DNA from: Myxococcus dinghuensis
Lineage (GTDB): Bacteria; Myxococcota; Myxococcia; Myxococcales; Myxococcaceae
Direction of reading: 5' to 3'
Assembly: GCF_024198235.1 (NCBI RefSeq)
Contig: NZ_JAKCFB010000005.1
Span: 310,001-374,000, forward strand
Length of the DNA: 64,000 nt
The position numbers and the translations under genes are program-made. How positions within the stretch are numbered: the first letter of the stretch is position 1; each line of letters starts with the position of its first letter. Under the pieces are notes generated by a model. It had not been told where the DNA came from. It did no database searches and worked only from the letters and a program-made list of their open reading frames with translations. Shown here one piece after another: positions 1 through 64,000 of the stretch.

Positions 1-108
1 CTGGGCGTCGCGGGCTACGTGCTGCGCTACGACACCGCGCCGCTCGAGGAGCCCGACCGGCGCACGTCCTGGCTGGTGCTCGCGCGGACGACGGTGAGCT
101 TCCACTGA
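1..108 (+). CDS. 3' end of an unidentified protein, barrel-like C-terminus
   Basis: The frame is open from the first base and ends at TGA 106-108, leaving 35 residues of a gene that begins outside the window. The last strand alternates hydrophobic and polar residues and ends TTVSFH. A terminal strand ending in or next to an aromatic residue is typical of outer-membrane beta-barrels recognised by BamA, so an outer-membrane protein is possible. The fragment is too short for family assignment. Confidence 0.5.
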   Translation: MGVAGYVLRYDTAPLEEPDRRTSWLVLARTTVSFH

Positions 109-153
109 GCAGGGCGTGGCCCGGGCGCGGTCAGGGCGCCTGGGCCACCCGGC

Positions 154-708
154 TCACGCCCCGGCTTCGTGGAACGGCGTCACGCCGGTCGCGGTGAGGT
201 CGAAGAGTTCGAAGGTGAGCGGCTTGTCACCCCCGCCATCGACCTGGCGAATCCGGGCGCGCATCTTCGCGCGCGACTTCGCGGTGCCCTTCGGGAAGAT
301 GAGGAGCGACTCCCGGTGGGGAATCGACACGAGCAGCTCCGTGTCCGGCAGGGCTCGGGCTGCGATGGTGTGGAGCCGCTGGAGGACGATGCAGGTGGCC
401 ACCAACCACGTCCCGGAGAGGACGATGAACGGCGGCAGGCCGGGCTCATCCGAGTACCGCCGCGCGGTGCCCTCCTTCTTGAAGTACGCGTCGAGGTTCT
501 CGTCGGCCGTCTTCCAGGCCTCGTCGATGGACATCGCGCCCGCGTCCTCGAGGTCCTCCTGGCTCAGGCCGCTGACCAGGCCGTCCAGGTTCTTCGACAG
601 GAGCACCCAGAGCCCGTGTCCCAGCTCCCGGGACAGCTCGGGAACTCGCGGGTAGGTGGAGGGCACGACGTAGGGGACGATGCGGTTCGTGAGGTCTTCC
701 GTGGGCAC
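154..708 (-). CDS. Hypothetical protein, possibly DUF1444-like
   Basis: A 184-residue soluble protein with no signal peptide and no membrane segment. The start is GTG at 706-708, preceded by an AGGGA ribosome-binding site. A helical N-terminal half (an acidic stretch around SIDEAWKTADENLDAY) is followed by a mixed segment with TELLVSIPHRESLLIF. This order of a helical region and a 'value at time of use' strand pair reminds me of DUF1444 proteins, but the match is loose and no catalytic residues can be named. It stands alone, with 84 bases to the next gene on the same strand. Coding character (third-position G/C) is convincing; function is unknown. Confidence 0.7.
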   Translation of the reverse strand: MPTEDLTNRIVPYVVPSTYPRVPELSRELGHGLWVLLSKNLDGLVSGLSQEDLEDAGAMSIDEAWKTADENLDAYFKKEGTARRYSDEPGLPPFIVLSGTWLVATCIVLQRLHTIAARALPDTELLVSIPHRESLLIFPKGTAKSRAKMRARIRQVDGGGDKPLTFELFDLTATGVTPFHEAGA

Positions 709-792
709 GCGGATTCCCTAGCATGAATCCACGTCCGCCCCACGTCCCTCTCCCGACGATACTTGCAACCCGATGGCGACGACGTGACGCGC

Positions 793-1899
793 TCAGGGGC
801 GCGCTTCGACGGGTGGGAGCGTGACGGCGCGGAGGTTCTTCTCCGAACCTCCGAGGACCAGCGTTCCGCCGTCGGCTGAGAACGCGAGGGTCCGGAACGC
901 GCGGCTGCCCGCCTTGTACGCGCTCCACCGCCCATCCCGCCCGAGCTCGATGACCAGGCCATGGTTGGTGGCGACGACCCCCAGCCCATCCTCCCGGAAG
1001 CGGATGGCTTCTCCTCGCAGGGTCGTCGGCCCCGCCACCTTGCCCCGGGAGAGCGCGTCCAGAGAGTGGTGCGCCAGCTCGTCGCCGCTCGCCGCGTCCA
1101 GCACGAGCATGTCGTGGGTCACGCCACCGCCCACGGTGACGAGCCGATTCGACGTGGGGTCGAGCGCCAGGTCCGCGACGAAGCCCTCGGTGATGACCCG
1201 CGACGGCGGGCGCTGCCACAACAGTCGGGCGTCGGAGAGCCGCACCGCGCTGATGCGGGAGAAGCGCGTGGCCGAGTAGAGGACGTCGCCGTCGGGTGAG
1301 AGGACCGCCCTCACCTCCTCGTCGAGCAGCAGGCTCGGCAGCAGCGGCTCACAGGTGAGCGTGCTCCGGGAGACCCGCACCAGGGCCGGCTCCGGAGTGA
1401 CCAGGGCGGGCACCGCGGTGGCGAGGGACGGCGCCACCCGACGCGTCTCGGCCCTGACCACGCCCTCGTCCGTGAACGCGACCTGCCAGTTCGGGGACTG
1501 GGCGATGAAGTGCTCGTCGTCGAGCCAGACGAAGGGCCGCATCACGGGCAGGGTATGGACGACCTGGAAGGCGTGCAGGTCGATCACCAGGCAGCTCGCG
1601 GCCTGCCCCTTGACCAGCGCGCCGCCCGCGAGGAGCCAGCGTCCATCGGGCGAGAGGGCGCCGGGACCGAGGACGTCCGGCAGCTCCGCCTCGAGCGCGA
1701 GGCGCGGCCCGCTCCACCGGCGCAGTCGACCGCGCTCGTGGATGGTGGCGGGGACCTCGATGGACAGCAGGGAGCCTCGTGGCTCCCAGGCGAGGAACTC
1801 CACGAAGGGGAGGGTGCCCTTCGCGACGATGGCGGGCGCGGCGCGGGGGGACGCCGGCGCGAACGTGGGAAACAGCTCCACGCAATCGACCTGTTTCAT
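793..1899 (-). CDS. WD40-like beta-propeller protein
   Basis: A 368-residue protein starting at ATG 1897-1899. It contains repeated blade-like segments such as LSPDGRWLLAGG, LSPDGDVLYSATRF and FSADGGTLVLGGSEK, in which an SPDG/SADG turn is followed by a short strand. This is the usual look of degenerate WD40 or YVTN-type propellers that serve as binding platforms. There is no signal peptide, so a cytoplasmic location is likely. No enzyme motif is visible. No clear ribosome-binding site precedes the ATG, so the start is less certain than the frame. The neighbours on the same strand are small membrane proteins and give no functional clue. Confidence 0.75.
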   Translation of the reverse strand: MKQVDCVELFPTFAPASPRAAPAIVAKGTLPFVEFLAWEPRGSLLSIEVPATIHERGRLRRWSGPRLALEAELPDVLGPGALSPDGRWLLAGGALVKGQAASCLVIDLHAFQVVHTLPVMRPFVWLDDEHFIAQSPNWQVAFTDEGVVRAETRRVAPSLATAVPALVTPEPALVRVSRSTLTCEPLLPSLLLDEEVRAVLSPDGDVLYSATRFSRISAVRLSDARLLWQRPPSRVITEGFVADLALDPTSNRLVTVGGGVTHDMLVLDAASGDELAHHSLDALSRGKVAGPTTLRGEAIRFREDGLGVVATNHGLVIELGRDGRWSAYKAGSRAFRTLAFSADGGTLVLGGSEKNLRAVTLPPVEARP

Positions 1900-1942
1900 G
1901 AGGGGACGTTATCACGCGGGTGCCCGTCCCCTCCGCGCTCCG

Positions 1943-2290
1943 TCAGCGCAGGGCGCGGGCCAGCTCACGACAGGTGTCCTGACACTCGGGGAACAGCAGG
2001 AGGAAGCGGGCCTCCTCGCGACACCGGGGCACGAGCGCCGGCTCGCGCGTCTTCACGCACAAGCGCTGGAACCCCTCCCACGACTCGCGGAACACGGCCG
2101 CGCGCGCGGCGGGCTCCAACGACATGACGGCCCGCCGCTCCGACGCCAGCCACCCCACGACGAGCGCCAACGCGCACCCCAGCGCGACCATGGCCAGCAG
2201 GTCCTTCCAATAGGGACGGGCCAGCCCTCCCGGAGCAGCGGGCGGACGGGGACGCGGAGGGACCTCGGGGGGGAGCGGTTCTGGACGCAT
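1943..2290 (-). CDS. Small single-span membrane protein with four cysteines (paralogue 1)
   Basis: 115 residues from ATG 2288-2290. A proline-rich N-terminus (about residues 3-25) is followed by one membrane helix around LLAMVALGCALALVVGWLA (about 33-51) and a C-terminal soluble region. That region has four cysteines in the order RLC, RC, EC, TC. The same cysteine order and spacing occur in the next gene (2435-2821), so the two are tandem paralogues. The predicted topology puts the Cys domain on one side of the membrane, perhaps periplasmic with two disulfides, which is inference. An upstream in-frame extension to 2401 is arginine/alanine rich and looks non-coding. The family is not recognised. 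Confidence 0.7.
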   Translation of the reverse strand: MRPEPLPPEVPPRPRPPAAPGGLARPYWKDLLAMVALGCALALVVGWLASERRAVMSLEPAARAAVFRESWEGFQRLCVKTREPALVPRCREEARFLLLFPECQDTCRELARALR

Positions 2291-2434
2291 GCGCGCCCAC
2301 GTCAGGGCAAGCCACGTGCCGGCCCGGGCGCTCGCGCGCCAGAGGAGACGGGCCCGAGCCCCCCTGCATCCCGCACGAAACGCCCCCTCGGGACCTTGCA
2401 TCGCGCAAGGTCGGGGCCCGCGCCGGAGGGCGGG

Positions 2435-2821
2435 CTACCTGACCGAGCTGCGGAGCATGGGGGCGATCTCCTTGTGGCAGGCGTCGTCGCACTCATCGAA
2501 GCGCGCGAGGAACTCCGCCTGCTTCTGGCAGCGCTCGATGAAGCGCGTGCCCGCGTCGCCCGTGCACATCAGCCGGAAGCTCTCCCGCGTCTCCATGAAG
2601 AGCGCCTCGCGCTGGACGGGGGACATGGCCTTGATGGCCCGGTTCTCTCCGCCCTGGAGGTACATCCACACCACGAGCAGCACCAGCAGCGCGCCGCCAA
2701 TCACCAGCACCTGGCGCACCCGCTTCTCGCTGGCCGTGGGGCCCCGGTCGCGGGTGAAGATGTTGTCCTCGCCATCACCGCCGGGCGTCGGCCCTCCAGC
2801 CATCATCCCGTTCAAGCCCAT
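2435..2821 (-). CDS. Small single-span membrane protein with four cysteines (paralogue 2)
   Basis: 128 residues from ATG 2819-2821. A Gly/Asp-rich N-terminus of about 35 residues precedes a single helix (VLVIGGALLVLLVVWMYL, about 38-55) and a C-terminal domain with RLMC, RCQK, ECDDAC. It aligns with the preceding-strand neighbour over the last 65 residues: NRAIKAMSPVQREALF against RRAVMSLEPAARAAVF, then the four cysteines and LARF/LLLF. The N-terminal tails differ completely. In transcription order it precedes paralogue 1 with a 144-base gap, so they may be co-transcribed. Function unknown; a covalently stabilised helical hairpin is a plausible fold. Confidence 0.75.
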   Translation of the reverse strand: MGLNGMMAGGPTPGGDGEDNIFTRDRGPTASEKRVRQVLVIGGALLVLLVVWMYLQGGENRAIKAMSPVQREALFMETRESFRLMCTGDAGTRFIERCQKQAEFLARFDECDDACHKEIAPMLRSSVR

Positions 2822-3075
2822 ATCTCCCTGTTCCACCGCAAACCGGTGGGCAACGCCAGTGTTCCGTCGCCCGGAGTGCAGGTCCCCCCCCGGATTCCCC
2901 CCGCCGGACGAGCCTCCCGGGTTGCGAAGTGCACGATTCCGAGGGGTGGGGTCGCACGGAAGCCCGCGAGATGACTCGCGTCGTGTGCGAGCCCCCGGCC
3001 CGGCGCGAGGGGACCCCTTAAACTTGGGACATGGAAGCACGGATGGAAACCACCCCCGTCTCGGGGGAGCGCCCC

Positions 3076-4428
3076 ATGCGGGTGCTGGTGGTGGATGACG
3101 AGCGCAACATCCGCCACACGCTGCGCATCTCCCTGGAGGCCTTCGGCTGCGAGGTGCGCGAGGCGGCCACCGCCGAGGCGGCCCTCGCGGCGCTCGCCCA
3201 GGGGCCGGCCGACCTGGCGTTCGTGGACCTGCGCCTGGGGAACAGCAGTGGCCTGGACCTGCTGCCCCGGCTGCTCGCGGAGTCACCCAACCTGGACGTC
3301 GTGCTCATCACCGCCTACGCCACCTTCGACACCGCGGTGGAGGCCGTGCGCCGGGGCGCGCGCGACTACCTGCCCAAGCCCTTCACGCCCGCGCAGATTC
3401 GGCACGTGCTGGACCGCTCGCGCGAGCACCGCGCGCTGTCCTCGCAGTTGGAGAGCCTGGAGGGCCAGCTCGCGCAGTCCGTGCCCGAGGCGACGCTGGA
3501 GACCACGTCGCCCACGATGCACGCGGCCATCGGCCTGGTGTCGCGCGCGGCCACGTCCGACGCGGCGGTGCTGCTGCGCGGGGAGAGCGGCACGGGCAAG
3601 GGGGTGCTCGCGCGGGCGCTGCACTCCATGAGCACGCGGCGGCGCCGTCCCTTCGTGACGGTGAACTGCCCCACCCTGTCCGAGCAGCTGCTGGCCAGCG
3701 AGCTGTTCGGCCACGTGCGCGGCGCGTTCACGGGCGCGGTGAAGGACCAGCCGGGCCGCGTGGAGCAGGCGGAGGGCGGCACGCTGTTCCTGGACGAAAT
3801 CGCGGAGATGAGCCCGTCGCTCCAGGCGCAGCTTTTGCGCTTCCTCCAGGAGAAGCAGTTCGAGCGGCTGGGCGAGGGGCGCACGCGCAAGGCGGACGTG
3901 CGGGTGGTGGCGGCCACGAACCGAGACCTGGAGAAGGACGTGGCGGAGGGGCGCTTCCGTGAGGACCTCTTCTACCGGCTCAACGTCATCGAGGTGAAGC
4001 TGCCGTCCCTGCGCGAGCGCCCCGAGGACCTGCTGTTCCTGGCGCGGCGCTTCGTGACCTTCTTCGCGAAGGCGTCCCAGCGCCCCACGACGCCGGAGCT
4101 GTCGCCCGCGACGGAGAAGATGCTCCTGGCCTACCCGTGGCCAGGCAACGTGCGCGAGCTGCGCAACGCGGTGGAGCGGGCCCTCATCGTCTGGCCGGCC
4201 GGGGTGCTGGAGCCCCAGGCCTTCCCGGAGCGCATCGCCGCGGCGGCGGGCTCGCTGGTGACGCTGGGCGGGCCGCACACGCTGGAGGACATCGAGCGCG
4301 AGCACACGCTGCGCGTCATGGCCTCCTCGCCCACGCTGGACGAGGCGGCGAAGGTGCTCGGCATCGACGCGTCGACGCTGTGGCGCAAGCGCAAGAAGTA
4401 CGAGTCCGGCGGCAAGGGCGAGGGCTGA
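3076..4428 (+). CDS. Sigma-54-dependent response regulator, AlgB-like (NtrC family)
   Basis: Three domains are visible. A receiver domain begins MRVLVVDDE and has a phosphoacceptor Asp in FVDLRLG and Lys in YLPKPF. An AAA+ domain has Walker A GESGTGKG, the sigma-54 contact loop GAFTGA, and LFLDEIAEM. A C-terminal Fis-type helix-turn-helix ends LGIDASTLWRKRKKY. That ending and HTLEDIEREHTLRVM are characteristic of the AlgB branch. I chose ATG 3076 because GGGGGAG stands six bases upstream; an in-frame ATG at 3031 would add 15 residues but lacks a ribosome-binding site. AlgB proteins are paired with KinB-type kinases; the KinB-like kinase here lies at 9043-10887, separated by the Sit locus. Their pairing is inference. 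Confidence 0.92.
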   Translation: MRVLVVDDERNIRHTLRISLEAFGCEVREAATAEAALAALAQGPADLAFVDLRLGNSSGLDLLPRLLAESPNLDVVLITAYATFDTAVEAVRRGARDYLPKPFTPAQIRHVLDRSREHRALSSQLESLEGQLAQSVPEATLETTSPTMHAAIGLVSRAATSDAAVLLRGESGTGKGVLARALHSMSTRRRRPFVTVNCPTLSEQLLASELFGHVRGAFTGAVKDQPGRVEQAEGGTLFLDEIAEMSPSLQAQLLRFLQEKQFERLGEGRTRKADVRVVAATNRDLEKDVAEGRFREDLFYRLNVIEVKLPSLRERPEDLLFLARRFVTFFAKASQRPTTPELSPATEKMLLAYPWPGNVRELRNAVERALIVWPAGVLEPQAFPERIAAAAGSLVTLGGPHTLEDIEREHTLRVMASSPTLDEAAKVLGIDASTLWRKRKKYESGGKGEG

Positions 4429-4441
4429 CCGCGCGTGCCCC

Positions 4442-5041
4442 TCAGTACCGCGCGCGCCAGACGGGGGTGAACACGCGGTTCACCCCGTGCGCCTCCAGCG
4501 AGCGCGCCAGGTCCACCTCCACGACGACGTGCCCCCGGGCCCGCATGGACGCGGGTCGCACCAGCACGTCGATGGAGGTCCGCGCGCTCGCCACGAGGCC
4601 GTGCTCCGTCGCCGTGCGGTAGCTGCCCGGCCCGTCGAACGTCACCCGGACCTTCATCACCTCTTGTTCCTGGGGTGGCTGGAACAGGCCCACCAGGAAG
4701 GCCTGCTCCGGCTCGGTCAGCTCGAAGGGCGCGACCGTCGGGCGACGCACGGGCACGGGCTGGCCGTCCTGTCGGAACACCTCGATGTCGCGCACGCGCA
4801 GGGAGAGCGACGCGTAGTCCGCCGGGTTCACCGCCAGCAGGCGCACCTCCAGCTCACCGGGCGCGTGGCGCGTGGGCGGCTTCCCTGTGTCCGACGGAGC
4901 TGGCGGCGCGGGCACCTCCGGAGAGGAGGGCACGACGGGGTCCACCAGGACGGGCACGCTCGGAGCCTCATCTCCCGTCCCCTCACACGCGACCAGCGAC
5001 AGGCAGGCCGCCGCGACCATCCACCGTTGGAGTCTCTTCAT
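4442..5041 (-). CDS. Putative lipoprotein, possibly DUF4382-like
   Basis: 199 residues from ATG 5039-5041. The N-terminus MKRLQRWMVAAACLSLVAC is a lipoprotein signal with the lipobox cysteine at residue 19, followed by a Pro/Ser-rich linker. The mature domain (from about GELEVRLLAVNP) is a beta-rich sequence whose order resembles DUF4382 lipoproteins, but I cannot confirm this. The gene is convergent with the response regulator, 13 bases apart. The upstream in-frame stretch to 5095 is rejected because the signal peptide would be internal. Likely anchored in the outer or inner membrane facing the periplasm. Confidence 0.75.
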   Translation of the reverse strand: MKRLQRWMVAAACLSLVACEGTGDEAPSVPVLVDPVVPSSPEVPAPPAPSDTGKPPTRHAPGELEVRLLAVNPADYASLSLRVRDIEVFRQDGQPVPVRRPTVAPFELTEPEQAFLVGLFQPPQEQEVMKVRVTFDGPGSYRTATEHGLVASARTSIDVLVRPASMRARGHVVVEVDLARSLEAHGVNRVFTPVWRARY

Positions 5042-5072
5042 GACCGGGCCTCTCTTCGTGGGGTGACGGGCG

Positions 5073-6206
5073 TCACGGGAAGCAGGACGCGCCATCCACG
5101 GGCAGCGAGGCCACGCGGGTCTGGAGCACGCGGGTGAAGGCGCTCGTGGTCAGGTCCACGGCGTAGAGCCAGGACTGCTCGCGGGACGTGGACTCGAGGT
5201 CGCTGCCGAAGAGGTAGAAGCGCCCCGACGCGTCGAACATCGCCGCGTCGCTGACGAACGCGGGGTTCACCTCGCCGTCCGAGGCCACCGGGACCTCGGG
5301 GCCGAAGTCCTCGTACACGCCGGTCCGCGCGTCGATGCGGGTGAGGCGATGCGAGGCCTGGTTGTACGCGTAGAGGAGCCGGTCCAGGGGATTGAAGGCC
5401 AGGTCCCCCACCTGGAAACCCTCGGGTGCCTGGATGGCCACCTGAGACAGCACACCGCCGAAGTCCGTGAGCAGCCGGAAGAGGTGTCCTCCGGAGATGC
5501 CGACGTAGATGTCGTCGTCGGTCATCGTCGCGGCATGGAAGGGCTCGGGGGTGGGGACGTAGCCCACGGGGAGCGCGGCGCCGTCTCCCGCCACCCGCAT
5601 CAGCTCACCTTCGGGCGTGAAGCCATACATCAAGTGGTTGCCGCGGCTGTAGGCGAGTCCATCGAGCGGAGGAGAGAAGGCCTCGCTCGCGGGGTGGAGC
5701 GCGCCGGAGAAGAGGTCGAGGGCCTGCACGCGCGTCGCGGCGCCCTCGCTGAGGAAGAAGGTGTTCCAGCAGGTATAGGGCGCGGGGTCGGCGCAGCTGA
5801 ACTGGACCTCGCTGCCGGCGGCGCCCTCGCCGAAGGTGGCGTGCACGCCGCTGCGGACCAGGGAGGGGACGGTGCCGCGCCCTGTCGCCAAGAGGGCCTC
5901 GCAGGCATCGCGGTCCGGGATGAAGAGGTCCTGGACGTAGGTGACGGCGCCGCCCACGGGGACGGTCAACGGAGGTGGCGGGTCGAAGCGGAAACCCTGG
6001 GCCTCCATCAGCGGGGCGGAGAGGGTGTCGAGCACGGACGGCAGGGTCGGGTGCACGTTGGACACCGTCACCTCGAGGCGGAGGACGGTGGGGTACTGGG
6101 TGATGACGTGGAACCTCTCGCCGTTCACCGTCGAGTCCACGACAAGGTCGTGCGCCATCACCGGTCCGGTGGCGAGTCCCATCGCCAGGACAACCCATCC
6201 GCGCAT
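5073..6206 (-). CDS. Exported beta-propeller-like protein
   Basis: 377 residues from ATG 6204-6206, with a cleavable signal MRGWVVLAMGLATGPVMAHD. The first mature third has a strand-rich domain with ferrying features of an Ig-like or barrel-sandwich fold (VVDSTVNGERFHVI, VTVSNVHP). The second part has repeated motifs such as LAFNPLDRLLYAYN, LDGLAYSRGNHLMYG and AMFDASGRFYLFGSD. These are typical of propeller blades in secreted Myxococcales proteins that report or bind rather than catalyse. Several cysteines (CEAL, FSCADP, YTCWNT, ASCFP) could form disulfides in the periplasm. The gene ends 31 bases before the lipoprotein gene on the same strand. The exact ligand is unknown. Confidence 0.75.
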   Translation of the reverse strand: MRGWVVLAMGLATGPVMAHDLVVDSTVNGERFHVITQYPTVLRLEVTVSNVHPTLPSVLDTLSAPLMEAQGFRFDPPPPLTVPVGGAVTYVQDLFIPDRDACEALLATGRGTVPSLVRSGVHATFGEGAAGSEVQFSCADPAPYTCWNTFFLSEGAATRVQALDLFSGALHPASEAFSPPLDGLAYSRGNHLMYGFTPEGELMRVAGDGAALPVGYVPTPEPFHAATMTDDDIYVGISGGHLFRLLTDFGGVLSQVAIQAPEGFQVGDLAFNPLDRLLYAYNQASHRLTRIDARTGVYEDFGPEVPVASDGEVNPAFVSDAAMFDASGRFYLFGSDLESTSREQSWLYAVDLTTSAFTRVLQTRVASLPVDGASCFP

Positions 6207-6505
6207 GTGTCTCTCTCCCCGCGTACCCACTTCGAGCAGGGGCGACCCCAAGCAAGTCCCTGGCCCGGCCCACGCCACGCGGTCACCGCGCTGTAGCCTC
6301 ACCCTCGCGTCGGGATTCCGGGGCAGCGTCCTACCCAGCGTGGGCAAAACAGTGCCCACACAGGGAAGACGCGGGGCCACGACGCCATCCGTCACGCATG
6401 TCACGTGAGGGAGCCATCCCTCATCATGACAGCCGGCCTCGGTATCTTCTGGCGGTGTCGGACCCTGCCCGCTCCCCAGCGGGACTCGGAAGGGGGCGGA
6501 CCCTG

Positions 6506-7822
6506 ATGCTTCGCTGGGCAGCACCATTGTTCCTGCTGACAACCCTCACCGGCTGCGGGACGACCCGAATCGTACGGCTCGAGACGAACCACGAGACCTT
6601 CGTCGTCGTCCCCCGTGGAGAATCCACCCTGGAGGGGCCTCCCGAACTCGAGGGTGGCGAATACACGGAGGCGCTCGCGGAGCTGGCCAGGGAGGTGCGC
6701 GTGTCCGGCAACCCCATGCACGAGGCCCGCGGGCTCTTCGGCGTTCCGGTCAGGGGTGGGGTGTACCGCTACGAGGGTCGTCCCCCTCGGCTCATCCCCC
6801 AGGAGGGTCCGCATCGATTGGAGTCCTTCGCGGACGACGACCTGACACGAGGGTACGGTCATTGGTGTCGTCGGAAGGGCCTGTCCGGGGACTGCTTGAG
6901 TCTGTTGGCGGAGGGTCCGCTCCTGGCCAGCGATGGCAAGTACACGTTGGCATTCGCCATCGCCATGGACTCCGTGTGGGACGAGACGGCCGAAGCGTTG
7001 GCGGACATGGCGGAGCCTGCGCAGGTCATGGCCGCCATCACCGCCTCCGCGACCATGTATCTCCTGTTGTGGGCGCTCCCCGAGCCCCTCTCCAAGGGCG
7101 TTGCCGCGACGTTGACGGCCATCGCCATCGCCTACCTGGGTGTCGACACCGTGTGGCGCCTGCTCGACGGTTGGCTGACGCTGGTGCGCCAGGTGGACCA
7201 GTCCACGACCTTCGCGCAACTCCGCGCCGCCGGGGAGGACTACGGAGCGGTCCTGGGAGAGAACGCGGCGCGCATCTTCGTGCTGCTCGCAACGGCCGCG
7301 CTCGGAAACACGGCGGGGCTGGCATCGAAGGCAGCGAGACTCCCAGGCTCCGCGCAGGCCGCGCTCGCGGTGGAGTCACAAGCGGGCTTCCAGTACGCTG
7401 CGGTGGGTAGCGTGCAGTCAGTCGCCATGACGGCGGAGGGCTTCACCGTCGTGCTCGTCCCCAATGCCCTGGCCATGGCGAGCCAGGAGATGGGCGGGCC
7501 CCGGAAGCACCACATCGCCACGAACAAGAATGAAGTGTCCACGGCGCGTGGTGGACCCTGGACGCCCTTGTTCAGGCGACTCTTCAAGAAGGCGGGAATG
7601 GAGCTGAAGGACCCCGAGAACATCGTTCCGGTCGCGGGTCACCAGGGCCCGCATCCGCAGCGTTATCATGAGCTGATCTTCGAGAGGCTCAGGCAGGCAG
7701 TGGCGGAGTGCAGGAAGGTCGTGGACTGCAGGAAGGCCCTCACGACGGAACTCCAAGCCCTGGCCAAGGAAGTCTCGACGCGGGGAACCGAGCTTCACAG
7801 ACTCGTGACCCATGGCAGGTAA
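6506..7822 (+). CDS. sitA: SitA5-like lipoprotein toxin with AHH nuclease domain
   Basis: 438 residues. ATG 6506 follows AAGGGGG at a proper distance. The signal peptide ends in lipobox LTGC (Cys17), then RIVRLET, as in Sit lipoproteins. The middle carries hydrophobic helices around 175-215 and 255-270. The C-terminal 110 residues form an AHH/HNH-type nuclease: KHHIATNKN (His335-His336), PWTPLFRRLFKKAG, and His379, His383, His388 near ENIVPVAGHQGPH. In Myxococcus, SitA lipoproteins are passed between kin cells by TraA/TraB outer-membrane exchange and kill recipients lacking the cognate SitI. The gene is followed after 18 bases by an immunity gene. No SitB-like gene lies upstream on this strand. 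DNA or RNA as target is not decidable here. Confidence 0.78.
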   Translation: MLRWAAPLFLLTTLTGCGTTRIVRLETNHETFVVVPRGESTLEGPPELEGGEYTEALAELAREVRVSGNPMHEARGLFGVPVRGGVYRYEGRPPRLIPQEGPHRLESFADDDLTRGYGHWCRRKGLSGDCLSLLAEGPLLASDGKYTLAFAIAMDSVWDETAEALADMAEPAQVMAAITASATMYLLLWALPEPLSKGVAATLTAIAIAYLGVDTVWRLLDGWLTLVRQVDQSTTFAQLRAAGEDYGAVLGENAARIFVLLATAALGNTAGLASKAARLPGSAQAALAVESQAGFQYAAVGSVQSVAMTAEGFTVVLVPNALAMASQEMGGPRKHHIATNKNEVSTARGGPWTPLFRRLFKKAGMELKDPENIVPVAGHQGPHPQRYHELIFERLRQAVAECRKVVDCRKALTTELQALAKEVSTRGTELHRLVTHGR

Positions 7823-7840
7823 CGCAGCAAGGGGTCCCTG

Positions 7841-8416
7841 ATGCCGGCGCAGCGTCGATACTTCAGACTCAAGCAGGAGATGAAGGCCGGGAACTGGTCC
7901 CTGGGAGACCCGTTGGATGAACGGGGACAGGAAGTCGAGAACCTCTGGGCCTTCTCGGCGGGACAACGGCTCCCACAGGGCCGCCGGCTGTCGCTCCCCA
8001 TCGACGAGCCCGGAAGGCGGTTGGACTTCAGCCTGGCGGGCATCAGCCTGGCGCCCATCCTCCACGTCCGAGTGGCCACGCTCTTCTCGCAGCTTGCCCC
8101 AGAGGACGTGCAACTCCTCCCGGTGGACATTCCGGGCCATCCGGACCAATACCTCATGCTCGTCGCCACGAAGCTCGTGCGATGCATCGACGACGCAGCC
8201 TCGAAAGAGGTGAGGTACTGGACGCCGGAGGATGGGCGACCCGAGAAGCTGGGAACCTATCGCAGCGTGGTCGACCTTCGGATCGACCCTTCGAGGGTCG
8301 GCGACGCCAAGGTGTTTCGCACCTGGGGCTGGAGCATCGCCCTCATCGTCTCCGAGGAGCTCAAGACATCCATCGAGCGCGCCGAGGTCACGGGCGCGAC
8401 CTTCGAGGAGGCTTGA
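7841..8416 (+). CDS. sitI: Imm11/DUF1629-family immunity protein for the adjacent SitA-like toxin
   Basis: 191 residues from ATG 7841, preceded by AAGGGG. No signal peptide, so it acts in the cytoplasm, as expected for an inhibitor of a toxin delivered to the cytosol. The C-terminal third has the signature of the Imm11 (DUF1629) family: VVDLRIDPSRVGDAKVFR, then WGWSIALIVSEELKTSIERA and a final TGATFEE. It begins 18 bases after the toxin gene and is almost certainly co-transcribed with it, which protects the producing cell. Binding residues cannot be named from sequence alone. Confidence 0.8.
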   Translation: MPAQRRYFRLKQEMKAGNWSLGDPLDERGQEVENLWAFSAGQRLPQGRRLSLPIDEPGRRLDFSLAGISLAPILHVRVATLFSQLAPEDVQLLPVDIPGHPDQYLMLVATKLVRCIDDAASKEVRYWTPEDGRPEKLGTYRSVVDLRIDPSRVGDAKVFRTWGWSIALIVSEELKTSIERAEVTGATFEEA

Positions 8417-8561
8417 CCCTCCCCCACTCTGTCGGCGGCCCGTCGCTCACCCCACCCGCGAGGGCAGGACGAGAGACCTCGCGCGAAGCCGCGGGTGATT
8501 GCCGGGGACGGGGGGCGTGTGGACCGTGTCGGGGCACATCCACCGTCACCAGGAGTCAGCC

Positions 8562-9026
8562 ATGGACGTCGTCGACCTGTTGATTCAGCAGCACCGCGAG
8601 GTCGAAGCCCTCTTCACCGCCTTCCGCAGCGCCTCGGACGACCTGAGCCGCAAGGAGCTGTGCGTGCAGATCGCGGAGGCGCTGATGCTGCACACCACCA
8701 TCGAGGAGCGCTGGGTCTATCCCGCGGCGACGCGCGTGGTGGGTGACGACACGATTCAACACGCCGAGGGCGAGCACCAGGAGATGAAGCGCATCCTGGG
8801 CGAGCTGGTCCGCCGCCGCGACGACATGAAGGCGATGCGCATGAACGTCGACGCGCTCGAGAAGGTCGTGAAGCGCCACGTCGCCGACGAGGAGAAGAAC
8901 ATCCTCCCCCAGGTGGCGAAGAACGTCACCGAGAAGGACCTCGGCATGTCCTGCAAGGACATCGTCCGCGAGGCCTCCAAGGTCCGCCGCGACGAGATGA
9001 AGGAGTGGGGCGAGATGACGCGGTAG
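8562..9026 (+). CDS. Hemerythrin-domain protein
   Basis: 154 residues from ATG 8562, which follows AGGAG at 8551-8555. A four-helix bundle is expected. Probable di-iron ligands are His11 (QQHREVE), His44 and Glu48 (LMLHTTIEE), His67/His72 (IQHAEGEH), His106 and Glu110 (KRHVADEEKNI). This set fits the hemerythrin HHE cation-binding family, which binds O2 or NO or serves in iron or redox sensing. The last 40 residues are a charged tail. The upstream in-frame extension to 8499 is rejected because it lacks a ribosome-binding site. It converges on the kinase gene with a 16-base gap. Confidence 0.88.
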   Translation: MDVVDLLIQQHREVEALFTAFRSASDDLSRKELCVQIAEALMLHTTIEERWVYPAATRVVGDDTIQHAEGEHQEMKRILGELVRRRDDMKAMRMNVDALEKVVKRHVADEEKNILPQVAKNVTEKDLGMSCKDIVREASKVRRDEMKEWGEMTR

Positions 9027-9042
9027 CGCCCCCTCCCGCCCC

Positions 9043-10887
9043 TCACGTCGTCTCCACCGCCGCGGCCCGCTGGGGCAGGGTGAACCAGAACGTGCTCCCC
9101 TGCCCCGGCGCGCTCACCACGCCCATCTCCCCACCGTGCGCCTGGACGATGTCCCGCGCGATGGAGAGCCCCAGCCCCGCGCCCCCCGCCGGCGCGCCCG
9201 GCGCCCGGTAGAACTTCTCGAAGATGCGCGCCTGCTGCTCCGGGGCGATGCCCTCGCCCGTGTCGCGCACCTCGAAGCGCACCCGCGTGCCGTCGCGCGA
9301 CACGTGCACCTCCACCTCGCCCCCCGCCGGCGTGTGCTTCACCCCGTTGCCCACCAGGTTGCCCAACACCAGCTCCAGCCGGTCCGGGTCCACGTCCACC
9401 GACTCCACCTCCAACCCCACGCGCTTCGACAGCCGCACGCCCCGCTCGTCCGCCGCGGCCCGCTGCGCATCCAACGCCGCGTCCACCAGCTCGTCCGCCG
9501 GGACGGCGCGCACCTGCAACTGCAACTGCCCCGCCTGGATGCGCGACAAATCCAACAGGTCGTCCACGATGCCCTGGAGCCGCTCGCAGTCCTCGCGCGC
9601 CGCGAAGAGCAGGTCCGCCTGCTTCTCCGTCACCGGCCCCACCACCCCCTCCACCACCAGGTGCACCGCCATGCGCAGGGACGTGAGCGGCGTGCGGAAC
9701 TCGTGCGCCACCGTGGCCACCAGGTCGTTCTTCAGCTCGTCGAAGCGACGCAGCCGCGTCACGTCCTGGAGGATGACCGTGGCCCCCACCACCTCGCCCG
9801 TCTCCCCGTACACGGGGCTGCCCCGAGGCAACAGCCACCGGTCGCCGTCCGTGAGCGCCACGCGCACCGCCTCCTCGTACCCCCGGGGCTGATAGGCCCC
9901 CTTGCCCCCGAGCACGTGGCCGCGCACCCGCTCCAGCACCTCGCGCGCCTCCGGCACCACCCGGCCCAGCACGTCGCCGCCCGACTCCAGGGACAGCTTC
10001 AGCACGTCCTCGGCGGAGCGGTTCGCGTTGATCAGCGCCCCGTCCGAACCGAACACCACCACCGGGTCCGGCAGGCTGTCGATGGCCGCCTGGGACGCGG
10101 CCTGCGCCTGGAGCAGCTCTCCCAGGCTGCTGCGCCGGTACTGCTGGAGCGCCTCCGCCATGGAGTTGAAGTCCTGGCCGAGCTGCGCGATTTCATCCGC
10201 CCCCTCCACCACCGCGCGCACCTCGTAGTCGCCGCGCCCCAGCCGCCGCACGGCCTGGGACAACACGGACACGGGCCGCAGCGCGCGGTGCGTGAGGGAC
10301 GTGGAGGAGACCAGGCCCACCGCGAAGGCCGCCAGCACCGTGAGCACCATCAGCGTGTTCACCCGGTCGCTCTGCCGGCGCAGCTCCTCGCTCTTGTGCA
10401 CCATGGCGTCCTGGTTCAACGCCAGGATGGCGGACGCCGCCTCCTTCACGTCGCGGAAGGCGGGCTCCACGCTCAGGAAGTACGCCGTGCGCTGGTCGTC
10501 GGACGACGTCGCTCCGAGGAAGCCGTCGTACACCGACTCGTAGCGCCGCCACGCCGCGCGCAGGTTGCGCGTGGCCTCGGCCTCGCCGGGCTCGGTGACG
10601 TTGCCCTCCTGCACCTTCAGCTCGGACTCCAGCACCTGCCGCTGCGCGGCCTGCTGGGCCATGCCGCGCTCGCGCTCGCCCGCGACGATGAAGAGCGCGG
10701 CGCTGTCCATCCGCTCCAGCTGCTCCGTCATGCGCTGCGTGGCCAGCACGCTGCGGTAGTTGTCCTGGAGGATGCGCTGCCCGGAGCGCCCCAGCCGGTT
10801 CAGCGTGAACACGGCCATCACCCCCACCAGCACCAACGCGAGCGCCAGCGGGGCCTGCGCCAGCCACAGCCGCCATCGCAGCGTCAT
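9043..10887 (-). CDS. Sensor histidine kinase, KinB-like (HAMP-PAS-HisKA-HATPase)
   Basis: 614 residues from ATG 10885-10887. Two membrane helices (about 10-28 and 178-198) enclose a helical periplasmic domain. HAMP follows (about 200-252), then a PAS domain (about 262-380), the phosphoacceptor His395 in VAHEFRTPLTSL, and an HATPase_c domain with DTGEGI and GAGLGLSI. The sequence around EDCERLQGIVDDLLDLSRIQAGQ is like KinB, the partner of AlgB in Pseudomonas. Its start codon overlaps the stop of the short KdpD gene (ATGA), so the two are translationally coupled. This suggests KdpD acts as a separate input protein for this kinase. The visible candidate regulator is the AlgB-like protein at 3076-4428. 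Confidence 0.92.
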   Translation of the reverse strand: MTLRWRLWLAQAPLALALVLVGVMAVFTLNRLGRSGQRILQDNYRSVLATQRMTEQLERMDSAALFIVAGERERGMAQQAAQRQVLESELKVQEGNVTEPGEAEATRNLRAAWRRYESVYDGFLGATSSDDQRTAYFLSVEPAFRDVKEAASAILALNQDAMVHKSEELRRQSDRVNTLMVLTVLAAFAVGLVSSTSLTHRALRPVSVLSQAVRRLGRGDYEVRAVVEGADEIAQLGQDFNSMAEALQQYRRSSLGELLQAQAASQAAIDSLPDPVVVFGSDGALINANRSAEDVLKLSLESGGDVLGRVVPEAREVLERVRGHVLGGKGAYQPRGYEEAVRVALTDGDRWLLPRGSPVYGETGEVVGATVILQDVTRLRRFDELKNDLVATVAHEFRTPLTSLRMAVHLVVEGVVGPVTEKQADLLFAAREDCERLQGIVDDLLDLSRIQAGQLQLQVRAVPADELVDAALDAQRAAADERGVRLSKRVGLEVESVDVDPDRLELVLGNLVGNGVKHTPAGGEVEVHVSRDGTRVRFEVRDTGEGIAPEQQARIFEKFYRAPGAPAGGAGLGLSIARDIVQAHGGEMGVVSAPGQGSTFWFTLPQRAAAVETT

Positions 10888-12047
10888 GGGCGCTTCTCCT
10901 CGTGCGGCGAGTCGAAGGCCACGACGTGGATGTCGAAGCCCTCCCCTTCGCGCAGCATGCGCACGTCCGCCGCGCGCCCCAAGAGCCGCTTCCACCAGGG
11001 CTGGTGCGAGCGGCCAATCATGATGTGCCCCACGCCGTGGGAGCGCGCGAAGTCGAGGATGGCCTCCACCGGGTCCTTCGCGCGCAGCCGCACCACCTCC
11101 GCGCCCAGCTCCTTCGCCTTCTCGATGTTGGCCAGCAGGTGCCGCTGCGCCTCCGCGTCGATGAGGTGGGGCGCCTCCTTCGGCGTCTCCACGTAGACGA
11201 CGAACCAGTCCGTGTTGAGCCGGCCCGCCATGCGCGAGCCCCGGCGCAGCAGCGTGGCCGCGCGCGGCGGATAGCTGGACATGGCCACCAGCACCCGCCC
11301 CCAGGCCGCGCCCTTCAGCAGGGGGTCCTCCCCCACGCGCGGGGACTGTCCCGCCGTGGCCCGGTCCAGGCTCTCCGCCACCTCGCGCAGCGCCAGCTCG
11401 CGCAGCGTGGACAGGTTCTCGCCCTTGAAGAAGCTCTCCAGCGCGCGGGGCACCTTGTCCTCCGCGTAGATCTTCCCCGCCTTCAACCGGTCGTGCAGGT
11501 CCTCCACCGCCAGGTCCAGGTTCACCACCTGGTCCGCGCTCTTGAGGAAGCTGTCCGGGAGCGTCTCGCGCACCACCACGCCCGTGGTGCGCTCCACCAG
11601 GTCGTTGAGCGACTCCAGGTGCTGCACGTTGAAGGCGCCAATCACGTTGATGCCCGCGTCCAGCAGCTCCAGCACGTCCTGGTAGCGCTTGCGGTGTCGG
11701 CACACCGGGAGGTTGGTGTGGGCCAGCTCGTCCACCACCACCACCTGGGGCTTGCGGGCCAGCACCGCGTCCAGGTCCATCTCCTCCACGGTGACGTCGC
11801 GGTACGTGTACGCCTTGCGCGGCACCACCTCCAGGCCCTCCACCAGCGCCTGCGTCTCCTTGCGGTCGTGCGGCTCGATGAAGCCGAGCACCACGTCCAC
11901 CCCGCGCCGCTTCAGCGCGTGCGCCTCCTCCAGCATGCGGTACGTCTTCCCCACCCCCGCCGCGAAGCCGATGTAGAGCTTGAGCCGCCCGCGACGGCCC
12001 CGCTCCACCAGCTCCAGGAAGTCTTCCGCGCGCGAACGCCGCGTCAT
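10884..12047 (-). CDS. kdpD: Short KdpD: osmosensitive K+ sensor and USP domains without kinase
   Basis: 387 residues from ATG 12045-12047. The KdpD N-terminal domain has Walker A GFAAGVGKT (27-35) and Walker B VVVVDELAH. It is followed by a universal-stress-protein-like domain (about 245-380) with a GVGHIMIGRSHQ nucleotide-binding strand. The four membrane helices, GAF and kinase domains of full-length KdpD (about 900 residues) are absent. Truncated KdpD proteins are known in cyanobacteria and others. Here a separate histidine kinase gene starts inside the stop codon (ATGA). The kdpFABC genes are 16 kb away on the same strand. The in-frame extension upstream to 12116 is rejected: the domain starts soon after the chosen ATG, and GAGGG lies upstream of it. 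Confidence 0.92.
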   Translation of the reverse strand: MTRRSRAEDFLELVERGRRGRLKLYIGFAAGVGKTYRMLEEAHALKRRGVDVVLGFIEPHDRKETQALVEGLEVVPRKAYTYRDVTVEEMDLDAVLARKPQVVVVDELAHTNLPVCRHRKRYQDVLELLDAGINVIGAFNVQHLESLNDLVERTTGVVVRETLPDSFLKSADQVVNLDLAVEDLHDRLKAGKIYAEDKVPRALESFFKGENLSTLRELALREVAESLDRATAGQSPRVGEDPLLKGAAWGRVLVAMSSYPPRAATLLRRGSRMAGRLNTDWFVVYVETPKEAPHLIDAEAQRHLLANIEKAKELGAEVVRLRAKDPVEAILDFARSHGVGHIMIGRSHQPWWKRLLGRAADVRMLREGEGFDIHVVAFDSPHEEKRP

Positions 12048-12150
12048 CGCCACCCTCGAACCTCCAGGCAGAAGGGAGACCGGCGCGAGGATGCCCCCGC
12101 TCGTGCCGGATTGCATGAGCAGAATGGACGCGGCCCGCCCCGGGCCTGGA

Positions 12151-13545
12151 CTACAGGCGCACCTGGAGCATCACCGTCCCGCCGAAGGAGTCCGGGTCCA
12201 CATGGACGGGGACCGCGACCCCATTGTCGTCGGACATGAACTCCGTCCGGTTCGGGTTGCGCAGGTAGGTGAACTCCGCCAGGACACCCGCCACGTCGAG
12301 GAGGTCCCACCGCAGGGTGGCCTTCACCGTCGTCATCAACGACCGGTCCGCCCCCGAGGGCAGGGCGAAGAGCCGGCCCGGCTCGAGGATGACGAGGGGG
12401 CGGTTCCCGCTGTACGGGTCCGAGAGCCTGGCGAACGCGGGCAGGGAGCCGCGGACCAGGAGCCCCGGCGTCAGGCCCGTCCGGGCGAAGTGATAGTCGA
12501 CACCGATGGAGCCGGTCAGCTCCGCGCGGGGCTCATCCTCGGCGGGCGTCGAGTAGAAGGGTGACAACCCGGGCGTCTCCAGCCGGACGAACGCGAAGGA
12601 CCGGTAGGTCCCCAACACGTTGAGGCGAAGGCGCCCCACTCGCAGTCGGGCATCCAGGGCCGCGGCGTGCGCCGTCTCCGTCACGGACTTCGGGGCCAGG
12701 GAGTGCGGGTCCTGGAGGTCCTGCGACTGGAGGCTGCCTTCCAGGGAGACGGACGCGGCGAAGTCCGTCGCGGCGACGTCGGGGGTGAAGAACCGCTCGT
12801 AGAAGGTCGGGTCTCCCGCGTAGAGCGACAGGTCGACGGTGTTCCCGACCGGCGCGCCCCGGTGCCAGAACAACCGCGCCGAGGCCCCTCGCGAGGGAAT
12901 CTCCCGGTCGTCGTTGAAGGGAAGCGACAGCACGCCTCGCTTCCCGAGGGTGCCCTTCGCCTCGACACGCAGCTCGGGAGTCGCATCGAACGCGCCTCCG
13001 ACGAACCCGAGGTATCGTCGCTGCCAGCGGAGGTCCAGGTTGCTCTCGAAGGAGAGCTCCGCGGACTTGACCGCGGCGAAGGCGCTCCACCGCGAGCGCT
13101 TGAGGCGCAGCTCCACGCCGGGCTCCCCGTCCACGGGAGACAGGAACGACTTGCGCGACCAGCTCACCGGGTACGCGTAGCCCATGTGGATGCGCGAGGC
13201 ACTCAGCGGGAAGACGCTCAACGTCAGCCCCTCACCGGCGCCCCAGGAGGACGGCTGGTAGCGCAGCCGGAGGGCGCTCGCGTTGTCCACGATGCGGACG
13301 GCGCTCGTGCCGCCCTCGGTGTCCACGAAGAACGACAGCGCGGCCTCCGCGCGCAGGCCCGTGGTCAGCTCCGGGGAGCGCGCCTCCAGGGCGGCGTGCC
13401 ACTGCGTGAAGGAGTCCTGGGTGCCGACCTCCGGGTCCCGGGCGAGGAAGGAGAGGCGGGCCTGCACCCGAGGGTCGTCCTTCGGAAGTTCGGGGGCCTG
13501 CCCCAGGCTGAGCAGCAGGGGCAACGTCGCGAGTTGGAGAGACAT
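12151..13545 (-). CDS. Putative outer-membrane beta-barrel protein
   Basis: 464 residues from ATG 13543-13545. MSLQLATLPLLLSLGQA is a short signal peptide. The mature part has many amphipathic strands of 9-11 residues (for example LRLNVLGTYRSFAFVRLE, VKATLRWDLLDVAGVLAEF) separated by Asp/Pro/Gly turns, ending in VMLQVRL. This is the pattern of a barrel of roughly 16-20 strands. No plug or enzyme motif is seen. The gene lies 103 bases upstream of kdpD on the same strand but is probably a separate unit. A family name cannot be given; a porin-like or surface-binding role is inference. Confidence 0.75.
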   Translation of the reverse strand: MSLQLATLPLLLSLGQAPELPKDDPRVQARLSFLARDPEVGTQDSFTQWHAALEARSPELTTGLRAEAALSFFVDTEGGTSAVRIVDNASALRLRYQPSSWGAGEGLTLSVFPLSASRIHMGYAYPVSWSRKSFLSPVDGEPGVELRLKRSRWSAFAAVKSAELSFESNLDLRWQRRYLGFVGGAFDATPELRVEAKGTLGKRGVLSLPFNDDREIPSRGASARLFWHRGAPVGNTVDLSLYAGDPTFYERFFTPDVAATDFAASVSLEGSLQSQDLQDPHSLAPKSVTETAHAAALDARLRVGRLRLNVLGTYRSFAFVRLETPGLSPFYSTPAEDEPRAELTGSIGVDYHFARTGLTPGLLVRGSLPAFARLSDPYSGNRPLVILEPGRLFALPSGADRSLMTTVKATLRWDLLDVAGVLAEFTYLRNPNRTEFMSDDNGVAVPVHVDPDSFGGTVMLQVRL

Positions 13546-13700
13546 GAGGACGCGGCCTCTAGCACGACTCCCCGCCCCTTGCGCTCCGCCAGGCCGCCCG
13601 TCTTCGCCAGCCACCCGGCGTCCACCTCTTCCGACCTGTGCTCTCATCCCCGCGCACCGACTCGAGAGCAGTCCTGTCTCGACACACAGGGAGAGGGAAG

Positions 13701-14582
13701 ATGGCATCCAGCCGTTCGACGAAGCTCGCGGTGGTGGGGACCGGCCTCATGGGAAGCGCGCTGGCGAGAGCCTTCGCGGCAGCGGGGCACGAGGTCGCGG
13801 TCTGGAACAGGACGCACGGCAAGGCCAGGGCCGTGGGCGGAGGCACCGTCGCGTTCGAGGACCTGCGCGAGGCGGTCGCCGGTCGCGAGCTGGTGGTCGT
13901 GTCGCTGTCCAACTACGCCGCCAGCATCGAGCTGTTCTCGTCGGGCGGCGTCGCGTCGGCGCTCGCCGGGAAGACGCTCGTCCAGCTCACCAGCGGCTCA
14001 CCCGCGGATGCACGCGGAGGACTGGAGTGGGCGAGGGCGCACGGCGTGGACTACCTGGACGCGGCCATCCTCGCCTATCCCGCCTTCGTGGCCACCGACT
14101 ACGCCACGGTCTTCTATGCCGGGTCGCGAGCCGTCTTCGACCGGCACGTCGACACCCTCCAGGCCATCGCCAGGAACGCCGTCTACGTCGACGAGAAGAT
14201 CGGCTCCGCCGCGACGCTCGACTGCGCCATCCTCGAGGCCTACTACGGAGGCTCCCTCGCCGTCCTCCACGCCGCGGCGATGTGCAAGGCCGAGGGGCTC
14301 GACCCGAAGGCCTTCTTCGCGCAGAAGAATTCGTTCCTCGGGTTGATCTCCGTCACGGCGGACGCGGCCCAGGACATGATCGCGCGCGACCAGTTCTCCG
14401 GCGACCAGTGCAGCCTCGACACCCACGTCGCGGCCATCGAGCACATCGTCCGGCTGAGCGCGGACGCCCGCCTCAGCACCCGCTTCCCCCGGGAGTTGCT
14501 CGAGAACTACCGGCGAGCCGTCGGCGCGGGGCTCGGAGGACAGGAGCTGCCCGCCGTGTTCCGGACCCTGGGTCAGGACTGA
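13701..14582 (+). CDS. NAD(P)-dependent beta-hydroxyacid dehydrogenase / imine reductase-like enzyme
   Basis: 293 residues from ATG 13701, preceded by GAGAGGG. A Rossmann fold starts at once: VVGTGLMGSALARAF (Gly-x-Gly-x-x-Gly), then AVWNRTHGKA, where Arg/Thr after the second strand suggests NADPH. The C-terminal all-helical part (from about residue 165) carries SAATLDCAILEAYYGG and fits the 3-hydroxyisobutyrate dehydrogenase/imine reductase superfamily. The usual catalytic Lys of beta-hydroxyacid dehydrogenases in the GxxGxGxxxK helix is not obvious, which favours the imine-reductase or reductive-aminase side. Cytoplasmic and monocistronic. The substrate is unknown. Confidence 0.85.
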   Translation: MASSRSTKLAVVGTGLMGSALARAFAAAGHEVAVWNRTHGKARAVGGGTVAFEDLREAVAGRELVVVSLSNYAASIELFSSGGVASALAGKTLVQLTSGSPADARGGLEWARAHGVDYLDAAILAYPAFVATDYATVFYAGSRAVFDRHVDTLQAIARNAVYVDEKIGSAATLDCAILEAYYGGSLAVLHAAAMCKAEGLDPKAFFAQKNSFLGLISVTADAAQDMIARDQFSGDQCSLDTHVAAIEHIVRLSADARLSTRFPRELLENYRRAVGAGLGGQELPAVFRTLGQD

Positions 14583-14715
14583 GCCTGCTCCTCCGCGGCC
14601 CATCCTCCGGGCACTTGGACTGTCCATTGGCCCACAGTCACCGGGAGTGACGCTGCGGGGCAAGGAAGGCGACGGGGACATCATCGGGACGTCACCCACC
14701 CAGGAGCTCACCCCG

Positions 14716-14976
14716 ATGATGTCGAAGACCCTCTCAGGATTCGTGCTGACCTTGGCTGTCATGGCGGGAGTGGCCGTGGCCCCGTCCTCGCGCGACGCCT
14801 CCGCCGACCTCGCCAGCAGCGGCAGCGCCACCGAGGTCCAGCCCGTGCTCTTCTCGCAGGAGCCGCAGGGCCTGTTGGGCTACTGCACCGTCGACTGTTC
14901 GCGCTGCTCCTCCAACCAGGAGTGTCTCTCGCGCGGCGCGGGCGCCTGCACCAACATCCCGGCCTGCAGGCAGTAG
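14716..14976 (+). CDS. Small secreted cysteine-rich protein
   Basis: 86 residues. ATG 14716 stands nine bases after AGGAG; a second ATG at 14719 is possible. A signal peptide of about 25-30 residues (MSKTLSGFVLTLAVMAGVAVA) precedes a short Ser/Ala linker. The C-terminal 32 residues have six cysteines (CTVDCSRC, QEC, GAC, PAC), enough for three disulfides. The family is not recognised. Small secreted Cys-rich proteins are common in myxobacteria, and two more are in this window (21311-21715, 27563-27838). The in-frame upstream extension to 14647 has no ribosome-binding site. Confidence 0.7.
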   Translation: MMSKTLSGFVLTLAVMAGVAVAPSSRDASADLASSGSATEVQPVLFSQEPQGLLGYCTVDCSRCSSNQECLSRGAGACTNIPACRQ

Positions 14977-14986
14977 GCCCCCGGAG

Positions 14987-15065
14987 GGACCGGCCCGGTG
15001 GACTCCGCCGCGCCGGTCCTTCGCGGTGAAGCACCGGCGTGCACCCGTGGTGGCGTGCACGCCGG
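14987..15065. terminator. Two GC-rich hairpins between convergent genes
   Basis: Two inverted repeats lie in the 91-base gap between convergent genes. The first pairs 14987-14993 with 15013-15019 (7 bp). The second pairs 15034-15044 with 15055-15065 (11 bp, CCGGCGTGCAC arm, 10-base loop) and stops two bases before the RNA-ligase stop codon. Neither has a long U tract, as is usual at this GC content. A bidirectional terminator is the likely role. Confidence 0.5.
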
Positions 15066-15067
15066 CG

Positions 15068-16108
15068 TCATGAGGGGCCGTGAGGCGCGAGCGCCGCCTG
15101 GATGAGCGGCGAGGCGCGCTCCCGAATCCGGGCCGAGAGGAAGTCCTCCGCCGCGCCCTCGAGCGACCGGCAGGCCAGCGGGAACGCCAGCTCCAGGTCC
15201 ACGCGCACGTCGAGGACCACCTCGTCGAGGAGGGCTTCGACCCGGTCCCTCCCGCACTTGGAGAGGGCGCTGGCGACGCGGGCGGGATTGACCAACCGCG
15301 CGGACCAGCCCGCGAGCTCCTCCACGGAGAGGGATTGGAGCGGGTTCCAGGCCTCGCTCTCGTCGAAGCGCCCCTCGTTGAACTCCGCGATCTTCCGTTT
15401 GACGGAGGCCCGCGCGCCAGGAGGTCCGCGCTGCTCGCTCTTGATGACGAGCCCCTCGGCCACGTTGCCGACGATGAGCGGCAGCCCGAGCAGCCCCGGG
15501 ACCCGGGTGGCGCCACGCGTGGGGACGGTGTCCATGTCGGAGCGGGTCCCCCGGCGGAGGACGGGCGGGGTCAGGAGTCCCGCGTCGTGGGCCACGGCCT
15601 CCAGCTCGTGATGCGCGAGCAGGATGCCTTCGTCCTCGTCATCCTCGACGACCAGGGCGTCGAAGGGAGACCAGTGCAGGTCCGGCGCGTACCAGATGCC
15701 CGTCTGCACGGCGGACAGCCCTGGCGCGGCGGGCACCGCGGGGTGCGGATAGTGACCGCCGAACAGCTCTCCGTAGAAGAACACGGTGCGGTGCTCGGGC
15801 TTCAGCGCTTGCGCCATCCGCTGGGCCGCGGAGCGCAGGTGCGCGCGCAGGAGCTGCCATCCGAAGAAGGACTCCTCTTCGGCCAGCCACGTCTTCCGCT
15901 TCCCGAACCACACCTGCCCCGCACGCACCGCGATGACGAGCTGCGCGCCGTGAAGCTTCTCGAGCGCGATCCACGGCCCTCCCGGGCTCGGTTGTGACTT
16001 GAGGTCCCCGGCGCCGGGCATCTTGGCGTAGGGCCGGAATCGAGGAGGCGCGTCCAGGGATGGGTGCATGGCCGGAGTCGACGGGACGTCCGTCGTCGAT
16101 TCTGACAT
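15068..16108 (-). CDS. RNA ligase family protein (Rnl2-like nucleotidyltransferase)
   Basis: 346 residues from ATG 16106-16108. The covalent nucleotidyltransferase motifs are in order: motif I EKLHGAQ with Lys51 as the predicted AMP-accepting lysine, motif III-like VFFYGELFGG (109-118), motif IV EGLVIKS (218-224) and motif V SVKRK (235-239). This fits the Rnl2 branch of RNA ligases, which seal nicked RNA through an adenylated enzyme. The C-terminal 100 residues are helical. No RtcB, Pnkp or toxin nuclease partner is adjacent, so the repaired RNA is unknown. The start is uncertain: an ATG at 16067-16069 would remove 13 residues and neither start has a good ribosome-binding site. Confidence 0.85.
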   Translation of the reverse strand: MSESTTDVPSTPAMHPSLDAPPRFRPYAKMPGAGDLKSQPSPGGPWIALEKLHGAQLVIAVRAGQVWFGKRKTWLAEEESFFGWQLLRAHLRSAAQRMAQALKPEHRTVFFYGELFGGHYPHPAVPAAPGLSAVQTGIWYAPDLHWSPFDALVVEDDEDEGILLAHHELEAVAHDAGLLTPPVLRRGTRSDMDTVPTRGATRVPGLLGLPLIVGNVAEGLVIKSEQRGPPGARASVKRKIAEFNEGRFDESEAWNPLQSLSVEELAGWSARLVNPARVASALSKCGRDRVEALLDEVVLDVRVDLELAFPLACRSLEGAAEDFLSARIRERASPLIQAALAPHGPS

Positions 16109-16254
16109 TCCCCCGCCACGCGCCCGGCCCCGGTGCTCGGGGAAGCGTTCGACGCGGACAACCCGCCTGCCCTCCGGGTGATGGCCACCCCGGAGTCGGG
16201 CTGGTGGACTGCGCCCTCGGGCCACAGCGGTGGATGGGACGCCCGGGAGGCTTC

Positions 16255-17514
16255 ATGCAGCGCCAGGACATGTCGCGCCTCGTCCAGCGGACGCGAGGGG
16301 TCTTCTTCCAGGTGCTCGCCGTGGCGGGCCTGCTCCTCGCGTCGTATTGCGAGGGACAGTCGATTCTCGGGGCGAATCCACCCCACTGGCTCCCCGCCTT
16401 CACCGCACCGCTGCACCCGTCGGCCAGCAGCGCGAGCCCCGACACGCTGGCGGGGCCGAGCTTCCGGAACCAGACGGTGCGCATGTTCGTGCGCCCCACG
16501 CTCGTGGGTCCCCGGGTGAGGCTCGTGCTGAGCAACCAGTACGGGACCCAACCCCTGCGGCTGGAGTCGGTCCGCGTGGCGTTGCGCGTCAGCGGCGCGA
16601 CCATCGACCCCACCACGGACCGCGAGGTGCGCTTCGGCGGAGGGACCTCCGTCAGCATCCCTCCGGGCCGCACCGCCACCAGCGACGCCGTCGAGCTGGC
16701 CGTCGACGGCCAGCGGGACGTGGCCGTCTCGCTCTACTTCCTCGAACGCTCGGGCGCCGTGTCGTGGCACCTCCAGGGTGCGCATCCGACGTATCTCTCG
16801 ACGGCTGGCAATCACGCGGCGGAGGCGACCTTCGAGCCCGCGCTCATCACCCGCAGCCTCTACTTCCTCGCCGCGCTGCACGTCGACGCGGCGACCAACG
16901 CGGCGCTGGTCGTCACGTTCGGAGACTCCATCACCGACGGGGCGGGCACGACGGAGGATACGGAGCGCTCATGGCCCGCGCGCCTGGCCCAGCGACTCGC
17001 GGCGCGAGGCGGCAGGCCCGTGGGGGTGCTCAACGCGGGGCTTGCGGGCAACCGGCTGTTGACCGACGGCTACGGGCCCAAGGGGCTGCACCGCTTCGAG
17101 CGGGACGTGCTGGCCCAAAGGGGCGTCGCGGCCGTCATCCTCCTCGAGGGCATCAACGACATCGGCCAGTCGGGGCCAGGGGCCGCGCAGGTCGATGCCG
17201 CGCGAATCATCAGCGCCTACGAGCAGCTCATCCAACGCGCGAGGGCCCAGGGCCTGAAGGTGTATGGCGGGACGCTCACGCCCATGAAACACCACGCCTA
17301 CTTCACGCCGGAGCACGAGGCGAAGCGCGAGGCCGTGAACCAGTGGATTCGCGGCGCCGGCGCCTTCGATGCGGTCATCGACTTCGAGGCCGCGGTGAGG
17401 GACCCGGACGACCCCGAGGCGATGCGTCCGGAGCTGACGGCGGACGGCCTGCATCCCAACGACGCGGGCGCGGCGCGCATGGCCGACGCGGTCGACCTCC
17501 GCCTGCTGGAGTGA
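16255..17514 (+). CDS. Secreted SGNH/GDSL-family hydrolase
   Basis: 419 residues from ATG 16255, preceded by GGGAGG. An N-terminal hydrophobic segment (about 16-30) is a signal peptide or anchor. A beta-sandwich domain (about 45-210) comes first, then the SGNH catalytic domain. Block I is GDSITDG (Ser225), with GLAGNRL for the oxyanion Gly/Asn, GIND (299-302) and block V DGLHPND (Asp397, His400). The two-domain order resembles SGNH esterases of the rhamnogalacturonan acetylesterase/lipase type. Substrate may be an acylated polysaccharide or lipid; this is inference. Located in periplasm or outside the cell. It converges with the next gene after 27 bases. Confidence 0.88.
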   Translation: MQRQDMSRLVQRTRGVFFQVLAVAGLLLASYCEGQSILGANPPHWLPAFTAPLHPSASSASPDTLAGPSFRNQTVRMFVRPTLVGPRVRLVLSNQYGTQPLRLESVRVALRVSGATIDPTTDREVRFGGGTSVSIPPGRTATSDAVELAVDGQRDVAVSLYFLERSGAVSWHLQGAHPTYLSTAGNHAAEATFEPALITRSLYFLAALHVDAATNAALVVTFGDSITDGAGTTEDTERSWPARLAQRLAARGGRPVGVLNAGLAGNRLLTDGYGPKGLHRFERDVLAQRGVAAVILLEGINDIGQSGPGAAQVDAARIISAYEQLIQRARAQGLKVYGGTLTPMKHHAYFTPEHEAKREAVNQWIRGAGAFDAVIDFEAAVRDPDDPEAMRPELTADGLHPNDAGAARMADAVDLRLLE

Positions 17515-17541
17515 ACGGCGGGCTCCGCCCCCGGTGGCGCG

Positions 17542-18051
17542 TCACGCCTGGAGATGCGGACGGGCCTGCGTCCGGGCGCGCAGCCGCACCACCTGGTACG
17601 TGGCACCGCAGAGGAACAGCCCCAGCAGCGCCGCGAGGGCCGCCTGCACGAGCGGGGACTGCGGGCCATCCGCCAGGGGCTGACTCGCGGGCAGCCGGGT
17701 CAGCGTCTCGTTGATGCCCGGGACCAGCAACACCATGAAGCTGGCGGAGTACGTCAGCGTCCGCACGTACTCCGTGGCCCGGCCGAACACGCCCAGGCTC
17801 GGGGCGGCGGCGCCCACGGCCATGAGCAGCAGCGCGAGCAGGCCCAGCCCGTGTCCCGGGTTGAAGCCGCCGGTGCTGGACAGGCCGAAGGACGTCACCA
17901 CCGACAGCACCATGCTCGCGACGTAGGCCTTGCCGACGCGAGTCCCCGGGTCGATGCGGCCGTCGCGCGCGAAGGCCCAGAGGCCGAGGACGATGGGGGG
18001 AACACTCACGAGGGTATGGACGATGCCGAGGGTGGACAGGGGGTTCGCCAT
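17542..18051 (-). CDS. Four-span integral membrane protein downstream of an ECF sigma factor
   Basis: 169 residues from ATG 18049-18051. Four hydrophobic helices are visible (about 8-26, 43-63, 70-88, 135-155), with short loops and a basic C-terminal tail ending RTQARPHLQA. The look is like DUF2306-type or related small membrane proteins of unknown function. The gene lies 35 bases downstream of the sigma factor gene on the same strand, so they are probably co-transcribed. It has no zinc-binding anti-sigma motif (HxxxCxxC), so a role as an anti-sigma factor is not supported by sequence. Confidence 0.7.
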   Translation of the reverse strand: MANPLSTLGIVHTLVSVPPIVLGLWAFARDGRIDPGTRVGKAYVASMVLSVVTSFGLSSTGGFNPGHGLGLLALLLMAVGAAAPSLGVFGRATEYVRTLTYSASFMVLLVPGINETLTRLPASQPLADGPQSPLVQAALAALLGLFLCGATYQVVRLRARTQARPHLQA

Positions 18052-18086
18052 GACGGGACTCCGGTAACAGGGTTTCGGATGGAGAA

Positions 18087-18605
18087 TCAGGCCAGCAGGT
18101 ATTCGCGAATCATCACGCGGGCGCGATGCAGGCGGCTCTTCACCGCGGCGGGCTCCAGCGACAGGCGCTCGCTCATCTCGCGGATGGACAACTGCTCGAA
18201 GTCGCGCAGGAGCACGACCTCCAGGTAGGTCGGCGGCAACGACTCCAGCGCGGACGCCATGTCCAGGCGCAGCGAGTCCGGAGTGTGCGCGGACATCCAC
18301 CGGTCCACGAGCGCCTCCTCGTAGGGGTCCTCCTTCAGCGTCACCCGGGCCAGCCGGCGGCACTCGCGCTGGACGACCTTGAACAGCCAGCCGGAGAACG
18401 ACGCCAGCTTGCGCACCGCGCCCAGGTGGCGGGCGATGACGAGCAGGGCCTCCTGGACCGCGTCCTCCACATCGCTGATGAGGCAGCGCTGCTGGGCGTA
18501 GCGCCGCAGGTCCGGCTGCCAGACCTGGAGCAGGCGGACCATCGCGTCGCGATCACCAGCGTGGGCGGCGAGCAGCATCGCGTCGGGAGTGGCGGGCGAA
18601 CCCAT
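18087..18605 (-). CDS. ECF-type RNA polymerase sigma factor
   Basis: 172 residues. Region 2 has VEDAVQEALLVIARHLGAVRKLASFSGWLFKVVQRE, with the -10 recognition helix. Region 4 has LESLPPTYLEVVLLRDFE followed by the helix-turn-helix LSIREMSERLSLEPAAVKSRLHRARVMIREYL. Both regions and the length fit the sigma-70 extracytoplasmic-function group. I chose ATG 18603-18605, with AGAGG upstream; a GTG 12 codons earlier is possible. No anti-sigma gene is recognisable; the only co-directional partner is the membrane protein at 17542-18051. Confidence 0.88.
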   Translation of the reverse strand: MGSPATPDAMLLAAHAGDRDAMVRLLQVWQPDLRRYAQQRCLISDVEDAVQEALLVIARHLGAVRKLASFSGWLFKVVQRECRRLARVTLKEDPYEEALVDRWMSAHTPDSLRLDMASALESLPPTYLEVVLLRDFEQLSIREMSERLSLEPAAVKSRLHRARVMIREYLLA

Positions 18606-18708
18606 GCGACCTCTTGCGGGGGGAGGAAAATCCCCGGTCACACGATAAGAGGCGGGGACCGGGTGAATCGATTCTCGGCCCTGCTGATTTTCTCCGGGGC
18701 CCCGCCAA

Positions 18709-18727
18709 CCCCTGGAAACCCCAGGGG
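18709..18727. promoter_or_regulatory. Hairpin upstream of the nucleoside hydrolase gene
   Basis: A perfect 7-bp stem (CCCCTGG at 18709-18715, CCAGGGG at 18721-18727) with a five-base loop lies 20 bases before the ATG at 18748. That ATG has no close ribosome-binding site; the nearest purine run, AGGGGAGA, overlaps the right arm. The hairpin could limit translation, but this is only a structural guess. Confidence 0.25.
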
Positions 18728-18747
18728 AGACGGGCTACGCCCTCCCC

Positions 18748-19644
18748 ATGGCCCAGGACTTCATCTTCGACATGGAAACGAGCGACCCGGACGATGCGCT
18801 CACCCTCTGTCTGCTGGCCACCCACCCCGACGTCACGCTGCGCGCGGTGACGGTGACGCCGGGCACCCGGCTCCAGGTGGGGGTGGTGCGACACCTGCTC
18901 GCGCGCGCGGGGAGGAGCGACGTGCCCGTGGGAGCGCGCAACCCGGCGGCGGAGCGCGAGAGCCTCTCACCCTTCCACACGAAGTGGCTCGGCCCCGTGC
19001 CCCCTTCGGAGCCGGACGCCCTGGCGCACGAGGTGCTGGCGCTCACGCTCGGCCGGTTCCCGGAGGCGACCCTGCTGACGGGCGCGCCGCTCCAGAACCT
19101 GCGGCTGCTGCTGGACGGACACCCCGAGGTGACCCTGCGCCGCTGGGTGGCCCAGGGCGGCTTCGCGGGGGACAACGTCGTCCCGCCGGAGCACCGGCTG
19201 CCCAAGTTCGAGGGCCTGCGCACCTGCCCCACGTTCAACTTCAACGGCGACCCCAAGGGCGCGCTGTTGGCGCTGTCCTCGGACCGCATCGGTCGGCGCG
19301 AGCTGGTGTCGAAGAACGTCACGCATGGCGTGGCCTACGACGGCGCCTTCCACGAGCGCATGCGGCCCTACCGCGCGACGACGCCCGGGCTGGCCCTCAT
19401 CTTCGAGGCCATGGAGCGCTACCTGCGTGACCGCCCCGAGGGGAAGCTCCTGCACGACCCCATCGCGGCGTGCGCGGCCATCGACCCGGGGATCGCCACC
19501 TGGACCGAGGTGAAGATGGTCCGCGAGCGCGGCGAATGGGGCTCCGAGCCCGCGAGCGGAACACACACCTTCATCACCGTCGCCGTGGACCGGGAGCGCT
19601 TCTTCGCGACCTTCGTGGGGCTGAAGCCGGACCGCCCCACCTGA
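18748..19644 (+). CDS. Nucleoside hydrolase (IUNH family)
   Basis: 298 residues from ATG 18748. The N-terminal strand FIFDMETSDPDDALTL carries the Asp cluster (here DMETSDPDD) that binds Ca2+ and the ribose in inosine-uridine nucleoside hydrolases. TLLTGAPLQNLRLLL corresponds to the family's TGPLTNLA segment, and LLHDPIAACAAIDP to the conserved HDPxA block. The middle FNFNGDPKGA matches the FNxxxDPEA segment. These enzymes cleave the N-glycosidic bond of ribonucleosides. No signal peptide, so cytoplasmic. Single gene with its own upstream region. Confidence 0.82.
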   Translation: MAQDFIFDMETSDPDDALTLCLLATHPDVTLRAVTVTPGTRLQVGVVRHLLARAGRSDVPVGARNPAAERESLSPFHTKWLGPVPPSEPDALAHEVLALTLGRFPEATLLTGAPLQNLRLLLDGHPEVTLRRWVAQGGFAGDNVVPPEHRLPKFEGLRTCPTFNFNGDPKGALLALSSDRIGRRELVSKNVTHGVAYDGAFHERMRPYRATTPGLALIFEAMERYLRDRPEGKLLHDPIAACAAIDPGIATWTEVKMVRERGEWGSEPASGTHTFITVAVDRERFFATFVGLKPDRPT

Positions 19645-19934
19645 CCAGGGACACGGGCCGCCGTGGCGAAGAGAGCGTGGGGGCGCGCCATCGAATACCC
19701 GCCGCGCTACGACGAGGACCTCGTGTTCGAGGCCGCGCCGCCCTGGGCAGGGTAGTTCCGTGGAAGCCCCGATAGACATCAGCGTCCGTCACCACGGCCC
19801 CCCAGGCAGCGGTCGCGAGCGTGTTCCGGATGAGATGTCTTTGTATATTCCACGGCGGACGCCAGCCTCGTCGGCCCGGCATTCGCGATGCCCTTCCCCG
19901 AGGTGACCCGAGGGTGGGCACGGAAAGAGGCGCG
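19645..19934. other. Intergenic region with a 30-codon open frame
   Basis: This 290-base stretch holds a GTG-started frame at 19663-19755 on the + strand with a plausible but unrecognised sequence (begins VAKRAWGRAIEYPPRYDED, ends PPWAG). It could be a small gene or the tail of a decayed one; there is no strong ribosome-binding site. The second half has lower GC (around TTTGTATATTCC, 19841-19852) and probably holds the promoter of the lipoprotein gene at 19935. Confidence 0.35.
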
Positions 19935-21152
19935 ATGCGCGGAGTCGACATCCCCTGGAGCCTCGCGGCCTCGCTGCTCCTGTCCTTCCTCGCACCGGGC
20001 TGTTCGTCGAGGCCGCCACCGTATGCGCTGGATTGCGCGTTGTCCGGCGGGGAAACGGAGTCCACCTGTCTCCACGTCACCGAGCACCAGGAGGTGACGC
20101 GGCTGGAGCTGACCGGCGCCCGGGAGCTGGTCCTCACCGCCCTGTCCGCCACGCGGACCGCAACACACGTGGTGGTGGAGGCCACCCTGCAAGGCGGCTT
20201 CCGCAACGCGGTGGACCAGAACCTCTATCTCTTCCTGGGCGAGCCCACGGACGGCGCGCCGTCGGTGTATTCGCTCACCGCCGATCCCCAATACGCGGCG
20301 GACGTGGGCTATCCCCTCCGCACGTCGCTGGAGCTGCCCCACCGGCCGGACGTCCGCGTGGGGCTGATGTCGCCCCACGTCCAGGGCTACACGCCCCAGG
20401 TCTACGTGAGGGACTCCGTGAAGGCGGACGCCGTCGGCGCGGACACCGGGGTCGTGATTCGGGTGGACGGGGCCCGCGTCCACGTGGAGGTGCCCCTGGA
20501 GCGTTACTACCGCCTCGAGGGCGCCCCCGTGCCCGGCGCGCTCTCCGTCACGCTGGCCACCGCGCGCGACTACGTGGGCTTCGTGGACCACCTCTCCGTG
20601 CCCGCACTCGCCCCAGGCGACACCCGCACCGCGACGGCCCGCACCACCGAGCCCCAGCTCTACCCTTCATTGAACGCGCGCTCCCACCGCTTCGAGCGCG
20701 TGGCGCTGCGCCGGGACGCGACCACCACCTCCGTCTCGCTGGAGATGGCCGCCCCCATCACCGACTGGGCCCAGACCAACCTCCAGTTCTTCTTCGTCCC
20801 CCTGCCCCCCACCGCGCCGCTGCACGTGCTCCAGGACGCCGCGCACGCCGTGGACCTGCCGTACGCGTGGTCCTGGTACTGCGCCGTGTACTCACCCCAC
20901 CGCGTGTTCTGCCGCGCCTCCGGTGGCAATGACTTCCGCTACGACACCGCCTACGCCGAGCGCACCGAGCTGACCGCCCTCCCCGGCGTCCACTTCAAGC
21001 AGGAGGCTCCGGGTCGATACGTCCTGGAGTGTCCGTCCGCCGCCCTCGGCGCCGGCCCCGAGGGCTTCGCGCTCATGCTCGCCGCGGGTCGGGATGGCTT
21101 CGCGCCCACGACCTTCTACGGCAGGCCGCCAGACGCCAACCGCCCCCGGTAG
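19935..21152 (+). CDS. Lipoprotein of unknown function
   Basis: 405 residues from ATG 19935, preceded by AAAGAGG. The N-terminal signal MRGVDIPWSLAASLLLSFLAPGC ends in a lipobox (Cys23). The mature protein is beta-rich throughout, with repeated strand pairs, and has cysteines near both ends (CALS, TCLH, WYCAVY, VFCRAS, LECPS). No repeat or enzyme motif is seen. The mid-region (VVEATLQGGFRNAVDQNLYLF) may be a jelly-roll or carbohydrate-binding-like sandwich. Monocistronic, with about 160 bases of relatively AT-rich DNA after it. Confidence 0.78.
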   Translation: MRGVDIPWSLAASLLLSFLAPGCSSRPPPYALDCALSGGETESTCLHVTEHQEVTRLELTGARELVLTALSATRTATHVVVEATLQGGFRNAVDQNLYLFLGEPTDGAPSVYSLTADPQYAADVGYPLRTSLELPHRPDVRVGLMSPHVQGYTPQVYVRDSVKADAVGADTGVVIRVDGARVHVEVPLERYYRLEGAPVPGALSVTLATARDYVGFVDHLSVPALAPGDTRTATARTTEPQLYPSLNARSHRFERVALRRDATTTSVSLEMAAPITDWAQTNLQFFFVPLPPTAPLHVLQDAAHAVDLPYAWSWYCAVYSPHRVFCRASGGNDFRYDTAYAERTELTALPGVHFKQEAPGRYVLECPSAALGAGPEGFALMLAAGRDGFAPTTFYGRPPDANRPR

Positions 21153-21310
21153 CCCGTTTCGACTCCCGCGCTGAATCACAGGCAACGGGTCATCACCAAC
21201 CCCAACCCCGCAATTCAAGCCCGAACGGATTTACAGACAATAACTGCAATGCGCCTTGTGCTCCCAATCGAACGGCACGACAATGACGGACTCCTCCAGG
21301 AGGCGCATCC

Positions 21311-21715
21311 ATGCTCGGTAGACTGTCTCGTGCACTCACCGTGGTATCGGCGTTGTCCGTGGTGACGCTCGCCTCACCGGCTCGAGCGGACCTGCTGTAC
21401 CAGTGCCAGCTCAACCAGACGCTCTGGGACAACTACGACAGTTGTGTGAGCCACTGTGTCGACCAGCAGTGGGTTCCCAACGCCTCGTATCCCAATGGCG
21501 GCTACTGGAACACGCTCTGGTACGGGTGCATGGATGTCTACGTGACGCCGGGCTCCTCGGGTGGAGGCGGCGGCGGTGGTGGTGGGGGCGGCGGCGGTGG
21601 CCCCAACTGGAACGACCCGTTCTACCAGGGGCAGTGCGACTACAACGTGCTGTGCCCGGGCGCCAACAGCTGTCTCTGCCACGGCGGCGGCGGCGGCGAG
21701 CAGCAATCCACCTAG
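21311..21715 (+). CDS. Small exported Cys-containing protein with a 14-glycine run
   Basis: 134 residues from ATG 21311, with AGGAGG ten bases upstream. A signal peptide ends near SPARA (about residue 26). The mature part has cysteine pairs (YQCQLN, DSCVSHC, YGCMD), then a run of 14 glycines (about residues 84-97) and a second Cys region (GQCDYNVLCPG, SCLCHGGGGGE). The glycine run is encoded by GGC/GGT/GGG codons and could vary in length by slippage. It is followed after 12 bases by the Cys-repeat lipoprotein gene, so the two form an operon and may act together at the cell surface. Family not recognised. Confidence 0.75.
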   Translation: MLGRLSRALTVVSALSVVTLASPARADLLYQCQLNQTLWDNYDSCVSHCVDQQWVPNASYPNGGYWNTLWYGCMDVYVTPGSSGGGGGGGGGGGGGGPNWNDPFYQGQCDYNVLCPGANSCLCHGGGGGEQQST

Positions 21716-21727
21716 CGAGGAGACCTC

Positions 21728-22423
21728 ATGAGGACGCGACTCGACACGCTGTCCCGGGTGTGGCTCGTGGGCTGTCTGGGCCTGGGGCTCGCCGTCCTGC
21801 TCCCTGGCTGTATCGACGGGGACGCGGCGCCACAGGAGTCATGGACCCAGCAGGGCGACCCGTTCGGCGAACTCAACTTCGGCACCGCCACGTATACGCT
21901 CAACAACTGCATGCCCGGAGATGAGTGGGACGCCTCCTCGGGGACCTGTCAGCCCACGTATTGCTACAAGACCCGTGGACCAGGGTGGGGAGGCACCGAG
22001 CCTTATTGCTCCAAGCTTTCGGATCCGCCTTCCGGACCGCAGGTGCCGCCTCCTGGCCCCAACCAGGCATGCTCGATCAGCCGAAACCCGAGCTGGTGTG
22101 GCACCGAGCCCAATTGCTATCCGTGCGTCTATGCCTGCGCCGATACCCGGGGACAGGGATGGTGTGGCTACGAGCCCGACTGCTACGTGTGCCCGGCCTG
22201 CTCCGTGAGCCGGAACAACGCGAACTGGTGCGGCACCGAGCCCAATTGCTACGCGTGCGGACCGAGCTGCGAGTCGACGCGCGGCGCGTACTGGTGCGGC
22301 AACGAACCCAGTTGCTACGCGTGTGGACCCAGTTGCCCGTCGACGCGCGGCGCGAACTGGTGTGGCACCGAGCCAAGCTGCTACTTCTGCGGCAACGGCG
22401 GCGGGACCTCCGAAGGGGGCTGA
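21728..22423 (+). CDS. Lipoprotein with tandem W-C-G-x-E-P-x-C-Y-x-C repeats
   Basis: 231 residues from ATG 21728, preceded by GCGAGGAG. The signal peptide ends in lipobox LLPGC (Cys28). After an Asp/Gly-rich linker, a cysteine module occurs five times at residues 115-133, 137-155, 158-177, 181-199 and 203-221. The pattern is C-x-x-[ST]-R-[GN]-x(2-3)-W-C-G-x-E-P-x-C-Y-x-C. A degenerate copy lies at 79-94. Each full unit has four cysteines, giving about 20 in a row of small disulfide knots or metal sites. The C-terminus is Gly-rich. Second gene of an operon with the poly-Gly protein. I do not recognise the repeat. Confidence 0.82.
   Translation: MRTRLDTLSRVWLVGCLGLGLAVLLPGCIDGDAAPQESWTQQGDPFGELNFGTATYTLNNCMPGDEWDASSGTCQPTYCYKTRGPGWGGTEPYCSKLSDPPSGPQVPPPGPNQACSISRNPSWCGTEPNCYPCVYACADTRGQGWCGYEPDCYVCPACSVSRNNANWCGTEPNCYACGPSCESTRGAYWCGNEPSCYACGPSCPSTRGANWCGTEPSCYFCGNGGGTSEGG
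21962..22390 (+). repeat. Coding tandem repeat, about 57-66 bases per unit
   Basis: The DNA encoding the Cys modules of the lipoprotein repeats in step with the protein. The last two full units share long stretches (for example CGACGCGCGGCGCG and TGGTGTGGCACCGAG-type blocks), which indicates recent duplication, while the first copy has diverged. Five complete units and one degenerate unit are present. Confidence 0.7.
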
Positions 22424-22500
22424 GCCCCGACGACGCCGGGGGAGCGGCACCCGTGCCCTCCCTCGCGTCCTGACGCCGCGCCCACCTCGCGCCTTCCTCC

Positions 22501-24663
22501 ATGAAGCGGCTGTCCCTCCGCGTCCTCGCCCACCCCCTCGCGCCTTGCGCGTTCCTCGGCGTCGCGGCGCTCTACGGAGCGGCGCTCATCGCGACGCGGC
22601 TGGATGTCTTCAGCATCGACGTGGCGGGCCACCTCGCGAGCGGCATGGCGCTGCACCGCGGGTACTTCCACCAGTTCAACGACAGCGCGTTCCTGGGCTA
22701 CGTCCAGAACCTGTTCTACCCGCCCCTGGAGGACCTCCTGCTGGGGGCGCTGCTCTGGCTGCCGCTGGAGCCGCTCACCACCTTCTCGGTGTTCCTCTCG
22801 CTGCTGGTGGTCGGCTACTTCGCGGGCGCCGGCGCGTTGGCCCTGCGCTTCGAGCGGACGTGGGCGCGCTGGCTCTTCGTCCTCGGCTCGGTGGCGCTCT
22901 TCTACACCCACAAGGGCGAGGGCTTCGCGCAGGGCTTGTGCTTCCTCGACCTCATCCGGGTCGGCATCACCAGCCAGTTCCTCGGCGCGGCGTTCTTCTT
23001 CGTGGTGGTGGCCGAGCTGTACGGCACGCCGCGCCCCCTCCCCCTGGCCCTGGCCCTGGCCGGGGTCGTGCTGTCGCACCTCATCATGGGACTGGCCGCG
23101 GGCGTGCTCGTGCTGCTCGCCCTGCCCCGACTGCTCCGGAGCCCCCGGCTCGTGGGCGCGCTGGTGCTCGGCGCCGGACTGAGCGCCTTCTTCTGGCTGC
23201 CGTTCCTCGCCTACCGCGGGCTGATGGTCCGCAACCTCGTCACGGTCGAGCAGACCGGCGGGAGCATCGCGCTCGCGTGCCTGGGGGTGGTGGTGCTCGG
23301 GTGGACGCGCGAGATGCGCTGGCTCGCGGCGGGTGTGGTGGCCCTGCTCGTCCCCTCGCTGTTCGCCCGCGCCTTCGAGGGCGCACCCTGGTTGCCCGCG
23401 CTGCACTACTACCGCTTCGACATCTGCGGCCTCGTGCTGGTGCCCGCGGTGGTGGCGGCGGTGCTCGACGCGGTCCCCTCGGTGGGACGCGCCCGGGCAC
23501 ACCTGACGCGGGGCGCGGCCCTGGTGGCCCTGGTGCTCGTCGCGGTGTTCTTCCCGCTGCGCTCCGGCTTCACCCACCCCGGGAGGCTCGTGGCCGGGAG
23601 CCGGTTCGCGTGGGAGGTCGAGCCTCCGCGTGACGCGAGCTTCGGGCGCCATTTCGTCCTCGAGTTCCGGCGCCCCTTCGACTTCGCGGTGGAGAGCTAC
23701 CTGGGCGCGATGGACGAATCGTTCCGGGGCCCCAAGGGACTCTTCTGGGAGAGCAACACCGCCAACCACCTGGTCAGCTCGTACATGGCCACGCTGGTGG
23801 GACGCCCCGTCATCCTCGACCACTTCTTCTTCGGCGCCTTCGCGTGTCCCTTCCAGCAGTGCGTGCTGGACCACTTCCTCGCGGACTTCAACATCACCCG
23901 CTTCTCCGTGGACGCGCGCGTGCTGACGGCCCGGCCACAAGACGCGGGCACACCGCTGGAGGCCCTCACCTCCCGCGCCGCGTGCCACGCGCGGACGCTG
24001 GAGCAGGGAGGCACCTCCCGCTTCCGCCTCGTCGCCGAGCCGTCGTTCTCGGTGAACGGGGTGCCCTTCCGCACGTTCCGCGCCGAGCCTCGCGAGGACC
24101 TCCCCGGAGGCCCCGCGCTCAACGCCGCGGTGGAGCTGTTCCCGCCCTCGGAGCTGATGCCCTACGAGCGCGCGGCCCCGAACTTCTACAACGCCTATTT
24201 CCACCCCATGGGCCCCGCGTGCGAGGCGCGAATCCACCTGCGGCAGACGCTCGTGGAGGACGCGGACTGGCAGCCGCTGCACGAGGCGCTCGACCGCGCG
24301 GGCCCCACCGTGCACCGGCCCCCCGAACCCGCCGGGCTCCGCAAGGAGGGCCGAGGGACCTATGTCCTGGAGCTGCCCGACGACGGGCCCCGCCTCTTCA
24401 AGGTCAAGCTGTCGTGGTTCCCGGGCATGCGGCTCGTGGACGCGCGCGGCGTGGAGCAGCCGCTGTTCCGCGCCTATCCCCACCTGCTCGGCATCGGCCA
24501 GGGGACGCTGCGGCTGGAATACCGGCGTCCATCCATCATGTGGGCCGGCGATGCCGTCAGCCTCGTGTCCCTCGCCGTGCTCCTCCTCGCGATGGGGCTG
24601 TCGTGGAGGAAGCGGATTCCCCCCGACCAGCGCCCACCCCTCAGTAGTAGTCGCGCAGGGTGA
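22501..24663 (+). CDS. Large polytopic membrane protein, GT-C / PTPS-related type
   Basis: 720 residues from ATG 22501. The first 350 residues hold about nine to ten membrane helices. An Asp-containing first loop (FSIDVAGHLASGMALHRG) follows helix 1, as in GT-C glycosyltransferases and '6-pyruvoyl-tetrahydropterin synthase-related' membrane proteins. A large extracytoplasmic domain (about 360-680) with several cysteines (AFACPFQQCVL, RAACHA, GPACEA) is followed by a final helix (about 685-705) and a basic tail. A role in transferring sugar from a lipid carrier is inference. Its last 23 bases overlap the convergent gene's end. Confidence 0.72.
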   Translation: MKRLSLRVLAHPLAPCAFLGVAALYGAALIATRLDVFSIDVAGHLASGMALHRGYFHQFNDSAFLGYVQNLFYPPLEDLLLGALLWLPLEPLTTFSVFLSLLVVGYFAGAGALALRFERTWARWLFVLGSVALFYTHKGEGFAQGLCFLDLIRVGITSQFLGAAFFFVVVAELYGTPRPLPLALALAGVVLSHLIMGLAAGVLVLLALPRLLRSPRLVGALVLGAGLSAFFWLPFLAYRGLMVRNLVTVEQTGGSIALACLGVVVLGWTREMRWLAAGVVALLVPSLFARAFEGAPWLPALHYYRFDICGLVLVPAVVAAVLDAVPSVGRARAHLTRGAALVALVLVAVFFPLRSGFTHPGRLVAGSRFAWEVEPPRDASFGRHFVLEFRRPFDFAVESYLGAMDESFRGPKGLFWESNTANHLVSSYMATLVGRPVILDHFFFGAFACPFQQCVLDHFLADFNITRFSVDARVLTARPQDAGTPLEALTSRAACHARTLEQGGTSRFRLVAEPSFSVNGVPFRTFRAEPREDLPGGPALNAAVELFPPSELMPYERAAPNFYNAYFHPMGPACEARIHLRQTLVEDADWQPLHEALDRAGPTVHRPPEPAGLRKEGRGTYVLELPDDGPRLFKVKLSWFPGMRLVDARGVEQPLFRAYPHLLGIGQGTLRLEYRRPSIMWAGDAVSLVSLAVLLLAMGLSWRKRIPPDQRPPLSSSRAG

Positions 24664-26473
24664 GCCGGCGCTTGCCGCCGTCCTTCAGGGTGAGGACCAC
24701 GGTCTGCCCGGCGGGGCGATACCGCCAGTTCGCGAGCTCCGAGCGCGAGTAGTCCGCGCCGATGGCCTTCCCGTCGATGGCGACGACCTCCTCGTCCGGC
24801 TTCCAACCCGCCACGGCGGCCGGGCTCCCCGGAGCCACCAGCTTCACCACCAGCCGCCCCTCCGAAGGGAGCGCAATCAGTCCGGACCGGTCCTTGCGGA
24901 ACGGCTGCCGCAACGCGCGGGCATCGGGGACCAGCATCAACGTGTCGGTCGCGTAGTCCGTCACCATCCGGAAGCGGGCGAGGATGGCGAGCCCCAGGTT
25001 GCCGAGGAGCCGGTCCGAGGTGGAGATGCTGTTGCCCGCGTCGTCGAACACGGTGGGCACGTTCCTCAAGGTGACGCCCGCGAGCTCGACGGACTTCAGC
25101 GTCGCCACATCCCGCTCCCGCAGCCCACCCACGGCGCCCGACAACGTCTTGGAGCTGCGCCGCCCCGCGAGCAACCCCTCCTTCTGCCAGTACGCGGGGA
25201 AGAGTGAGAGCGCGCCCCCATTGCCCACGTCGAACAGCACCGGGATGGCGGGCCGTCCCTCGACGGAGAGCAGGACCTCGCGCTGCCCGCCCGCGGACTC
25301 GACGAGCGGCAGGCGCACCGCGCCGCGCGGAGCCTTGAAGCCCGAGGCCTCGTGGAAGGCGACGCGCCGGTTCGGGAAGTCCACGTCCACGACGAGCGGG
25401 TTGAAGGCCTCCTTGCCCAGGATGACGGGCAGCGGGTGCCCCAACTGCCGCGAGACCTCGGACAGGTCGATGACGACGACCGTCAGCCCCTTCAGGCGCA
25501 GGTCGCCCAGGGTGATGTCCACGCCTCCGGCGAACTGGGCCTGGGCCTGTCCCCCGCTGCCGACCGCCGCGACCTGCCCCTCGGTCTTCAAGCCCAGCTC
25601 GCGCGCATAGGCCGTGTCGACCACCGTCATCTCCGCGCCGCTGTCCAACAGCACCGACGTCGCGTGGCCGTTCACCTGCGCGGGGATGAAGACGCGGTTC
25701 TCGTTGAAGAACTCGAAGGGCATGAAGCCCGTGCCGTGGCGGCCGTTCGCGAAGGTCGCCGTGAGCGCCTGCGGGGGTCGCTCGAGGACGGCGGGCGGGA
25801 TGGGCACGTTCACCTCCAGCGCCTCCACCACGGTCCGTCCGTTCGACTCGGGGTTCTCGTCGAACTCCTCCTCCAGGAAGGGCATGCGCACGCCCTGCAC
25901 CTCACGCCAGTCTCCCAGCCGCACGAAGCGCGTGACGTTGTCCTCGCGGATGCGCAGGCCGTGGAGGGCCCCGTTGGACTCCTCGAGGAACAGGTCATAG
26001 AGGTCCTCGTCGCCGAAGGTGACGCGCACCACCTTCCACGTGTGGCCATCCCGCTGCTCGTCCGGCCGAGCGGTGAGCGTCGCGCCCGCGCCGCCCCTCA
26101 ACGCGGTCCCGAAGTCGAGCGCCACCCGGTGTCGTGCGTCGCGCGCGTCGGTGGCCGGTGCGTCCTCGACCTGGCCGCTGGCGTTCCGCTTCCAACCGTC
26201 CTCGGCGGTGAAGGCCCTCGACTCCCGCACCACGCCATAGTCCTCGTCCTGGCGGACCCGGCCGTCCCGGTGGCGCCAGGACTCCATCGTCCCCTGGAGT
26301 CCGCCCGTCGCCGTCTTCCCCTTCGCGTGGAGGCTCTCCAGGCGCGCGAACGCGTCTCCGCCCCGCCACGCGAGGTGCCGCGCGATGAGCGCCTGGACCG
26401 CGTCCGCCGCCCTGGACGAGGCGGGGACGAGGATGAGCGTCAGGGCCATCCAGATGGGAACGAGGACTCTCAT
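24641..26473 (-). CDS. Exported retropepsin-like aspartic protease with PDZ domain
   Basis: 610 residues from ATG 26471-26473, signal peptide MRVLVPIWMALTLILVPASSRAA. An N-terminal lipoprotein-localisation-like beta domain (about 25-235) is followed by two aspartyl-protease halves. The first has LLDSGAEMTVVD with catalytic Asp277-Ser-Gly. The second half has LFDVGNGGALSLF, where DTG/DSG has become DVG. A PDZ domain (about 525-595; VVKLVAPGSPAAVAGWKPDEEV) closes the protein. Whether the altered second motif is still active is unclear. The start codon overlaps the stop of the TrmB-like regulator gene (four bases), so this is the second gene of a regulator-protease operon. Confidence 0.85.
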   Translation of the reverse strand: MRVLVPIWMALTLILVPASSRAADAVQALIARHLAWRGGDAFARLESLHAKGKTATGGLQGTMESWRHRDGRVRQDEDYGVVRESRAFTAEDGWKRNASGQVEDAPATDARDARHRVALDFGTALRGGAGATLTARPDEQRDGHTWKVVRVTFGDEDLYDLFLEESNGALHGLRIREDNVTRFVRLGDWREVQGVRMPFLEEEFDENPESNGRTVVEALEVNVPIPPAVLERPPQALTATFANGRHGTGFMPFEFFNENRVFIPAQVNGHATSVLLDSGAEMTVVDTAYARELGLKTEGQVAAVGSGGQAQAQFAGGVDITLGDLRLKGLTVVVIDLSEVSRQLGHPLPVILGKEAFNPLVVDVDFPNRRVAFHEASGFKAPRGAVRLPLVESAGGQREVLLSVEGRPAIPVLFDVGNGGALSLFPAYWQKEGLLAGRRSSKTLSGAVGGLRERDVATLKSVELAGVTLRNVPTVFDDAGNSISTSDRLLGNLGLAILARFRMVTDYATDTLMLVPDARALRQPFRKDRSGLIALPSEGRLVVKLVAPGSPAAVAGWKPDEEVVAIDGKAIGADYSRSELANWRYRPAGQTVVLTLKDGGKRRLTLRDYY

Positions 26474-27303
26474 GTCGTGGCTCCGCGATTGGAAGAGGAG
26501 GAAGGTCGTCCCACCAGTCGACGCAGCCCGGGCGGACTGGAGCCGATGAGGGAGAAGGACCGGGACAGACGTGCGCGCGCGGACTGGGGCGCGCTCAGCC
26601 GCACCTCCGCGGACAGCCCGCTGTGCTGGAGACAGGCGAGGTAGCCGCTGTCGCTCCAGATGGCCTGCTTGACGCCGGTGCCATCCGGGGTGAGGAGCGC
26701 CACCAGGAACTCGCGGGCATCGACCACGAGCGTGAGCTGCGCGCCCGGCCAGCGCTCCCGGACGAAGTCCGCGTCGGAGGAGCGCACGCAGTCGAAGGGC
26801 AGCTTGGGCGTCTCGTCGTAGACCATCCCCGCGATGGCCACGTCCCGCTCGCTCGCTTCGGTGAGGACCGGAGCGAGGGCCGCGAAGGGCGGTGGGAAGA
26901 GGTCGAAGAGCAAGACCTCCTTGGCGCCGGAAATCATCGCCCGCGCGCGCTCCATCACCTGCGCGGTGCTCTTGAGGTGGTAGATGCGGTCGTCCTGCGC
27001 CGGGGAGTGGAGCTTCTTCAGCGCGCTCGAGGCCTCGCGCTTGCGTGTCTCGAAGCCACGCTGCAACGCCGCGAGCACCTCGTCCGGAGGCACCGGTCGG
27101 AAGGAGCGGGGCTCCCCCTCCTCCACCAGCACCGCCCCCTTCAGCTCCAGGGAGGCGAGCGCCTGGTAGATGCTCGGAGGCGCCTTCCCCAGCGCCTGCG
27201 CCAGCCGGTACCCGGTCGCGGGCGCGCCCTTCAGCAACTCGCAGTACACCCGCGCCTCGACCTCGGTGAACCCGAGGGACACGAGCCCTTCGTCCGCGTT
27301 CAT
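26470..27303 (-). CDS. TrmB-family transcriptional regulator
   Basis: 277 residues from ATG 27301-27303. A winged helix-turn-helix fills residues 5-80 (LGFTEVEARVYCELLKG, ATGYRLAQALGKAPPSIYQALASLELKGAVLVEEG), followed by a coiled segment and a C-terminal effector domain. This is the TrmB architecture, common in archaea and present in some bacteria, where the C-terminal part binds sugars or other small molecules. The coding end overlaps the start of the retropepsin gene (TCAT on the + strand). An inverted repeat overlapping its own promoter (27316-27331) suggests autoregulation. Confidence 0.85.
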   Translation of the reverse strand: MNADEGLVSLGFTEVEARVYCELLKGAPATGYRLAQALGKAPPSIYQALASLELKGAVLVEEGEPRSFRPVPPDEVLAALQRGFETRKREASSALKKLHSPAQDDRIYHLKSTAQVMERARAMISGAKEVLLFDLFPPPFAALAPVLTEASERDVAIAGMVYDETPKLPFDCVRSSDADFVRERWPGAQLTLVVDAREFLVALLTPDGTGVKQAIWSDSGYLACLQHSGLSAEVRLSAPQSARARLSRSFSLIGSSPPGLRRLVGRPSSSSNRGATT

Positions 27304-27313
27304 GCGGAGACTG

Positions 27314-27340
27314 TTATTACCGCGCAGTAATCATAGTCAA
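27314..27340 (-). promoter_or_regulatory. Promoter with overlapping operator for the TrmB-like gene
   Basis: On the minus strand, TTGACT (27340-27335) and TAATAA (27319-27314) are separated by 15 bases, a slightly short sigma-70-type spacing. An inverted repeat ATTAC-N6-GTAAT (27316-27331) covers the spacer and part of the -10, where a bound regulator would block transcription. The -10 ends only about 11 bases before the start codon, so the mRNA would be leaderless or nearly so. This AT-rich island stands out against its surroundings. Confidence 0.5.
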
Positions 27341-27562
27341 GCGAGACGGGCTCACGGGCTCCGTGAGTGACTCGGCGTCCCGTGGGAAGCAGGCCGCCCG
27401 TGAAGGTCCGCCGCGCGGGAAGCGGTGCGTGGGCGCCTGCGCCCCCCAGGTCGCCTGCCCGCGCGGAGTGGCGGATGCACGACACTTCGCGCGCCGCGAC
27501 GGAAGACGACGCTCCGAGTGCGCTACGACGTCCGCCCCCTCACACCCCAGGGAGGTTCCAAC

Positions 27563-27838
27563 ATGCGCAGTCGGATGACGTTGGTGGCGATGATTGGTGC
27601 GGTGCTCTTCATGGCAGGCTGCGGTCCTGAAATGTCTGGGAGCCTCGAGGAGGAGGCCGCTCCGGTCGAAGCGACCTCCGCGTGCACGGACGCCTGCGAT
27701 AGGGCGTACACGAAGTGCGCCAATGCCTGTCCGAGCAGCGGTGAGGCGCAGATCGGGTGTCTCGTGGCCTGCTCGACCAAGAAGATCAGTTGCACGGCGA
27801 ACTGCAGCTCGGCCGCGCCTGACCTGGCCCAGGAGTAG
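27563..27838 (+). CDS. Small cysteine-rich lipoprotein
   Basis: 91 residues from ATG 27563, with GGAGG at 27551-27555. The signal peptide ends in a lipobox (FMAGC, Cys21). An acidic linker is followed by a 45-residue domain with eight cysteines in a regular pattern: CTDACDRAYTKCANAC, then CLVACSTKKISCTANC. The C-x3-C spacing suggests two disulfide-linked helical hairpins. No family name can be given. It is convergent with kdpC and separated from it by a strong hairpin region. Confidence 0.75.
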   Translation: MRSRMTLVAMIGAVLFMAGCGPEMSGSLEEEAAPVEATSACTDACDRAYTKCANACPSSGEAQIGCLVACSTKKISCTANCSSAAPDLAQE

Positions 27839-27880
27839 CGATTCGCCGCTTCCGCTGGACGCGGTGGCGGCGGTGCAGGT

Positions 27881-27950
27881 GCCCGCGGGCTGCGACGGCT
27901 TCATCCAGAATCTGGTGAAGCCGACCTCCAGCCCGCGGGCGGGTTTCTTC
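27881..27950 (+). terminator. Composite hairpin terminator after the Cys-rich lipoprotein gene
   Basis: An inner stem pairs GGCTTCA-T-CCAG (27897-27908) with CTGGTGAAGCC (27912-27922), with one bulged base. It is flanked by two copies of the palindrome GCCCGCGGGC (27881-27890 and 27931-27940) that can pair with each other. A TTTCTTC run follows at 27944-27950. This fits an intrinsic terminator for the + strand; it also sits just downstream of kdpC on the other strand. Confidence 0.55.
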
Positions 27951-27959
27951 ACATCCCCT

Positions 27960-28604
27960 TCACGGCAGCCCGATACCGCCCGCGGCGGGCGCGATGGCGC
28001 CCATCGGCGGAGACGGCGGACGCGAGGGCCGGCCGAACTGCCGATCCATCGCGAGGTTCAGGAGCAGCACGTTGACGCGCGGCTCCCCCAGCACGCCCAG
28101 GGTGCGGCCCTCGACGTACGTGTCCACCAGCGCGAGCACGCGCTCGGCCGCCACGCCGCGCGCGCGCGCCACGCGGACCGCCTGCCAGCGCACGGCCTCC
28201 GGCGACAGGTGCGGGTCCAGGCCTGACGCGGAGGTGGTGACCAGGTCGGCCGGCATGGGCCCCTGCGCGTCCGGGTTCTCCCTGCGCAGCCGCGCCGCCT
28301 CCTCGGTGACGCGGTCCTTCAACTTCTGCGACGTGGGCCCCAGGTTGCTGCCGGAGGACGCGGCCGCGTCGTAACCCGCGCCGGCGGCGGAGGGACGCGG
28401 CTGGAAGTAGCCGGGCTGGGAGAAGCCCTGGCCGATGAGGGCGCTGCCCACCACGCGGCCTTGTTCGTCCTTCACCAGCGAGCCCCGGGCCTCGTGGGGG
28501 AAGAGCACCTGGGCCACGCCGGTGACGGCGAGCGGATACAGCACACCCGTGAGCACCAGCGTGACGACGCAGGCGCGCAGGGCGATGACGAGGGTGGAGA
28601 CCAT
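27960..28604 (-). CDS. kdpC: K+-transporting ATPase subunit C
   Basis: 214 residues from ATG 28602-28604. One membrane helix near the N-terminus (about 8-32) is followed by a periplasmic domain. The KdpC hallmarks are GSALIGQGFSQPGYFQPRPS and VTTSASGLDPHLSPEA. KdpC links the KdpA channel subunit to the KdpB pump and helps nucleotide binding. Usual length is about 190; here a Pro/Gly-rich C-terminal tail of about 20 residues is added. It follows kdpB after 13 bases and is the last gene of the operon. Confidence 0.97.
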   Translation of the reverse strand: MVSTLVIALRACVVTLVLTGVLYPLAVTGVAQVLFPHEARGSLVKDEQGRVVGSALIGQGFSQPGYFQPRPSAAGAGYDAAASSGSNLGPTSQKLKDRVTEEAARLRRENPDAQGPMPADLVTTSASGLDPHLSPEAVRWQAVRVARARGVAAERVLALVDTYVEGRTLGVLGEPRVNVLLLNLAMDRQFGRPSRPPSPPMGAIAPAAGGIGLP

Positions 28605-28617
28605 GATGTGAATCCTT

Positions 28618-30678
<2,061 letters not shown>

Positions 30679-30681
30679 GGC

Positions 30682-32400
30682 TCAGTAGACCTTTCCAGCC
30701 CCGGCGAGGAAGTGCTCGACGATGGGGCCCAGGGAGAGCGCGGGGAAGAACGTGAGCGCGCCGACGATGAGGACGACGCTCACCAACAGGCCGGTGAAGA
30801 GCGCGCCGTTGGTGGGGAAGGTGCCCGGTCCCACCGGCACCACCTTCTTGCCCACCATGGAGCCGGCGATGGCCAGCGCGGGGACGATCATCAGGAAGCG
30901 CCCGCCGAGCATCGCCAGCCCCAGCGAGATGTTCCAGAAGGGCGTGTTGGCGTTGAGCCCCGCGAAGGCGCTGCCGTTGTTCGCCGTGCCGCTGGTGAAC
31001 GCGTAGAGCAGCTCCGTCAGGCCATGCGGCCCCGCGTTGTTGAGCGACGACACGCCCTGCGGAATCACCGCCGCCACGGCCGACAACCCGAGGATGAACA
31101 GCGGGAAGATGAGCACGTAGAGCATCGCGAGCTTCATCTCCCGGGATTCGATCTTCTTCCCCAGGTACTCCGGCGTGCGCCCCACCATCAGCCCGGCGAT
31201 GAAGACGGCGAGCACCACCATGATGAGGATGCCGTAGAGGCCCGCGCCCACCCCGCCGAAGATGACCTCGCCCAACTGCATGTTCACCAGCGGCACCAGC
31301 CCGCCCAGCGGGTTGAAGCTGTCGTGCATGGAGTTGACCGCGCCGCACGACGCGTCCGTGGTGACGGTGGCGAAGAGCGCGGAGGCCGGCACGCCGTAGC
31401 GCACCTCCTTGCCCTCCATGTTCCCGTCCTGCGTCACGGCCGCGCTGGCCACCGCGGCGTTGGGCTGGGACTCCGCCGCGTAGGCCGCGGCCACGCCCGC
31501 GAAGAAGAGGAGGGACATGGCCGAGAACAACACCCACCCCTGCTTCGTGTCTCCCGCCATCTTCCCGTAGGTGTACGTGAGCGCCGCGGGGATGACGAAG
31601 ATGAGCAGCATCTGCACCAGGTTGGTGAGCGGCGTGGGGTTCTCGAACGGGTGGGCGCTGTTGGCGTTGAAGAAGCCGCCGCCGTTGGTGCCCAGCATCT
31701 TGATGACCTCCTGCGAGGCCACCGGCCCCATGGCGAGCGTCTGCTTCGCGCCCTCCAGCGTCGTCAGCTCGTGGTACGGCGCGAAGTTCTGGAGCATGCC
31801 CTGCGAGACGAAGAACAGGGCCACGACGAAGCTGACGGGCAGGAGCACGTAGAGCGTGGCGCGCGTGACGTCGACCCAGAAGTTGCCCAGCGTCTTCGCG
31901 CCCTCCGGACCGGGGCGGCGGGTGAAGCCCCGCGCCAGCGCGAGCGCCACGCCCAGGCCCGCGGCGGCGGAGACGAAGTTCTGCCAGGCCAGCCCCACCA
32001 TCTGCGTGAGGTAGCTCATGGTGGATTCACCGGCGTACGACTGCCAGTTGGTGTTGGCCACGAAGCTGGCGGCCGTGTTGAACGCCAGCTCCGGCCCCAC
32101 CGCGCCCAGGCCCTGGGGGTTGAGCGGCAAGAGGTGCTGGGCGCGCTGGAGCCCGTAGAGGATGACCATGCCGACGACGCTGAAGGCGAGCAGCGCGCCG
32201 GAGTACTCCAGCCAGGTCTGCTCGCGACGGTCCGCGGCGCCCGTCAGGCGCAGCAGCACGCGCTCCACGGGGCCCAGCACGCGCGGCAGGGGCTGGGTGT
32301 CGCCCTCGAAGACGCGGAAGAGGTAGGCGCCCAGCGGCTTCGTCAGCACGAGCAGGAGCGCGAAGAACGACAGGATCTGCGACCAACCGATGAGGGTCAT
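30682..32400 (-). CDS. kdpA: K+-transporting ATPase subunit A
   Basis: 572 residues from ATG 32398-32400, with about ten membrane helices. KdpA is related to the SKT channel superfamily; four pore-loop regions are seen, for instance [56 protein letters not shown] and [16 protein letters not shown]. It provides the high-affinity K+ site. Length and motifs are normal. Followed directly by kdpB; preceded after 13 bases by kdpF. Confidence 0.98.
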
Positions 32401-32413
32401 GGCGGTGGAGGCC

Positions 32414-32503
32414 CTAGAAGCGCTCCGGGCGGAGCAGGGCGTAGACGAGGTAGACGGTGAGCGCGACGGCCAGGGTGGCGCCCGCGACGTATTCGAAGGT
32501 CAT
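32414..32503 (-). CDS. kdpF: K+-transporting ATPase small subunit F
   Basis: A 29-residue single-span peptide, [20 protein letters not shown] and onward, ending ALLRPERF. The ending RPERF and the length match KdpF, the lipid-like stabilising subunit of the Kdp complex. The ATG at 32501-32503 has AGGT upstream. It sits 13 bases before kdpA, the normal position. It is too short for most gene finders. Confidence 0.93.
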
Positions 32504-32513
32504 GGGTGAAACC

Positions 32514-32594
32514 TCACAGACGCTCGCAGCCGTGGGTGTAGCCCCAGGCGAGCGCGAAGAAGCCGATGGTGACGACGAGGAGGATGAGGTCCAT
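32514..32594 (-). CDS. 26-residue single-span peptide at the head of kdpF
   Basis: An open frame of 26 residues (begins MDLILLVVTIGFFALAWGY, ends CERL) starts at ATG 32592-32594, with GGAG upstream, and ends 10 bases before the kdpF start. It is one hydrophobic helix with a Cys/Glu/Arg C-terminus. Similar tiny frames occur before kdpF in other bacteria, as I recall, without an assigned function. Position, ribosome-binding site and hydrophobic pattern support it as a real gene; a part in assembling the Kdp complex is inference. Confidence 0.7.
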   Translation of the reverse strand: MDLILLVVTIGFFALAWGYTHGCERL

Positions 32595-32608
32595 GCGGGA
32601 CTCCGGGT

Positions 32609-33733
32609 TCAGAACCAGGCGGTGGCCCCGAGCACGACCAGCGTCTCGGAGTCCTTCGGCACGGGGGCGCCGTCCGCCATGGTTTCGTGGGAGGCGAAGA
32701 CGGCCGCCGTGGAGCGGTCGTGCCTCGCCTCGAGCTTGAGGACGAGTGCGTCGGCGGGACGCACCTCCAGGGTGAGGGTGCCTTCCGTGAGCGTCTGCGT
32801 CTCGCCCGTCATGAGGCCGTCCGCGTCGCGGTAGGCCTCCACGCGCGCGGTCAGCGCCACGGGCGGAGCGAGCTGCACGCGCGCGTTCAGCCCCGCGGCG
32901 TACCACCACGCCCGCTCCGCGCCGGGGACCCGCTGCGTGCCCAGGTCCGCCGTGGCGGCGAGGCGGAAGGACTCCGTCACCGCGTACGTCGCGACGACAT
33001 CCGCGAACAGGCGCAGGCCCTCGTCGCCCTCCGCGCCCTCCTCCCCGATGAAGGTGTTGAAGGAGGCGGACAGCTTCTTCCCGGCATGGGCCACCTGCGA
33101 GCCCAGCGCGAGGCCGTGGTTGTTGTCGCCGATGGTCTGCCAGCCGTTGAGCACGTGGAGCTGCGCGCTCCAGGTGTCATCGAACGCCCACGCGGCCTTC
33201 AGGCCCGTCTGGTAGTAGGGCGACAGCTCACCCATCCACGAGCGCGTGTACGTCCAGTTGAGCTGTGATTGGAAGGACTCCAGGCCGATGTGGCTCGGGT
33301 AGATGCCGGCCTCCAGCGTCAGCTTGCCGGTGGCGTAGGTCAGGGAGGCCTGCTGCACGAAGCGCCACAGGTCCGGCCCGGTGGCGACGCCCTCGGGTTC
33401 GGCCGCGTGGACCACGTCCGCGCCCGTGCCGAAGCCGAGCAGCACCTTCAACCCCACCGGCTTCGGGTCCACATACAGACCCAACGAGGCCAGGTTGATG
33501 GCCACCTCGTCGTCGCGCTTGAAGGACGTGCCGGTGCCGGGGATGAAGTTCGCGGCGTCGGCGGGCCGGTTGAAGTTGTGGCCGTAGTACACGTCGACGC
33601 CTCCCTCGGGCCGCAGGCGGGAGAAGAAGCCCGCGGGCTCGGACGGGGACGCCGCTTCCTCCGGCGACGGCGCGGCTTCGGCCTGCCGGAGCAGCAAGGA
33701 GAGGAGCAGTGGAGAAGGTTCGAGAAGCGACAT
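32609..33733 (-). CDS. Outer-membrane beta-barrel protein at the start of the kdp operon
   Basis: 374 residues from ATG 33731-33733, with a signal peptide (about residues 1-20). Strands typical of the BBP2-like/putative porin family follow: VDVYYGHNFNRPAD, EVAINLASLGLYVD, LTLEAGIYPSHIGLESF, WTYTRSWMGELSPYYQTGLKA, LHVLNGWQTIGDNNHG, ending VVLGATAWF. It ends 14 bases before the 26-residue peptide and kdpF, so it is very likely the first gene of the kdp operon. Passing K+ or another solute through the outer membrane during K+ limitation is inference. A paralogue is divergent at 34106. A sigma-54-like promoter lies just upstream. Confidence 0.85.
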   Translation of the reverse strand: MSLLEPSPLLLSLLLRQAEAAPSPEEAASPSEPAGFFSRLRPEGGVDVYYGHNFNRPADAANFIPGTGTSFKRDDEVAINLASLGLYVDPKPVGLKVLLGFGTGADVVHAAEPEGVATGPDLWRFVQQASLTYATGKLTLEAGIYPSHIGLESFQSQLNWTYTRSWMGELSPYYQTGLKAAWAFDDTWSAQLHVLNGWQTIGDNNHGLALGSQVAHAGKKLSASFNTFIGEEGAEGDEGLRLFADVVATYAVTESFRLAATADLGTQRVPGAERAWWYAAGLNARVQLAPPVALTARVEAYRDADGLMTGETQTLTEGTLTLEVRPADALVLKLEARHDRSTAAVFASHETMADGAPVPKDSETLVVLGATAWF

Positions 33734-33751
33734 GGTCGGTGCCCCCCGCAT

Positions 33752-33769
33752 GAGCACCCGTCGTACCAA
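33752..33769 (-). promoter_or_regulatory. Candidate sigma-54 promoter for the barrel-kdp operon
   Basis: On the minus strand the sequence TTGGTACGACGGGTGCTC matches TTGGCACG-N4-TTGCTW at 11 of 13 informative positions, with the obligatory GG-N10-GC spacing. Expected transcription start is near 33742, leaving only about 9 bases before the ATG at 33733, which is short. An NtrC-type activator gene (3076-4428) is in the window. Confidence 0.5.
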
Positions 33770-33833
33770 CCCCGTCTGGCGCGGACGGTAGGGGTTCCGA
33801 GGGGTTGCGAGGAGGTCCACCGGGGCGCGGTTG

Positions 33834-33871
33834 CAACCTGCACGACAGGCCCCCCGGCGCCGTGCAGGTTG
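33834..33871. promoter_or_regulatory. Perfect 11-bp inverted repeat, candidate activator site
   Basis: CAACCTGCACG (33834-33844) and CGTGCAGGTTG (33861-33871) are exact reverse complements with 16 bases between. The centre is about 110 bases upstream of the predicted sigma-54 start, the usual distance for an enhancer bound by an NtrC-family dimer or oligomer. As RNA it would be a hairpin, but it lies upstream of the predicted transcript. Confidence 0.45.
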
Positions 33872-34105
33872 AAGCGTCGACTGGGGGCGAGGCCTCTCCA
33901 GCGAGGAGGGCAGGCAACCCTCCGGGAGGGCTCACGCCCCCCAGCGGCGGTCGTCGTGCGATTTGCACGGAGGTTCGTCGTCCACCTCTCATCACGCACG
34001 ACGCGCGCGGGGCTTCTTCGCGCTGGGGTGCGGCCAAGTGTCTGGACTTGCTCGGCGAGTCGCCTCCAGGCGGTGCGGGCATACGGGGTGCTTTGCCGGC
34101 GGGCC

Positions 34106-35455
34106 ATGTCCCCGACCTCCTCCCTCGTCTCCTCCATCGCGGCGCGCACGGCCTCTCGCGCGGTCGCCGCCGCCAGCCTCCTGGCGTTGACCTCCCAATC
34201 CTCCGCGCAGGACGCGCCGCCCCCCGAGCCCCCCGCCGCCCCGGCCCCCGCGCCCTTCGCGTGGGGTGACTTCACGTGGATGAACGGGCAGAGCCGGCAG
34301 AAGGACTTCCCGCTCCAGCTCTCGTCCGCGGTGGTGCTCAGCCTGTATCTCGACGCGAACTACGCGTTCAGCCTCAACCGGCCGCGCGACAACACGCTCA
34401 CGGGCAGCGCGAGCGTGGGTCGCCACAACGAGTTCGAGATCAACCTCGCGTCCATCGGTATCGACTGGAACTACCGCAACGTCATCGGCCGGCTGAGCCT
34501 CCAGGCCGGCAACATGGTGAACATCGTCCAGGACCTCGACGGCACGGTGACGCGCGGGCGCTCACTGACGGCGCACAACCTCCGCTACATCCGCGAGGCG
34601 ACGCTGGGCTACCACTTCGACGTGGACTCCGGCCTCAACGTCGAGGGCGGCATCTTCATGTCGTACATCGGCCTGGAGAGCTACCTCCTGGCGGAGAACT
34701 GGAACTACACGCGCTCGCTCGTGTGCGACCACACGCCCTTCTATTTCACGGGCATCCGCGCGCAGTACTTCCCCACGCCGAAGCTGAAGATCGAGCCGTG
34801 GTTGATGAACGGCTGGCAGACGTATGGGAAGTGGAACAACGCGCCGTCCGCGGGGCTCGCGCTGCGGTGGAGCCCGTTGGAGTCGCTGACGCTGTTCGGC
34901 AACTTCTACGTGGGCACGGACACGAAGGACGTGGCCGCGCGCGTGCGCTTCCACCACGACGACAGCCTCCTGCTGCGCTACTTCGACGCGCCGGGCGCGA
35001 AGGGCCTGTCCAAGCTGGCCTTCAGCATCAACAACCACGTGGGCTTCGAGTCGGGCGGCGCGGGGCTGCCCGGCGCGTCGGACGCGTACATGCTGGGCAC
35101 GTCCATCGCGCACCGGGCGTGGTTCTACGAGGACCGGCTGTCGCTCACCGTGCGCGGCGAGTACATGACCAACCCCACGCGCTACCTGGCGCAGTACCCG
35201 CCGCCGGACCTGGCCATGCAGCCGGGCACGGACCTGCGCGTGTGGGGCTTCACGGGCACCTTCGAGGTGATGCCCACGGACTTCCTCGGCCTGCGGCTGG
35301 AGGGTGTGTGGCGGCGCGCGAGCGTGCCGTACTTCGCGGGGCGCGGCGGCACCACGTCCGAGGACGGCTTCCAGGGTGGGCCCACGGAGGACTTCACCGT
35401 GGACTCGCGCAAGGAGCAGACGCTGCTGCTCGTCGCCGCGAACTTCCGGCTCTGA
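34106..35455 (+). CDS. Outer-membrane beta-barrel protein, paralogue of the kdp-linked barrel
   Basis: 449 residues from ATG 34106. The signal peptide ends near SSAQD (about residue 35), followed by a Pro/Ala linker. The barrel shares order and motifs with the divergent gene: EFEINLASIGIDW against EVAINLASLGLYV, GGIFMSYIGLESYLLAENWNYTRS against AGIYPSHIGLESFQSQLNWTYTRS, and WLMNGWQTYG against HVLNGWQTIG. It ends LLLVAANFRL. Probably a porin-like protein of the BBP2-like group. In-frame sequence far upstream (from 33269) is antisense to the other barrel and not coding. A terminator hairpin follows at 35493. Confidence 0.85.
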   Translation: MSPTSSLVSSIAARTASRAVAAASLLALTSQSSAQDAPPPEPPAAPAPAPFAWGDFTWMNGQSRQKDFPLQLSSAVVLSLYLDANYAFSLNRPRDNTLTGSASVGRHNEFEINLASIGIDWNYRNVIGRLSLQAGNMVNIVQDLDGTVTRGRSLTAHNLRYIREATLGYHFDVDSGLNVEGGIFMSYIGLESYLLAENWNYTRSLVCDHTPFYFTGIRAQYFPTPKLKIEPWLMNGWQTYGKWNNAPSAGLALRWSPLESLTLFGNFYVGTDTKDVAARVRFHHDDSLLLRYFDAPGAKGLSKLAFSINNHVGFESGGAGLPGASDAYMLGTSIAHRAWFYEDRLSLTVRGEYMTNPTRYLAQYPPPDLAMQPGTDLRVWGFTGTFEVMPTDFLGLRLEGVWRRASVPYFAGRGGTTSEDGFQGGPTEDFTVDSRKEQTLLLVAANFRL

Positions 35456-35492
35456 CGGAGGGGAACCACGCGGTTCGTCAGGGATGACCCGT

Positions 35493-35517
35493 CCGCGCCC
35501 GCTCGGTCCGGGCGCGG
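35493..35517. terminator. Perfect 9-bp GC hairpin after the barrel gene
   Basis: CCGCGCCCG (35493-35501) and CGGGCGCGG (35509-35517) form a perfect 9-bp stem with a 7-base loop, 37 bases after the stop codon at 35455. There is no U tract. It separates the barrel gene from the metzincin-like gene at 35551. Confidence 0.6.
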
Positions 35518-35550
35518 CGTGTCATCGCGTTCCCCTAGGCTCACGGGACC

Positions 35551-36432
35551 ATGCCCCTGCCCAGAGTCACCCTCCTCGTCCCGTTCGTCGTCCTCCTCGC
35601 GGCCTTCGACGCCCAGGCCCAGGCCTATACCCGCCTGGAGATCAACGGCACCTCGCTGTGCCAGCCGCAGCGGACGCTGCAGTGGTCGTTCACCACCATC
35701 GAGGACCATCCGACGGCGGAGGAGCGGGCCGCGACCCAGGCCGCGTTCAAGGCCTGGCAGGATTCGGTGGCCTCCTGCTCGGACATCACCTTCGTCCAAG
35801 GGCCGGACGTGCCCGCCGGCATGCCACTCCCTCGGGACGGCACGACGCGGGTGTCCTTCCCTCCGAAGCACTGCGCGGACGTCGTCCCCACCAACGACGC
35901 GTGCTACGAAAACGACACCTGCCCGGAGAAGTACGCCTGCTGGAATCACGGCCCCTTTGAGTTCACGGAGGTCATCTCGACGTTCTACACGACGACCGGC
36001 GCCATCGTCGGCTCCGACATCCAGCTCAACCCCAGCAGCGGGAGGCTCTCCACGGGAGACGGCCCTCGTTGCCCGAACCCCACCCGAGCCGAGCCGGGTT
36101 GCATGGGCTTCGACGTCCAGGCGCTGGTGACGCGGTCCATCGGAGAGGTGCTCGGACTGGCGTTGCAGCAGCGCGAGGACTCCACGATGTATCTCCAGTT
36201 GAGCTGGGGGGAGCCCGGGCGCCGCGTCATCGATCCAGGCACCCTCCAGGGCATCTGTGACCTCTATCCGCGCGGGCAATCCACGCCCGGCGGGTGCTCC
36301 GTGCCCACGCCCGTCGACGAGAACTTGAACGAGGACGAGTCGGGCTGTGCGGCCACCGGCTCCGCCCCGCTGCTGGCGGGGCTCGTGCTCCTGCTCGGTG
36401 CCGGATACAGGCGTCGGCGCGAGGAACGCTGA
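35551..36432 (+). CDS. Metzincin-like protein lacking zinc ligands, with MYXO-CTERM-like tail
   Basis: 293 residues from ATG 35551 with a signal peptide (about 1-24). The body has the layout of myxobacterial matrixins: an N-terminal strand region, several cysteines (ACYENDTC, YACW, GCMGFD), VQALVTRSIGEVLGLAL, then a Met-turn STMY (Met213) and TLQGICDLYP. The zinc signature HExGHxLGLxH is replaced by R195-S-I-G-E199-V-L-G-L-A-L205, so all three His ligands and the catalytic Glu are lost while the rest is kept. The C-terminus (GCAATGSAPLLAGLVLLL then GYRRRREER) is a MYXO-CTERM-type sorting signal: Cys, helix, Arg cluster. Likely surface-anchored and not a protease; a binding role is inference. 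Confidence 0.82.
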   Translation: MPLPRVTLLVPFVVLLAAFDAQAQAYTRLEINGTSLCQPQRTLQWSFTTIEDHPTAEERAATQAAFKAWQDSVASCSDITFVQGPDVPAGMPLPRDGTTRVSFPPKHCADVVPTNDACYENDTCPEKYACWNHGPFEFTEVISTFYTTTGAIVGSDIQLNPSSGRLSTGDGPRCPNPTRAEPGCMGFDVQALVTRSIGEVLGLALQQREDSTMYLQLSWGEPGRRVIDPGTLQGICDLYPRGQSTPGGCSVPTPVDENLNEDESGCAATGSAPLLAGLVLLLGAGYRRRREER

Positions 36433-36441
36433 GCGCTCCGG

Positions 36442-37929
36442 CTACCCCCACTCGACCCGCGCATGGACGGACGCGGCGGCGCGCAGATAGGTCAGCGACC
36501 GGGAGTCCGGAGGCAGGCTGCTCCGGATGCGAATCCCTCGCGCGCCGAAGCCCGCCGCGACCTGGACGACCCTCGCCACCTCGGACAGACGCGGCGCGCC
36601 GAGGAGGATGAGCTCCACGGGCACCTCCTCGGCGGGTGTGACGACCAGGCGCCAGCGCTCCTCCTGGAAGGCCTCGATGCGCTCGACACGGTCCGCCATC
36701 CCGGAGCGGGCGCAAGCAGCCACCTGCTCCGGCCCCGCCTCGGGGAGCACCACCTGTGTCAACGCGGGCAGCCGCGCCAGGGCCTCCCACTCCCCGGACG
36801 ACAAGGGCGGGGGCCTCGACCCCTCGGTGAGCAGCTCCAGGCCCTTCACGGGGAGCTGCCGCTTCGCGACGGCCCGCGCGACGTCCGTGTCGAGCTGTCG
36901 CAGCCAGGTCACGCCTCGCAGGTGGGGATGCGTGAGCCACTCGACGAAGCGCGTGGCGTCGTGTCCCCCGCTCCACGAAATCTCCCGCACGGTGAGCCAG
37001 GCCTCCATCGGCTCGGGGAACTCGGAGACCGCGCACACGTAGCGGCGCAGCATGACCGCCACGGGGAAGCCCCGCTCGAAGCGACTGCGACGCGGTTCGA
37101 TGAGCGGCCCCAGCGGGACCTCCCAGAGTTCCCGATGCCGCCCGAGCAGCTCACGCACCCGCGCTTCGTCCGGTGTCGGCGCGCACTGCAGCATGATGAG
37201 CTCGCCCCGCGGGTCACCCTCCTCGAGGAGACGGTCCGCGAGCACCAGCCGCGCGGCATCGTCCTCCAGCGCGGCGTAGACGCTGGGTAGCAACAGCTCG
37301 CGCGCGGAGGCCCCCTGGGCGTCCGACCGCTCCCGCTCCTCCACCGCGCGGAGCAACACCTCGCGCAGCGCCAGGGCCTCGTCGCTCGGAACGGCGGGCG
37401 TCCACTGCTCCCACTTCTCGATGAGCGCCCCCAACTGGCGGGTGGAATCGTCTTCGCGTCCCAGCCGCGCCTGCAACGCTCGCAGGTCCTCCGTCTGCGC
37501 TCCCGGTCCCACGTACGCGAGCGCCTCGCAGAGCTTCGACAGGGTCGCGGGTGTCCGCGCCGTGGCGAGCCGGGCCACGGAGAGCAACGCGGGGATGAAC
37601 CGAGGGTCCGCATCGAAGCGGAACACGCAGGCGACCCACTCCTCCACGTGAGGCGAGGAGTCCTCCAAGGCCATGAGCGTGCGAGCGAGCCCGGTGGGCG
37701 TCGAGGCCCAGTCCCGCCGCTGGCCCGGGAAGCCGGACCCCTCCCTGCGCGTCTCTTCGGCGTCGAGTCGCGCGCCGAGGCGCGAGATGGGCTCGAGCAA
37801 CGAAGGAGCGCGGAGGCGCCGCCAGGCTTGCAGCAACTCGCCCAGGGCCTGCGGTTCCTTGTACTGCGCGAAGCGCGCCACGGCCCGGGACAGGAACGAG
37901 GCCAACGACGTGTTCTTCGGTGACCTCAC
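36442..37929 (-). CDS. TIGR02996-domain protein (paralogue 3 of 3)
   Basis: 495 residues from GTG 37927-37929. The TIGR02996 motif is at 217-248: ALEDDAARLVLADRLLEEGDPRGELIMLQ-like, with the DDxxRLVxAD and GDPRGE cores. Next come PLGPLIEPRRSRFERGFPVAV and leucine-rich segments like those of repeat proteins. TIGR02996 is frequent in myxobacteria and planctomycetes, with no known function. GGGAG overlapping the upstream stop serves as ribosome-binding site; the gap is 4 bases. It is the last of three tandem paralogues reading leftward. Confidence 0.82.
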   Translation of the reverse strand: MRSPKNTSLASFLSRAVARFAQYKEPQALGELLQAWRRLRAPSLLEPISRLGARLDAEETRREGSGFPGQRRDWASTPTGLARTLMALEDSSPHVEEWVACVFRFDADPRFIPALLSVARLATARTPATLSKLCEALAYVGPGAQTEDLRALQARLGREDDSTRQLGALIEKWEQWTPAVPSDEALALREVLLRAVEERERSDAQGASARELLLPSVYAALEDDAARLVLADRLLEEGDPRGELIMLQCAPTPDEARVRELLGRHRELWEVPLGPLIEPRRSRFERGFPVAVMLRRYVCAVSEFPEPMEAWLTVREISWSGGHDATRFVEWLTHPHLRGVTWLRQLDTDVARAVAKRQLPVKGLELLTEGSRPPPLSSGEWEALARLPALTQVVLPEAGPEQVAACARSGMADRVERIEAFQEERWRLVVTPAEEVPVELILLGAPRLSEVARVVQVAAGFGARGIRIRSSLPPDSRSLTYLRAAASVHARVEWG

Positions 37930-37933
37930 ACGG

Positions 37934-39439
37934 CTACTCCCAGATGACGTGTGTGTACGCCGCCGTGGCCTGCTTCAGGTTCTCGATATCCCAGGGCTTG
38001 AGCTTGCGCTCACAGCGCACACGAAGCCGTGTCGTCCCGAAGCCCTCCGCCTCGCGAAGGACCTCCCCGAACAAGCGGACCGTCTCCTCGCTCAGGAGCG
38101 TCGCCTCGATGGGCACTTCCGCCGACGGCCGCACCGTGAGTCGCCATGCGCCCTGGCAGTAGGCATCGAAACGCTCCAACGTCCGCCCCAGTGGAGCGTT
38201 GGCGCACATGCGGATGTCGAACGGCCCGGCTTCGCGAACCTCCAGCCACGACAGGCTCGGCAGCAGGGCCAGTCGCGCGAGCGCCACCTCCCACCCGGAG
38301 ATACGCTTCGCGAGCCGTTCGGCTCCGTCCAATTCCAGATGGACCCTGTCGAGTCGATCCACGGCCACCTCCACCCTGCTCACGGAAGGATGCGGACCCA
38401 TCCGCCCGGCCGAGAAGAGCGACATCTGGCGCACCCGCTCGATACCGCGCAGGTGTGGATGCATGAGCCACTCCGCGTCGATACCGCGCCCCCAGTCGAC
38501 CTCGCGCACCATGCTCCACTCGGGAGCGGGCACGGTGGAGGGAGCTTCGGGTGGAGCCTCCCAGCCGATCCAGACAGCCGCTGGGAATCCCCGCTCGAAA
38601 CGCGTCTTGCCCCGCTGGATGATGGCCCCCAGGGGTGCTTCCCAGGTCGACCGATGCGCATCGAGCAGCGCGTTGACCCGGGCCTCATCGGGGGCGGGCG
38701 AGCATTGCAGCACGATGAACTCGCCCCATGGATCGCCGAGGGCCACCAGCTCGTCGGCCATCACCAGCCGCGCGGCATCGTCGTCGGGTTGGGCGTAGAC
38801 CTGCGGGAGCCACTTCTCCCGGACGCTCGCGCGGCGCTGCTCGAGCTCCACCCTCGCGCCGAGCGCTTCCCTCAAGCCCTGGAGCGCCGCCTGGGCACGC
38901 GCATCCAGGGCTGGAGGCACCCACTCACGCCCCATGCGGATGATGAAGGCGAGCCGAGCGGCGGAGTCGTTGTCCGGCGCCAGGCTGGCGTGCAGCGCCT
39001 CGAGCGGCGCGACGTCGAAGGGAGGCCCCACGTGCTTGAGCGCCAGACACAGCTTCGTCAGGTTCCGCGGCTCCTGGAACTCAGGCCGCCGGGAGAGGAG
39101 CACCAGCGCTGGCGCCAACTGGGGGTTCGGGGACGTCCCAGGGACCGCGTCGAGGTAAGGCATCAACGAATGCCACGACCGCCCCTCCCGTGGCACGAGG
39201 AGCCACGCCAGGTACCTGGGCGTGTCCGCCCACGCCGCGTACAGCGGCGGACCGGCGGCTTCGTCCACGGCGAGGCGCTTCGCGACCAGGCGCCTTTCGA
39301 ACTCTTCACAAATCCTGACCAGGGCCGGTGAGCGGCACACCTGCCAGGCCGACATCAGGGCGGCGAGCGTCCGATCTTCGTCCTCCCGGGCAAAGGACTC
39401 CGCGGCGCGCTCCAGGTGACCGTACACGATGTCATTCAC
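37934..39439 (-). CDS. TIGR02996-domain protein (paralogue 2 of 3)
   Basis: 501 residues from GTG 39437-39439. The helical N-terminal half contains LAFIIRMGREWVPPALDAR, then the TIGR02996 core YAQPDDDAARLVMADELVALGD, PWGEFIVLQCSP, and RGKTRFERGFPAAVWIG. The C-terminal half has leucine-rich, LRR-like strands (LARLALLPSLSWLEVREAG) and ends with a WE-type terminus (YTHVIWE). Similar ends in the other copies (ARVDWE, ARVEWG) confirm common descent over the full length. No signal peptide. Part of an operon of three. Confidence 0.82.
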   Translation of the reverse strand: MNDIVYGHLERAAESFAREDEDRTLAALMSAWQVCRSPALVRICEEFERRLVAKRLAVDEAAGPPLYAAWADTPRYLAWLLVPREGRSWHSLMPYLDAVPGTSPNPQLAPALVLLSRRPEFQEPRNLTKLCLALKHVGPPFDVAPLEALHASLAPDNDSAARLAFIIRMGREWVPPALDARAQAALQGLREALGARVELEQRRASVREKWLPQVYAQPDDDAARLVMADELVALGDPWGEFIVLQCSPAPDEARVNALLDAHRSTWEAPLGAIIQRGKTRFERGFPAAVWIGWEAPPEAPSTVPAPEWSMVREVDWGRGIDAEWLMHPHLRGIERVRQMSLFSAGRMGPHPSVSRVEVAVDRLDRVHLELDGAERLAKRISGWEVALARLALLPSLSWLEVREAGPFDIRMCANAPLGRTLERFDAYCQGAWRLTVRPSAEVPIEATLLSEETVRLFGEVLREAEGFGTTRLRVRCERKLKPWDIENLKQATAAYTHVIWE

Positions 39440-39484
39440 GTCGCCACTCTACCGCGACGTGGAAACGCCCACACCCGTGCCCCC

Positions 39485-40978
39485 TCATTCCCAATCGACG
39501 CGAGCGTATTCGGACGTGGCCTCGCGCAGCCGCCCGATGGCCAGCGTATCCAGCCGCCGGGGACAGCGGACGTGGAGCCCGTAGGCGTTGAACCTCGCGG
39601 CGGCGCGGAGGACGGTGGCGAACGCGTCGACGTGGCGCTCGCTCAGCAGCGTGCCTCTCACGGGGACCTCCGCCGCCCGCGTCACCTCCACCGTCCACGC
39701 GCCGTCCCGGGTCGCCTCGAAGTGCTCCAGCCTGGCCGCCAGGGGCGAGCTCGCGCACAGCGCCACGTCGCTGGGCACCGCGTCCGGCAGCTCCACGCGT
39801 GTCAGGTGCCGCAGCGCGGAGAGCGCGTCGAACACCCCGGGGGCCGTGCGCAGCAGGTCGCCGCCCATCTCCAGGCTCCGCACGGGGAGCGTCGACGCGC
39901 CCAGCCGGTTCGCCAGCACGGCGGGCACGTGGCGCAGCCGCGTCACCCGGCGCAGGTTCGGGTGCGCCAGCCACACACTCCAACGCTCGACGATGTCGTC
40001 CCACGCGCCGATGACCGGATTCCAGTCCACCTCCACCACCGTGCCCCACGCGAGCCCCGGCTCCGGCAGGCGCGGCCCCAGGTCGTCCGCCGTCATCCGC
40101 ACCGCCACCGGGAACCCCCGCTCGAAGCGCGTGCGACCGCGCTCGATGACCCGCCCCAGCGGCGCCTCCCACTTCACCCGGTTCATCGAGAGCAACTGCG
40201 CGATGCGGGGCGTGTCCGGCTCCGGCGCGAACTGGAGCATGATGAACTCGCCCAGCGGATCCCCCAGGCCGAGCAACTGGTCCGCCAACACCATCCTCGC
40301 GCTGTCGTCCTCGGGCGCGTCGTAGACCCGGGCGAGCAGCGCCTCGCGGGTGCCCGCGTCCTGGCGCTCCCCCATCGCCCGCGCCTCGATGGCCTCTCGC
40401 AACGCCTCGCACCGCTCCAGCGCCAGCGCATCGAGCACCGGCGGCGTCCACGCCGCCCCCAGCCGGATGACCCGGTCGAGCTGCCGCGTCACGAACGACA
40501 ACACCGGAGGCAACCGGGCCTTCAGCGCCCGCAACAACTGCACGTCGAACGGCGGCCCCACGTGCATGTACACGTCACAGAACGCCGCCAGGACACGGAA
40601 GTCCTCCACCACCTGCATCCGGGAGAGCGCCTGCAACACCGGGACGAAGCGCGGGTCCGCGGGCCACTGCCGCAGCCGCTCCAGTCGTCGACTCGTCTCC
40701 CGCCAGTTCGACGACGACGCGAACCCCAGCAACGACACCAGCATCCTCGGCAGGTCCATGGGGTGGCGCCGCTCCAACTGCGTCTCCCACGACGAGCCGA
40801 CGTCCAGCGGCGTGAGCCCCTCCCCCAGCCGGTCCGACAGCTGCTGGACGAGCGCGATGACGGGCTCCGCCCGGGACTCGCGCCAGGCCTCCAACAACTG
40901 CTCCAGCGCCGCGTCCTCTTCATGCCGAGCGAAGGAATCCGCGGCGCGCCCCAGGAGCCCGTTCAGGATTTCGTTCAC
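39485..40978 (-). CDS. TIGR02996-domain protein (paralogue 1 of 3)
   Basis: 497 residues from GTG 40976-40978, with GGAGGG five bases upstream. The helical N-terminal part (VNEILNGLLGRAADSFARHE) matches the start of paralogue 2 (VNDIVYGHLERAAESFARED). The TIGR02996 core reads YDAPEDDSARMVLADQLLGLGD then PLGEFIMLQFAPEPD, followed by RGRTRFERGFPVAVRM. LRR-like strands fill the C-terminal half, which ends YARVDWE. The in-frame upstream extension to 41065 is not used because it lacks a ribosome-binding site. First gene of the operon; 45 bases to paralogue 2. Confidence 0.82.
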   Translation of the reverse strand: MNEILNGLLGRAADSFARHEEDAALEQLLEAWRESRAEPVIALVQQLSDRLGEGLTPLDVGSSWETQLERRHPMDLPRMLVSLLGFASSSNWRETSRRLERLRQWPADPRFVPVLQALSRMQVVEDFRVLAAFCDVYMHVGPPFDVQLLRALKARLPPVLSFVTRQLDRVIRLGAAWTPPVLDALALERCEALREAIEARAMGERQDAGTREALLARVYDAPEDDSARMVLADQLLGLGDPLGEFIMLQFAPEPDTPRIAQLLSMNRVKWEAPLGRVIERGRTRFERGFPVAVRMTADDLGPRLPEPGLAWGTVVEVDWNPVIGAWDDIVERWSVWLAHPNLRRVTRLRHVPAVLANRLGASTLPVRSLEMGGDLLRTAPGVFDALSALRHLTRVELPDAVPSDVALCASSPLAARLEHFEATRDGAWTVEVTRAAEVPVRGTLLSERHVDAFATVLRAAARFNAYGLHVRCPRRLDTLAIGRLREATSEYARVDWE

Positions 40979-41042
40979 GGCCCTCCAGCGTAGGGGATTG
41001 CCGCCCCTCGGACGAAGGCGCTCCGCCACCAAGGGTCCGCCA

Positions 41043-41091
41043 ATACTCAAGCCGCGACTTGACAATCACCCCACCCCGTCGATACTTAAGT
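41043..41091 (+). promoter_or_regulatory. Promoter and repeated ATACTYAAG motif before the ArsR-like gene
   Basis: TTGACA (41059-41064) and GATACT (41081-41086) are 16 bases apart, with the start codon at 41094, so the mRNA would be leaderless or nearly so. ATACTTAAG (41082-41090) overlaps the -10 and contains the palindrome ACTTAAGT (41084-41091). A near copy, ATACTCAAG, lies at 41043-41051, 39 bases upstream. These are good candidates for the ArsR-like repressor's operator. Confidence 0.5.
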
Positions 41092-41093
41092 CC

Positions 41094-41456
41094 ATGCTAA
41101 ACAGTGACTCGGTGGACCGCGTCTTCCACGCGCTGGGCGACGCCACCCGGCGGGCCATCGTCGAGCGGTTGAGCCGGGGCGCGCTGTCGGTCAGCGAGCT
41201 GGCGAGGCCGCTCGACATCACGCTGGCGGCGGTGGTGCAGCACCTCCAGGTGTTGGAGGAGAGCGGCATCGTCCAGACGGAGAAGGTGGGGCGGGTGCGC
41301 TCGTGCCAGTTGCAACCCGACGGGCTGCGCGTCGCCGAATCCTGGCTCGCGGACCGCCGGGGCCTGTGGGAGCGGCGCTTCGACCGGTTGGGTCAATTGC
41401 TCGAGGAGGCGGAGCCCCCACCGGGTCCCTCTCGCCGAAGGAAGGACAAACCATGA
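41094..41456 (+). CDS. ArsR-family transcriptional regulator
   Basis: 120 residues from ATG 41094. A winged helix covers residues 8-85: VFHALGDATRRAIVERLSRG, LSVSELARPLDITLAAVVQHLQVLEESGIV and the wing QTEKVGRVRSCQLQP. There are no metal-binding CxC motifs in the recognition helix, so it belongs to the metal-independent ArsR group. The partner SRPBCC gene starts inside its stop codon (ATGA), a pairing seen in many bacteria. In-frame sequence upstream of the ATG is antisense to the TIGR02996 gene and not coding. It likely represses its own operon. Confidence 0.88.
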   Translation: MLNSDSVDRVFHALGDATRRAIVERLSRGALSVSELARPLDITLAAVVQHLQVLEESGIVQTEKVGRVRSCQLQPDGLRVAESWLADRRGLWERRFDRLGQLLEEAEPPPGPSRRRKDKP

Positions 41457-42349
41457 AGACACTCCCCGTCGTCCACGGTTCATTCACCCTCGAGCGCGAG
41501 TATCGCGTGCCACCGTCGCGGGTCTTCGCCGCCTGGGCGGACCCGGAGGTGAAGGCGCAGTGGTTCATCGGTCCGCCGGAGCGGTGGACGCTGGTGGCCC
41601 GCGAGCTGGACTTCCGCGTGGGAGGCCGCGAGCTGCTCCACGGGCAATTGACCGGAGGGCCCTCCACCGTCTTCACCGCGCGCTATCACGACATCCGCCC
41701 GGACGAGCGGCTCGTGTATGTCTATGACATGCACGTGGGGGGCACGCACCTGTCGGTGTCGCTGGCCACGGTGGAGCTGCGCGCCACGCGCACGGGGACG
41801 CTCATGCGCTTCACGGAGCAGGCGGCGTTCGTGGATGGACAGGACGGCACGCGCTCACGCGAGGGCGGGACGGCGGCGCACTTCGACCGGCTGACGCCGG
41901 TGCTGGAGAAGCCCCGCGAGGTGCTCTCCGAGCGGGTCTTCGACGCGCCCCGGGACAGCGTGTACCGGGCCTTCAGCGACCCGCGGCAACTGGCGCGGTG
42001 GTGGGGACCGCGGGGCGCCACCAACACGTTCCACACGTTCGACCCGCGACCGGGCGGCGCGTGGCGCTTCGACATGCACGCGGCCGACGGCACCCGCTAC
42101 GCCATGGACAAGGAGTTCGTGGAGGTGGTGCCCGGCGAGCGCGTCGTCCTGCGCCACCACCAGGCCTCGCACGCGTTCGAGATGCGCATGGACTTCGCGG
42201 CCGAAGGCGAGCGCACGCGCGTCACCTGGCGCATGCGGTTCGAGTCGGAGCAGGAGTTCGACCCGGTGCGCGGCTTCGTCGAGGAGGCGAACCAGCAGAA
42301 CTTCGACCGGCTCGAGGCGCACCTGGCGGCGAGGAAGGACGCCCACTGA
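41453..42349 (+). CDS. Protein with two tandem SRPBCC (AHSA1-type) domains
   Basis: 298 residues from ATG 41453, overlapping the ArsR gene's stop. Most ArsR-linked SRPBCC proteins are about 150 residues and have one domain. This one has two: the first (about 8-150) with REYRVPPSRVFAAWADPEVKAQWF and ending GTAAHFDRL, the second (about 155-290) with ERVFDAPRDSVYRAFSDPRQ, LARWWGP, and a final NFDRLEAHLAA. Both keep the hydrophobic-pocket START fold pattern. It appears to be a fusion of two neighbouring genes. The ligand is unknown; stress-related binding of hydrophobic molecules is inference. Confidence 0.87.
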   Translation: MKTLPVVHGSFTLEREYRVPPSRVFAAWADPEVKAQWFIGPPERWTLVARELDFRVGGRELLHGQLTGGPSTVFTARYHDIRPDERLVYVYDMHVGGTHLSVSLATVELRATRTGTLMRFTEQAAFVDGQDGTRSREGGTAAHFDRLTPVLEKPREVLSERVFDAPRDSVYRAFSDPRQLARWWGPRGATNTFHTFDPRPGGAWRFDMHAADGTRYAMDKEFVEVVPGERVVLRHHQASHAFEMRMDFAAEGERTRVTWRMRFESEQEFDPVRGFVEEANQQNFDRLEAHLAARKDAH

Positions 42350-42363
42350 CACCACGTCAGTGG
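42343..42363. terminator. Bidirectional terminator hairpin containing both stop codons
   Basis: CCACTGAC (42343-42350) and GTCAGTGG (42356-42363) form a perfect 8-bp stem with a five-base loop. The TGA of the SRPBCC gene (42347-42349) lies in the left arm and the TGA of the minus-strand lipoprotein gene (42357-42359) in the right arm. A short symmetric terminator shared by two convergent genes is the simplest reading. Confidence 0.6.
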
Positions 42364-44972
42364 ACGCCGTGCTCCTGGGACGTGGCCATGCCGCCGTCCC
42401 CCGTCACGGTGAGCGTCAACGCACCGGGCTGGGTGGCGCGGAAGTAGAACACGGCCTCGTGCTGCGGCCCCTCCAGCGTGAGCGACCAGCCCGTCCCTCC
42501 CGTGGGGACCGCGTCACCACACGCGGCGTCTCGATACAGCACGAGCCCCGTCGCGGCCGGCCCCGTGGCGGAGACCTGCAGCGCGGGTGACGCCAGGGCG
42601 GACAGGTTGCCCACCCCGTCCTGGCTCTGCACCGCGACCGCCTCCGAGCAGCCCCCCGCCACCGCTTCGTGGCGAGGCGTGAGGATGGACAGACGAGCGG
42701 CGGCCCCGGCGGCCACGGCCACGTCGAACGTCACCCCGGGCCTGGTGTCGCGCGAGTACCCGGGGCCGCTCACGCGGTTCTGGCTGATGCGGTTGGCCCC
42801 GCCCAGGTCCGAGATGGCCGCCAGGTAGGACTGGCTGCTCGTCACCGGCCCCGCGTGGGACAGCGTGTTCCCCACGACCTCCAGGCGGGTGGACGCGGGC
42901 AGCGGGTTCCCGTTCGCGTCCGCCTGGGAGAGGTCGATGCCCACGTCGTTGTCCTCCAGCACGTTCTGCTGGATGAGGACGTCCTCGCACAGCGCGCCGT
43001 TGTAGTACGGGCCTCCGGCGACCAGCAGGCCCGCGGACGTCCAGCCCGTCCCCGCGTAGGCGTTGCCGCGCACCGTGTTGCGCACCACCTGCCCCGAGGC
43101 GCCGTAGCTCAACTGGATGCCGTTGCGCGCGATGGTGGTGACGGGGCCTCCGCCGTCGACGACGTTGTCCGACACGTCCACCAGCACCCGCCCGGTGGCG
43201 ACGATGCCCGCCTTCTGGAAGCCCGCCACCCGGTTGCGCAGGATGTCCACGCTGGGCGTCAGGGTCGCGTCCGCTCCGGCGCGCACCTCGATGGCCGTGC
43301 CCTCCTGGCAGCCGCCCTGGCCCTCCTTCTGGTGGATGTCGAGGACCTCGCTGTCGTGGATGGAGCCCGTCGCGCCCTCGAAGAGGATGCCGCGCAGCCG
43401 CGCCGCGCCCACGTCACAGGCCAGCTCCGACAGACCGCGCGCCGTCACCCTCACGCGAGTCACGTGCGCCGTGAGCCCCTCGTTGCCGAGCACCGCGCCG
43501 GTGAAGCGACGGCCCCGGGGGTCCACCGCCGTGAGCGTGAAGCCCGCGCCGTCGAACGTGAACCCGTCCGGGATGCGCACCGTCTGCTCCGTCGTGCAGT
43601 CCGCCGTCAGCGTCACCCGCTCCGGCTCCAGCGTCATCGCGCACGGCGGGTGCTCACCACACAGCCAGTCCCCCCACTCCACCGGGAAGGTGTGCGTCGC
43701 GCTCAGGCCGGAGGCGTTGCGCACCGTCACGGTGACGACCGGCTCGGTGTCCGCCGGGATGCACGACAGGGCGACCCAGTCCACGAGGCTGGTGTCTCCA
43801 TCGCGGGTGGCCTTCCCGAGCAACCCCGTGTTGGTCGTCCAGGCGAAGGTGAGGGGCTCGCCGAACGGGTCCTTCGCGGAGGCGGAGAGCTTCACCAGCT
43901 CCGCCGCCACGGCGCCCGGGGCGGACTGCGAGGTGGCGGTGATTTCGGGCGGCAGGGCGGCGCGCACGCAGACGCCCACCGAGCGCTCGCTGCGCCCGCC
44001 GAACGCGTCGCTCACGATGACGGACAGGCGGCAGTTGTCGCACGTCCCGGGGGGAATCGCGGTGGGGGTGAAGGAGGTCTGCGCGGCGCTCGCGTCGCCG
44101 AAGGTGCCCGCGCAGGTGGCGGACCAGGCGTAGGTGAGCGCGTCGGCGTCCTCGTCCCGGCCCACGGCCTGGATGGCCAGGGGCTCTCCCGGACGGGCCT
44201 GCTCGGCCGGTCCCGTCCCGACCTCCGGTACGAGCGGCGCGCGGTTGAGCGTGACCGGCGCCTCCACGCCCCAGCCGCCGCCCACCTCCACGTTCACCGC
44301 GAAGTCGAGCGTGGCCGAGGCGCCGCTCGCGTCCGAGACGCGGACCGTGAGCGTCACCTTCCCTCGGCGGGGTGGCGCCTTCCACTCCGGGTTCGCGGTG
44401 GTGGCAGCGGAGAAGGTTCCGTCGGAGGCGCTCCACGCGTAGGTCAGCGTCCCCGCCTCTTCCGACGCCCGCGCCAGCACGCGCAGTTGCATCGATTCCT
44501 CCGGAGGCACGGCGGCGCGGGTCGACACGACCGCGTCGATTGCGGGCGACGCGGGGCTCGCGGTCGCCGCGTCCGCGTGGGGGACCGCCACGATGAGCGC
44601 GGGGCGGTGGTCGATCAACACCACCTCCGGGACGAGCACCTTCGCCAGCACGACCCCGCTGCCGTCGACCGCCTCCACGGTCAGCGCTCCGCCCTTGCCC
44701 GAGGGGAGTCCACGCACCAGTCGATGCCAGGAGGCGCCCGGCTCGGGCGTTCCCTCGAACGTCACGGGAATCGCCGCTGCCTTGGCGGGCGTGAAGGCCC
44801 CCTTCACGGTGGCCGTGGGCTCCAGCGCCAGCGAGCGGGGCAGCACCGCCACCACCCGCAGCGAACCCGAGGGCTCCGCCCCCATCGGCGTCGCGTCATC
44901 GAGATGACACGCCGGAGCCAACGCCAGCACTCCGGTGAGCAGGGCCAGACGTAACGCGTCCGCTCGAGACAT
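42357..44972 (-). CDS. Lipoprotein with Ig/PKD-like domains and parallel beta-helix
   Basis: 871 residues from ATG 44970-44972, with AGGAGG upstream. The signal ends in a lipobox (LALAPAC, Cys22). Three PKD/cadherin-like domains follow (about 145-470), with YAWSASDGTFS, YAWSATCAGTFGDAS and FAWTTNTGLLGKA at matching places. Then comes a right-handed parallel beta-helix (about 500-760) with the stack RLRGILFEGATGSIHDSEV, ILRNRVAGFQKAGIVATG, VSDNVVDGGG, VRNTVRGNAYAG, IQQNVLEDNDVGIDLS. A C-terminal Ig-like domain closes it. Beta-helix surface proteins bind or cut polysaccharides; no catalytic residues are evident. In-frame upstream sequence to 45146 is not used. Confidence 0.82.
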   Translation of the reverse strand: MSRADALRLALLTGVLALAPACHLDDATPMGAEPSGSLRVVAVLPRSLALEPTATVKGAFTPAKAAAIPVTFEGTPEPGASWHRLVRGLPSGKGGALTVEAVDGSGVVLAKVLVPEVVLIDHRPALIVAVPHADAATASPASPAIDAVVSTRAAVPPEESMQLRVLARASEEAGTLTYAWSASDGTFSAATTANPEWKAPPRRGKVTLTVRVSDASGASATLDFAVNVEVGGGWGVEAPVTLNRAPLVPEVGTGPAEQARPGEPLAIQAVGRDEDADALTYAWSATCAGTFGDASAAQTSFTPTAIPPGTCDNCRLSVIVSDAFGGRSERSVGVCVRAALPPEITATSQSAPGAVAAELVKLSASAKDPFGEPLTFAWTTNTGLLGKATRDGDTSLVDWVALSCIPADTEPVVTVTVRNASGLSATHTFPVEWGDWLCGEHPPCAMTLEPERVTLTADCTTEQTVRIPDGFTFDGAGFTLTAVDPRGRRFTGAVLGNEGLTAHVTRVRVTARGLSELACDVGAARLRGILFEGATGSIHDSEVLDIHQKEGQGGCQEGTAIEVRAGADATLTPSVDILRNRVAGFQKAGIVATGRVLVDVSDNVVDGGGPVTTIARNGIQLSYGASGQVVRNTVRGNAYAGTGWTSAGLLVAGGPYYNGALCEDVLIQQNVLEDNDVGIDLSQADANGNPLPASTRLEVVGNTLSHAGPVTSSQSYLAAISDLGGANRISQNRVSGPGYSRDTRPGVTFDVAVAAGAAARLSILTPRHEAVAGGCSEAVAVQSQDGVGNLSALASPALQVSATGPAATGLVLYRDAACGDAVPTGGTGWSLTLEGPQHEAVFYFRATQPGALTLTVTGDGGMATSQEHGVH

Positions 44973-45179
44973 GGGGGATGTCCTCCTGGCGATGAATCGG
45001 ATGTCGACGATACCGGCAAGCGTCCAGACCCCGAAACAACTGGCCACGCCTTCCCGCATGCTCGCCCGCCAACCGCGAACACACCTCACGTCCCCCGAGG
45101 CAGGCCCCCGTCGGGAGGATGACACCCACACACCAGCCGAGGGCATCTCCTCCCGTCGTCGCCGCGATGCGACATCGGC

Positions 45180-47132
45180 TCAACGGTCGCGTGGAGGATG
45201 TCTCACCATGTGTCCGATGAGGTGGACCTCCCGGTAGCCCTCGCCCTTCCTGAAGTTGAAGAGGCGGAGCGCCGGCTGCGTCTTCCGGTTGTAGGCCCGT
45301 CCCAGGACGGCGGCGAGGCTCGCGGGGCACGCCATCGCCAGCCAGACCTCGGAGACGTCGGACACGTTCTCGTGGAGGTCATCCAGGCACTTACGGAACT
45401 CCTCCAGCGCGCGGAGGCCGTCCTGCTCGCTCTCCAATGCGGAGGAGGAGATGCCACGTGCCACGCGCAGTCGCATCAGCGGCATCGGTGACTCGGCGCC
45501 CAGCCACTGCGTCACGGCCTCGGGGGACACCACCTGGTTGACCTCGACGAGGAGCGCCAGGCGGTTCCCGGCGGCCCGACAGGCGTCCTTGTCGGGGAGC
45601 ACGTGCTCCGTGAAGAACCGCCCCTCCTTCGGGATGGGCAACGCGGCATCGTAGCCACAATCCCAGATGCCGTTGCGACCGCGCTGCTCCTGGTAGGCAC
45701 GCAGCTTCAATCGCTGGGTCAGCCAGCCCAGGTGGAACATGAGCGGCAACGGGGCGCGACCGAAGAGGTGCATGCGACTGACCTCGGGGCCCATCGCATT
45801 CACGAGCTGCTCCGCCTGCTTGAACGCGCGCCGCCATTCGACCGGTGTCGCGGGCAGGCCGTCGTCGACCCTGCCGAACGGCTGGAGCACGAGGGTGGGG
45901 ATGGTCGCCGCGTCCTGCTTCACCAGCGCCTCGTGGATGCTCCCTTCGGCCACGTTGAAGTTCACCTCGTAGGCCACCGCGACCTCATCCGGCATCCGGG
46001 GAGGGTGCTCCGGCTCGAACAGGATGCGTTCGCCCCGCAAGGGCTTCTCCTCCGAGGGCGCGGGCATGAAGAGCTGGAGGGAGGCCCAGTCCGACGTGTT
46101 GAGCGGCAACGCCGCGTGGGCGGCCTGGTAGGCCTCGCGGATGGAGGTCTTCCGCATGCTGAAGGCCTCGTGGAACGCACGACTCATCAGGACCGAGCCG
46201 TCCACGGACAGCGGCATCAACGACGCGATGACACCTGGGAAGCCCAGTTGGTGGATGTCATGGGCCACGCCTCCGAACATGCGCCCGGGACGCCCCGGGT
46301 CCCCGCCGTGACAGGCGCTGAGGATGACGACCTGGAGGTCCTCCTTGAAGGGCGCCAGGATGGCGCGGATCCGCTCGCCCATGACCACCTCGGGGACTCG
46401 CCACGGGTAGGGAGCGTTCCACACCAGCCCGAACGCCCCGTCCTTCTCGCTCCCGTGGCAGAGGATGTGGAGGACCTGGAAGGGCCGACCCTCGTCACGC
46501 GCGCGCCGGAGGGTGTCCCTCAGCGCGTCCTGGTCCATGTCCTCGAGGACGTCCTCCTTCGGGTCGAACCCGGGGCAGGTGTCACGCAGCGCCCGAAGGT
46601 GCGCGTCCACGCCGACGGGGTCCAGCCCCATCGGTTCAGCCCAGGCGAACAGCGTGCGACCCGAGCGAGCGGCCTCCGCGGGAGCGGGGTGGTTGCTGGC
46701 CCACTCGAAGGAGACGGGGTACGGCTGGATGGAGCCGAGGCTCCGGTATCGGTCGAGCTCCAACACGGCCCAGGGCAGGCTGAACAGCTCGCTCGCGCTG
46801 AAGCGGAAGCGCAACAGGCAGGGTGTCGGCGTGGTCCCTTGCGCGTCGAGCAACGCGGACTCGTAGCCACTCCACCCGGTGGTTCCCTTGAGCACGTCCT
46901 GGAGGAAGCGCAGCAGCAGCGCGCCCATCTGCCTGCGCGCCACTTCGGGTGGCTCGCACTGCCGGAAGGCGTCGCGGAGCGACTCCACTTCGTCCCACGG
47001 GAAGCGCGCCACGCCCAGCTTTCCGTAGGGCCCGCGCGCGAAGTACAGCTGAGGCTTCTCATCGAACTCCGTCGGGCGGTCCAGGTTCTCCACGCGCCCC
47101 AGCTCGATGGTCAGGATTCGCGGCTCAGCCAT
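45180..47132 (-). CDS. CHAT-SAVED fusion: predicted cyclic-oligonucleotide-activated protease
   Basis: 650 residues from ATG 47130-47132. Residues about 105-360 form a caspase-like CHAT domain: FSLPWAVLELD, then the catalytic His226 in LHILCHGS and Cys274 in VILSACHGGD, then LGFPGVIASLMPLSVDGS and FHEAF. Residues about 430-645 look like a SAVED domain, a double CARF-like fold that binds cyclic oligonucleotides. Its two halves show MHLFGRAPLPLMFHLGWL and VWLAMACPASLAAVLGRAYN. SAVED proteins are effectors of CBASS, and a SAVED-CHAT protease starts a proteolytic cascade in a type III CRISPR system of the myxobacterium Haliangium. No CRISPR or cyclase gene is near. It overlaps a 73-residue gene by 8 bases, so translation is coupled. 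Confidence 0.85.
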   Translation of the reverse strand: MAEPRILTIELGRVENLDRPTEFDEKPQLYFARGPYGKLGVARFPWDEVESLRDAFRQCEPPEVARRQMGALLLRFLQDVLKGTTGWSGYESALLDAQGTTPTPCLLRFRFSASELFSLPWAVLELDRYRSLGSIQPYPVSFEWASNHPAPAEAARSGRTLFAWAEPMGLDPVGVDAHLRALRDTCPGFDPKEDVLEDMDQDALRDTLRRARDEGRPFQVLHILCHGSEKDGAFGLVWNAPYPWRVPEVVMGERIRAILAPFKEDLQVVILSACHGGDPGRPGRMFGGVAHDIHQLGFPGVIASLMPLSVDGSVLMSRAFHEAFSMRKTSIREAYQAAHAALPLNTSDWASLQLFMPAPSEEKPLRGERILFEPEHPPRMPDEVAVAYEVNFNVAEGSIHEALVKQDAATIPTLVLQPFGRVDDGLPATPVEWRRAFKQAEQLVNAMGPEVSRMHLFGRAPLPLMFHLGWLTQRLKLRAYQEQRGRNGIWDCGYDAALPIPKEGRFFTEHVLPDKDACRAAGNRLALLVEVNQVVSPEAVTQWLGAESPMPLMRLRVARGISSSALESEQDGLRALEEFRKCLDDLHENVSDVSEVWLAMACPASLAAVLGRAYNRKTQPALRLFNFRKGEGYREVHLIGHMVRHPPRDR

Positions 47133-47346
47133 GGGAGGCCACCGCGAGAGGGAACTCGGGGCCGAACAGCTCGCGCCAGCACTCGCTCGCCCGCCGGTGC
47201 TCACCCCGGGACTCCTGGGTCAACGCGGCCTGGGCCGCGAGCGCATCGAAGCCCCCCCGCTCCTGCCGCCGGGCCACTGCCGCCTGGCCCGGCTGCAACT
47301 CCAGCTTCTGCACGAACCGCTCGAAACACCGCCCCACGGTCGACAT
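47125..47346 (-). CDS. 73-residue protein coupled to CHAT-SAVED; possible collapsed CD-NTase
   Basis: Starts at ATG 47344-47346 and ends at TGA 47125-47127, inside the CHAT-SAVED start. The N-terminal helix STVGRCFERFVQKLELQPGQ resembles the first helix of CBASS CD-NTases. The C-terminal part (SRGEHRRASECWRELFGPEF, then PLA) resembles their closing 'A.xxW.xxFGxxFP' helix. The catalytic core (GSxxR...DxD) that should lie between is absent; the junction is near RRQERGGFDAL. This could be an in-frame deletion remnant of a cyclase gene or a genuine small adaptor. Position and overlap are what CBASS operons show for cyclase and effector. The resemblance is from memory and needs alignment. Confidence 0.6.
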   Translation of the reverse strand: MSTVGRCFERFVQKLELQPGQAAVARRQERGGFDALAAQAALTQESRGEHRRASECWRELFGPEFPLAVASHG

Positions 47347-47350
47347 GGCT

Positions 47351-47379
47351 CTCGCTCCCTCGTTGAACAGGGAGACGAG
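47351..47379 (-). promoter_or_regulatory. Hairpin over the ribosome-binding region of the 73-residue gene
   Basis: On the minus strand CTCGTCTCCCT can pair with AGGGAGCGAG (arms 47379-47369 and 47360-47351, 8-base loop, one asymmetric bulge). The right arm includes GAGGGAG, the only likely ribosome-binding sequence before the ATG at 47346. Folding would hide it and lower translation of the coupled pair. Structural inference only. Confidence 0.3.
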
Positions 47380-47537
47380 AAGCCATCGCGATTGTTACCT
47401 CCGGCACGCCCCGCGCCCCGCATCACACCCTCCAGCCGGTTCCCGGCGTCGTCGGCACGACGCGGGTCTACCCACAGCGTCCACCAGCGGGCGCCCACCG
47501 TGACTCGGCGGCACGCGGCCTGGCTCCGAGTGCTCTG

Positions 47538-48209
47538 TTGCGCCGCCTCGTGTCCCCACCCGCTCCACGCCGCCCGCAGCCCTGGCCCATCCGCGTGGCC
47601 CACTGGGTCAACGTGCCCCTGCTCGTCATCATGGCGATGAGCGGCCTGCAGATCTTCGCCGCCTATCCCATGCTCGGCCCGCGGGGGCAGCCCGTCGGCT
47701 GGTACCCCTTCCAAGGCGAATCCCCTCCAGGGTGGGCGCGGCTCGGAGACTGGCTCGCCGGCGCGCGCCACTGGCACTTCGCCTTCGGCGGCTTCCTCGC
47801 CCTCAACGGCGCCATCTACCTGCTCTACCTCGTCCTCAGCGGCGAGTGGCGCAGGCGCCTCTTCCTCCCGCACCGCGACACACGCAACGCCGTGGAGACG
47901 CTCGCCTTCTACCTCCGCATCCGGAAGCACGCCCCCGCCCAGGGCCTCTACAACGGACTGCAACGCCTCGCGTACACGGGCGCGCTGCTGCTCGGCATCC
48001 TCGCGGTGCTCTCCGGCCTCGTCCTCTACAAGCCCGTCCAGCTCGGCGCCCTCACCGCCGCGCTCGGCGGCTACGACACCGCGCGCGCCCTCCACCTGGG
48101 CGTGCTCGCCGGCTTCGCCCTCTTCACCCTCGGCCACGTCACGCTGGTGCTCCTCCACCCACGCTCGCTCGGGGAGATGGTCACGGGCGGCAGGAGACCC
48201 GATGTCTAG
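47538..48209 (+). CDS. Cytochrome b561-type membrane protein
   Basis: 223 residues from ATG 47538. Four membrane helices are expected, with heme-ligand histidines in RVAHWVNV (helix 1), RHWHFAFGG (helix 2) and ARALHLGVLAGFALFTLGH with VTLVLLH (helix 4). This fits the cytochrome b561/Ni-Fe hydrogenase b-type family, which passes electrons between the quinone pool and a periplasmic partner. It overlaps the next gene, a molybdopterin oxidoreductase, by 8 bases, as MsrQ-like or cytochrome b subunits do with YedY/MsrP-like enzymes. So it is the likely electron partner of that enzyme. Confidence 0.87.
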   Translation: MRRLVSPPAPRRPQPWPIRVAHWVNVPLLVIMAMSGLQIFAAYPMLGPRGQPVGWYPFQGESPPGWARLGDWLAGARHWHFAFGGFLALNGAIYLLYLVLSGEWRRRLFLPHRDTRNAVETLAFYLRIRKHAPAQGLYNGLQRLAYTGALLLGILAVLSGLVLYKPVQLGALTAALGGYDTARALHLGVLAGFALFTLGHVTLVLLHPRSLGEMVTGGRRPDV

Positions 48210-48921
48210 GCTGCTCATCCCCAAGCGGCGCACACCACGCCTCACCCGCCGCGAGCTGCTCGTCGGCGCCGCCGCGCTCTCGCTCCCCGCCTGTGACAGC
48301 GCCCACCCGCGCGCGGGCTTCCTCGGCGCCATGGAGCGCGTCAACGCGCGGCTGGAGGCCGCCCTCTTCGACGAGGACCGGCTCGCCCCCGAGCCCCCCG
48401 CCGAGGAGGAGACCCCGCCCGGCGCCTTCCCGAAGTACTTCATCTCGGAGGCGGTGCCACTGGCCCCCAGGAACTGGCGGCTGCGCGTCGGCGGGCTCGT
48501 CACCCGCCCCGTCCTGCTCACGCTGGAGGACCTCCAGCGCATGCCGCGCAACGGCTACCGCCTCCGCCACCACTGCGTGGAGGGCTGGAGCGCGGTGGCC
48601 ACCTGGCACGGCGTGCGCGTGCGCGACCTGGCCCAGGCCGTGGGCGCGTCACCCGACGCGCGCTTCGTGGAGTTCCGCTCCTTCGACGCGGGCTACTGGT
48701 CCTCGTGGGACCGCCCCAGTGCCCTGCACGCCCAGACGCTGCTCGCGTACGGCATGAACGGCTACCCGCTGCCCCCCGAGCACGGCGCGCCGCTGCGCCT
48801 CTACTCGGCGGTGAAGCTCGGCTACAAGATGGTGAAGTACCTCACCGAGGTGAACTTCCTCCCCGAGCCCACGGGCGGCTACTGGGAGGACCAGGGCTAC
48901 GAGTGGTTCGCGGGCGTCTAG
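48202..48921 (+). CDS. YedY-like molybdopterin oxidoreductase (sulfite oxidase fold)
   Basis: 239 residues from ATG 48202. The N-terminus LTRRELLVGAAALSLPAC has a twin-arginine-type pair and a hydrophobic stretch, suggesting Tat export; the Cys at 31 might also be lipidated. The molybdopterin domain has LRHHCVEGWSAVATWHGV, with Cys125 as molybdenum ligand, and FRSFDAGYWSSWD and LRLYSAVKLGYKMVKYL as further conserved blocks. MsrP/YedY enzymes repair methionine sulfoxide in periplasmic proteins; whether this shorter homologue does so is unknown. Operon with the cytochrome b gene. Confidence 0.87.
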   Translation: MSRLLIPKRRTPRLTRRELLVGAAALSLPACDSAHPRAGFLGAMERVNARLEAALFDEDRLAPEPPAEEETPPGAFPKYFISEAVPLAPRNWRLRVGGLVTRPVLLTLEDLQRMPRNGYRLRHHCVEGWSAVATWHGVRVRDLAQAVGASPDARFVEFRSFDAGYWSSWDRPSALHAQTLLAYGMNGYPLPPEHGAPLRLYSAVKLGYKMVKYLTEVNFLPEPTGGYWEDQGYEWFAGV

Positions 48922-48927
48922 CGCCCC

Positions 48928-49362
48928 TCAGGCCTTGCTGCCCACGAAGCCGCCGCTGAAGGGCGAGAAGCCGCGCTGGCGCAGCGCCTCGCGCTCGGCC
49001 TTGAGCGCGGCCAGGGCCTCGTCGCGCGAGGCGTAGTGGTTCACCGCCGCGCCGTTGATGGCGCCGCTGGTGAGCACGAACATCCGCGTCATCTCGTCCC
49101 CGCCGAAGCGGTAGGAGCGGTGCGTGTAGCGCTCCAGCACCTCGCGCCGCTCCTTGCCGAAGACGCGCCCGGCGGTGAACTTCACCACCAGCCCGTCCAG
49201 GTTGATGAGCAGGTCCACCTTGCCCGGGTACTTCGAGAGGTGCCCTTCCACCTCCCGCCTCCAGCGCAGCACGTCCTCCTCGTTCACCAACAGGCAGTCG
49301 GTGAAGTGCGCGGTGACGACGTCGTTGGGCGCGTCGTACTCGAAGGTCATGTTCCAGGCCAT
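48928..49362 (-). CDS. STAS-like / SpoIIAA-like small protein
   Basis: 144 residues from ATG 49360-49362, with a strong GGAGGAGG upstream. It has alternating strands and helices: MTFEYDAPNDVVTAHFTD, KVDLLINLDGLVVKFTAG, TRMFVLTSGAINGAAVNHY and a final helix DEALAALKAEREAL. This order is like the SpoIIAA/STAS-like fold found in many short stand-alone proteins. The serine phosphorylation site of anti-anti-sigma factors is not recognisable. Co-directional with the alpha/beta-hydrolase gene, 25 bases downstream of it. Function unknown. Confidence 0.7.
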   Translation of the reverse strand: MAWNMTFEYDAPNDVVTAHFTDCLLVNEEDVLRWRREVEGHLSKYPGKVDLLINLDGLVVKFTAGRVFGKERREVLERYTHRSYRFGGDEMTRMFVLTSGAINGAAVNHYASRDEALAALKAEREALRQRGFSPFSGGFVGSKA

Positions 49363-49387
49363 CGTGAGACCTCCTCCGACAACGGCG

Positions 49388-50173
49388 TCAGGCGGGGTTC
49401 GCACCCGCCAGGAACGCGGACAGCACCGCCGCCGTCTCGTGGGGGGACTCCACCTGGGGATAGTGACCCGGGCCCGGGATGTGGGCCATGCGCGCGCCGC
49501 GGATGTGCCCCGCCACGGCCTGCCGCAGGAACGACGGCGGCAGGAAGGGGTCGTCCGTGGACACCACCAGCGTCGGCGCGGTGATGGACGCCAGCCGGCT
49601 CTCGAAGCCGCCCGCGGTCCACGCGTCGAAGACCTTCTGGATGGAGTCCTCGGACACCGTCGCCGCGTCCGCCAGCGCGACCTCCAGGGCCTCCGCCGAC
49701 AGCTTCTTGCAGGCCAGCCCGAGGATGGTCGACTGCTTCTGGCGATCACCCGCGGACGTGCGGAACAGCCCCGCCGCGTCCGAAGGCAGCGGCAGCCCCG
49801 AGGCCGGCACCGTGTTGAACAGCGCCAACCCCTCCACCCGGTCCGGCACCTCCGAGGCGATCCACTGCGCCACCTGCCCGCCCATGCTGTGGCCCACCAC
49901 CGTGAAGCGCTTCGCGCCCACCGCGTCCACCACGGCCAGCACATCCTGGGCCAGGCCCTGGATGGAGAAGCCCTCCTTCGCGCGACCCGACTGCCCCGTG
50001 CCACGCGCGTCCGGCACCACCAGCCGCAGGCCCGTCAGGTCCAGGCTCTCGAGGAGCGACGTCCACACCGCCCCCGACACCATCCAGCCATGCACCAGCA
50101 CCACGGTGCGCGGCCCGTCCCCAATGACCCGGTAGTGGATCGAAGTCCCGTCAGCAGCGGAAATCGTGGGCAT
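49388..50173 (-). CDS. Alpha/beta hydrolase
   Basis: 261 residues from ATG 50171-50173, with GAGGAG upstream. Nucleophile elbow GHSMGG (Ser96), oxyanion-hole HGW after strand 3 (VVLVHGWMVSGAVW), an acid probably in VVSTDDPFLPP, and His in GPGHYPQVE. This is the canonical order of the alpha/beta-hydrolase fold (esterase/lactonase/peroxidase-like). The SMGG form with HGWM resembles non-heme chloroperoxidase-type esterases. Cytoplasmic. An inverted repeat lies 17 bases upstream of the start and may be an operator. The substrate cannot be told. Confidence 0.88.
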   Translation of the reverse strand: MPTISAADGTSIHYRVIGDGPRTVVLVHGWMVSGAVWTSLLESLDLTGLRLVVPDARGTGQSGRAKEGFSIQGLAQDVLAVVDAVGAKRFTVVGHSMGGQVAQWIASEVPDRVEGLALFNTVPASGLPLPSDAAGLFRTSAGDRQKQSTILGLACKKLSAEALEVALADAATVSEDSIQKVFDAWTAGGFESRLASITAPTLVVSTDDPFLPPSFLRQAVAGHIRGARMAHIPGPGHYPQVESPHETAAVLSAFLAGANPA

Positions 50174-50189
50174 GCGGTCTCCTCAGAGG

Positions 50190-50208
50190 AATGCGATAAA
50201 ACGGCATT
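50190..50208. promoter_or_regulatory. Inverted repeat AATGC-N9-GCATT upstream of the alpha/beta hydrolase gene
   Basis: AATGC (50190-50194) and GCATT (50204-50208) are exact complements in an AT-rich island (ATAAAAC...AATAAATC) between divergent genes. The position, 17-35 bases before the minus-strand ATG, fits an operator of a dimeric regulator or part of the promoter. No cognate regulator gene is adjacent. Confidence 0.35.
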
Positions 50209-50379
50209 GAATAAATCTATGGAAGCGAAAGCAAGCCATGACGCCTGGGCCGGTGCCAGGTGCGGATGTAGGCGTTCGCTGGGAGTCCGGGCCGGGTTCG
50301 CTGGGGAGCGGGGTGGGCGGGGACGTAGGAGGTAGGGCGGGCCCACGCGGCGCCGGGCTCTGGCAGAGTCCGCGGCCTC

Positions 50380-51105
50380 ATGGTGGATGAACGGGACGGG
50401 ACGGGGCGCGAGGCGCTTCGCGCGGTGCACTGCGAGGACGCGCTGACGTGGCTGGCGGCGCAGCCGGTGCTGACGGGGTGCTCGGCGGTGGCGTCGCTGC
50501 CGGACGCGTCGGAGTTCCCCACCCTCTCGCTGGCGGAGTGGAAGGCGTGGTTCATCCGCGCCGCGGCGCTGGTGATGTCGCGCGTGCCGGACGACGGCGT
50601 GGCGCTCTTCTACCAGACGGACGTGAAGGAGGAGGGGCACTGGGTGGACAAGGGCTACCTGGTGTCGCGCGCCGCGGAGGAGCAGGGGCTGGGGCTGCTG
50701 TGGCACAAGGTGGTGTGTCGCCGGGCGCCGGGCACGGTGACGTTCGGCCGGCCCGCGTACTCGCACATGCTGTGCTTCTCCAAGGGCCTGCGCGCGGACA
50801 TGGCCAGGTCCACGGCGGACGTGCTGCCGGAGGCGGGCGAGGTGACGTGGACGCGCGGCATGGGCGTGGAGGCGTGCCTCGTCGCGTGCCGCTTCATCCT
50901 GGAGCAGACGGCGACGCGCACGGTGGTGGATCCGTTCTGCGGCCACGGCACGGTGCTGGCGGTGGCGAACGCGCTGGGGCTGGACGCGGTGGGCGTGGAG
51001 CTGAGCCGCAAGCGGGCGCGCAAGGCGCGCAACCTCCGCGCGGAGTGGCGCGAGGGGAAGCTGGTGCTCCTGCCCACGGACACCGGCGCGCCGACGCCGG
51101 AGTGA
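50380..51105 (+). CDS. DNA-methylase-like SAM-dependent methyltransferase
   Basis: 241 residues from ATG 50380. SAM-binding motif I is VVDPFCGHGTVLAVANALGL, placed near the C-terminus after the catalytic region, and VGVELSRKRARKARNL follows. This circular order is that of N4/N6-type (beta-class) DNA methyltransferases. At the place of the catalytic (S/D)PP(Y/W) motif I see only CSAVASLPDASEF, so methyl transfer to an exocyclic amine by the usual mechanism is doubtful. No restriction endonuclease is adjacent. A role on DNA, RNA or a small molecule is open. Confidence 0.8.
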   Translation: MVDERDGTGREALRAVHCEDALTWLAAQPVLTGCSAVASLPDASEFPTLSLAEWKAWFIRAAALVMSRVPDDGVALFYQTDVKEEGHWVDKGYLVSRAAEEQGLGLLWHKVVCRRAPGTVTFGRPAYSHMLCFSKGLRADMARSTADVLPEAGEVTWTRGMGVEACLVACRFILEQTATRTVVDPFCGHGTVLAVANALGLDAVGVELSRKRARKARNLRAEWREGKLVLLPTDTGAPTPE

Positions 51106-51117
51106 CACGAGGATTCG

Positions 51118-51152
51118 CCACGGGGCACGACGCGCGGGCCGCGCCCCGGTGG
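51118..51152. terminator. GC-rich hairpin between convergent genes
   Basis: CCACGGGGC (51118-51126) pairs with GCCCCGGTGG (51143-51152) with one bulge, and the internal bases can add GCG/CGC pairs. It lies between the methyltransferase stop (51105) and the ferritin-like gene's stop (51160), so it can serve both strands. Confidence 0.5.
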
Positions 51153-51159
51153 CGTGTGA

Positions 51160-51816
51160 CTACGCGGTGGGGGTGACGCGCGCGGGGGGAGCTTCCGGGG
51201 CGACGAGCGCGAGCGTGGTCAGCTCCTGCGTCACGACGGCCTCGAGCTCCTGGATGAAGGCGCCGAAGAGGCGCTCCTCCAGCGCGAGGGCGTCGTCGAG
51301 CGAGGCGCCCACGGCGGAGAGGCGCGCCACGCAGGCGTCCTCGATGGAGCGGCGGTGGCCCTGCTCCTCGGTGACGACGCGGCCCAGCTCCTCGCGGACG
51401 GAGGGGCTGCGCGAGGCCGCCTTGTAGAGCGGGTAGAGCACCATGGCGCGGCGCTCGATGGCGGTGGTGGTGAGCAGGTAGTGGAGGAAGACGTCCGGGC
51501 CGCCGGTGTGCGCGGTGGCCCAGGCGGCCAGTTCGTGGTCGAGCGCCTGGAAGTAGCGGCCGGCGGCCTCGGGGCAGAGGAAGCCGGAGGGCTCGGCGCC
51601 GGAGAGCTCGGCGGACAGGCGCTTGAAGGCGAAGGCATGGCGCGTCTCGTCCGCCAGGTGCTCCAGCACCGCGAGCGTCGGGTGGCGGTCCGCCACGGTG
51701 CGCGAAATCTTCCGCGCCCCGATGAACTCCATGAAGGACAGGGTGTGCAGCCAGCGGGCCTCGAGCTCCGGCACCTGGGACAACTGACGAAGCACCGCCT
51801 GGATTCGGTCACGCAT
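51160..51816 (-). CDS. Ferritin-like di-iron protein
   Basis: 218 residues from ATG 51814-51816. Mostly helical. Iron-ligand candidates: Glu in WLHTLSFMEFIGARKI, the ExxH pair in LEHLADETRHAFAFKR, Glu in TTTAIERRAMVLYP, and a second ExxH in VVTEEQGHRRSIEDA. Two E...ExxH pairs on a four-helix bundle define the ferritin-like superfamily. The closest known types (COQ7/MiaE/DUF455-like) hydroxylate small molecules or tRNA, but which this is cannot be said. In-frame sequence upstream to 51921 has no ribosome-binding site. Confidence 0.82.
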   Translation of the reverse strand: MRDRIQAVLRQLSQVPELEARWLHTLSFMEFIGARKISRTVADRHPTLAVLEHLADETRHAFAFKRLSAELSGAEPSGFLCPEAAGRYFQALDHELAAWATAHTGGPDVFLHYLLTTTAIERRAMVLYPLYKAASRSPSVREELGRVVTEEQGHRRSIEDACVARLSAVGASLDDALALEERLFGAFIQELEAVVTQELTTLALVAPEAPPARVTPTA

Positions 51817-52134
51817 GCCGCGCCCTCTAGCGCGTCGGCCGCCCGGGCGCGAGCAGGATTGATGGGCCAGGAGGCGGTACGAACGCGTCCACGGACTACA
51901 CGCCCACAGTCCGTCACGCACAGACGCTCAGCCCCTCCGCAATGAAGAGCCAGCTGAGACCCGAGCGGGCCTGAGGATCGAGTGCGGCATGTCCTCGGCA
52001 ACGGTCTCGAATGCCCATGTACTGTCTCTTCCCTCGGAAGGTCCTGCCGCAGACCTGGTTCTCCAGGCGGCGTGTCCGCCCATCAGGGCCAGCGGCGAAC
52101 CATCCACCGAGGCGGGCGGCCCGCCCACGACGCC
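51817..52134. other. 318-base gene-free stretch
   Basis: The region between two minus-strand genes has lower GC and weaker third-position bias than its neighbours. Open frames of up to about 60 codons exist on both strands, but none has a ribosome-binding site or a protein-like composition. It likely carries the promoter of the ferritin-like gene; no clear -35/-10 pair was found. Confidence 0.4.
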
Positions 52135-53061
52135 TCACGCGGGCGCGGGCGCGTCGCTGTCGAACAGCAGCTCCGCCTCCACCCGCCGAGGCCGCGCCGT
52201 CCCCGCCTCGAACACGCGGCCCACCGGCACCTCCAGCTCCATGAACCGGAACAGCTCCGTCGCCACCGCGTGCGGCGCGTCCCACATCACGAAGTGCCGC
52301 GCGTCCGGCACCTGCACCAGCCGCGCGCCCGGGATGTCCCACGCCAGCCGCTCTCCGTACCGCGCCGGCAGCAGCGCGTCCTCCTCGCCCCACAACAGCA
52401 GCGTCGGCACGCTGACGTGGCCGAGCCTCGGCGCCAGCTCCCGCGTCTGGTTGGTGTCGAGCGCCACCGCGTCGCGCACCAGCGACACCAACCCCACCTC
52501 CGTCGCGTACGGCGCCAGCAACCCCTCCACCACGCCATCCGGCGGCGCCGTCTCGAAGCCCTTCCAGCGCAGCGCCAGCCGCAACAGCCGCCCCACCCGC
52601 TCCGGCGACAGCCGCCGCGTCGCGGACGGCGTCCCCAGCAACGACATCAGGCTCAGCGGCCACGCGTCGTAGCAGATGCTGTCCACCAGGCACAGGCGCC
52701 CCACCCGCCGTGGGAAGCGCACCGCCAGGTGCTGCGCCACGCCGCCGCCCACGTCGTGCCCCACCACCAGCGCGTCGACGAGGCCCAGCCGGTCCATCCA
52801 CGCGTCCAGCGCCTCCGCCTGCCGCCCCACGGAGCGGTCGAAGACGTCCCGCTTGTCCGAGAACCCGTACCCCAACAGGTCCGGCACCAGCACCCGGTTC
52901 GTGGTGGCCAGCCCCGCCGCCAGCCCGCTCCACACGTAGCCCCACGTGGGGATGCCGTGCAGCAACACCACGGGCGGCCCGTCCCCCAGGTCCACGTAGC
53001 TCAAGAACCGGTCCCCCAGCTCCACCACGTCCTGCATGCGCTGCCACGCTCGCCAGTTCAT
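52135..53061 (-). CDS. Alpha/beta hydrolase, haloalkane dehalogenase/epoxide hydrolase-like
   Basis: 308 residues from ATG 53059-53061. The nucleophile elbow reads VVGHDVGGGVAQ with Asp103 in place of Ser, which defines the Asp-nucleophile branch (haloalkane dehalogenases and epoxide hydrolases). HGIPTWGYVW matches the HGNPTSSYLW oxyanion segment of dehalogenases. The Trp that usually follows the nucleophile and binds halide is Val here, so halide binding is uncertain. The catalytic His is likely in VQVPDARHFVMWD. Its start overlaps the stop of the DehI-like gene by four bases (ATGA), so they form an operon. Confidence 0.85.
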   Translation of the reverse strand: MNWRAWQRMQDVVELGDRFLSYVDLGDGPPVVLLHGIPTWGYVWSGLAAGLATTNRVLVPDLLGYGFSDKRDVFDRSVGRQAEALDAWMDRLGLVDALVVGHDVGGGVAQHLAVRFPRRVGRLCLVDSICYDAWPLSLMSLLGTPSATRRLSPERVGRLLRLALRWKGFETAPPDGVVEGLLAPYATEVGLVSLVRDAVALDTNQTRELAPRLGHVSVPTLLLWGEEDALLPARYGERLAWDIPGARLVQVPDARHFVMWDAPHAVATELFRFMELEVPVGRVFEAGTARPRRVEAELLFDSDAPAPA

Positions 53062-53957
53062 CTCAGCTCCTTCGCCGCCACCCAGTCCGGCACCAGCCGG
53101 GCCGCCCCCGGGATGGGTTGCCGCAGGATGTCCGGCACGTCCTGCACCATCAGCGCCAGGTTCACGAGCAACCCCGGCAGCCGCTCCTCCAGCGCGTCCG
53201 TCAACCGCAGCACCGCGTCCGCGTCCTCGCCCAGCGACGTCACCCGCTGCCGGCTCAGCGCCACCTCGAAGGGCAGGTCCCGCGCCTTCTGGCGCATCAC
53301 CGCGCGCAGGCCCTCCGTGGCCCGCGCGTACGCCTCGTCGCGCATCACCGGCCCCAGCCGGCTCCACACCGCCTCCAGGTACTCCGGCCAGCACGCCAGC
53401 GCGCGGTACTCCCCGGGCACGCCCGGATGCCCCACCCGCTTCACGATGTCCGAGTACAGCGCCCGCAGCCGCGCGTCCGGCGGACGCTCCGGGGCCCACT
53501 CCATCGCCGCCATGCGCGGCAGCGCGCCGCGCTCCACCCGCTCCACCGTCCCCGACCGCCCGCCCCGCCCCACCGGCTCGCCGCGCAGCGCCAGCCGCAC
53601 CGCCGCCACCATCAACGCCACCCGCGGCTGCATCGCCTCGTACAGCTCCAGGATGCCGCGCGCGTGGAAGCGCTGACTGGGCCCCAGGTCCGCCGCGTTC
53701 CACGCGCCCAGCACCTCCCAGCCCACCGTCGCCTCCAGCGTCCGGGCCCACAGCCCCTGCGCGGACTCCTCGAAGGCCCGCGTCTCCACGCTCGGCCCCA
53801 GCGCCTCCCACATCGCCACGAAGAAGCGCGGGAAGGCGGCCCACGTCCGCAGGGACACGTCCACCCCCGTCACGCGCATCGTCCGCCGCAGCTCGTGGTA
53901 GACGCGCTCGACCGCGCCCGTCGCCTCGCGCTCGCTCACCTGCCTGACCCTGGCCAT
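53058..53957 (-). CDS. DehI-family (haloacid dehalogenase-like) protein
   Basis: 299 residues from ATG 53955-53957. Two similar helical halves are seen: VSEREATGAVERVYHELRRTMRV, FPRFFVAMWEALGPSVETRAFEESA, and later LYSDIVKRVGHPGVPGEYRALACWPEYLEAVWSRLGPVM. This internal duplication and the sequence style match DehI, whose founding member hydrolyses D- and L-2-haloacids without a covalent intermediate. The catalytic Asp/Asn cannot be assigned by eye. Many DehI homologues in myxobacteria have not been tested. Upstream gene of a two-gene operon with the Asp-nucleophile hydrolase. Confidence 0.78.
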   Translation of the reverse strand: MARVRQVSEREATGAVERVYHELRRTMRVTGVDVSLRTWAAFPRFFVAMWEALGPSVETRAFEESAQGLWARTLEATVGWEVLGAWNAADLGPSQRFHARGILELYEAMQPRVALMVAAVRLALRGEPVGRGGRSGTVERVERGALPRMAAMEWAPERPPDARLRALYSDIVKRVGHPGVPGEYRALACWPEYLEAVWSRLGPVMRDEAYARATEGLRAVMRQKARDLPFEVALSRQRVTSLGEDADAVLRLTDALEERLPGLLVNLALMVQDVPDILRQPIPGAARLVPDWVAAKELR

Positions 53958-54305
53958 GCAGCACCCCCGGTTAGGGTGGACCGCGCGACGCACCCCGGCA
54001 TCGTCCCCACGCGCGCCCGGATGCCCGGACGCCCGACGTGCCCCCTGTCCCTCCAGGGAAGGCACCACGCGGACTGGAGAACACTCCGGCCGGGCGTCGT
54101 TTGACGGGCTCCTCGACGCCTCGCTTTGCTCTGCCGCGCGCGAAGGTGCGCGTGCCTGGTGACCGGGGGCAGCCAGCATGGGACGTCGAGACACAGCGTG
54201 TCGTTCGAGGCGGACGCTCGCGCCCAGGCAGTCCACCGGACGCGCCCCCGCCCCGCGCCTTCCGCCCCCGCCCCTCACCCCTTTCCCAGAAGTGGAGCGC
54301 CCCTC
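53958..54305. other. 348-base divergent intergenic region
   Basis: It separates the DehI-like gene (minus strand) and the four-gene operon (plus strand). It is GC-rich and contains several CCC/GGG blocks but no convincing open frame. A TTGACG at 54101-54106 might be part of a promoter for the operon, but no -10 at 16-18 bases is evident. Confidence 0.4.
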
Positions 54306-54653
54306 ATGAACGGGCCCGTCATCGACGACCGCCGCGCCGAGCAGGAGCAGGACAGCCGACCTCCCCACCTCGTCGAGGTCCCCCTGGCCAGCGCCGTGGA
54401 CGGCTACCTGCGCCGGCTCCAGGAGCTGGGCGCCGTGGAGGGCGCGGACGGCGAGGTGGGCCTCCACCCCGCGCTGGCCCCCGTGCTGGAGGCGTTGCAC
54501 CACCTGCTGGCCGGCGGCGAGGTGGCGGTCCACGTCACGCGCCCTGGCGTGCCCGCCATCGTCGAGGAGCTGCGCGGGCGCGTCGACGAGGCCACGCGCG
54601 AGGTCAACCAGCTCCAGTCGCTCGCGTCCTTCACGCTGACCACCACCGTATGA
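54306..54653 (+). CDS. Small protein of unknown function, first gene of a coupled operon
   Basis: 115 residues from ATG 54306, with GGAG ten bases before. A Glu/Asp/Arg-rich N-terminus (about 1-25) precedes a helical middle (VDGYLRRLQELGAVEGADG, ALAPVLEALHHLLAGG), a strand (EVAVHVTRPGVPAIVEE) and a C-terminal helix. No membrane segment, no known motif. Its TGA overlaps the ATG of the next gene (ATGA). Given this coupling, it may be a soluble partner of the kinase-like protein or of the biosynthetic enzymes. Confidence 0.7.
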   Translation: MNGPVIDDRRAEQEQDSRPPHLVEVPLASAVDGYLRRLQELGAVEGADGEVGLHPALAPVLEALHHLLAGGEVAVHVTRPGVPAIVEELRGRVDEATREVNQLQSLASFTLTTTV

Positions 54654-56014
54654 GCCATCCGGGGGGAGGACGCGCGGCCCTGACGGCGTCCTTCCGGCGC
54701 TGGACGCGGGCCCAGGACACCGCCGAGGTGCTCGCCGCCGCGGGCGTGGGCCCCTGGCGCGTGCTCACGCTGCTGGTGGTGTGCCTGCTCGCCGCCGCCG
54801 CGTGGGCGCCGGGCGCGCGCGTCGTGTTCGGCGTGCCCTTCGGCCTGGGCCTGGCGTGCGCGGCCCCCATGCTGACGAGCGGCCTCGCCTTCTCGCTGGT
54901 CCACCGGGGCCGCCGCCACCTGGAGCCATGGGGCTGGGTGTGGATGGTGGCGGGCGTGACGTCCCTGCACTTCTTCCTCGCGGCGCTGATGGCGTTGTCG
55001 CAACTGGAGGGCGCCACCGTCATCGCCTCCCTGCTCCTGTTCACGACGGCGTTCCACGGGCGGCTGCACCGGGTGACGCCGCGCACGCCCTTCCTCGCGG
55101 TGGGCACGGCGGTGGCGCTGCTGGCGGCGCTGCCCCTGCGCGAGAGCGAGGACCACCTGGTCCTCTTCGGCGTCATCGGCCCGGCGGCCCTCACCGCGGA
55201 GCTGTACCTGGGCACCTTCGCCGTGCAGCACGACCGCGCCCGGGCGGAGGCCGCGCGGCTGCGCGCCGCGGTCCAGGCGCAGCTGCTGGACCAGCAGGAG
55301 CAGGACGTGGGCCGGCTGTCGCGGGCGCTCGGTGAAATCCTGGGCTACCAGAACGAGCTGGACAGCGCGCTGATGTCGGCGGGCAGCGCGGCGGACATGC
55401 TCGCCGTCATGGGCATGGGCGCGCGCCGCGTGGTGCCCGGCGGGCAGGACCTGGAGGTGCAGCTCAAGACGCTCCAGGAGAGCCTGCGTCGCATCCGCGA
55501 CCGGGTGACGGAGATCCACGCCAAGGGCCGGCGCCACGTGGGCACGGAGCCGGAGCCGGTGGAGGTGGCGCCGCTCCTGGAGTCCGTGCGCGCCAGCGTG
55601 GGGCTGCGCTACCCGGACGTGGACATCACCGTGCAGGTGGAGCCCGGAGGACCGCCCCTGCGCGCGCGCATGCGCGGCGGCGTCACCACGCTGCGGCGGG
55701 TGATGGAGAACCTGGTGCTCAACGCCTGCGAGGGCGACGGCGCGCGCGGCGCCACGCGCGTGGCGGTGGTGGCCCGCGCCGAGCCGCTCAGCGGCCGGCT
55801 GGAGGTGGTCATCACCGATGACGGCCCGGGCTTCCCGCCCGCGCTGCTCGACGGCGCCGTCCAGGCGCTGGCCTCGTCCAAGTCGGACGGCATGGGCCTG
55901 GGGCTCTACACGAGCGAGTGCCTGCTGCGCGCCAGCGGCGGCGCGCTCCAGCGCGAGAACACGACGGACGGCGGCGCGCTGCTGCGCCTCGTCCTGCCCC
56001 GGGAGTACCCATGA
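54650..56014 (+). CDS. Membrane histidine-kinase-like protein without clear phospho-histidine
   Basis: 454 residues from ATG 54650 (ATGA overlap with the gene before). About six membrane helices occupy residues 36-190, then a coiled coil (195-230), and a C-terminal HATPase_c domain: N box VMENLVLNACEG (351-362), G1 DDGPGF (390-395), G2 GMGLGL (414-419). In the dimerisation helix, where the acceptor His is expected, the sequence is LSRALGEILGYQNELDSALM, with no His. So it binds ATP but may not autophosphorylate in the usual way. Its stop overlaps the start of the isoprenoid-synthase-like gene. No response regulator gene is adjacent. Confidence 0.82.
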   Translation: MSHPGGGRAALTASFRRWTRAQDTAEVLAAAGVGPWRVLTLLVVCLLAAAAWAPGARVVFGVPFGLGLACAAPMLTSGLAFSLVHRGRRHLEPWGWVWMVAGVTSLHFFLAALMALSQLEGATVIASLLLFTTAFHGRLHRVTPRTPFLAVGTAVALLAALPLRESEDHLVLFGVIGPAALTAELYLGTFAVQHDRARAEAARLRAAVQAQLLDQQEQDVGRLSRALGEILGYQNELDSALMSAGSAADMLAVMGMGARRVVPGGQDLEVQLKTLQESLRRIRDRVTEIHAKGRRHVGTEPEPVEVAPLLESVRASVGLRYPDVDITVQVEPGGPPLRARMRGGVTTLRRVMENLVLNACEGDGARGATRVAVVARAEPLSGRLEVVITDDGPGFPPALLDGAVQALASSKSDGMGLGLYTSECLLRASGGALQRENTTDGGALLRLVLPREYP

Positions 56015-56748
56015 GCGGCGGAGCCATGTACCAGGAGGCCCTGCGGGCGCTGCGGCGGCTGGAGCTGCCGGACGTCTCCGAGCGCGACGTGCTCACCGCG
56101 CTGGAGGAGGCGCAGCCCGGGCCGCTGCCGCTGTTCTACGAGGCCGGCGCGGAGGCGGGCCTGGAGCGCGACGTGCTGGTGGCGCGCGGCGTGGGCCTGT
56201 TCTTCAGCTTCTGCGCGGGCAACCTCGCCGACGACCTCATCGACGGCGACTGCACCTACTACGTCTTCCCGCTGCGCGACGGTCCGTGCGTGCAGTTCCT
56301 CCTCCAGAACCTGGCCTTCGCCTCGCTCACCGAGCCGCGCGCCCGCGTGCCCCCGGGCGCGCTGGCGGAAGGGGCGCGCCTCCTCGCGGTGGCGGCCGGT
56401 CCGCAGGCCCAGGAGGTGCGCGTGCGCGAGTGGACGGCGCCGGTGTACCGCCGCGTCGCGGAGGGCATCGCGGGGCTCCAGTGGGCGGCGTACCTGCGCA
56501 TGCTGTGGGCGGACACGCGGCTGGAGGGGCGCGCGGTGGCGGTGGGCCAGGCGCTGGGGGCGGCGGCCCACGTCGCCGAGGACATCCGCACCCACGACCG
56601 GCGCTTCACCTCGCTGCCGCCCGAGGACCGGGACGCGGTGGTGGCCTGGGCGCGCGCGGCCACCGAGGCGCTGCGCGCGTGGGACCTGCGCTGCCTGGAC
56701 GCGGCCCTGCGCCGCATCGAACCGATATTGCCGGAGGTGTCTCCATGA
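56011..56748 (+). CDS. Isoprenoid-synthase-fold protein (class I, DDxxD)
   Basis: 245 residues from ATG 56011 (ATGA overlap). Almost all helical. FFSFCAGNLADDLIDGD carries DDLID (74-78), an exact DDxxD, the first Mg2+-diphosphate motif of class I terpene and prenyl synthases. ALGAAAHVAEDIRTHDRRFTSL resembles the second aspartate motif of polyprenyl synthases (usually DDIxD, here EDIRTHD). The protein is 60-100 residues shorter than usual. The enzyme could condense or cyclise prenyl diphosphates, or be a degenerate relative. Its start and stop both overlap neighbours by four bases; the next gene is a methyltransferase. Confidence 0.65.
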   Translation: MSGGAMYQEALRALRRLELPDVSERDVLTALEEAQPGPLPLFYEAGAEAGLERDVLVARGVGLFFSFCAGNLADDLIDGDCTYYVFPLRDGPCVQFLLQNLAFASLTEPRARVPPGALAEGARLLAVAAGPQAQEVRVREWTAPVYRRVAEGIAGLQWAAYLRMLWADTRLEGRAVAVGQALGAAAHVAEDIRTHDRRFTSLPPEDRDAVVAWARAATEALRAWDLRCLDAALRRIEPILPEVSP

Positions 56749-57605
56749 GGGGGGAGCTGTCGCGGCGCGACGTCCGCCAGGACGACGTCGTCGTCTATTA
56801 CGAGGAGAAGACGGAGCGCATCCTCCACCGCTACGGGCCGGGGCCGCGCGTGCACTTCCACGTCGGCCTGGTGGACGGCATCCCCCCGCCGGGGGCGACG
56901 GAGCCCGTCCTTCGGCGGCGCATCCACGCCTCGCAGGAGGCGCTGCTGGCGGAGGTGGCGCGCGCGGCGGGGCGCTTCCCGGACGGCGGGGACGTGCTCG
57001 ACGTGGGCTGCGGCCTGGGGGGCGGCAGCCTGTACTGGGCCTCCGAGCACGGGGCCCACGTGACGGCGGTGACGAACGTCGCGTCGCACGTGGAGCTGGT
57101 GCGCACCTTCGCCGAAATCGAGGGCGTGGGCGCGCGGGTGAAGGCCCTGCACTGCGACGCGCTCGCGGTGCCCGGCCGCGCGTGCTTCGACGCGGTGGTG
57201 GCGCTGGAGAGCAGCAGCTACCTGCCCCGCGCGGAGTGGTTCCGCCGGGTGCGCGCGCTGCTGCGGCCCGGAGGCGTGGCGCTCGTGGCGGACTGCTTCC
57301 TGGGGCGGCCGGAGCTGGCCGGGCCCTTCGACCGCTACTGGCGCACGCGCATCGGCACGCTGCACGAATACCTGTCCACCGCGCAGGCGGCGGGCCTGGA
57401 GCTGGAGTCGCGCGACGACCTGTCCTCGCGCGCGGTGGGCTTCTGGTCCCTCACGCTGGAGCTGATGGCCCACGAGCGCCACGTCGCCCCCGGTCAGCGG
57501 TGCCTGGTGCGGGGCGAGTCGAGCCGCGAGCACCTGCGCCTCCAGCAGGCCCTCATGGATGGAGGCCTGGAGTACGGCCTGCTCGTGCTGCGCCGCGAGG
57601 CGTGA
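56745..57605 (+). CDS. Class I SAM-dependent methyltransferase
   Basis: 286 residues from ATG 56745 (ATGA overlap). Motif I VLDVGCGLGGGS (84-95) and AVTNVASHVELV follow an N-terminal cap with VVYYEEKTERILHRYGPGPR. The YYE...GPGPRxHxHxG opening and the RIHASQEALLAEVA helix are like those of small-molecule C-methyltransferases of the CFA-synthase-like group, some of which act on prenyl diphosphates. With the DDxxD protein before it, methylation of a terpenoid precursor or product is a reasonable hypothesis but not shown. Last gene of the four-gene coupled unit. Confidence 0.85.
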   Translation: MRGELSRRDVRQDDVVVYYEEKTERILHRYGPGPRVHFHVGLVDGIPPPGATEPVLRRRIHASQEALLAEVARAAGRFPDGGDVLDVGCGLGGGSLYWASEHGAHVTAVTNVASHVELVRTFAEIEGVGARVKALHCDALAVPGRACFDAVVALESSSYLPRAEWFRRVRALLRPGGVALVADCFLGRPELAGPFDRYWRTRIGTLHEYLSTAQAAGLELESRDDLSSRAVGFWSLTLELMAHERHVAPGQRCLVRGESSREHLRLQQALMDGGLEYGLLVLRREA

Positions 57606-57734
57606 CGACGGCTGGCGGACACCCCGCCCCCACCGGAGCCCGGGGCGGACGAGGGAGGGAGCCCGGAGGTGGGGGGTGTCACCCCGGCGCGGCGGCACCA
57701 GCCTTGGCGCAACCTTGAAAGGGAGGAGTGCGCG

Positions 57735-57965
57735 ATGAGGACCTTCACGCGATGGATGGGGATGGGGCTGGTGGCGGCGGCGCTGATGGTGGCCGGTTGC
57801 AAGGACCGGAGCCGGGAGTCCATGGGTCAGCACAACAACCAGGGCGCCACGGGCGGTTCGGGCTCCAGCAGCGGCTCCTCGGGCTCGCAGGAAGGCACGG
57901 GCGGTAGCGGCTCGATGCAGGGCAGCGACACGATGCAGGGCGGCGACGCGGGCACCGCGCACTGA
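57735..57965 (+). CDS. Small Gly/Ser-rich lipoprotein
   Basis: 76 residues from ATG 57735, preceded by GGAGGAG. Signal peptide with lipobox (LMVAGC, Cys21), then a low-complexity tail of Gly, Ser, Gln, Asn and Met (GATGGSGSSSGSSGSQEG, MQGSDTMQGGD). No domain. Such tails are common in myxobacterial lipoproteins and may be flexible spacers. The gene stands 129 bases after the methyltransferase gene and has its own ribosome-binding site. Confidence 0.75.
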   Translation: MRTFTRWMGMGLVAAALMVAGCKDRSRESMGQHNNQGATGGSGSSSGSSGSQEGTGGSGSMQGSDTMQGGDAGTAH

Positions 57966-58043
57966 GCCACGTGGCCCCGTGCCTCGCACGGTGGGCTCCG
58001 GCTGGTATCCTGTCCGCTCCGTTCGGGACAGCCGGAGCCCATC

Positions 58044-61000
58044 ATGCGCAAGGCCATCGGGGTGTGCGTCTTCGTCGGAGCGCTCGCGCTCCTGGGGGTC
58101 TGGTTCCTCCGGGACACGGCCTCGCCGCCCGCGCCCGCCGCGCCTGCGCCCGCGCCCGGCGAGCGCGCGACGCGGACCACGCCTCCCGTGCGCGAGACCG
58201 CGCCCGGTGGAGGCCTCTCCATCCAGGGCACCGTGGTGGACGTGCGGGGACGCCCCGTCGCGGGCGTCCGTGTCTCCGCCTCGTGGCCCGATGCGGACGA
58301 GACGCTGTCGGAGCTGCCGTGCCCGCCCGACCTCCTGCCACCCTGGGAGCGCCCGGCGAGCGCGCCGAAGCCGGGCTTCACGTTGCTCACCTGCCTGCCC
58401 CGGACCCAGGACACCGTCCTGGAGATGCTCGCCGCGCGCCAGGGCGAGGCGGTGGTGCACGCGGAGGCGACGTCCACGGAGGATGGGACGTTCCTGCTGG
58501 AGGGCCTGCCCGAAGGGCCCCAGATGCTGTGGGCCCTGGGGCAACACGTCGCGGGCGCGCGCCCGGGCATCCCCGCCGGCAGCCGGGGCGTGGAGGTGGT
58601 GCTGGAGGAGGTCCCCGTCGCCAGAGGCGTGGTCCGGGGCGAGGGCAGCCCACTGGCCGACGCGCGCGTGACGTACGTGACGACGGAGCACACCCGCTTC
58701 TTCGACACGCGCACGGACGCCCAGGGCCGCTTCCAACTGGGCCCCCTGCCCCCGGAGCGCTACTACGCCTTCGTCTCCAGCGAGGGCTGGCTCCCGAGGC
58801 TCGTCTCCGTGTCTCGCGGCGGCCCCGAGCTGGAGGTGGCGCTGCGCCGTCCCCACCGGCTCTCCGGGCAGGTCCTCTCCCAGGGCGCGCCGGTGGCCGG
58901 CGTGGAGGTCGTCGCGAGGCGGGACGAGGACGCGCCCGTGGGCACGGAGTTCCCCGCGCTCCGACGCACGTCCGACGCCCGGGGCCGCTTCGCGTTCGAG
59001 CTGGAGCCGGGGCCGTACCGCCTGAGCGCCGAGCGCGACGGCGCCTACGCGCTCACCCACGTGGCGTTGGGTGACGCACCCGCCGACGACGTGGTGGTGG
59101 AGCTGGGCGGCGGGCTGTTCGTCGAGGGCACGGTGTTCGACGCGCGGCGCGTCCCCATCGCCGGCGCGCGGGTGCAGGCGCGCGACGAGGCGCGGGACTC
59201 GCTCCAGTTGGAGGCGCGCACCACGGCGGATGGGCACTACCGGATGGGCCCCGTGGAGGAAGGCAGCCTCTGGGGCTTCTCGGTCGAGGCGCCCGGCTTC
59301 CTCGACCAGTTGCTCACGCAGGAGCGCAAGCTGGCGCGAGGCATGGGCCCCCAGGACTTCACGCTCCAGCGGGCCGTCTCCGTCGTCGGGCGCGTCGTGG
59401 ACACGCGGGGCCAGCCCCTGGAGGGCATCCACCTGCGCATGGACATGGACGACTTCGAGGACATGGCTGGCCATGAGGCGCCGGAGGACGCCTACTCGAA
59501 GGCGGACGGGTCCTTCGTGCTGGATGCGGCGCGGCCCGGTCGCTACACCCTCGTCGTCGACGACGACCGTTTCATCCACGTGTCCCAGGAGGTCGTCGCG
59601 CCCACGGAGCGGCTCGTGGTCCGGCTCGACATGGGAGCGACCGTGGTGGCCTCCGTGGTCGACGACGGAGGCCTCCCGCTCAGCGGCTTCCGGGTGGAGC
59701 TGTGGCCGTTGTCGAAGAAGGAGGACGAGGTGCAGCACCTGGGCGTCAGCGACCCGCGCGGGCGCGCCACGCGTCAGGGCCTCCCGCCGGGTCGGTACAT
59801 GGCGGTGGCGTCGCGGTCCTCGGACGGCGTGGAGCGTGAGGCGACCCACGAGGTGACGGTCGACCGGAGCGCCTCGGTGGACGTCGAGCTGCGGATGGCG
59901 CCGGAGCTGAGGGTGTCGGGGACCGTCCTGGACCAGGCGGGTCGCCCCGTGACGGACGCCGCGGTCCAGGCCACCCGCGTCCGCGCTCCGAACGAACCCT
60001 GGGGGGTGCGCATCGTGAGGCCCCACCATGCCCGGGGCCCGGCGCCCGGCGTGCGCACGGACGCGGAGGGGCGCTTCACCCTGCGAGGGCTGACACGCGC
60101 CGAGCACCAGCTCGACGTCGTCAAGGAGGGCTACTGGTTCCAGCCGGCCCGCTCCCAGGGCATCCAGGTCGTCCAGGAGCGGGCCCGCCTCCAGCCCACG
60201 GGGGACCCGGCTCCCCTCCTGGTGATGGAGCGCCGCTCCCACGCGCGGGGGCGGGTGGTGCGGCCGGATGGAGCGCCCTCGCGCGAGTTCGACATCAACC
60301 GACAGACGCAGCGGTCCGAGGACGGCGCCTTCGTCTTCCCCATCACCGCGGTGGGGACCTCCATGCCGCTGGTGTTCGAGGACGACGGACTCCCGCCCGT
60401 CGCGCGCATGGTGGAGGCGGACCCGACCGGCGCGGACGTCGACCTGGGCGTGATTCGCCTGGGCGCGGGTCGCGCCCTCACCGGCCAGGTCCTGGATGGA
60501 CGGACGGGCGCGCCGGTGGCGTTGGCCGTCGTCTCCGCGCTCGCGCCGGGCATCGACTTCCCGGACGAGCGCCCCCTGGTGCTGTCCGCCACGATGACGG
60601 ATGCGCGGGGCGCGTTCACGCTCACCGACGTGGACGAGGGCACCTTCCCGCTGCTGGTGGAGCAACCGGACCGCTACCTCCCGGCGCGGGTGACGGTCGA
60701 GCCGGGCGCGACGCAGACGCGGGTGTTGCTCGAGCGGGGAGCGACGCTCCAGGTCACCGCGTTGGACCGCGCGAAGCGCCCCGTCACGGGCACGGTCCGC
60801 GTCACACCGCTCGACGCGAAGAGGGGCCAGCTCCGCTACACGGACATCGAGGAGGGACGCGGCGAGGTGCGCGGGCTGGCGGCGGGCACCTACCGGGTCG
60901 GGTTCATCCCCAAGTCCCGAGCCGACGACCGGGAGGCCCTCACCTTCCTCGACCAGACCCTCCGGCTCACGACCTCGGACGTCCTCCCCGTCGCGTTCCT

Positions 61001-61325
61001 GGAAGCGGAGAGCGGCGTCACGGTGAAGCTGCGCTCACCCGCGGCGGGCACCGTCGTCGTGCTCGTCCCCGGAGACGTCGCCGCGCCCCGCGACGCCGAG
61101 GCGCTGCGACGCACGGTGGACCTGTCGCTCAACGCGGAGTCCTCGCCCCTGGCGGAGGAGGTCGTCTTCGAGAACGTGCCCCCGGGCCACTACACCGTCT
61201 TCGGCTGGAAGGTGGTCTTCTTCGACGACAGGTTCCTGCGCGAGGAGCTGGACGTCCCGGCCACGGGCACGGTGCTCCGCGCCATCGCGCCCACGTGGAG
61301 GACCTTCGACGTCGCGTCGCGCTGA
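58044..61325 (+). CDS. Large exported protein with about ten carboxypeptidase-regulatory-like repeats
   Basis: 1093 residues from ATG 58044. An N-terminal signal anchor (about 5-24) is followed by a Pro/Ala linker and then repeats of an Ig-like fold. Each repeat opens with GxVxDxxGxPVxGxxVxA: GTVVDVRGRPVAGVRVSA, GQVLSQGAPVAGVEVVA, GTVFDARRVPIAGARVQA, GRVVDTRGQPLEGIHL, ASVVDDGGLPLSGFRVEL, GTVLDQAGRPVTDAAVQA, GQVLDGRTGAPVALAVVSA and others. Each has an inner GxFxLxGLPxG strand. These domains (CarboxypepD_reg) are structural and occur in surface proteins. No catalytic domain is present. Likely periplasmic or surface-exposed scaffold. Confidence 0.88.
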   Translation: MRKAIGVCVFVGALALLGVWFLRDTASPPAPAAPAPAPGERATRTTPPVRETAPGGGLSIQGTVVDVRGRPVAGVRVSASWPDADETLSELPCPPDLLPPWERPASAPKPGFTLLTCLPRTQDTVLEMLAARQGEAVVHAEATSTEDGTFLLEGLPEGPQMLWALGQHVAGARPGIPAGSRGVEVVLEEVPVARGVVRGEGSPLADARVTYVTTEHTRFFDTRTDAQGRFQLGPLPPERYYAFVSSEGWLPRLVSVSRGGPELEVALRRPHRLSGQVLSQGAPVAGVEVVARRDEDAPVGTEFPALRRTSDARGRFAFELEPGPYRLSAERDGAYALTHVALGDAPADDVVVELGGGLFVEGTVFDARRVPIAGARVQARDEARDSLQLEARTTADGHYRMGPVEEGSLWGFSVEAPGFLDQLLTQERKLARGMGPQDFTLQRAVSVVGRVVDTRGQPLEGIHLRMDMDDFEDMAGHEAPEDAYSKADGSFVLDAARPGRYTLVVDDDRFIHVSQEVVAPTERLVVRLDMGATVVASVVDDGGLPLSGFRVELWPLSKKEDEVQHLGVSDPRGRATRQGLPPGRYMAVASRSSDGVEREATHEVTVDRSASVDVELRMAPELRVSGTVLDQAGRPVTDAAVQATRVRAPNEPWGVRIVRPHHARGPAPGVRTDAEGRFTLRGLTRAEHQLDVVKEGYWFQPARSQGIQVVQERARLQPTGDPAPLLVMERRSHARGRVVRPDGAPSREFDINRQTQRSEDGAFVFPITAVGTSMPLVFEDDGLPPVARMVEADPTGADVDLGVIRLGAGRALTGQVLDGRTGAPVALAVVSALAPGIDFPDERPLVLSATMTDARGAFTLTDVDEGTFPLLVEQPDRYLPARVTVEPGATQTRVLLERGATLQVTALDRAKRPVTGTVRVTPLDAKRGQLRYTDIEEGRGEVRGLAAGTYRVGFIPKSRADDREALTFLDQTLRLTTSDVLPVAFLEAESGVTVKLRSPAAGTVVVLVPGDVAAPRDAEALRRTVDLSLNAESSPLAEEVVFENVPPGHYTVFGWKVVFFDDRFLREELDVPATGTVLRAIAPTWRTFDVASR

Positions 61326-61438
61326 CGCCCCGTGGGCGGGGGTCGCTGTCACGCAGCGTACAGCGCCCCGCCCCGCGCGCCCGGCCCCGGCTGGAAAGTC
61401 GGGGACGCTCCCCGCATCAGGTACCGTGCGGGGAGGCC

Positions 61439-62692
61439 ATGCACTTCAAGTTCGTCCACGCCGCGGATCTCCACCTGGATACCCCATTCCGCGGCGTGGC
61501 CACGCAGGGGCCGCTGCTCGGGCGCTTCCAGGAGTCCACCTTCCGGGCGTTGTCGCGCATCGTCGACCTGTGCCTGCGCGAGCGCGTCGTCTTCCTGCTG
61601 CTGGCCGGGGACCTGTTCGACGTGAAGGACCGCTCGGTGCGGGCGCGGCTGGCGCTGCGACGCGAGCTGGGGCGGCTGCACGAGGCGGGCATCGAGACCT
61701 TCATCGTCCACGGGAATCATGATCCGCTGAGCGGCGACTCGGGGGCGCTGGGGCTGCCCGCGTCGGTGAAGGTGTTCGGTCCGGACTGGGAGGAGGCGGA
61801 GGTGCGCCGCGAGGGGCGCCGGCTGTGCCGCGTGCAGGGCATCTCCTATCCCGACGTGGAGGTGCGCGAGGACCTGTCCGCGCGCTTCCAGCGCACGAGC
61901 GACGACTTCGCCGTGGGCCTGCTGCACGCCAACCTGGGCGGCGCGGAGGGCCACGCCAACTACGCCCCCTGCACCCCCGCGGGCCTGGGCGCGCGCGGCC
62001 TGGACTACTGGGCCCTGGGCCACGTGCACACGCGCAGCGAGCAGTGGCTCCCGGGCGGAGGGCTCGCGGTGTACCCGGGCAATCCCCAGGGCCGCCACGT
62101 CCTGGAGACGGGGCCGCGCGGCTGCGTGCTGGTGGAGGTACACGATGGCGCCACGCGGCGGCGGTTCGTGCCGGTCGACACCGTGCGCTGGCACAGGCTG
62201 GAGGTGCCGCTGACCGGCGTGGCCACGCTGGACGCGCTGCTGGCGACGACCCGCGAGGCCGTGGACGCCGCGTGCGCCGAGGAGCTGGAGGGCCACGCGG
62301 CCCGCGTCGTCCTCACCGGGCGGGGGCCGCTGCACCGCGAGCTGGCCCGCCCCGGCGCGCTCGGGCAGTTGGAGACGGAGCTGCGCGAGCACCTGACGCG
62401 GGGCCATCCCCCCGTGCTGCTGGAGTCGCTGCGGGATGGCAGCCGCCCGGAGCTGGACTGGGACGCGCTGCACGCCGACGGGGGCTTCGCGCACACGCTG
62501 CTCGACGAGTCGCACGCGATGACCGAGGACCCGGAAGCCCTCGCGAAGCTGTGGGAGCAGGAGGCGCTGGGCAGCCTGGGCCAGCGACTCAAGCGGCTGG
62601 GCGTGGACGTGCTGGAGACGCCGCGCGCGGACTGGGTGTCCCGCGCGGGGATGATGGGGCTGGAGGCGCTGCACGACGAGGAGGGCACATGA
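61439..62692 (+). CDS. DNA repair exonuclease, SbcD/YhaO-like
   Basis: 417 residues from ATG 61439, with GGGGAGG upstream. Metallophosphoesterase motifs are in order: HAADLHLD, LLAGDLFD, VHGNHD, LLHANLGG, and GHVHTR near YWALGHVHTRSEQW. This matches the SbcD/Mre11 family, and the downstream gene suggests the YhaO/YhaN subgroup. These pairs process DNA ends or single strands. The start codon of the ATPase gene lies in the stop (ATGA). In-frame upstream sequence to 61295 overlaps the preceding gene and is not used. Confidence 0.92.
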   Translation: MHFKFVHAADLHLDTPFRGVATQGPLLGRFQESTFRALSRIVDLCLRERVVFLLLAGDLFDVKDRSVRARLALRRELGRLHEAGIETFIVHGNHDPLSGDSGALGLPASVKVFGPDWEEAEVRREGRRLCRVQGISYPDVEVREDLSARFQRTSDDFAVGLLHANLGGAEGHANYAPCTPAGLGARGLDYWALGHVHTRSEQWLPGGGLAVYPGNPQGRHVLETGPRGCVLVEVHDGATRRRFVPVDTVRWHRLEVPLTGVATLDALLATTREAVDAACAEELEGHAARVVLTGRGPLHRELARPGALGQLETELREHLTRGHPPVLLESLRDGSRPELDWDALHADGGFAHTLLDESHAMTEDPEALAKLWEQEALGSLGQRLKRLGVDVLETPRADWVSRAGMMGLEALHDEEGT

Positions 62693-64000
62693 AGCCAGGG
62701 CTGCGCATCGACGCGCTGCGGGTGCGGCGCTTCGGGCACTTCTCGGAGTTCTCCCTCCAGCTCGGTCCCGGGCTGCACCTGCTCTACGGCCCCAACGAGG
62801 CGGGCAAGAGCACGCTGCTGGCCTTCCTGCGCGGCATGCTGTTCGGCTTCGAGCGCCGCGGCCACCCGGAGCGCTACGAGCCCGCGGAGGACATCCCCTT
62901 CGGCGGCGAGCTGCAGGTGTCCACGAGCACCGGACCGCTGTGCATCCGCCGCACGGCGACACCGCGAGGCCGCAGGTCGGAGAGCGTCTCCGTGCTGGGC
63001 CCCGACGGCGAGCCGGTGTCGGAGGAGCGGCTCAAGGACGCGCGCGGGCACGTGTCCCGGGAGCTGTTCTTCGACGTCTTCGCCTTCCGGTTGGAGGAGC
63101 TGGCGGGCTTCGAGCAGCTCACCCGGGAGCAGGGCGCGTCGGAGGCGCTGGTGGCCGCGAGCATGCGCGGCGCGCGCCGGCTCCCGGAGGCGCTCGCCGC
63201 GTTCCGCAAGAGCGCCGAGCAGCTCTTCAAGCCCAACGGGACGAACCCCGAGCTGAACGTGAAGCTGCGCGAGCTGGAGGAGGTGCAGGAGCAGTTGCGC
63301 CAGGAGGGAGACCGGCCCGCGCTGTACTTCGCGAAGAAGGACCGGCTGGAGGCGCTCGGCGTCGAGCACCTGAGGCTGGAGGCGGAGGTCGACGCCGCGG
63401 ACCAGGAGGTGGGGCGGCTGGCGCGGCTGGAGGCGGCGCTCGGGGACGTGACGGCGCTGGCGGAGGCTCGCGCGGAGCTGGCGACCCTGCCCACGCTGGA
63501 GACCTTCCCCGAGGGCGGAGAGGCGCGGCTGGACGACACGCTCCACCGCAGCCGTGGCTATCACGCGGAGGCCGCCCGGCTGGCGGAGCGGCTGAAGACC
63601 ACCCAGGCGGAGCTGGAGCGGCTGTCCCTGCCCTCGCCGGTGCGTGGACGCGAGGAGGCGCTGCGCCTGGTGGTGGCGGCGTACGCCGAGCGCTCGGAGC
63701 TGCTGCGCGCGCTGCCCGCCCGGCGCGCGACGTTGGAGGCGAAGCGGCGACAGGTGGAGGTCGCGCTCGCGGAGCTGGGGCTGGGCATCGACGGGCCGGC
63801 GCTGCTCGCCCTCGACCTGAGCGCGGGCGCGCGCGCGGGACTGGAGACACTCGCGGCGCGGCTGGACTCCGTGGACGCGAGCCGGCGTGAGGTGAGCAGC
63901 ACCCTGACGCGGGCGCGCGTGGAGCGGGAGCGGTTGGATGGCGTGCTGACGCGGATGGACGCGGAGCTGGCGACCCTCCCGGAGGCACGGCCCGCGCAGG
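62689..64000 (+). CDS. AAA ATPase, YhaN/SbcC-like (partial, runs off the window)
   Basis: Begins at ATG 62689 within the exonuclease gene's stop and stays open to the end, 437 codons. The N-terminus LRIDALRVRRFGHFSEFSLQL is the typical first strand of SMC/SbcC-type ATPases, with Walker A GPNEAGKST near residue 35. ELFFDVFAFRLEELAGFEQL and RRLPEALAAFRKSAEQLFKPNGTNP are hallmark segments of YhaN-like proteins (AAA_27). A long coiled coil starts near residue 180. The Walker B and signature motifs must lie beyond the window. Partner of the SbcD/YhaO-like nuclease. Confidence 0.92.
   Translation, partial: MKPGLRIDALRVRRFGHFSEFSLQLGPGLHLLYGPNEAGKSTLLAFLRGMLFGFERRGHPERYEPAEDIPFGGELQVSTSTGPLCIRRTATPRGRRSESVSVLGPDGEPVSEERLKDARGHVSRELFFDVFAFRLEELAGFEQLTREQGASEALVAASMRGARRLPEALAAFRKSAEQLFKPNGTNPELNVKLRELEEVQEQLRQEGDRPALYFAKKDRLEALGVEHLRLEAEVDAADQEVGRLARLEAALGDVTALAEARAELATLPTLETFPEGGEARLDDTLHRSRGYHAEAARLAERLKTTQAELERLSLPSPVRGREEALRLVVAAYAERSELLRALPARRATLEAKRRQVEVALAELGLGIDGPALLALDLSAGARAGLETLAARLDSVDASRREVSSTLTRARVERERLDGVLTRMDAELATLPEARPAQ

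Follow-up and report, generated by a model that had tools for sequence, protein, structure and literature searches.

The question raised by this locus is why a membrane histidine-kinase-like protein should be encoded together with a methyltransferase, a small protein with a DDxxD motif, and a fourth, short product. The genes are located in a 64,000 nucleotide stretch of DNA, referred to here as the window, from Myxococcus dinghuensis, a predatory bacterium that lives in soil. A first-pass annotation suggested that they might produce a methylated terpenoid signal, under the control of their own membrane sensor. On balance, and with somewhat better than even confidence, we favour a related reading. 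Briefly, the operon would be a sensor-linked homoterpenoid (methyl-terpenoid) cassette, in which D methylates, C converts, and B, with A, controls or anchors.

Four genes are coupled by ATGA overlaps

The four genes are all on the forward strand. Genes A (54306..54653), B (54650..56014), C (56011..56748), and D (56745..57605) encode proteins of 115, 454, 245, and 286 amino acids, respectively. The open frames overlap exactly, by the sequence ATGA, at positions 54650, 56011, and 56745. In relatives, we counted an overlap where a stop codon shares bases with an ATG that is open and in frame for the following gene. Among fetched loci, the A/B overlap is present in 39 of 45, the B/C overlap in 43 of 45, and the C/D overlap in all 37 unfused pairs. 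Two more C/D pairs form a single fused frame. In lineage g6, where C is missing, B and D overlap directly (16/16 genomes). Since the same overlaps recur at A/B, B/C, and C/D across the fetched loci, the ATGA junctions are not a product of chance. Translation probably starts at the overlap ATGs. A scan for a sigma-70 promoter and a terminator found neither.

The four-gene operon of the first-pass annotation, with its three exact junctions, is therefore borne out by the open frames and by the overlaps in relatives. That annotation also proposed a search for the same gene order elsewhere. In Myxococcus and related genera, the genes do remain grouped, and they are kept in 27 of 27 Myxococcus-group genomes searched.

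Sequence comparison places D with prenyl-diphosphate C6-methyltransferases

Gene D had previously been labelled simply as a methyltransferase. Sequence searches agree, identifying a class I methyltransferase, and give a more specific placement. Using phmmer, the closest proteins of solved structure are C6-FPP-MT (9tb4, E 6e-57) and BezA (7fbh, E 7e-54), far ahead of the third (E 5e-15). Aligned with 9tb4, the C6-FPP-MT of Streptomyces varsoviensis (SvaMT family), D is identical at 107 of 231 residues (46%). In C6-FPP-MT, residues Glu165, Phe243, Trp244, Tyr37, and Phe45 act as the base or position the substrate (PMC12929941). The equivalents in D are E155, F233, W234, Y30, and F38. The catalytic Glu is present in 55 of 56 D sequences, with Asp in that of the remote genome G117, and the Phe and Trp are found in all 56. 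The catalytic Glu, the Phe-Trp pair, and the head-group aromatics are common to D, C6-FPP-MT, and BezA, a GPP C6-methyltransferase. By sequence, D belongs to the C6 prenyl-diphosphate methyltransferases. GPP C2-methyltransferases of the 2-methylisoborneol type have much weaker matches to D (E 9e-8 and 4e-4), and we rejected that assignment for this reason.

Differences are found in the tail pocket, where F195 and W199 of D replace Ile205 and Tyr209 of C6-FPP-MT, and at His194, which is Cys184 in D. Note that His194, the partner of the catalytic Glu and a feature of the C6-FPP-MT subtype, is reported to be indispensable in that enzyme. This residue is missing in D, which also has Ala182 in place of Gln192; BezA has Val at the His194 position. 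Substitution W210A results in BezA methylating FPP (PMC10881772). The equivalent of Trp210 in D is F195, and a Phe is found here in all 37 intact D proteins. Because bulky Phe195 occupies the BezA Trp210 position, GPP (C10), rather than FPP (C15), is suggested as the D substrate. The company kept by D also differs from that of SvaMT and BezA: it is paired with C, which is not among the recognised terpene cyclases, and the operon adds a membrane kinase-like gene.

Gene C has a predicted class I isoprenoid-synthase fold

Two acidic motifs are evident in C. The first, D74-D75-L-I-D78 (56230..56244, forward strand), lies within the context NLADDLIDGD and has all three Asp residues in 46 of 48 C proteins. 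The second, E190-D191-I-R-T-H-D196 (56578..56598, forward strand), has D191 in 48/48 of the same proteins and D196 and E190 each in 45/48. Searches of Pfam and NCBIfam with C returned no significant family. Similarly, 23 members of the C family matched four Pfam families, all at chance level, with no member matching PF00348 or PF19086 (bacterial class I terpene cyclase). Against the PDB, the single C sequence gave no match and the C profile gave one chance match (E 0.62).

Structure prediction, proposed by the first-pass annotation for this product, gave a model with a pTM of 0.72. It was built with 5 similar sequences, and pLDDT is below 50 in two stretches, residues 1-37 and residues 72-92, so that the DDxxD loop is of low confidence. 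In Foldseek searches, the best 50 matches listed are isoprenoid synthases, with probability 1.00, at moderate TM-scores (0.47-0.59 by query length) and with E <= 0.001 for 1 match only. The 50 best VIA-align matches listed are also all isoprenoid synthases, with Ord1 (Z 16.1) and MoeN5 (Z 15.5) on top, though helical folds may reach Z ~14 in this tool with no clear relative. Profile comparison is consistent with the model. Using hhalign, C scored 44.0 against a six-sequence polyprenyl-synthase alignment. The highest control scores were 21.0, for 10 column shuffles and the reversed profile, and 17.6, for families A, B, and D and geosmin-type cyclases. Against single polyprenyl synthases, C reached only 14.1 to 28.3, for the most part no higher than the controls. 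We conclude that C has a predicted class I isoprenoid-synthase fold, in line with its earlier description as DDxxD synthase-like.

With respect to terpene cyclases, C compared with the geosmin-type cyclases of the genome, by hhalign, scored at noise level. Folds of this type are absent from the best 50 VIA-align matches listed, an absence that is not evidence against them. The EDIRTHD motif was compared, by eye only, with the NSE consensus of terpene cyclases. We also considered a link to encapsulins, which can carry DyP peroxidase and terpene enzymes as cargo.

MoeN5 and the short-chain polyprenyl synthases share with C the predicted fold, a similar size, and the first DDxxD motif. However, C does not match PF00348 and has a second motif of the form EDxx(S/T)xD, rather than DDxxD. 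Furthermore, in the profile alignment (hhalign, probability 78%), nothing basic in C lines up with the GKRLRP and KT elements of IspA: C has EAQPGPL at the GKRxRP position and no KT. Because the IPP site, in this alignment, and the profile match are both missing, we rejected C as an ordinary chain-elongating polyprenyl synthase.

Loss of IPP-binding residues from the alignment, with retention of acidic motifs, would also suit a MoeN5-like prenyltransferase. Rather than being a terpene synthase, C would then move the methylated prenyl group to a lipid, sugar, or protein acceptor. MoeN5 resembles trans-prenyl synthases structurally, and uses GPP and a glycolipid acceptor (PMC7839719). Both of the top VIA-align matches listed, Ord1 and MoeN5, are named prenyltransferases. 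However, the Z scores of MoeN5 (15.5-14.7) and of short-chain synthases (15.0 and 14.9) are within 1 Z, which is a tie by the rule of the tool. In addition, no acceptor-making enzyme was matched among the four products in Pfam or NCBIfam. We think this explanation unlikely.

The D pocket is intact beside a C with DDxxD and degraded where C is lost or lacks this motif

Our preferred reading, of C and D as partners in making a homoterpenoid, makes their joint fate important. In two divergent lineages, C and D are fused into one protein, of 523 amino acids in G157 and 522 in G052. We scored D using four criteria of our own choosing: Y/F30 and F/Y38 for the head; D/E86-G88-G90-G92 for the SAM motif; E155, with F/Y233 and W234, for catalysis; and F195 and W199 for the tail. 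Where D is beside a C with DDxxD, 37 of 37 pass on all four counts. Where C is absent (16 cases), or present without DDxxD (2 cases), 18 of 18 fail for head and tail. The degraded D proteins still carry E155, F233, and W234. They come from two genera only (g5 and g6), so represent few independent events. Note that the distant D of G117 (E 9e-26) was left out of this comparison, since this genome has no C and the called frame has no SAM-motif stretch. Conversely, C is found without D in 7 genomes (g3 and g20), so does not always need D.

These exceptions bear on a different explanation: C and D make no metabolite now, and are enzyme-derived regulatory partners of membrane protein B. Consistent with this, the broken-pocket D of g6 remains joined to B by the ATGA overlap described above, and the C proteins of g3 and g20 stay with A and B. 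We nevertheless regard the idea as very improbable. The tested residues of C (DDxxD) and of D are jointly intact in all 37 genomes with a D and a C that has DDxxD. Furthermore, dN/dS is 0.23 for C and 0.24 for D in the closest pair, and 0.42 and 0.28, respectively, in a second pair.

Gene B is kinase-like, with Asn in place of the phospho-acceptor His

The B product contains an HATPase_c domain (PF02518, E 8e-14), found in 16 of 16 B proteins scanned, and HisKA (PF00512) was detected in 5 of the 16. By hydropathy alone, B of the window has five hydrophobic segments; across 8 B proteins there are four to six, nearly all before residue 190. The first-pass description of a polytopic, kinase-like protein holds to this extent. 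However, the phospho-acceptor His is absent. Alignment with solved kinases, including a match to DivL (4q20), and with 61 B proteins places Asn235 at this position. The His is kept in 36 of the 61 and replaced in 25, and B of the nearest relative (G070) is among those that keep it. On the B tree, at least 4 changes between His and other residues are needed. The ATP-site boxes are retained, with D390, G392, and G418 in 61/61 and N354 and N358 in 58/61. Because of these repeated changes, and the retained boxes, the sequences suggest that ATP binding in B matters without phosphorylation of the H-box His.

Proteins of the DivL type are atypical histidine kinases with no phospho-acceptor His, and DivL acts in a cell-cycle phosphorelay. 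Similarly, B has ATP-binding boxes in a kinase fold and a replaced acceptor His. Unlike DivL, B is encoded with biosynthetic genes.

Alternatively, C and D could be a real methyltransferase-synthase pair, with B an ordinary two-component kinase that shares their operon, signals to a response regulator elsewhere, and has recently lost its His. The B proteins that keep the His, that of G070 included, are as this predicts, and so are the HisKA matches. In g3 and g20, a response-regulator-like gene is located just upstream of A (7/7 loci), and all of these B proteins have the His. Conversely, His changes have occurred on the B tree at least four times while the ATP-site boxes persist, and neither of the two scanned copies of the response-regulator-like protein reaches the Pfam cut-off. 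On this evidence, we think an ordinary kinase unlikely. None of the four products matched a DNA-binding family in Pfam or NCBIfam.

The A product has a conserved core, LGAVEG...EALHHxLAGGEV. Relatives were found in 33 of 44 loci, and A is seen only beside B, in 45 loci having A. In genome G071, the match covers only the last 30 residues and misses the E 1e-5 cut-off. No family was found in Pfam or NCBIfam. Searching the PDB with an A profile yielded 5 weak matches, to designed and unrelated proteins (best E 0.05), and the AlphaFold model (pLDDT 47) is too poor for use. On these grounds, we assign no fold to A.

A proposed route to a homoterpenoid

Returning to the sensor-linked cassette, we infer a substrate, product, order of steps, and roles for B and A. 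First, D would use SAM to methylate a short prenyl diphosphate at C6, which in the case of GPP would give a C11 diphosphate. The genome encodes five polyprenyl synthetase genes, which are possible precursor suppliers. Next, C, as a reduced class I isoprenoid synthase with acidic motifs but no IPP site, would ionise the methylated diphosphate. Cyclisation, elimination, or hydration could then give the final homoterpenoid, as could transfer to some non-IPP acceptor. Because they are fused in some lineages, C and D may work as a unit. In the membrane, B, with A, would set the time or place of C and D activity and, in this species, would do so by a route other than normal phosphorylation of the usual His. 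In a more specific model, B would be a membrane receptor that binds ATP, works without phosphotransfer, and directly gates an attached C-D complex. An outside signal would then be converted to a C6-methylated (C11 or C16) terpenoid by an undescribed, small isoprenoid-synthase family. We offer this as a speculative and rather unlikely version.

The first-pass annotation named two outcomes that would refute it, a different fold for the C product and genes not kept together in relatives; neither was found, with the fold of C being a predicted one. The methylated terpenoid that it suggested is strengthened by the placement of D among the prenyl-diphosphate C6-methyltransferases. The proposed sensor is atypical, with no acceptor His and no match to a DNA-binding family among the four products; a signalling role, and sensor control, are conjectural.

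Known homoterpene pathways, for 2-methylisoborneol, sodorifen, and kantenol, are encoded by pairs of methyltransferase and terpene-cyclase genes (PMC12723460). As in those pairs, a prenyl-diphosphate methyltransferase gene is here beside a gene for a protein with a (predicted) class I isoprenoid-synthase fold. In contrast, C is ~245 amino acids, matches no terpene-cyclase profile, forms a single protein with D in two lineages, and is accompanied by A and B. While the pathways described in that source use a recognisable terpene cyclase, the partner here is from a small family missed by Pfam and NCBIfam. Hence, genome mining with such profiles would overlook it. A search of the open-licence literature, which is not proof of absence, found no publication describing this operon, and none reporting C6-methylated terpenes from Myxococcota. 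It is possible that the cassette makes an unusual terpenoid by a route yet to be described. Since the genes are so consistently kept in the Myxococcus group, their product may be important in the life of these predatory, social bacteria. Repeated replacement of the His, beside biosynthetic genes, also provides an opening to test metabolic control by kinase-like proteins without phosphotransfer.

Finally, downstream of D (57735..57965, forward strand), a candidate accessory gene encodes a 76-residue, Ser/Gly-rich, lipoprotein-like product that is kept in relatives. Using tblastn (E < 1e-3), with composition correction off and this low-complexity query, it was found in 27/27 g1 loci (window included), 7/7 g8, 1/1 g9, 2/2 g5, and 13/16 g6. 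This gene is possibly an accessory member of the operon.

Operon organisation and conservation

Genes A (54306-54653), B (54650-56014), C (56011-56748) and D (56745-57605) are open frames on the forward strand of the window. The C-terminal half of B is a histidine-kinase ATPase domain and D is a relative of C6-methyltransferases. The ATGA overlaps described in the first-pass annotation are present at all three junctions. Divergent from A, on the reverse strand upstream, are a DehI-family gene (53058-53957) and an overlapping alpha/beta hydrolase gene (52135-53064). This pair again lies beside A in several loci of the Myxococcus group (g1), most loci of genus group g3, and in g20. Elsewhere, the 10.4 Mb genome encodes a two-domain terpene cyclase (G000:C59:310381-312123; loci L110 and L111), which we take to be, probably, geosmin synthase.

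C is present in 45 of 96 family genomes by single-sequence search, including all 27 of the genus, and in 48 of 195 phylum genomes by profile search. D is present in 56 of the 195 (E up to 1e-25). Genes were mapped in fetched loci of all genomes with a C or D match. The genes are kept together: the order A-B-C-D occurs in g1 (27/27, with A matched by its end only in genome G071), g8 (7/7), g9 (1/1) and g43 (1/1, with C and D fused). Other groups have different layouts. The single g18 genome has fused C-D, then A-B; D is missing from the A-B-C loci of g3 (6 genomes) and g20 (1); g6 (16) has B-D, with A and C undetected; and the two g5 genomes have C-D but neither A nor B. Note that g44 is uninformative for D, the A-B-C contig of G160 ending about 150 bases past C and C of G159 being on a short contig. 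ATGA overlaps join A to B in 39 of 45 loci, B to C in 43 of 45, C to D in all 37 unfused pairs (two more pairs are fused) and B to D in 16 of 16 g6 loci. We conclude that operon coupling is conserved among relatives.

C has a predicted isoprenoid-synthase fold

No family or relative of C was identified in the sequence libraries searched. An AlphaFold2 model, made from five sequences, had a pLDDT of 69.4 and a pTM of 0.72; pLDDT was below 50 at residues 1-37 and 72-92, which include the loop of DDxxD, the first Asp-rich motif. Foldseek matched the model to polyprenyl synthases with probability 1.00 among the best 50 matches listed, at moderate TM-scores (0.47-0.59 by query) and with only one match at E up to 0.001. 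The best 50 VIA-align matches listed were all isoprenoid synthases. Hence, structure prediction backs the isoprenoid-synthase fold first suggested for this product. The prenyltransferases Ord1 (Z 16.1, rmsd 4.0, 200 aligned) and MoeN5 (Z 15.5, rmsd 3.9, 211 aligned) headed the VIA-align matches, and a less likely alternative is that C is a MoeN5-like transferase of a prenyl group.

A profile comparison, which needs no structure, points the same way. When compared by hhalign with six aligned polyprenyl synthases (E. coli IspA and five encoded in this genome), the C family scored 44.0 (probability 78%). No control exceeded 21.0, whether one of 10 column-shuffled profiles, a reversed one, families A, B and D or geosmin-type cyclases, but C against single synthases scored only 14.1 to 28.3. 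In the six-synthase alignment, D74-D75 of C fall on the DD of the first IspA motif and E190-D191 on the second. D74, D75 and D78 are retained in 46 of 48 sequences, and D191 in all 48. In the same alignment, C has no basic residue at IspA GKRLRP, where the aligned stretch is EAQPGPL, and no counterpart of IspA KT. With the acidic motifs aligned and these partners missing, C would be expected to accept an allylic diphosphate, but no IPP. C is thus best described as a predicted isoprenoid-synthase fold outside any named family.

D resembles C6 prenyl-diphosphate methyltransferases

The top solved relatives of D are the C6-FPP methyltransferase 9tb4 (E 6e-57; 107 of 231 residues identical) and BezA, a GPP C6-methyltransferase (E 7e-54); the next is only 5e-15. 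In the 9tb4 report, Glu165 is the base, Phe243/Trp244 serve for positioning, Tyr37/Phe45 lie at the head, and His194 is indispensable (PMC12929941). E155, F233/W234 and Y30/F38 of D match the first three sets, whereas Cys184 occupies the His194 position. By sequence and residues, D would be a C6 prenyl-diphosphate methyltransferase. At the tail, D has F195, BezA Trp210 and C6-FPP methyltransferase Ile205. According to a review, BezA W210A methylates FPP (PMC10881772). Since D and BezA share a bulky residue here, our guess, from this one position, is that D may use a shorter substrate, such as GPP.

Linked fates of C and D

C and D are fused into single frames of 523 aa in G157 and 522 aa in G052. 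The B proteins of these genomes sit on long tree branches of unsure placement, so the fusion may have arisen once, long ago, or twice. By criteria of our own, we also scored four parts of D: the pockets for head and tail, the SAM motif and the catalytic residues. All were intact in 37 of 37 genomes where D lies beside a C with DDxxD. In the 16 g6 genomes, which have no C, and the 2 g5 genomes, whose C has lost DDxxD, D fails at both pockets in every case (18 of 18) and at the SAM motif in 12; E155, F233 and W234 are still there in all 18. Degraded D is confined to these two genera, so few independent events are involved. C persists without D in the 7 genomes of g3 and g20, an asymmetry consistent with D catalysing the earlier step. 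On balance, we lean slightly towards C and D making a C6-methylated terpenoid.

In the comparison with G070, the dN/dS values of C, D, B and A were 0.23, 0.24, 0.35 and 0.65, respectively; with G064 they were 0.42, 0.28, 0.47 and 0.74. In g5 loci L090 and L091, C lacks DDxxD and D lacks the N-terminal helix and tail pocket; both remain open reading frames, with the ATGA overlap intact.

The phospho-acceptor position of B varies

By profile alignment, residue 235 of B corresponds to the phospho-acceptor His of solved kinases. Of 61 B proteins, 36 carry His at this position, 21 carry Gln and 3 carry Glu; the window protein alone has Asn. At least four changes are needed on the tree. Most of the ATP-site residues hardly vary. 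His is kept in all 7 loci where a response-regulator-like gene precedes A; hence, His is lost only where that gene was not found, but it also persists in some loci without the gene. B may be an unusual membrane controller of the C-D pair; a less likely alternative is that B is an ordinary sensor kinase. The response-regulator-like protein (121-122 aa; L088:7225-7593, L093:4909-5274) is encoded between a peroxidase gene and A in g3 (6/6) and g20. Both copies scanned were under the Pfam cut-off and, by eye, the phospho-acceptor Asp is apparently missing.

Neighbouring genes

In the fetched stretches, tblastn detected DyP-type peroxidase relatives (L088:6350-7225, L092:4066-4914, L093:4040-4882 and others) in g3 (6/6), g20, g18 and 3 of 27 g1 loci, where they either precede A or separate C-D from A. 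Both g5 loci have a divergent copy upstream of C. Of three copies scanned with PF20628, those in L088 (g3) and L092 (g18) were above the cut-off and that in L090 (g5) was below. PF20628 had no match in the window's genome. Since no match was found there, and relatives occur in only some loci, an oxidative step in the cassette is optional at most.

Downstream of D, on the forward strand, is a small Ser/Gly-rich lipoprotein-like gene (57735-57965), its product retained downstream in g1, g8, g9, g5 and most g6 loci. The gene that follows (58044-61325, forward strand) encodes a 1093-aa protein, which many loci of g1, g5 and g6 also have close to the cassette; identity is 58% for the G070 copy and about 31-43% for the rest.
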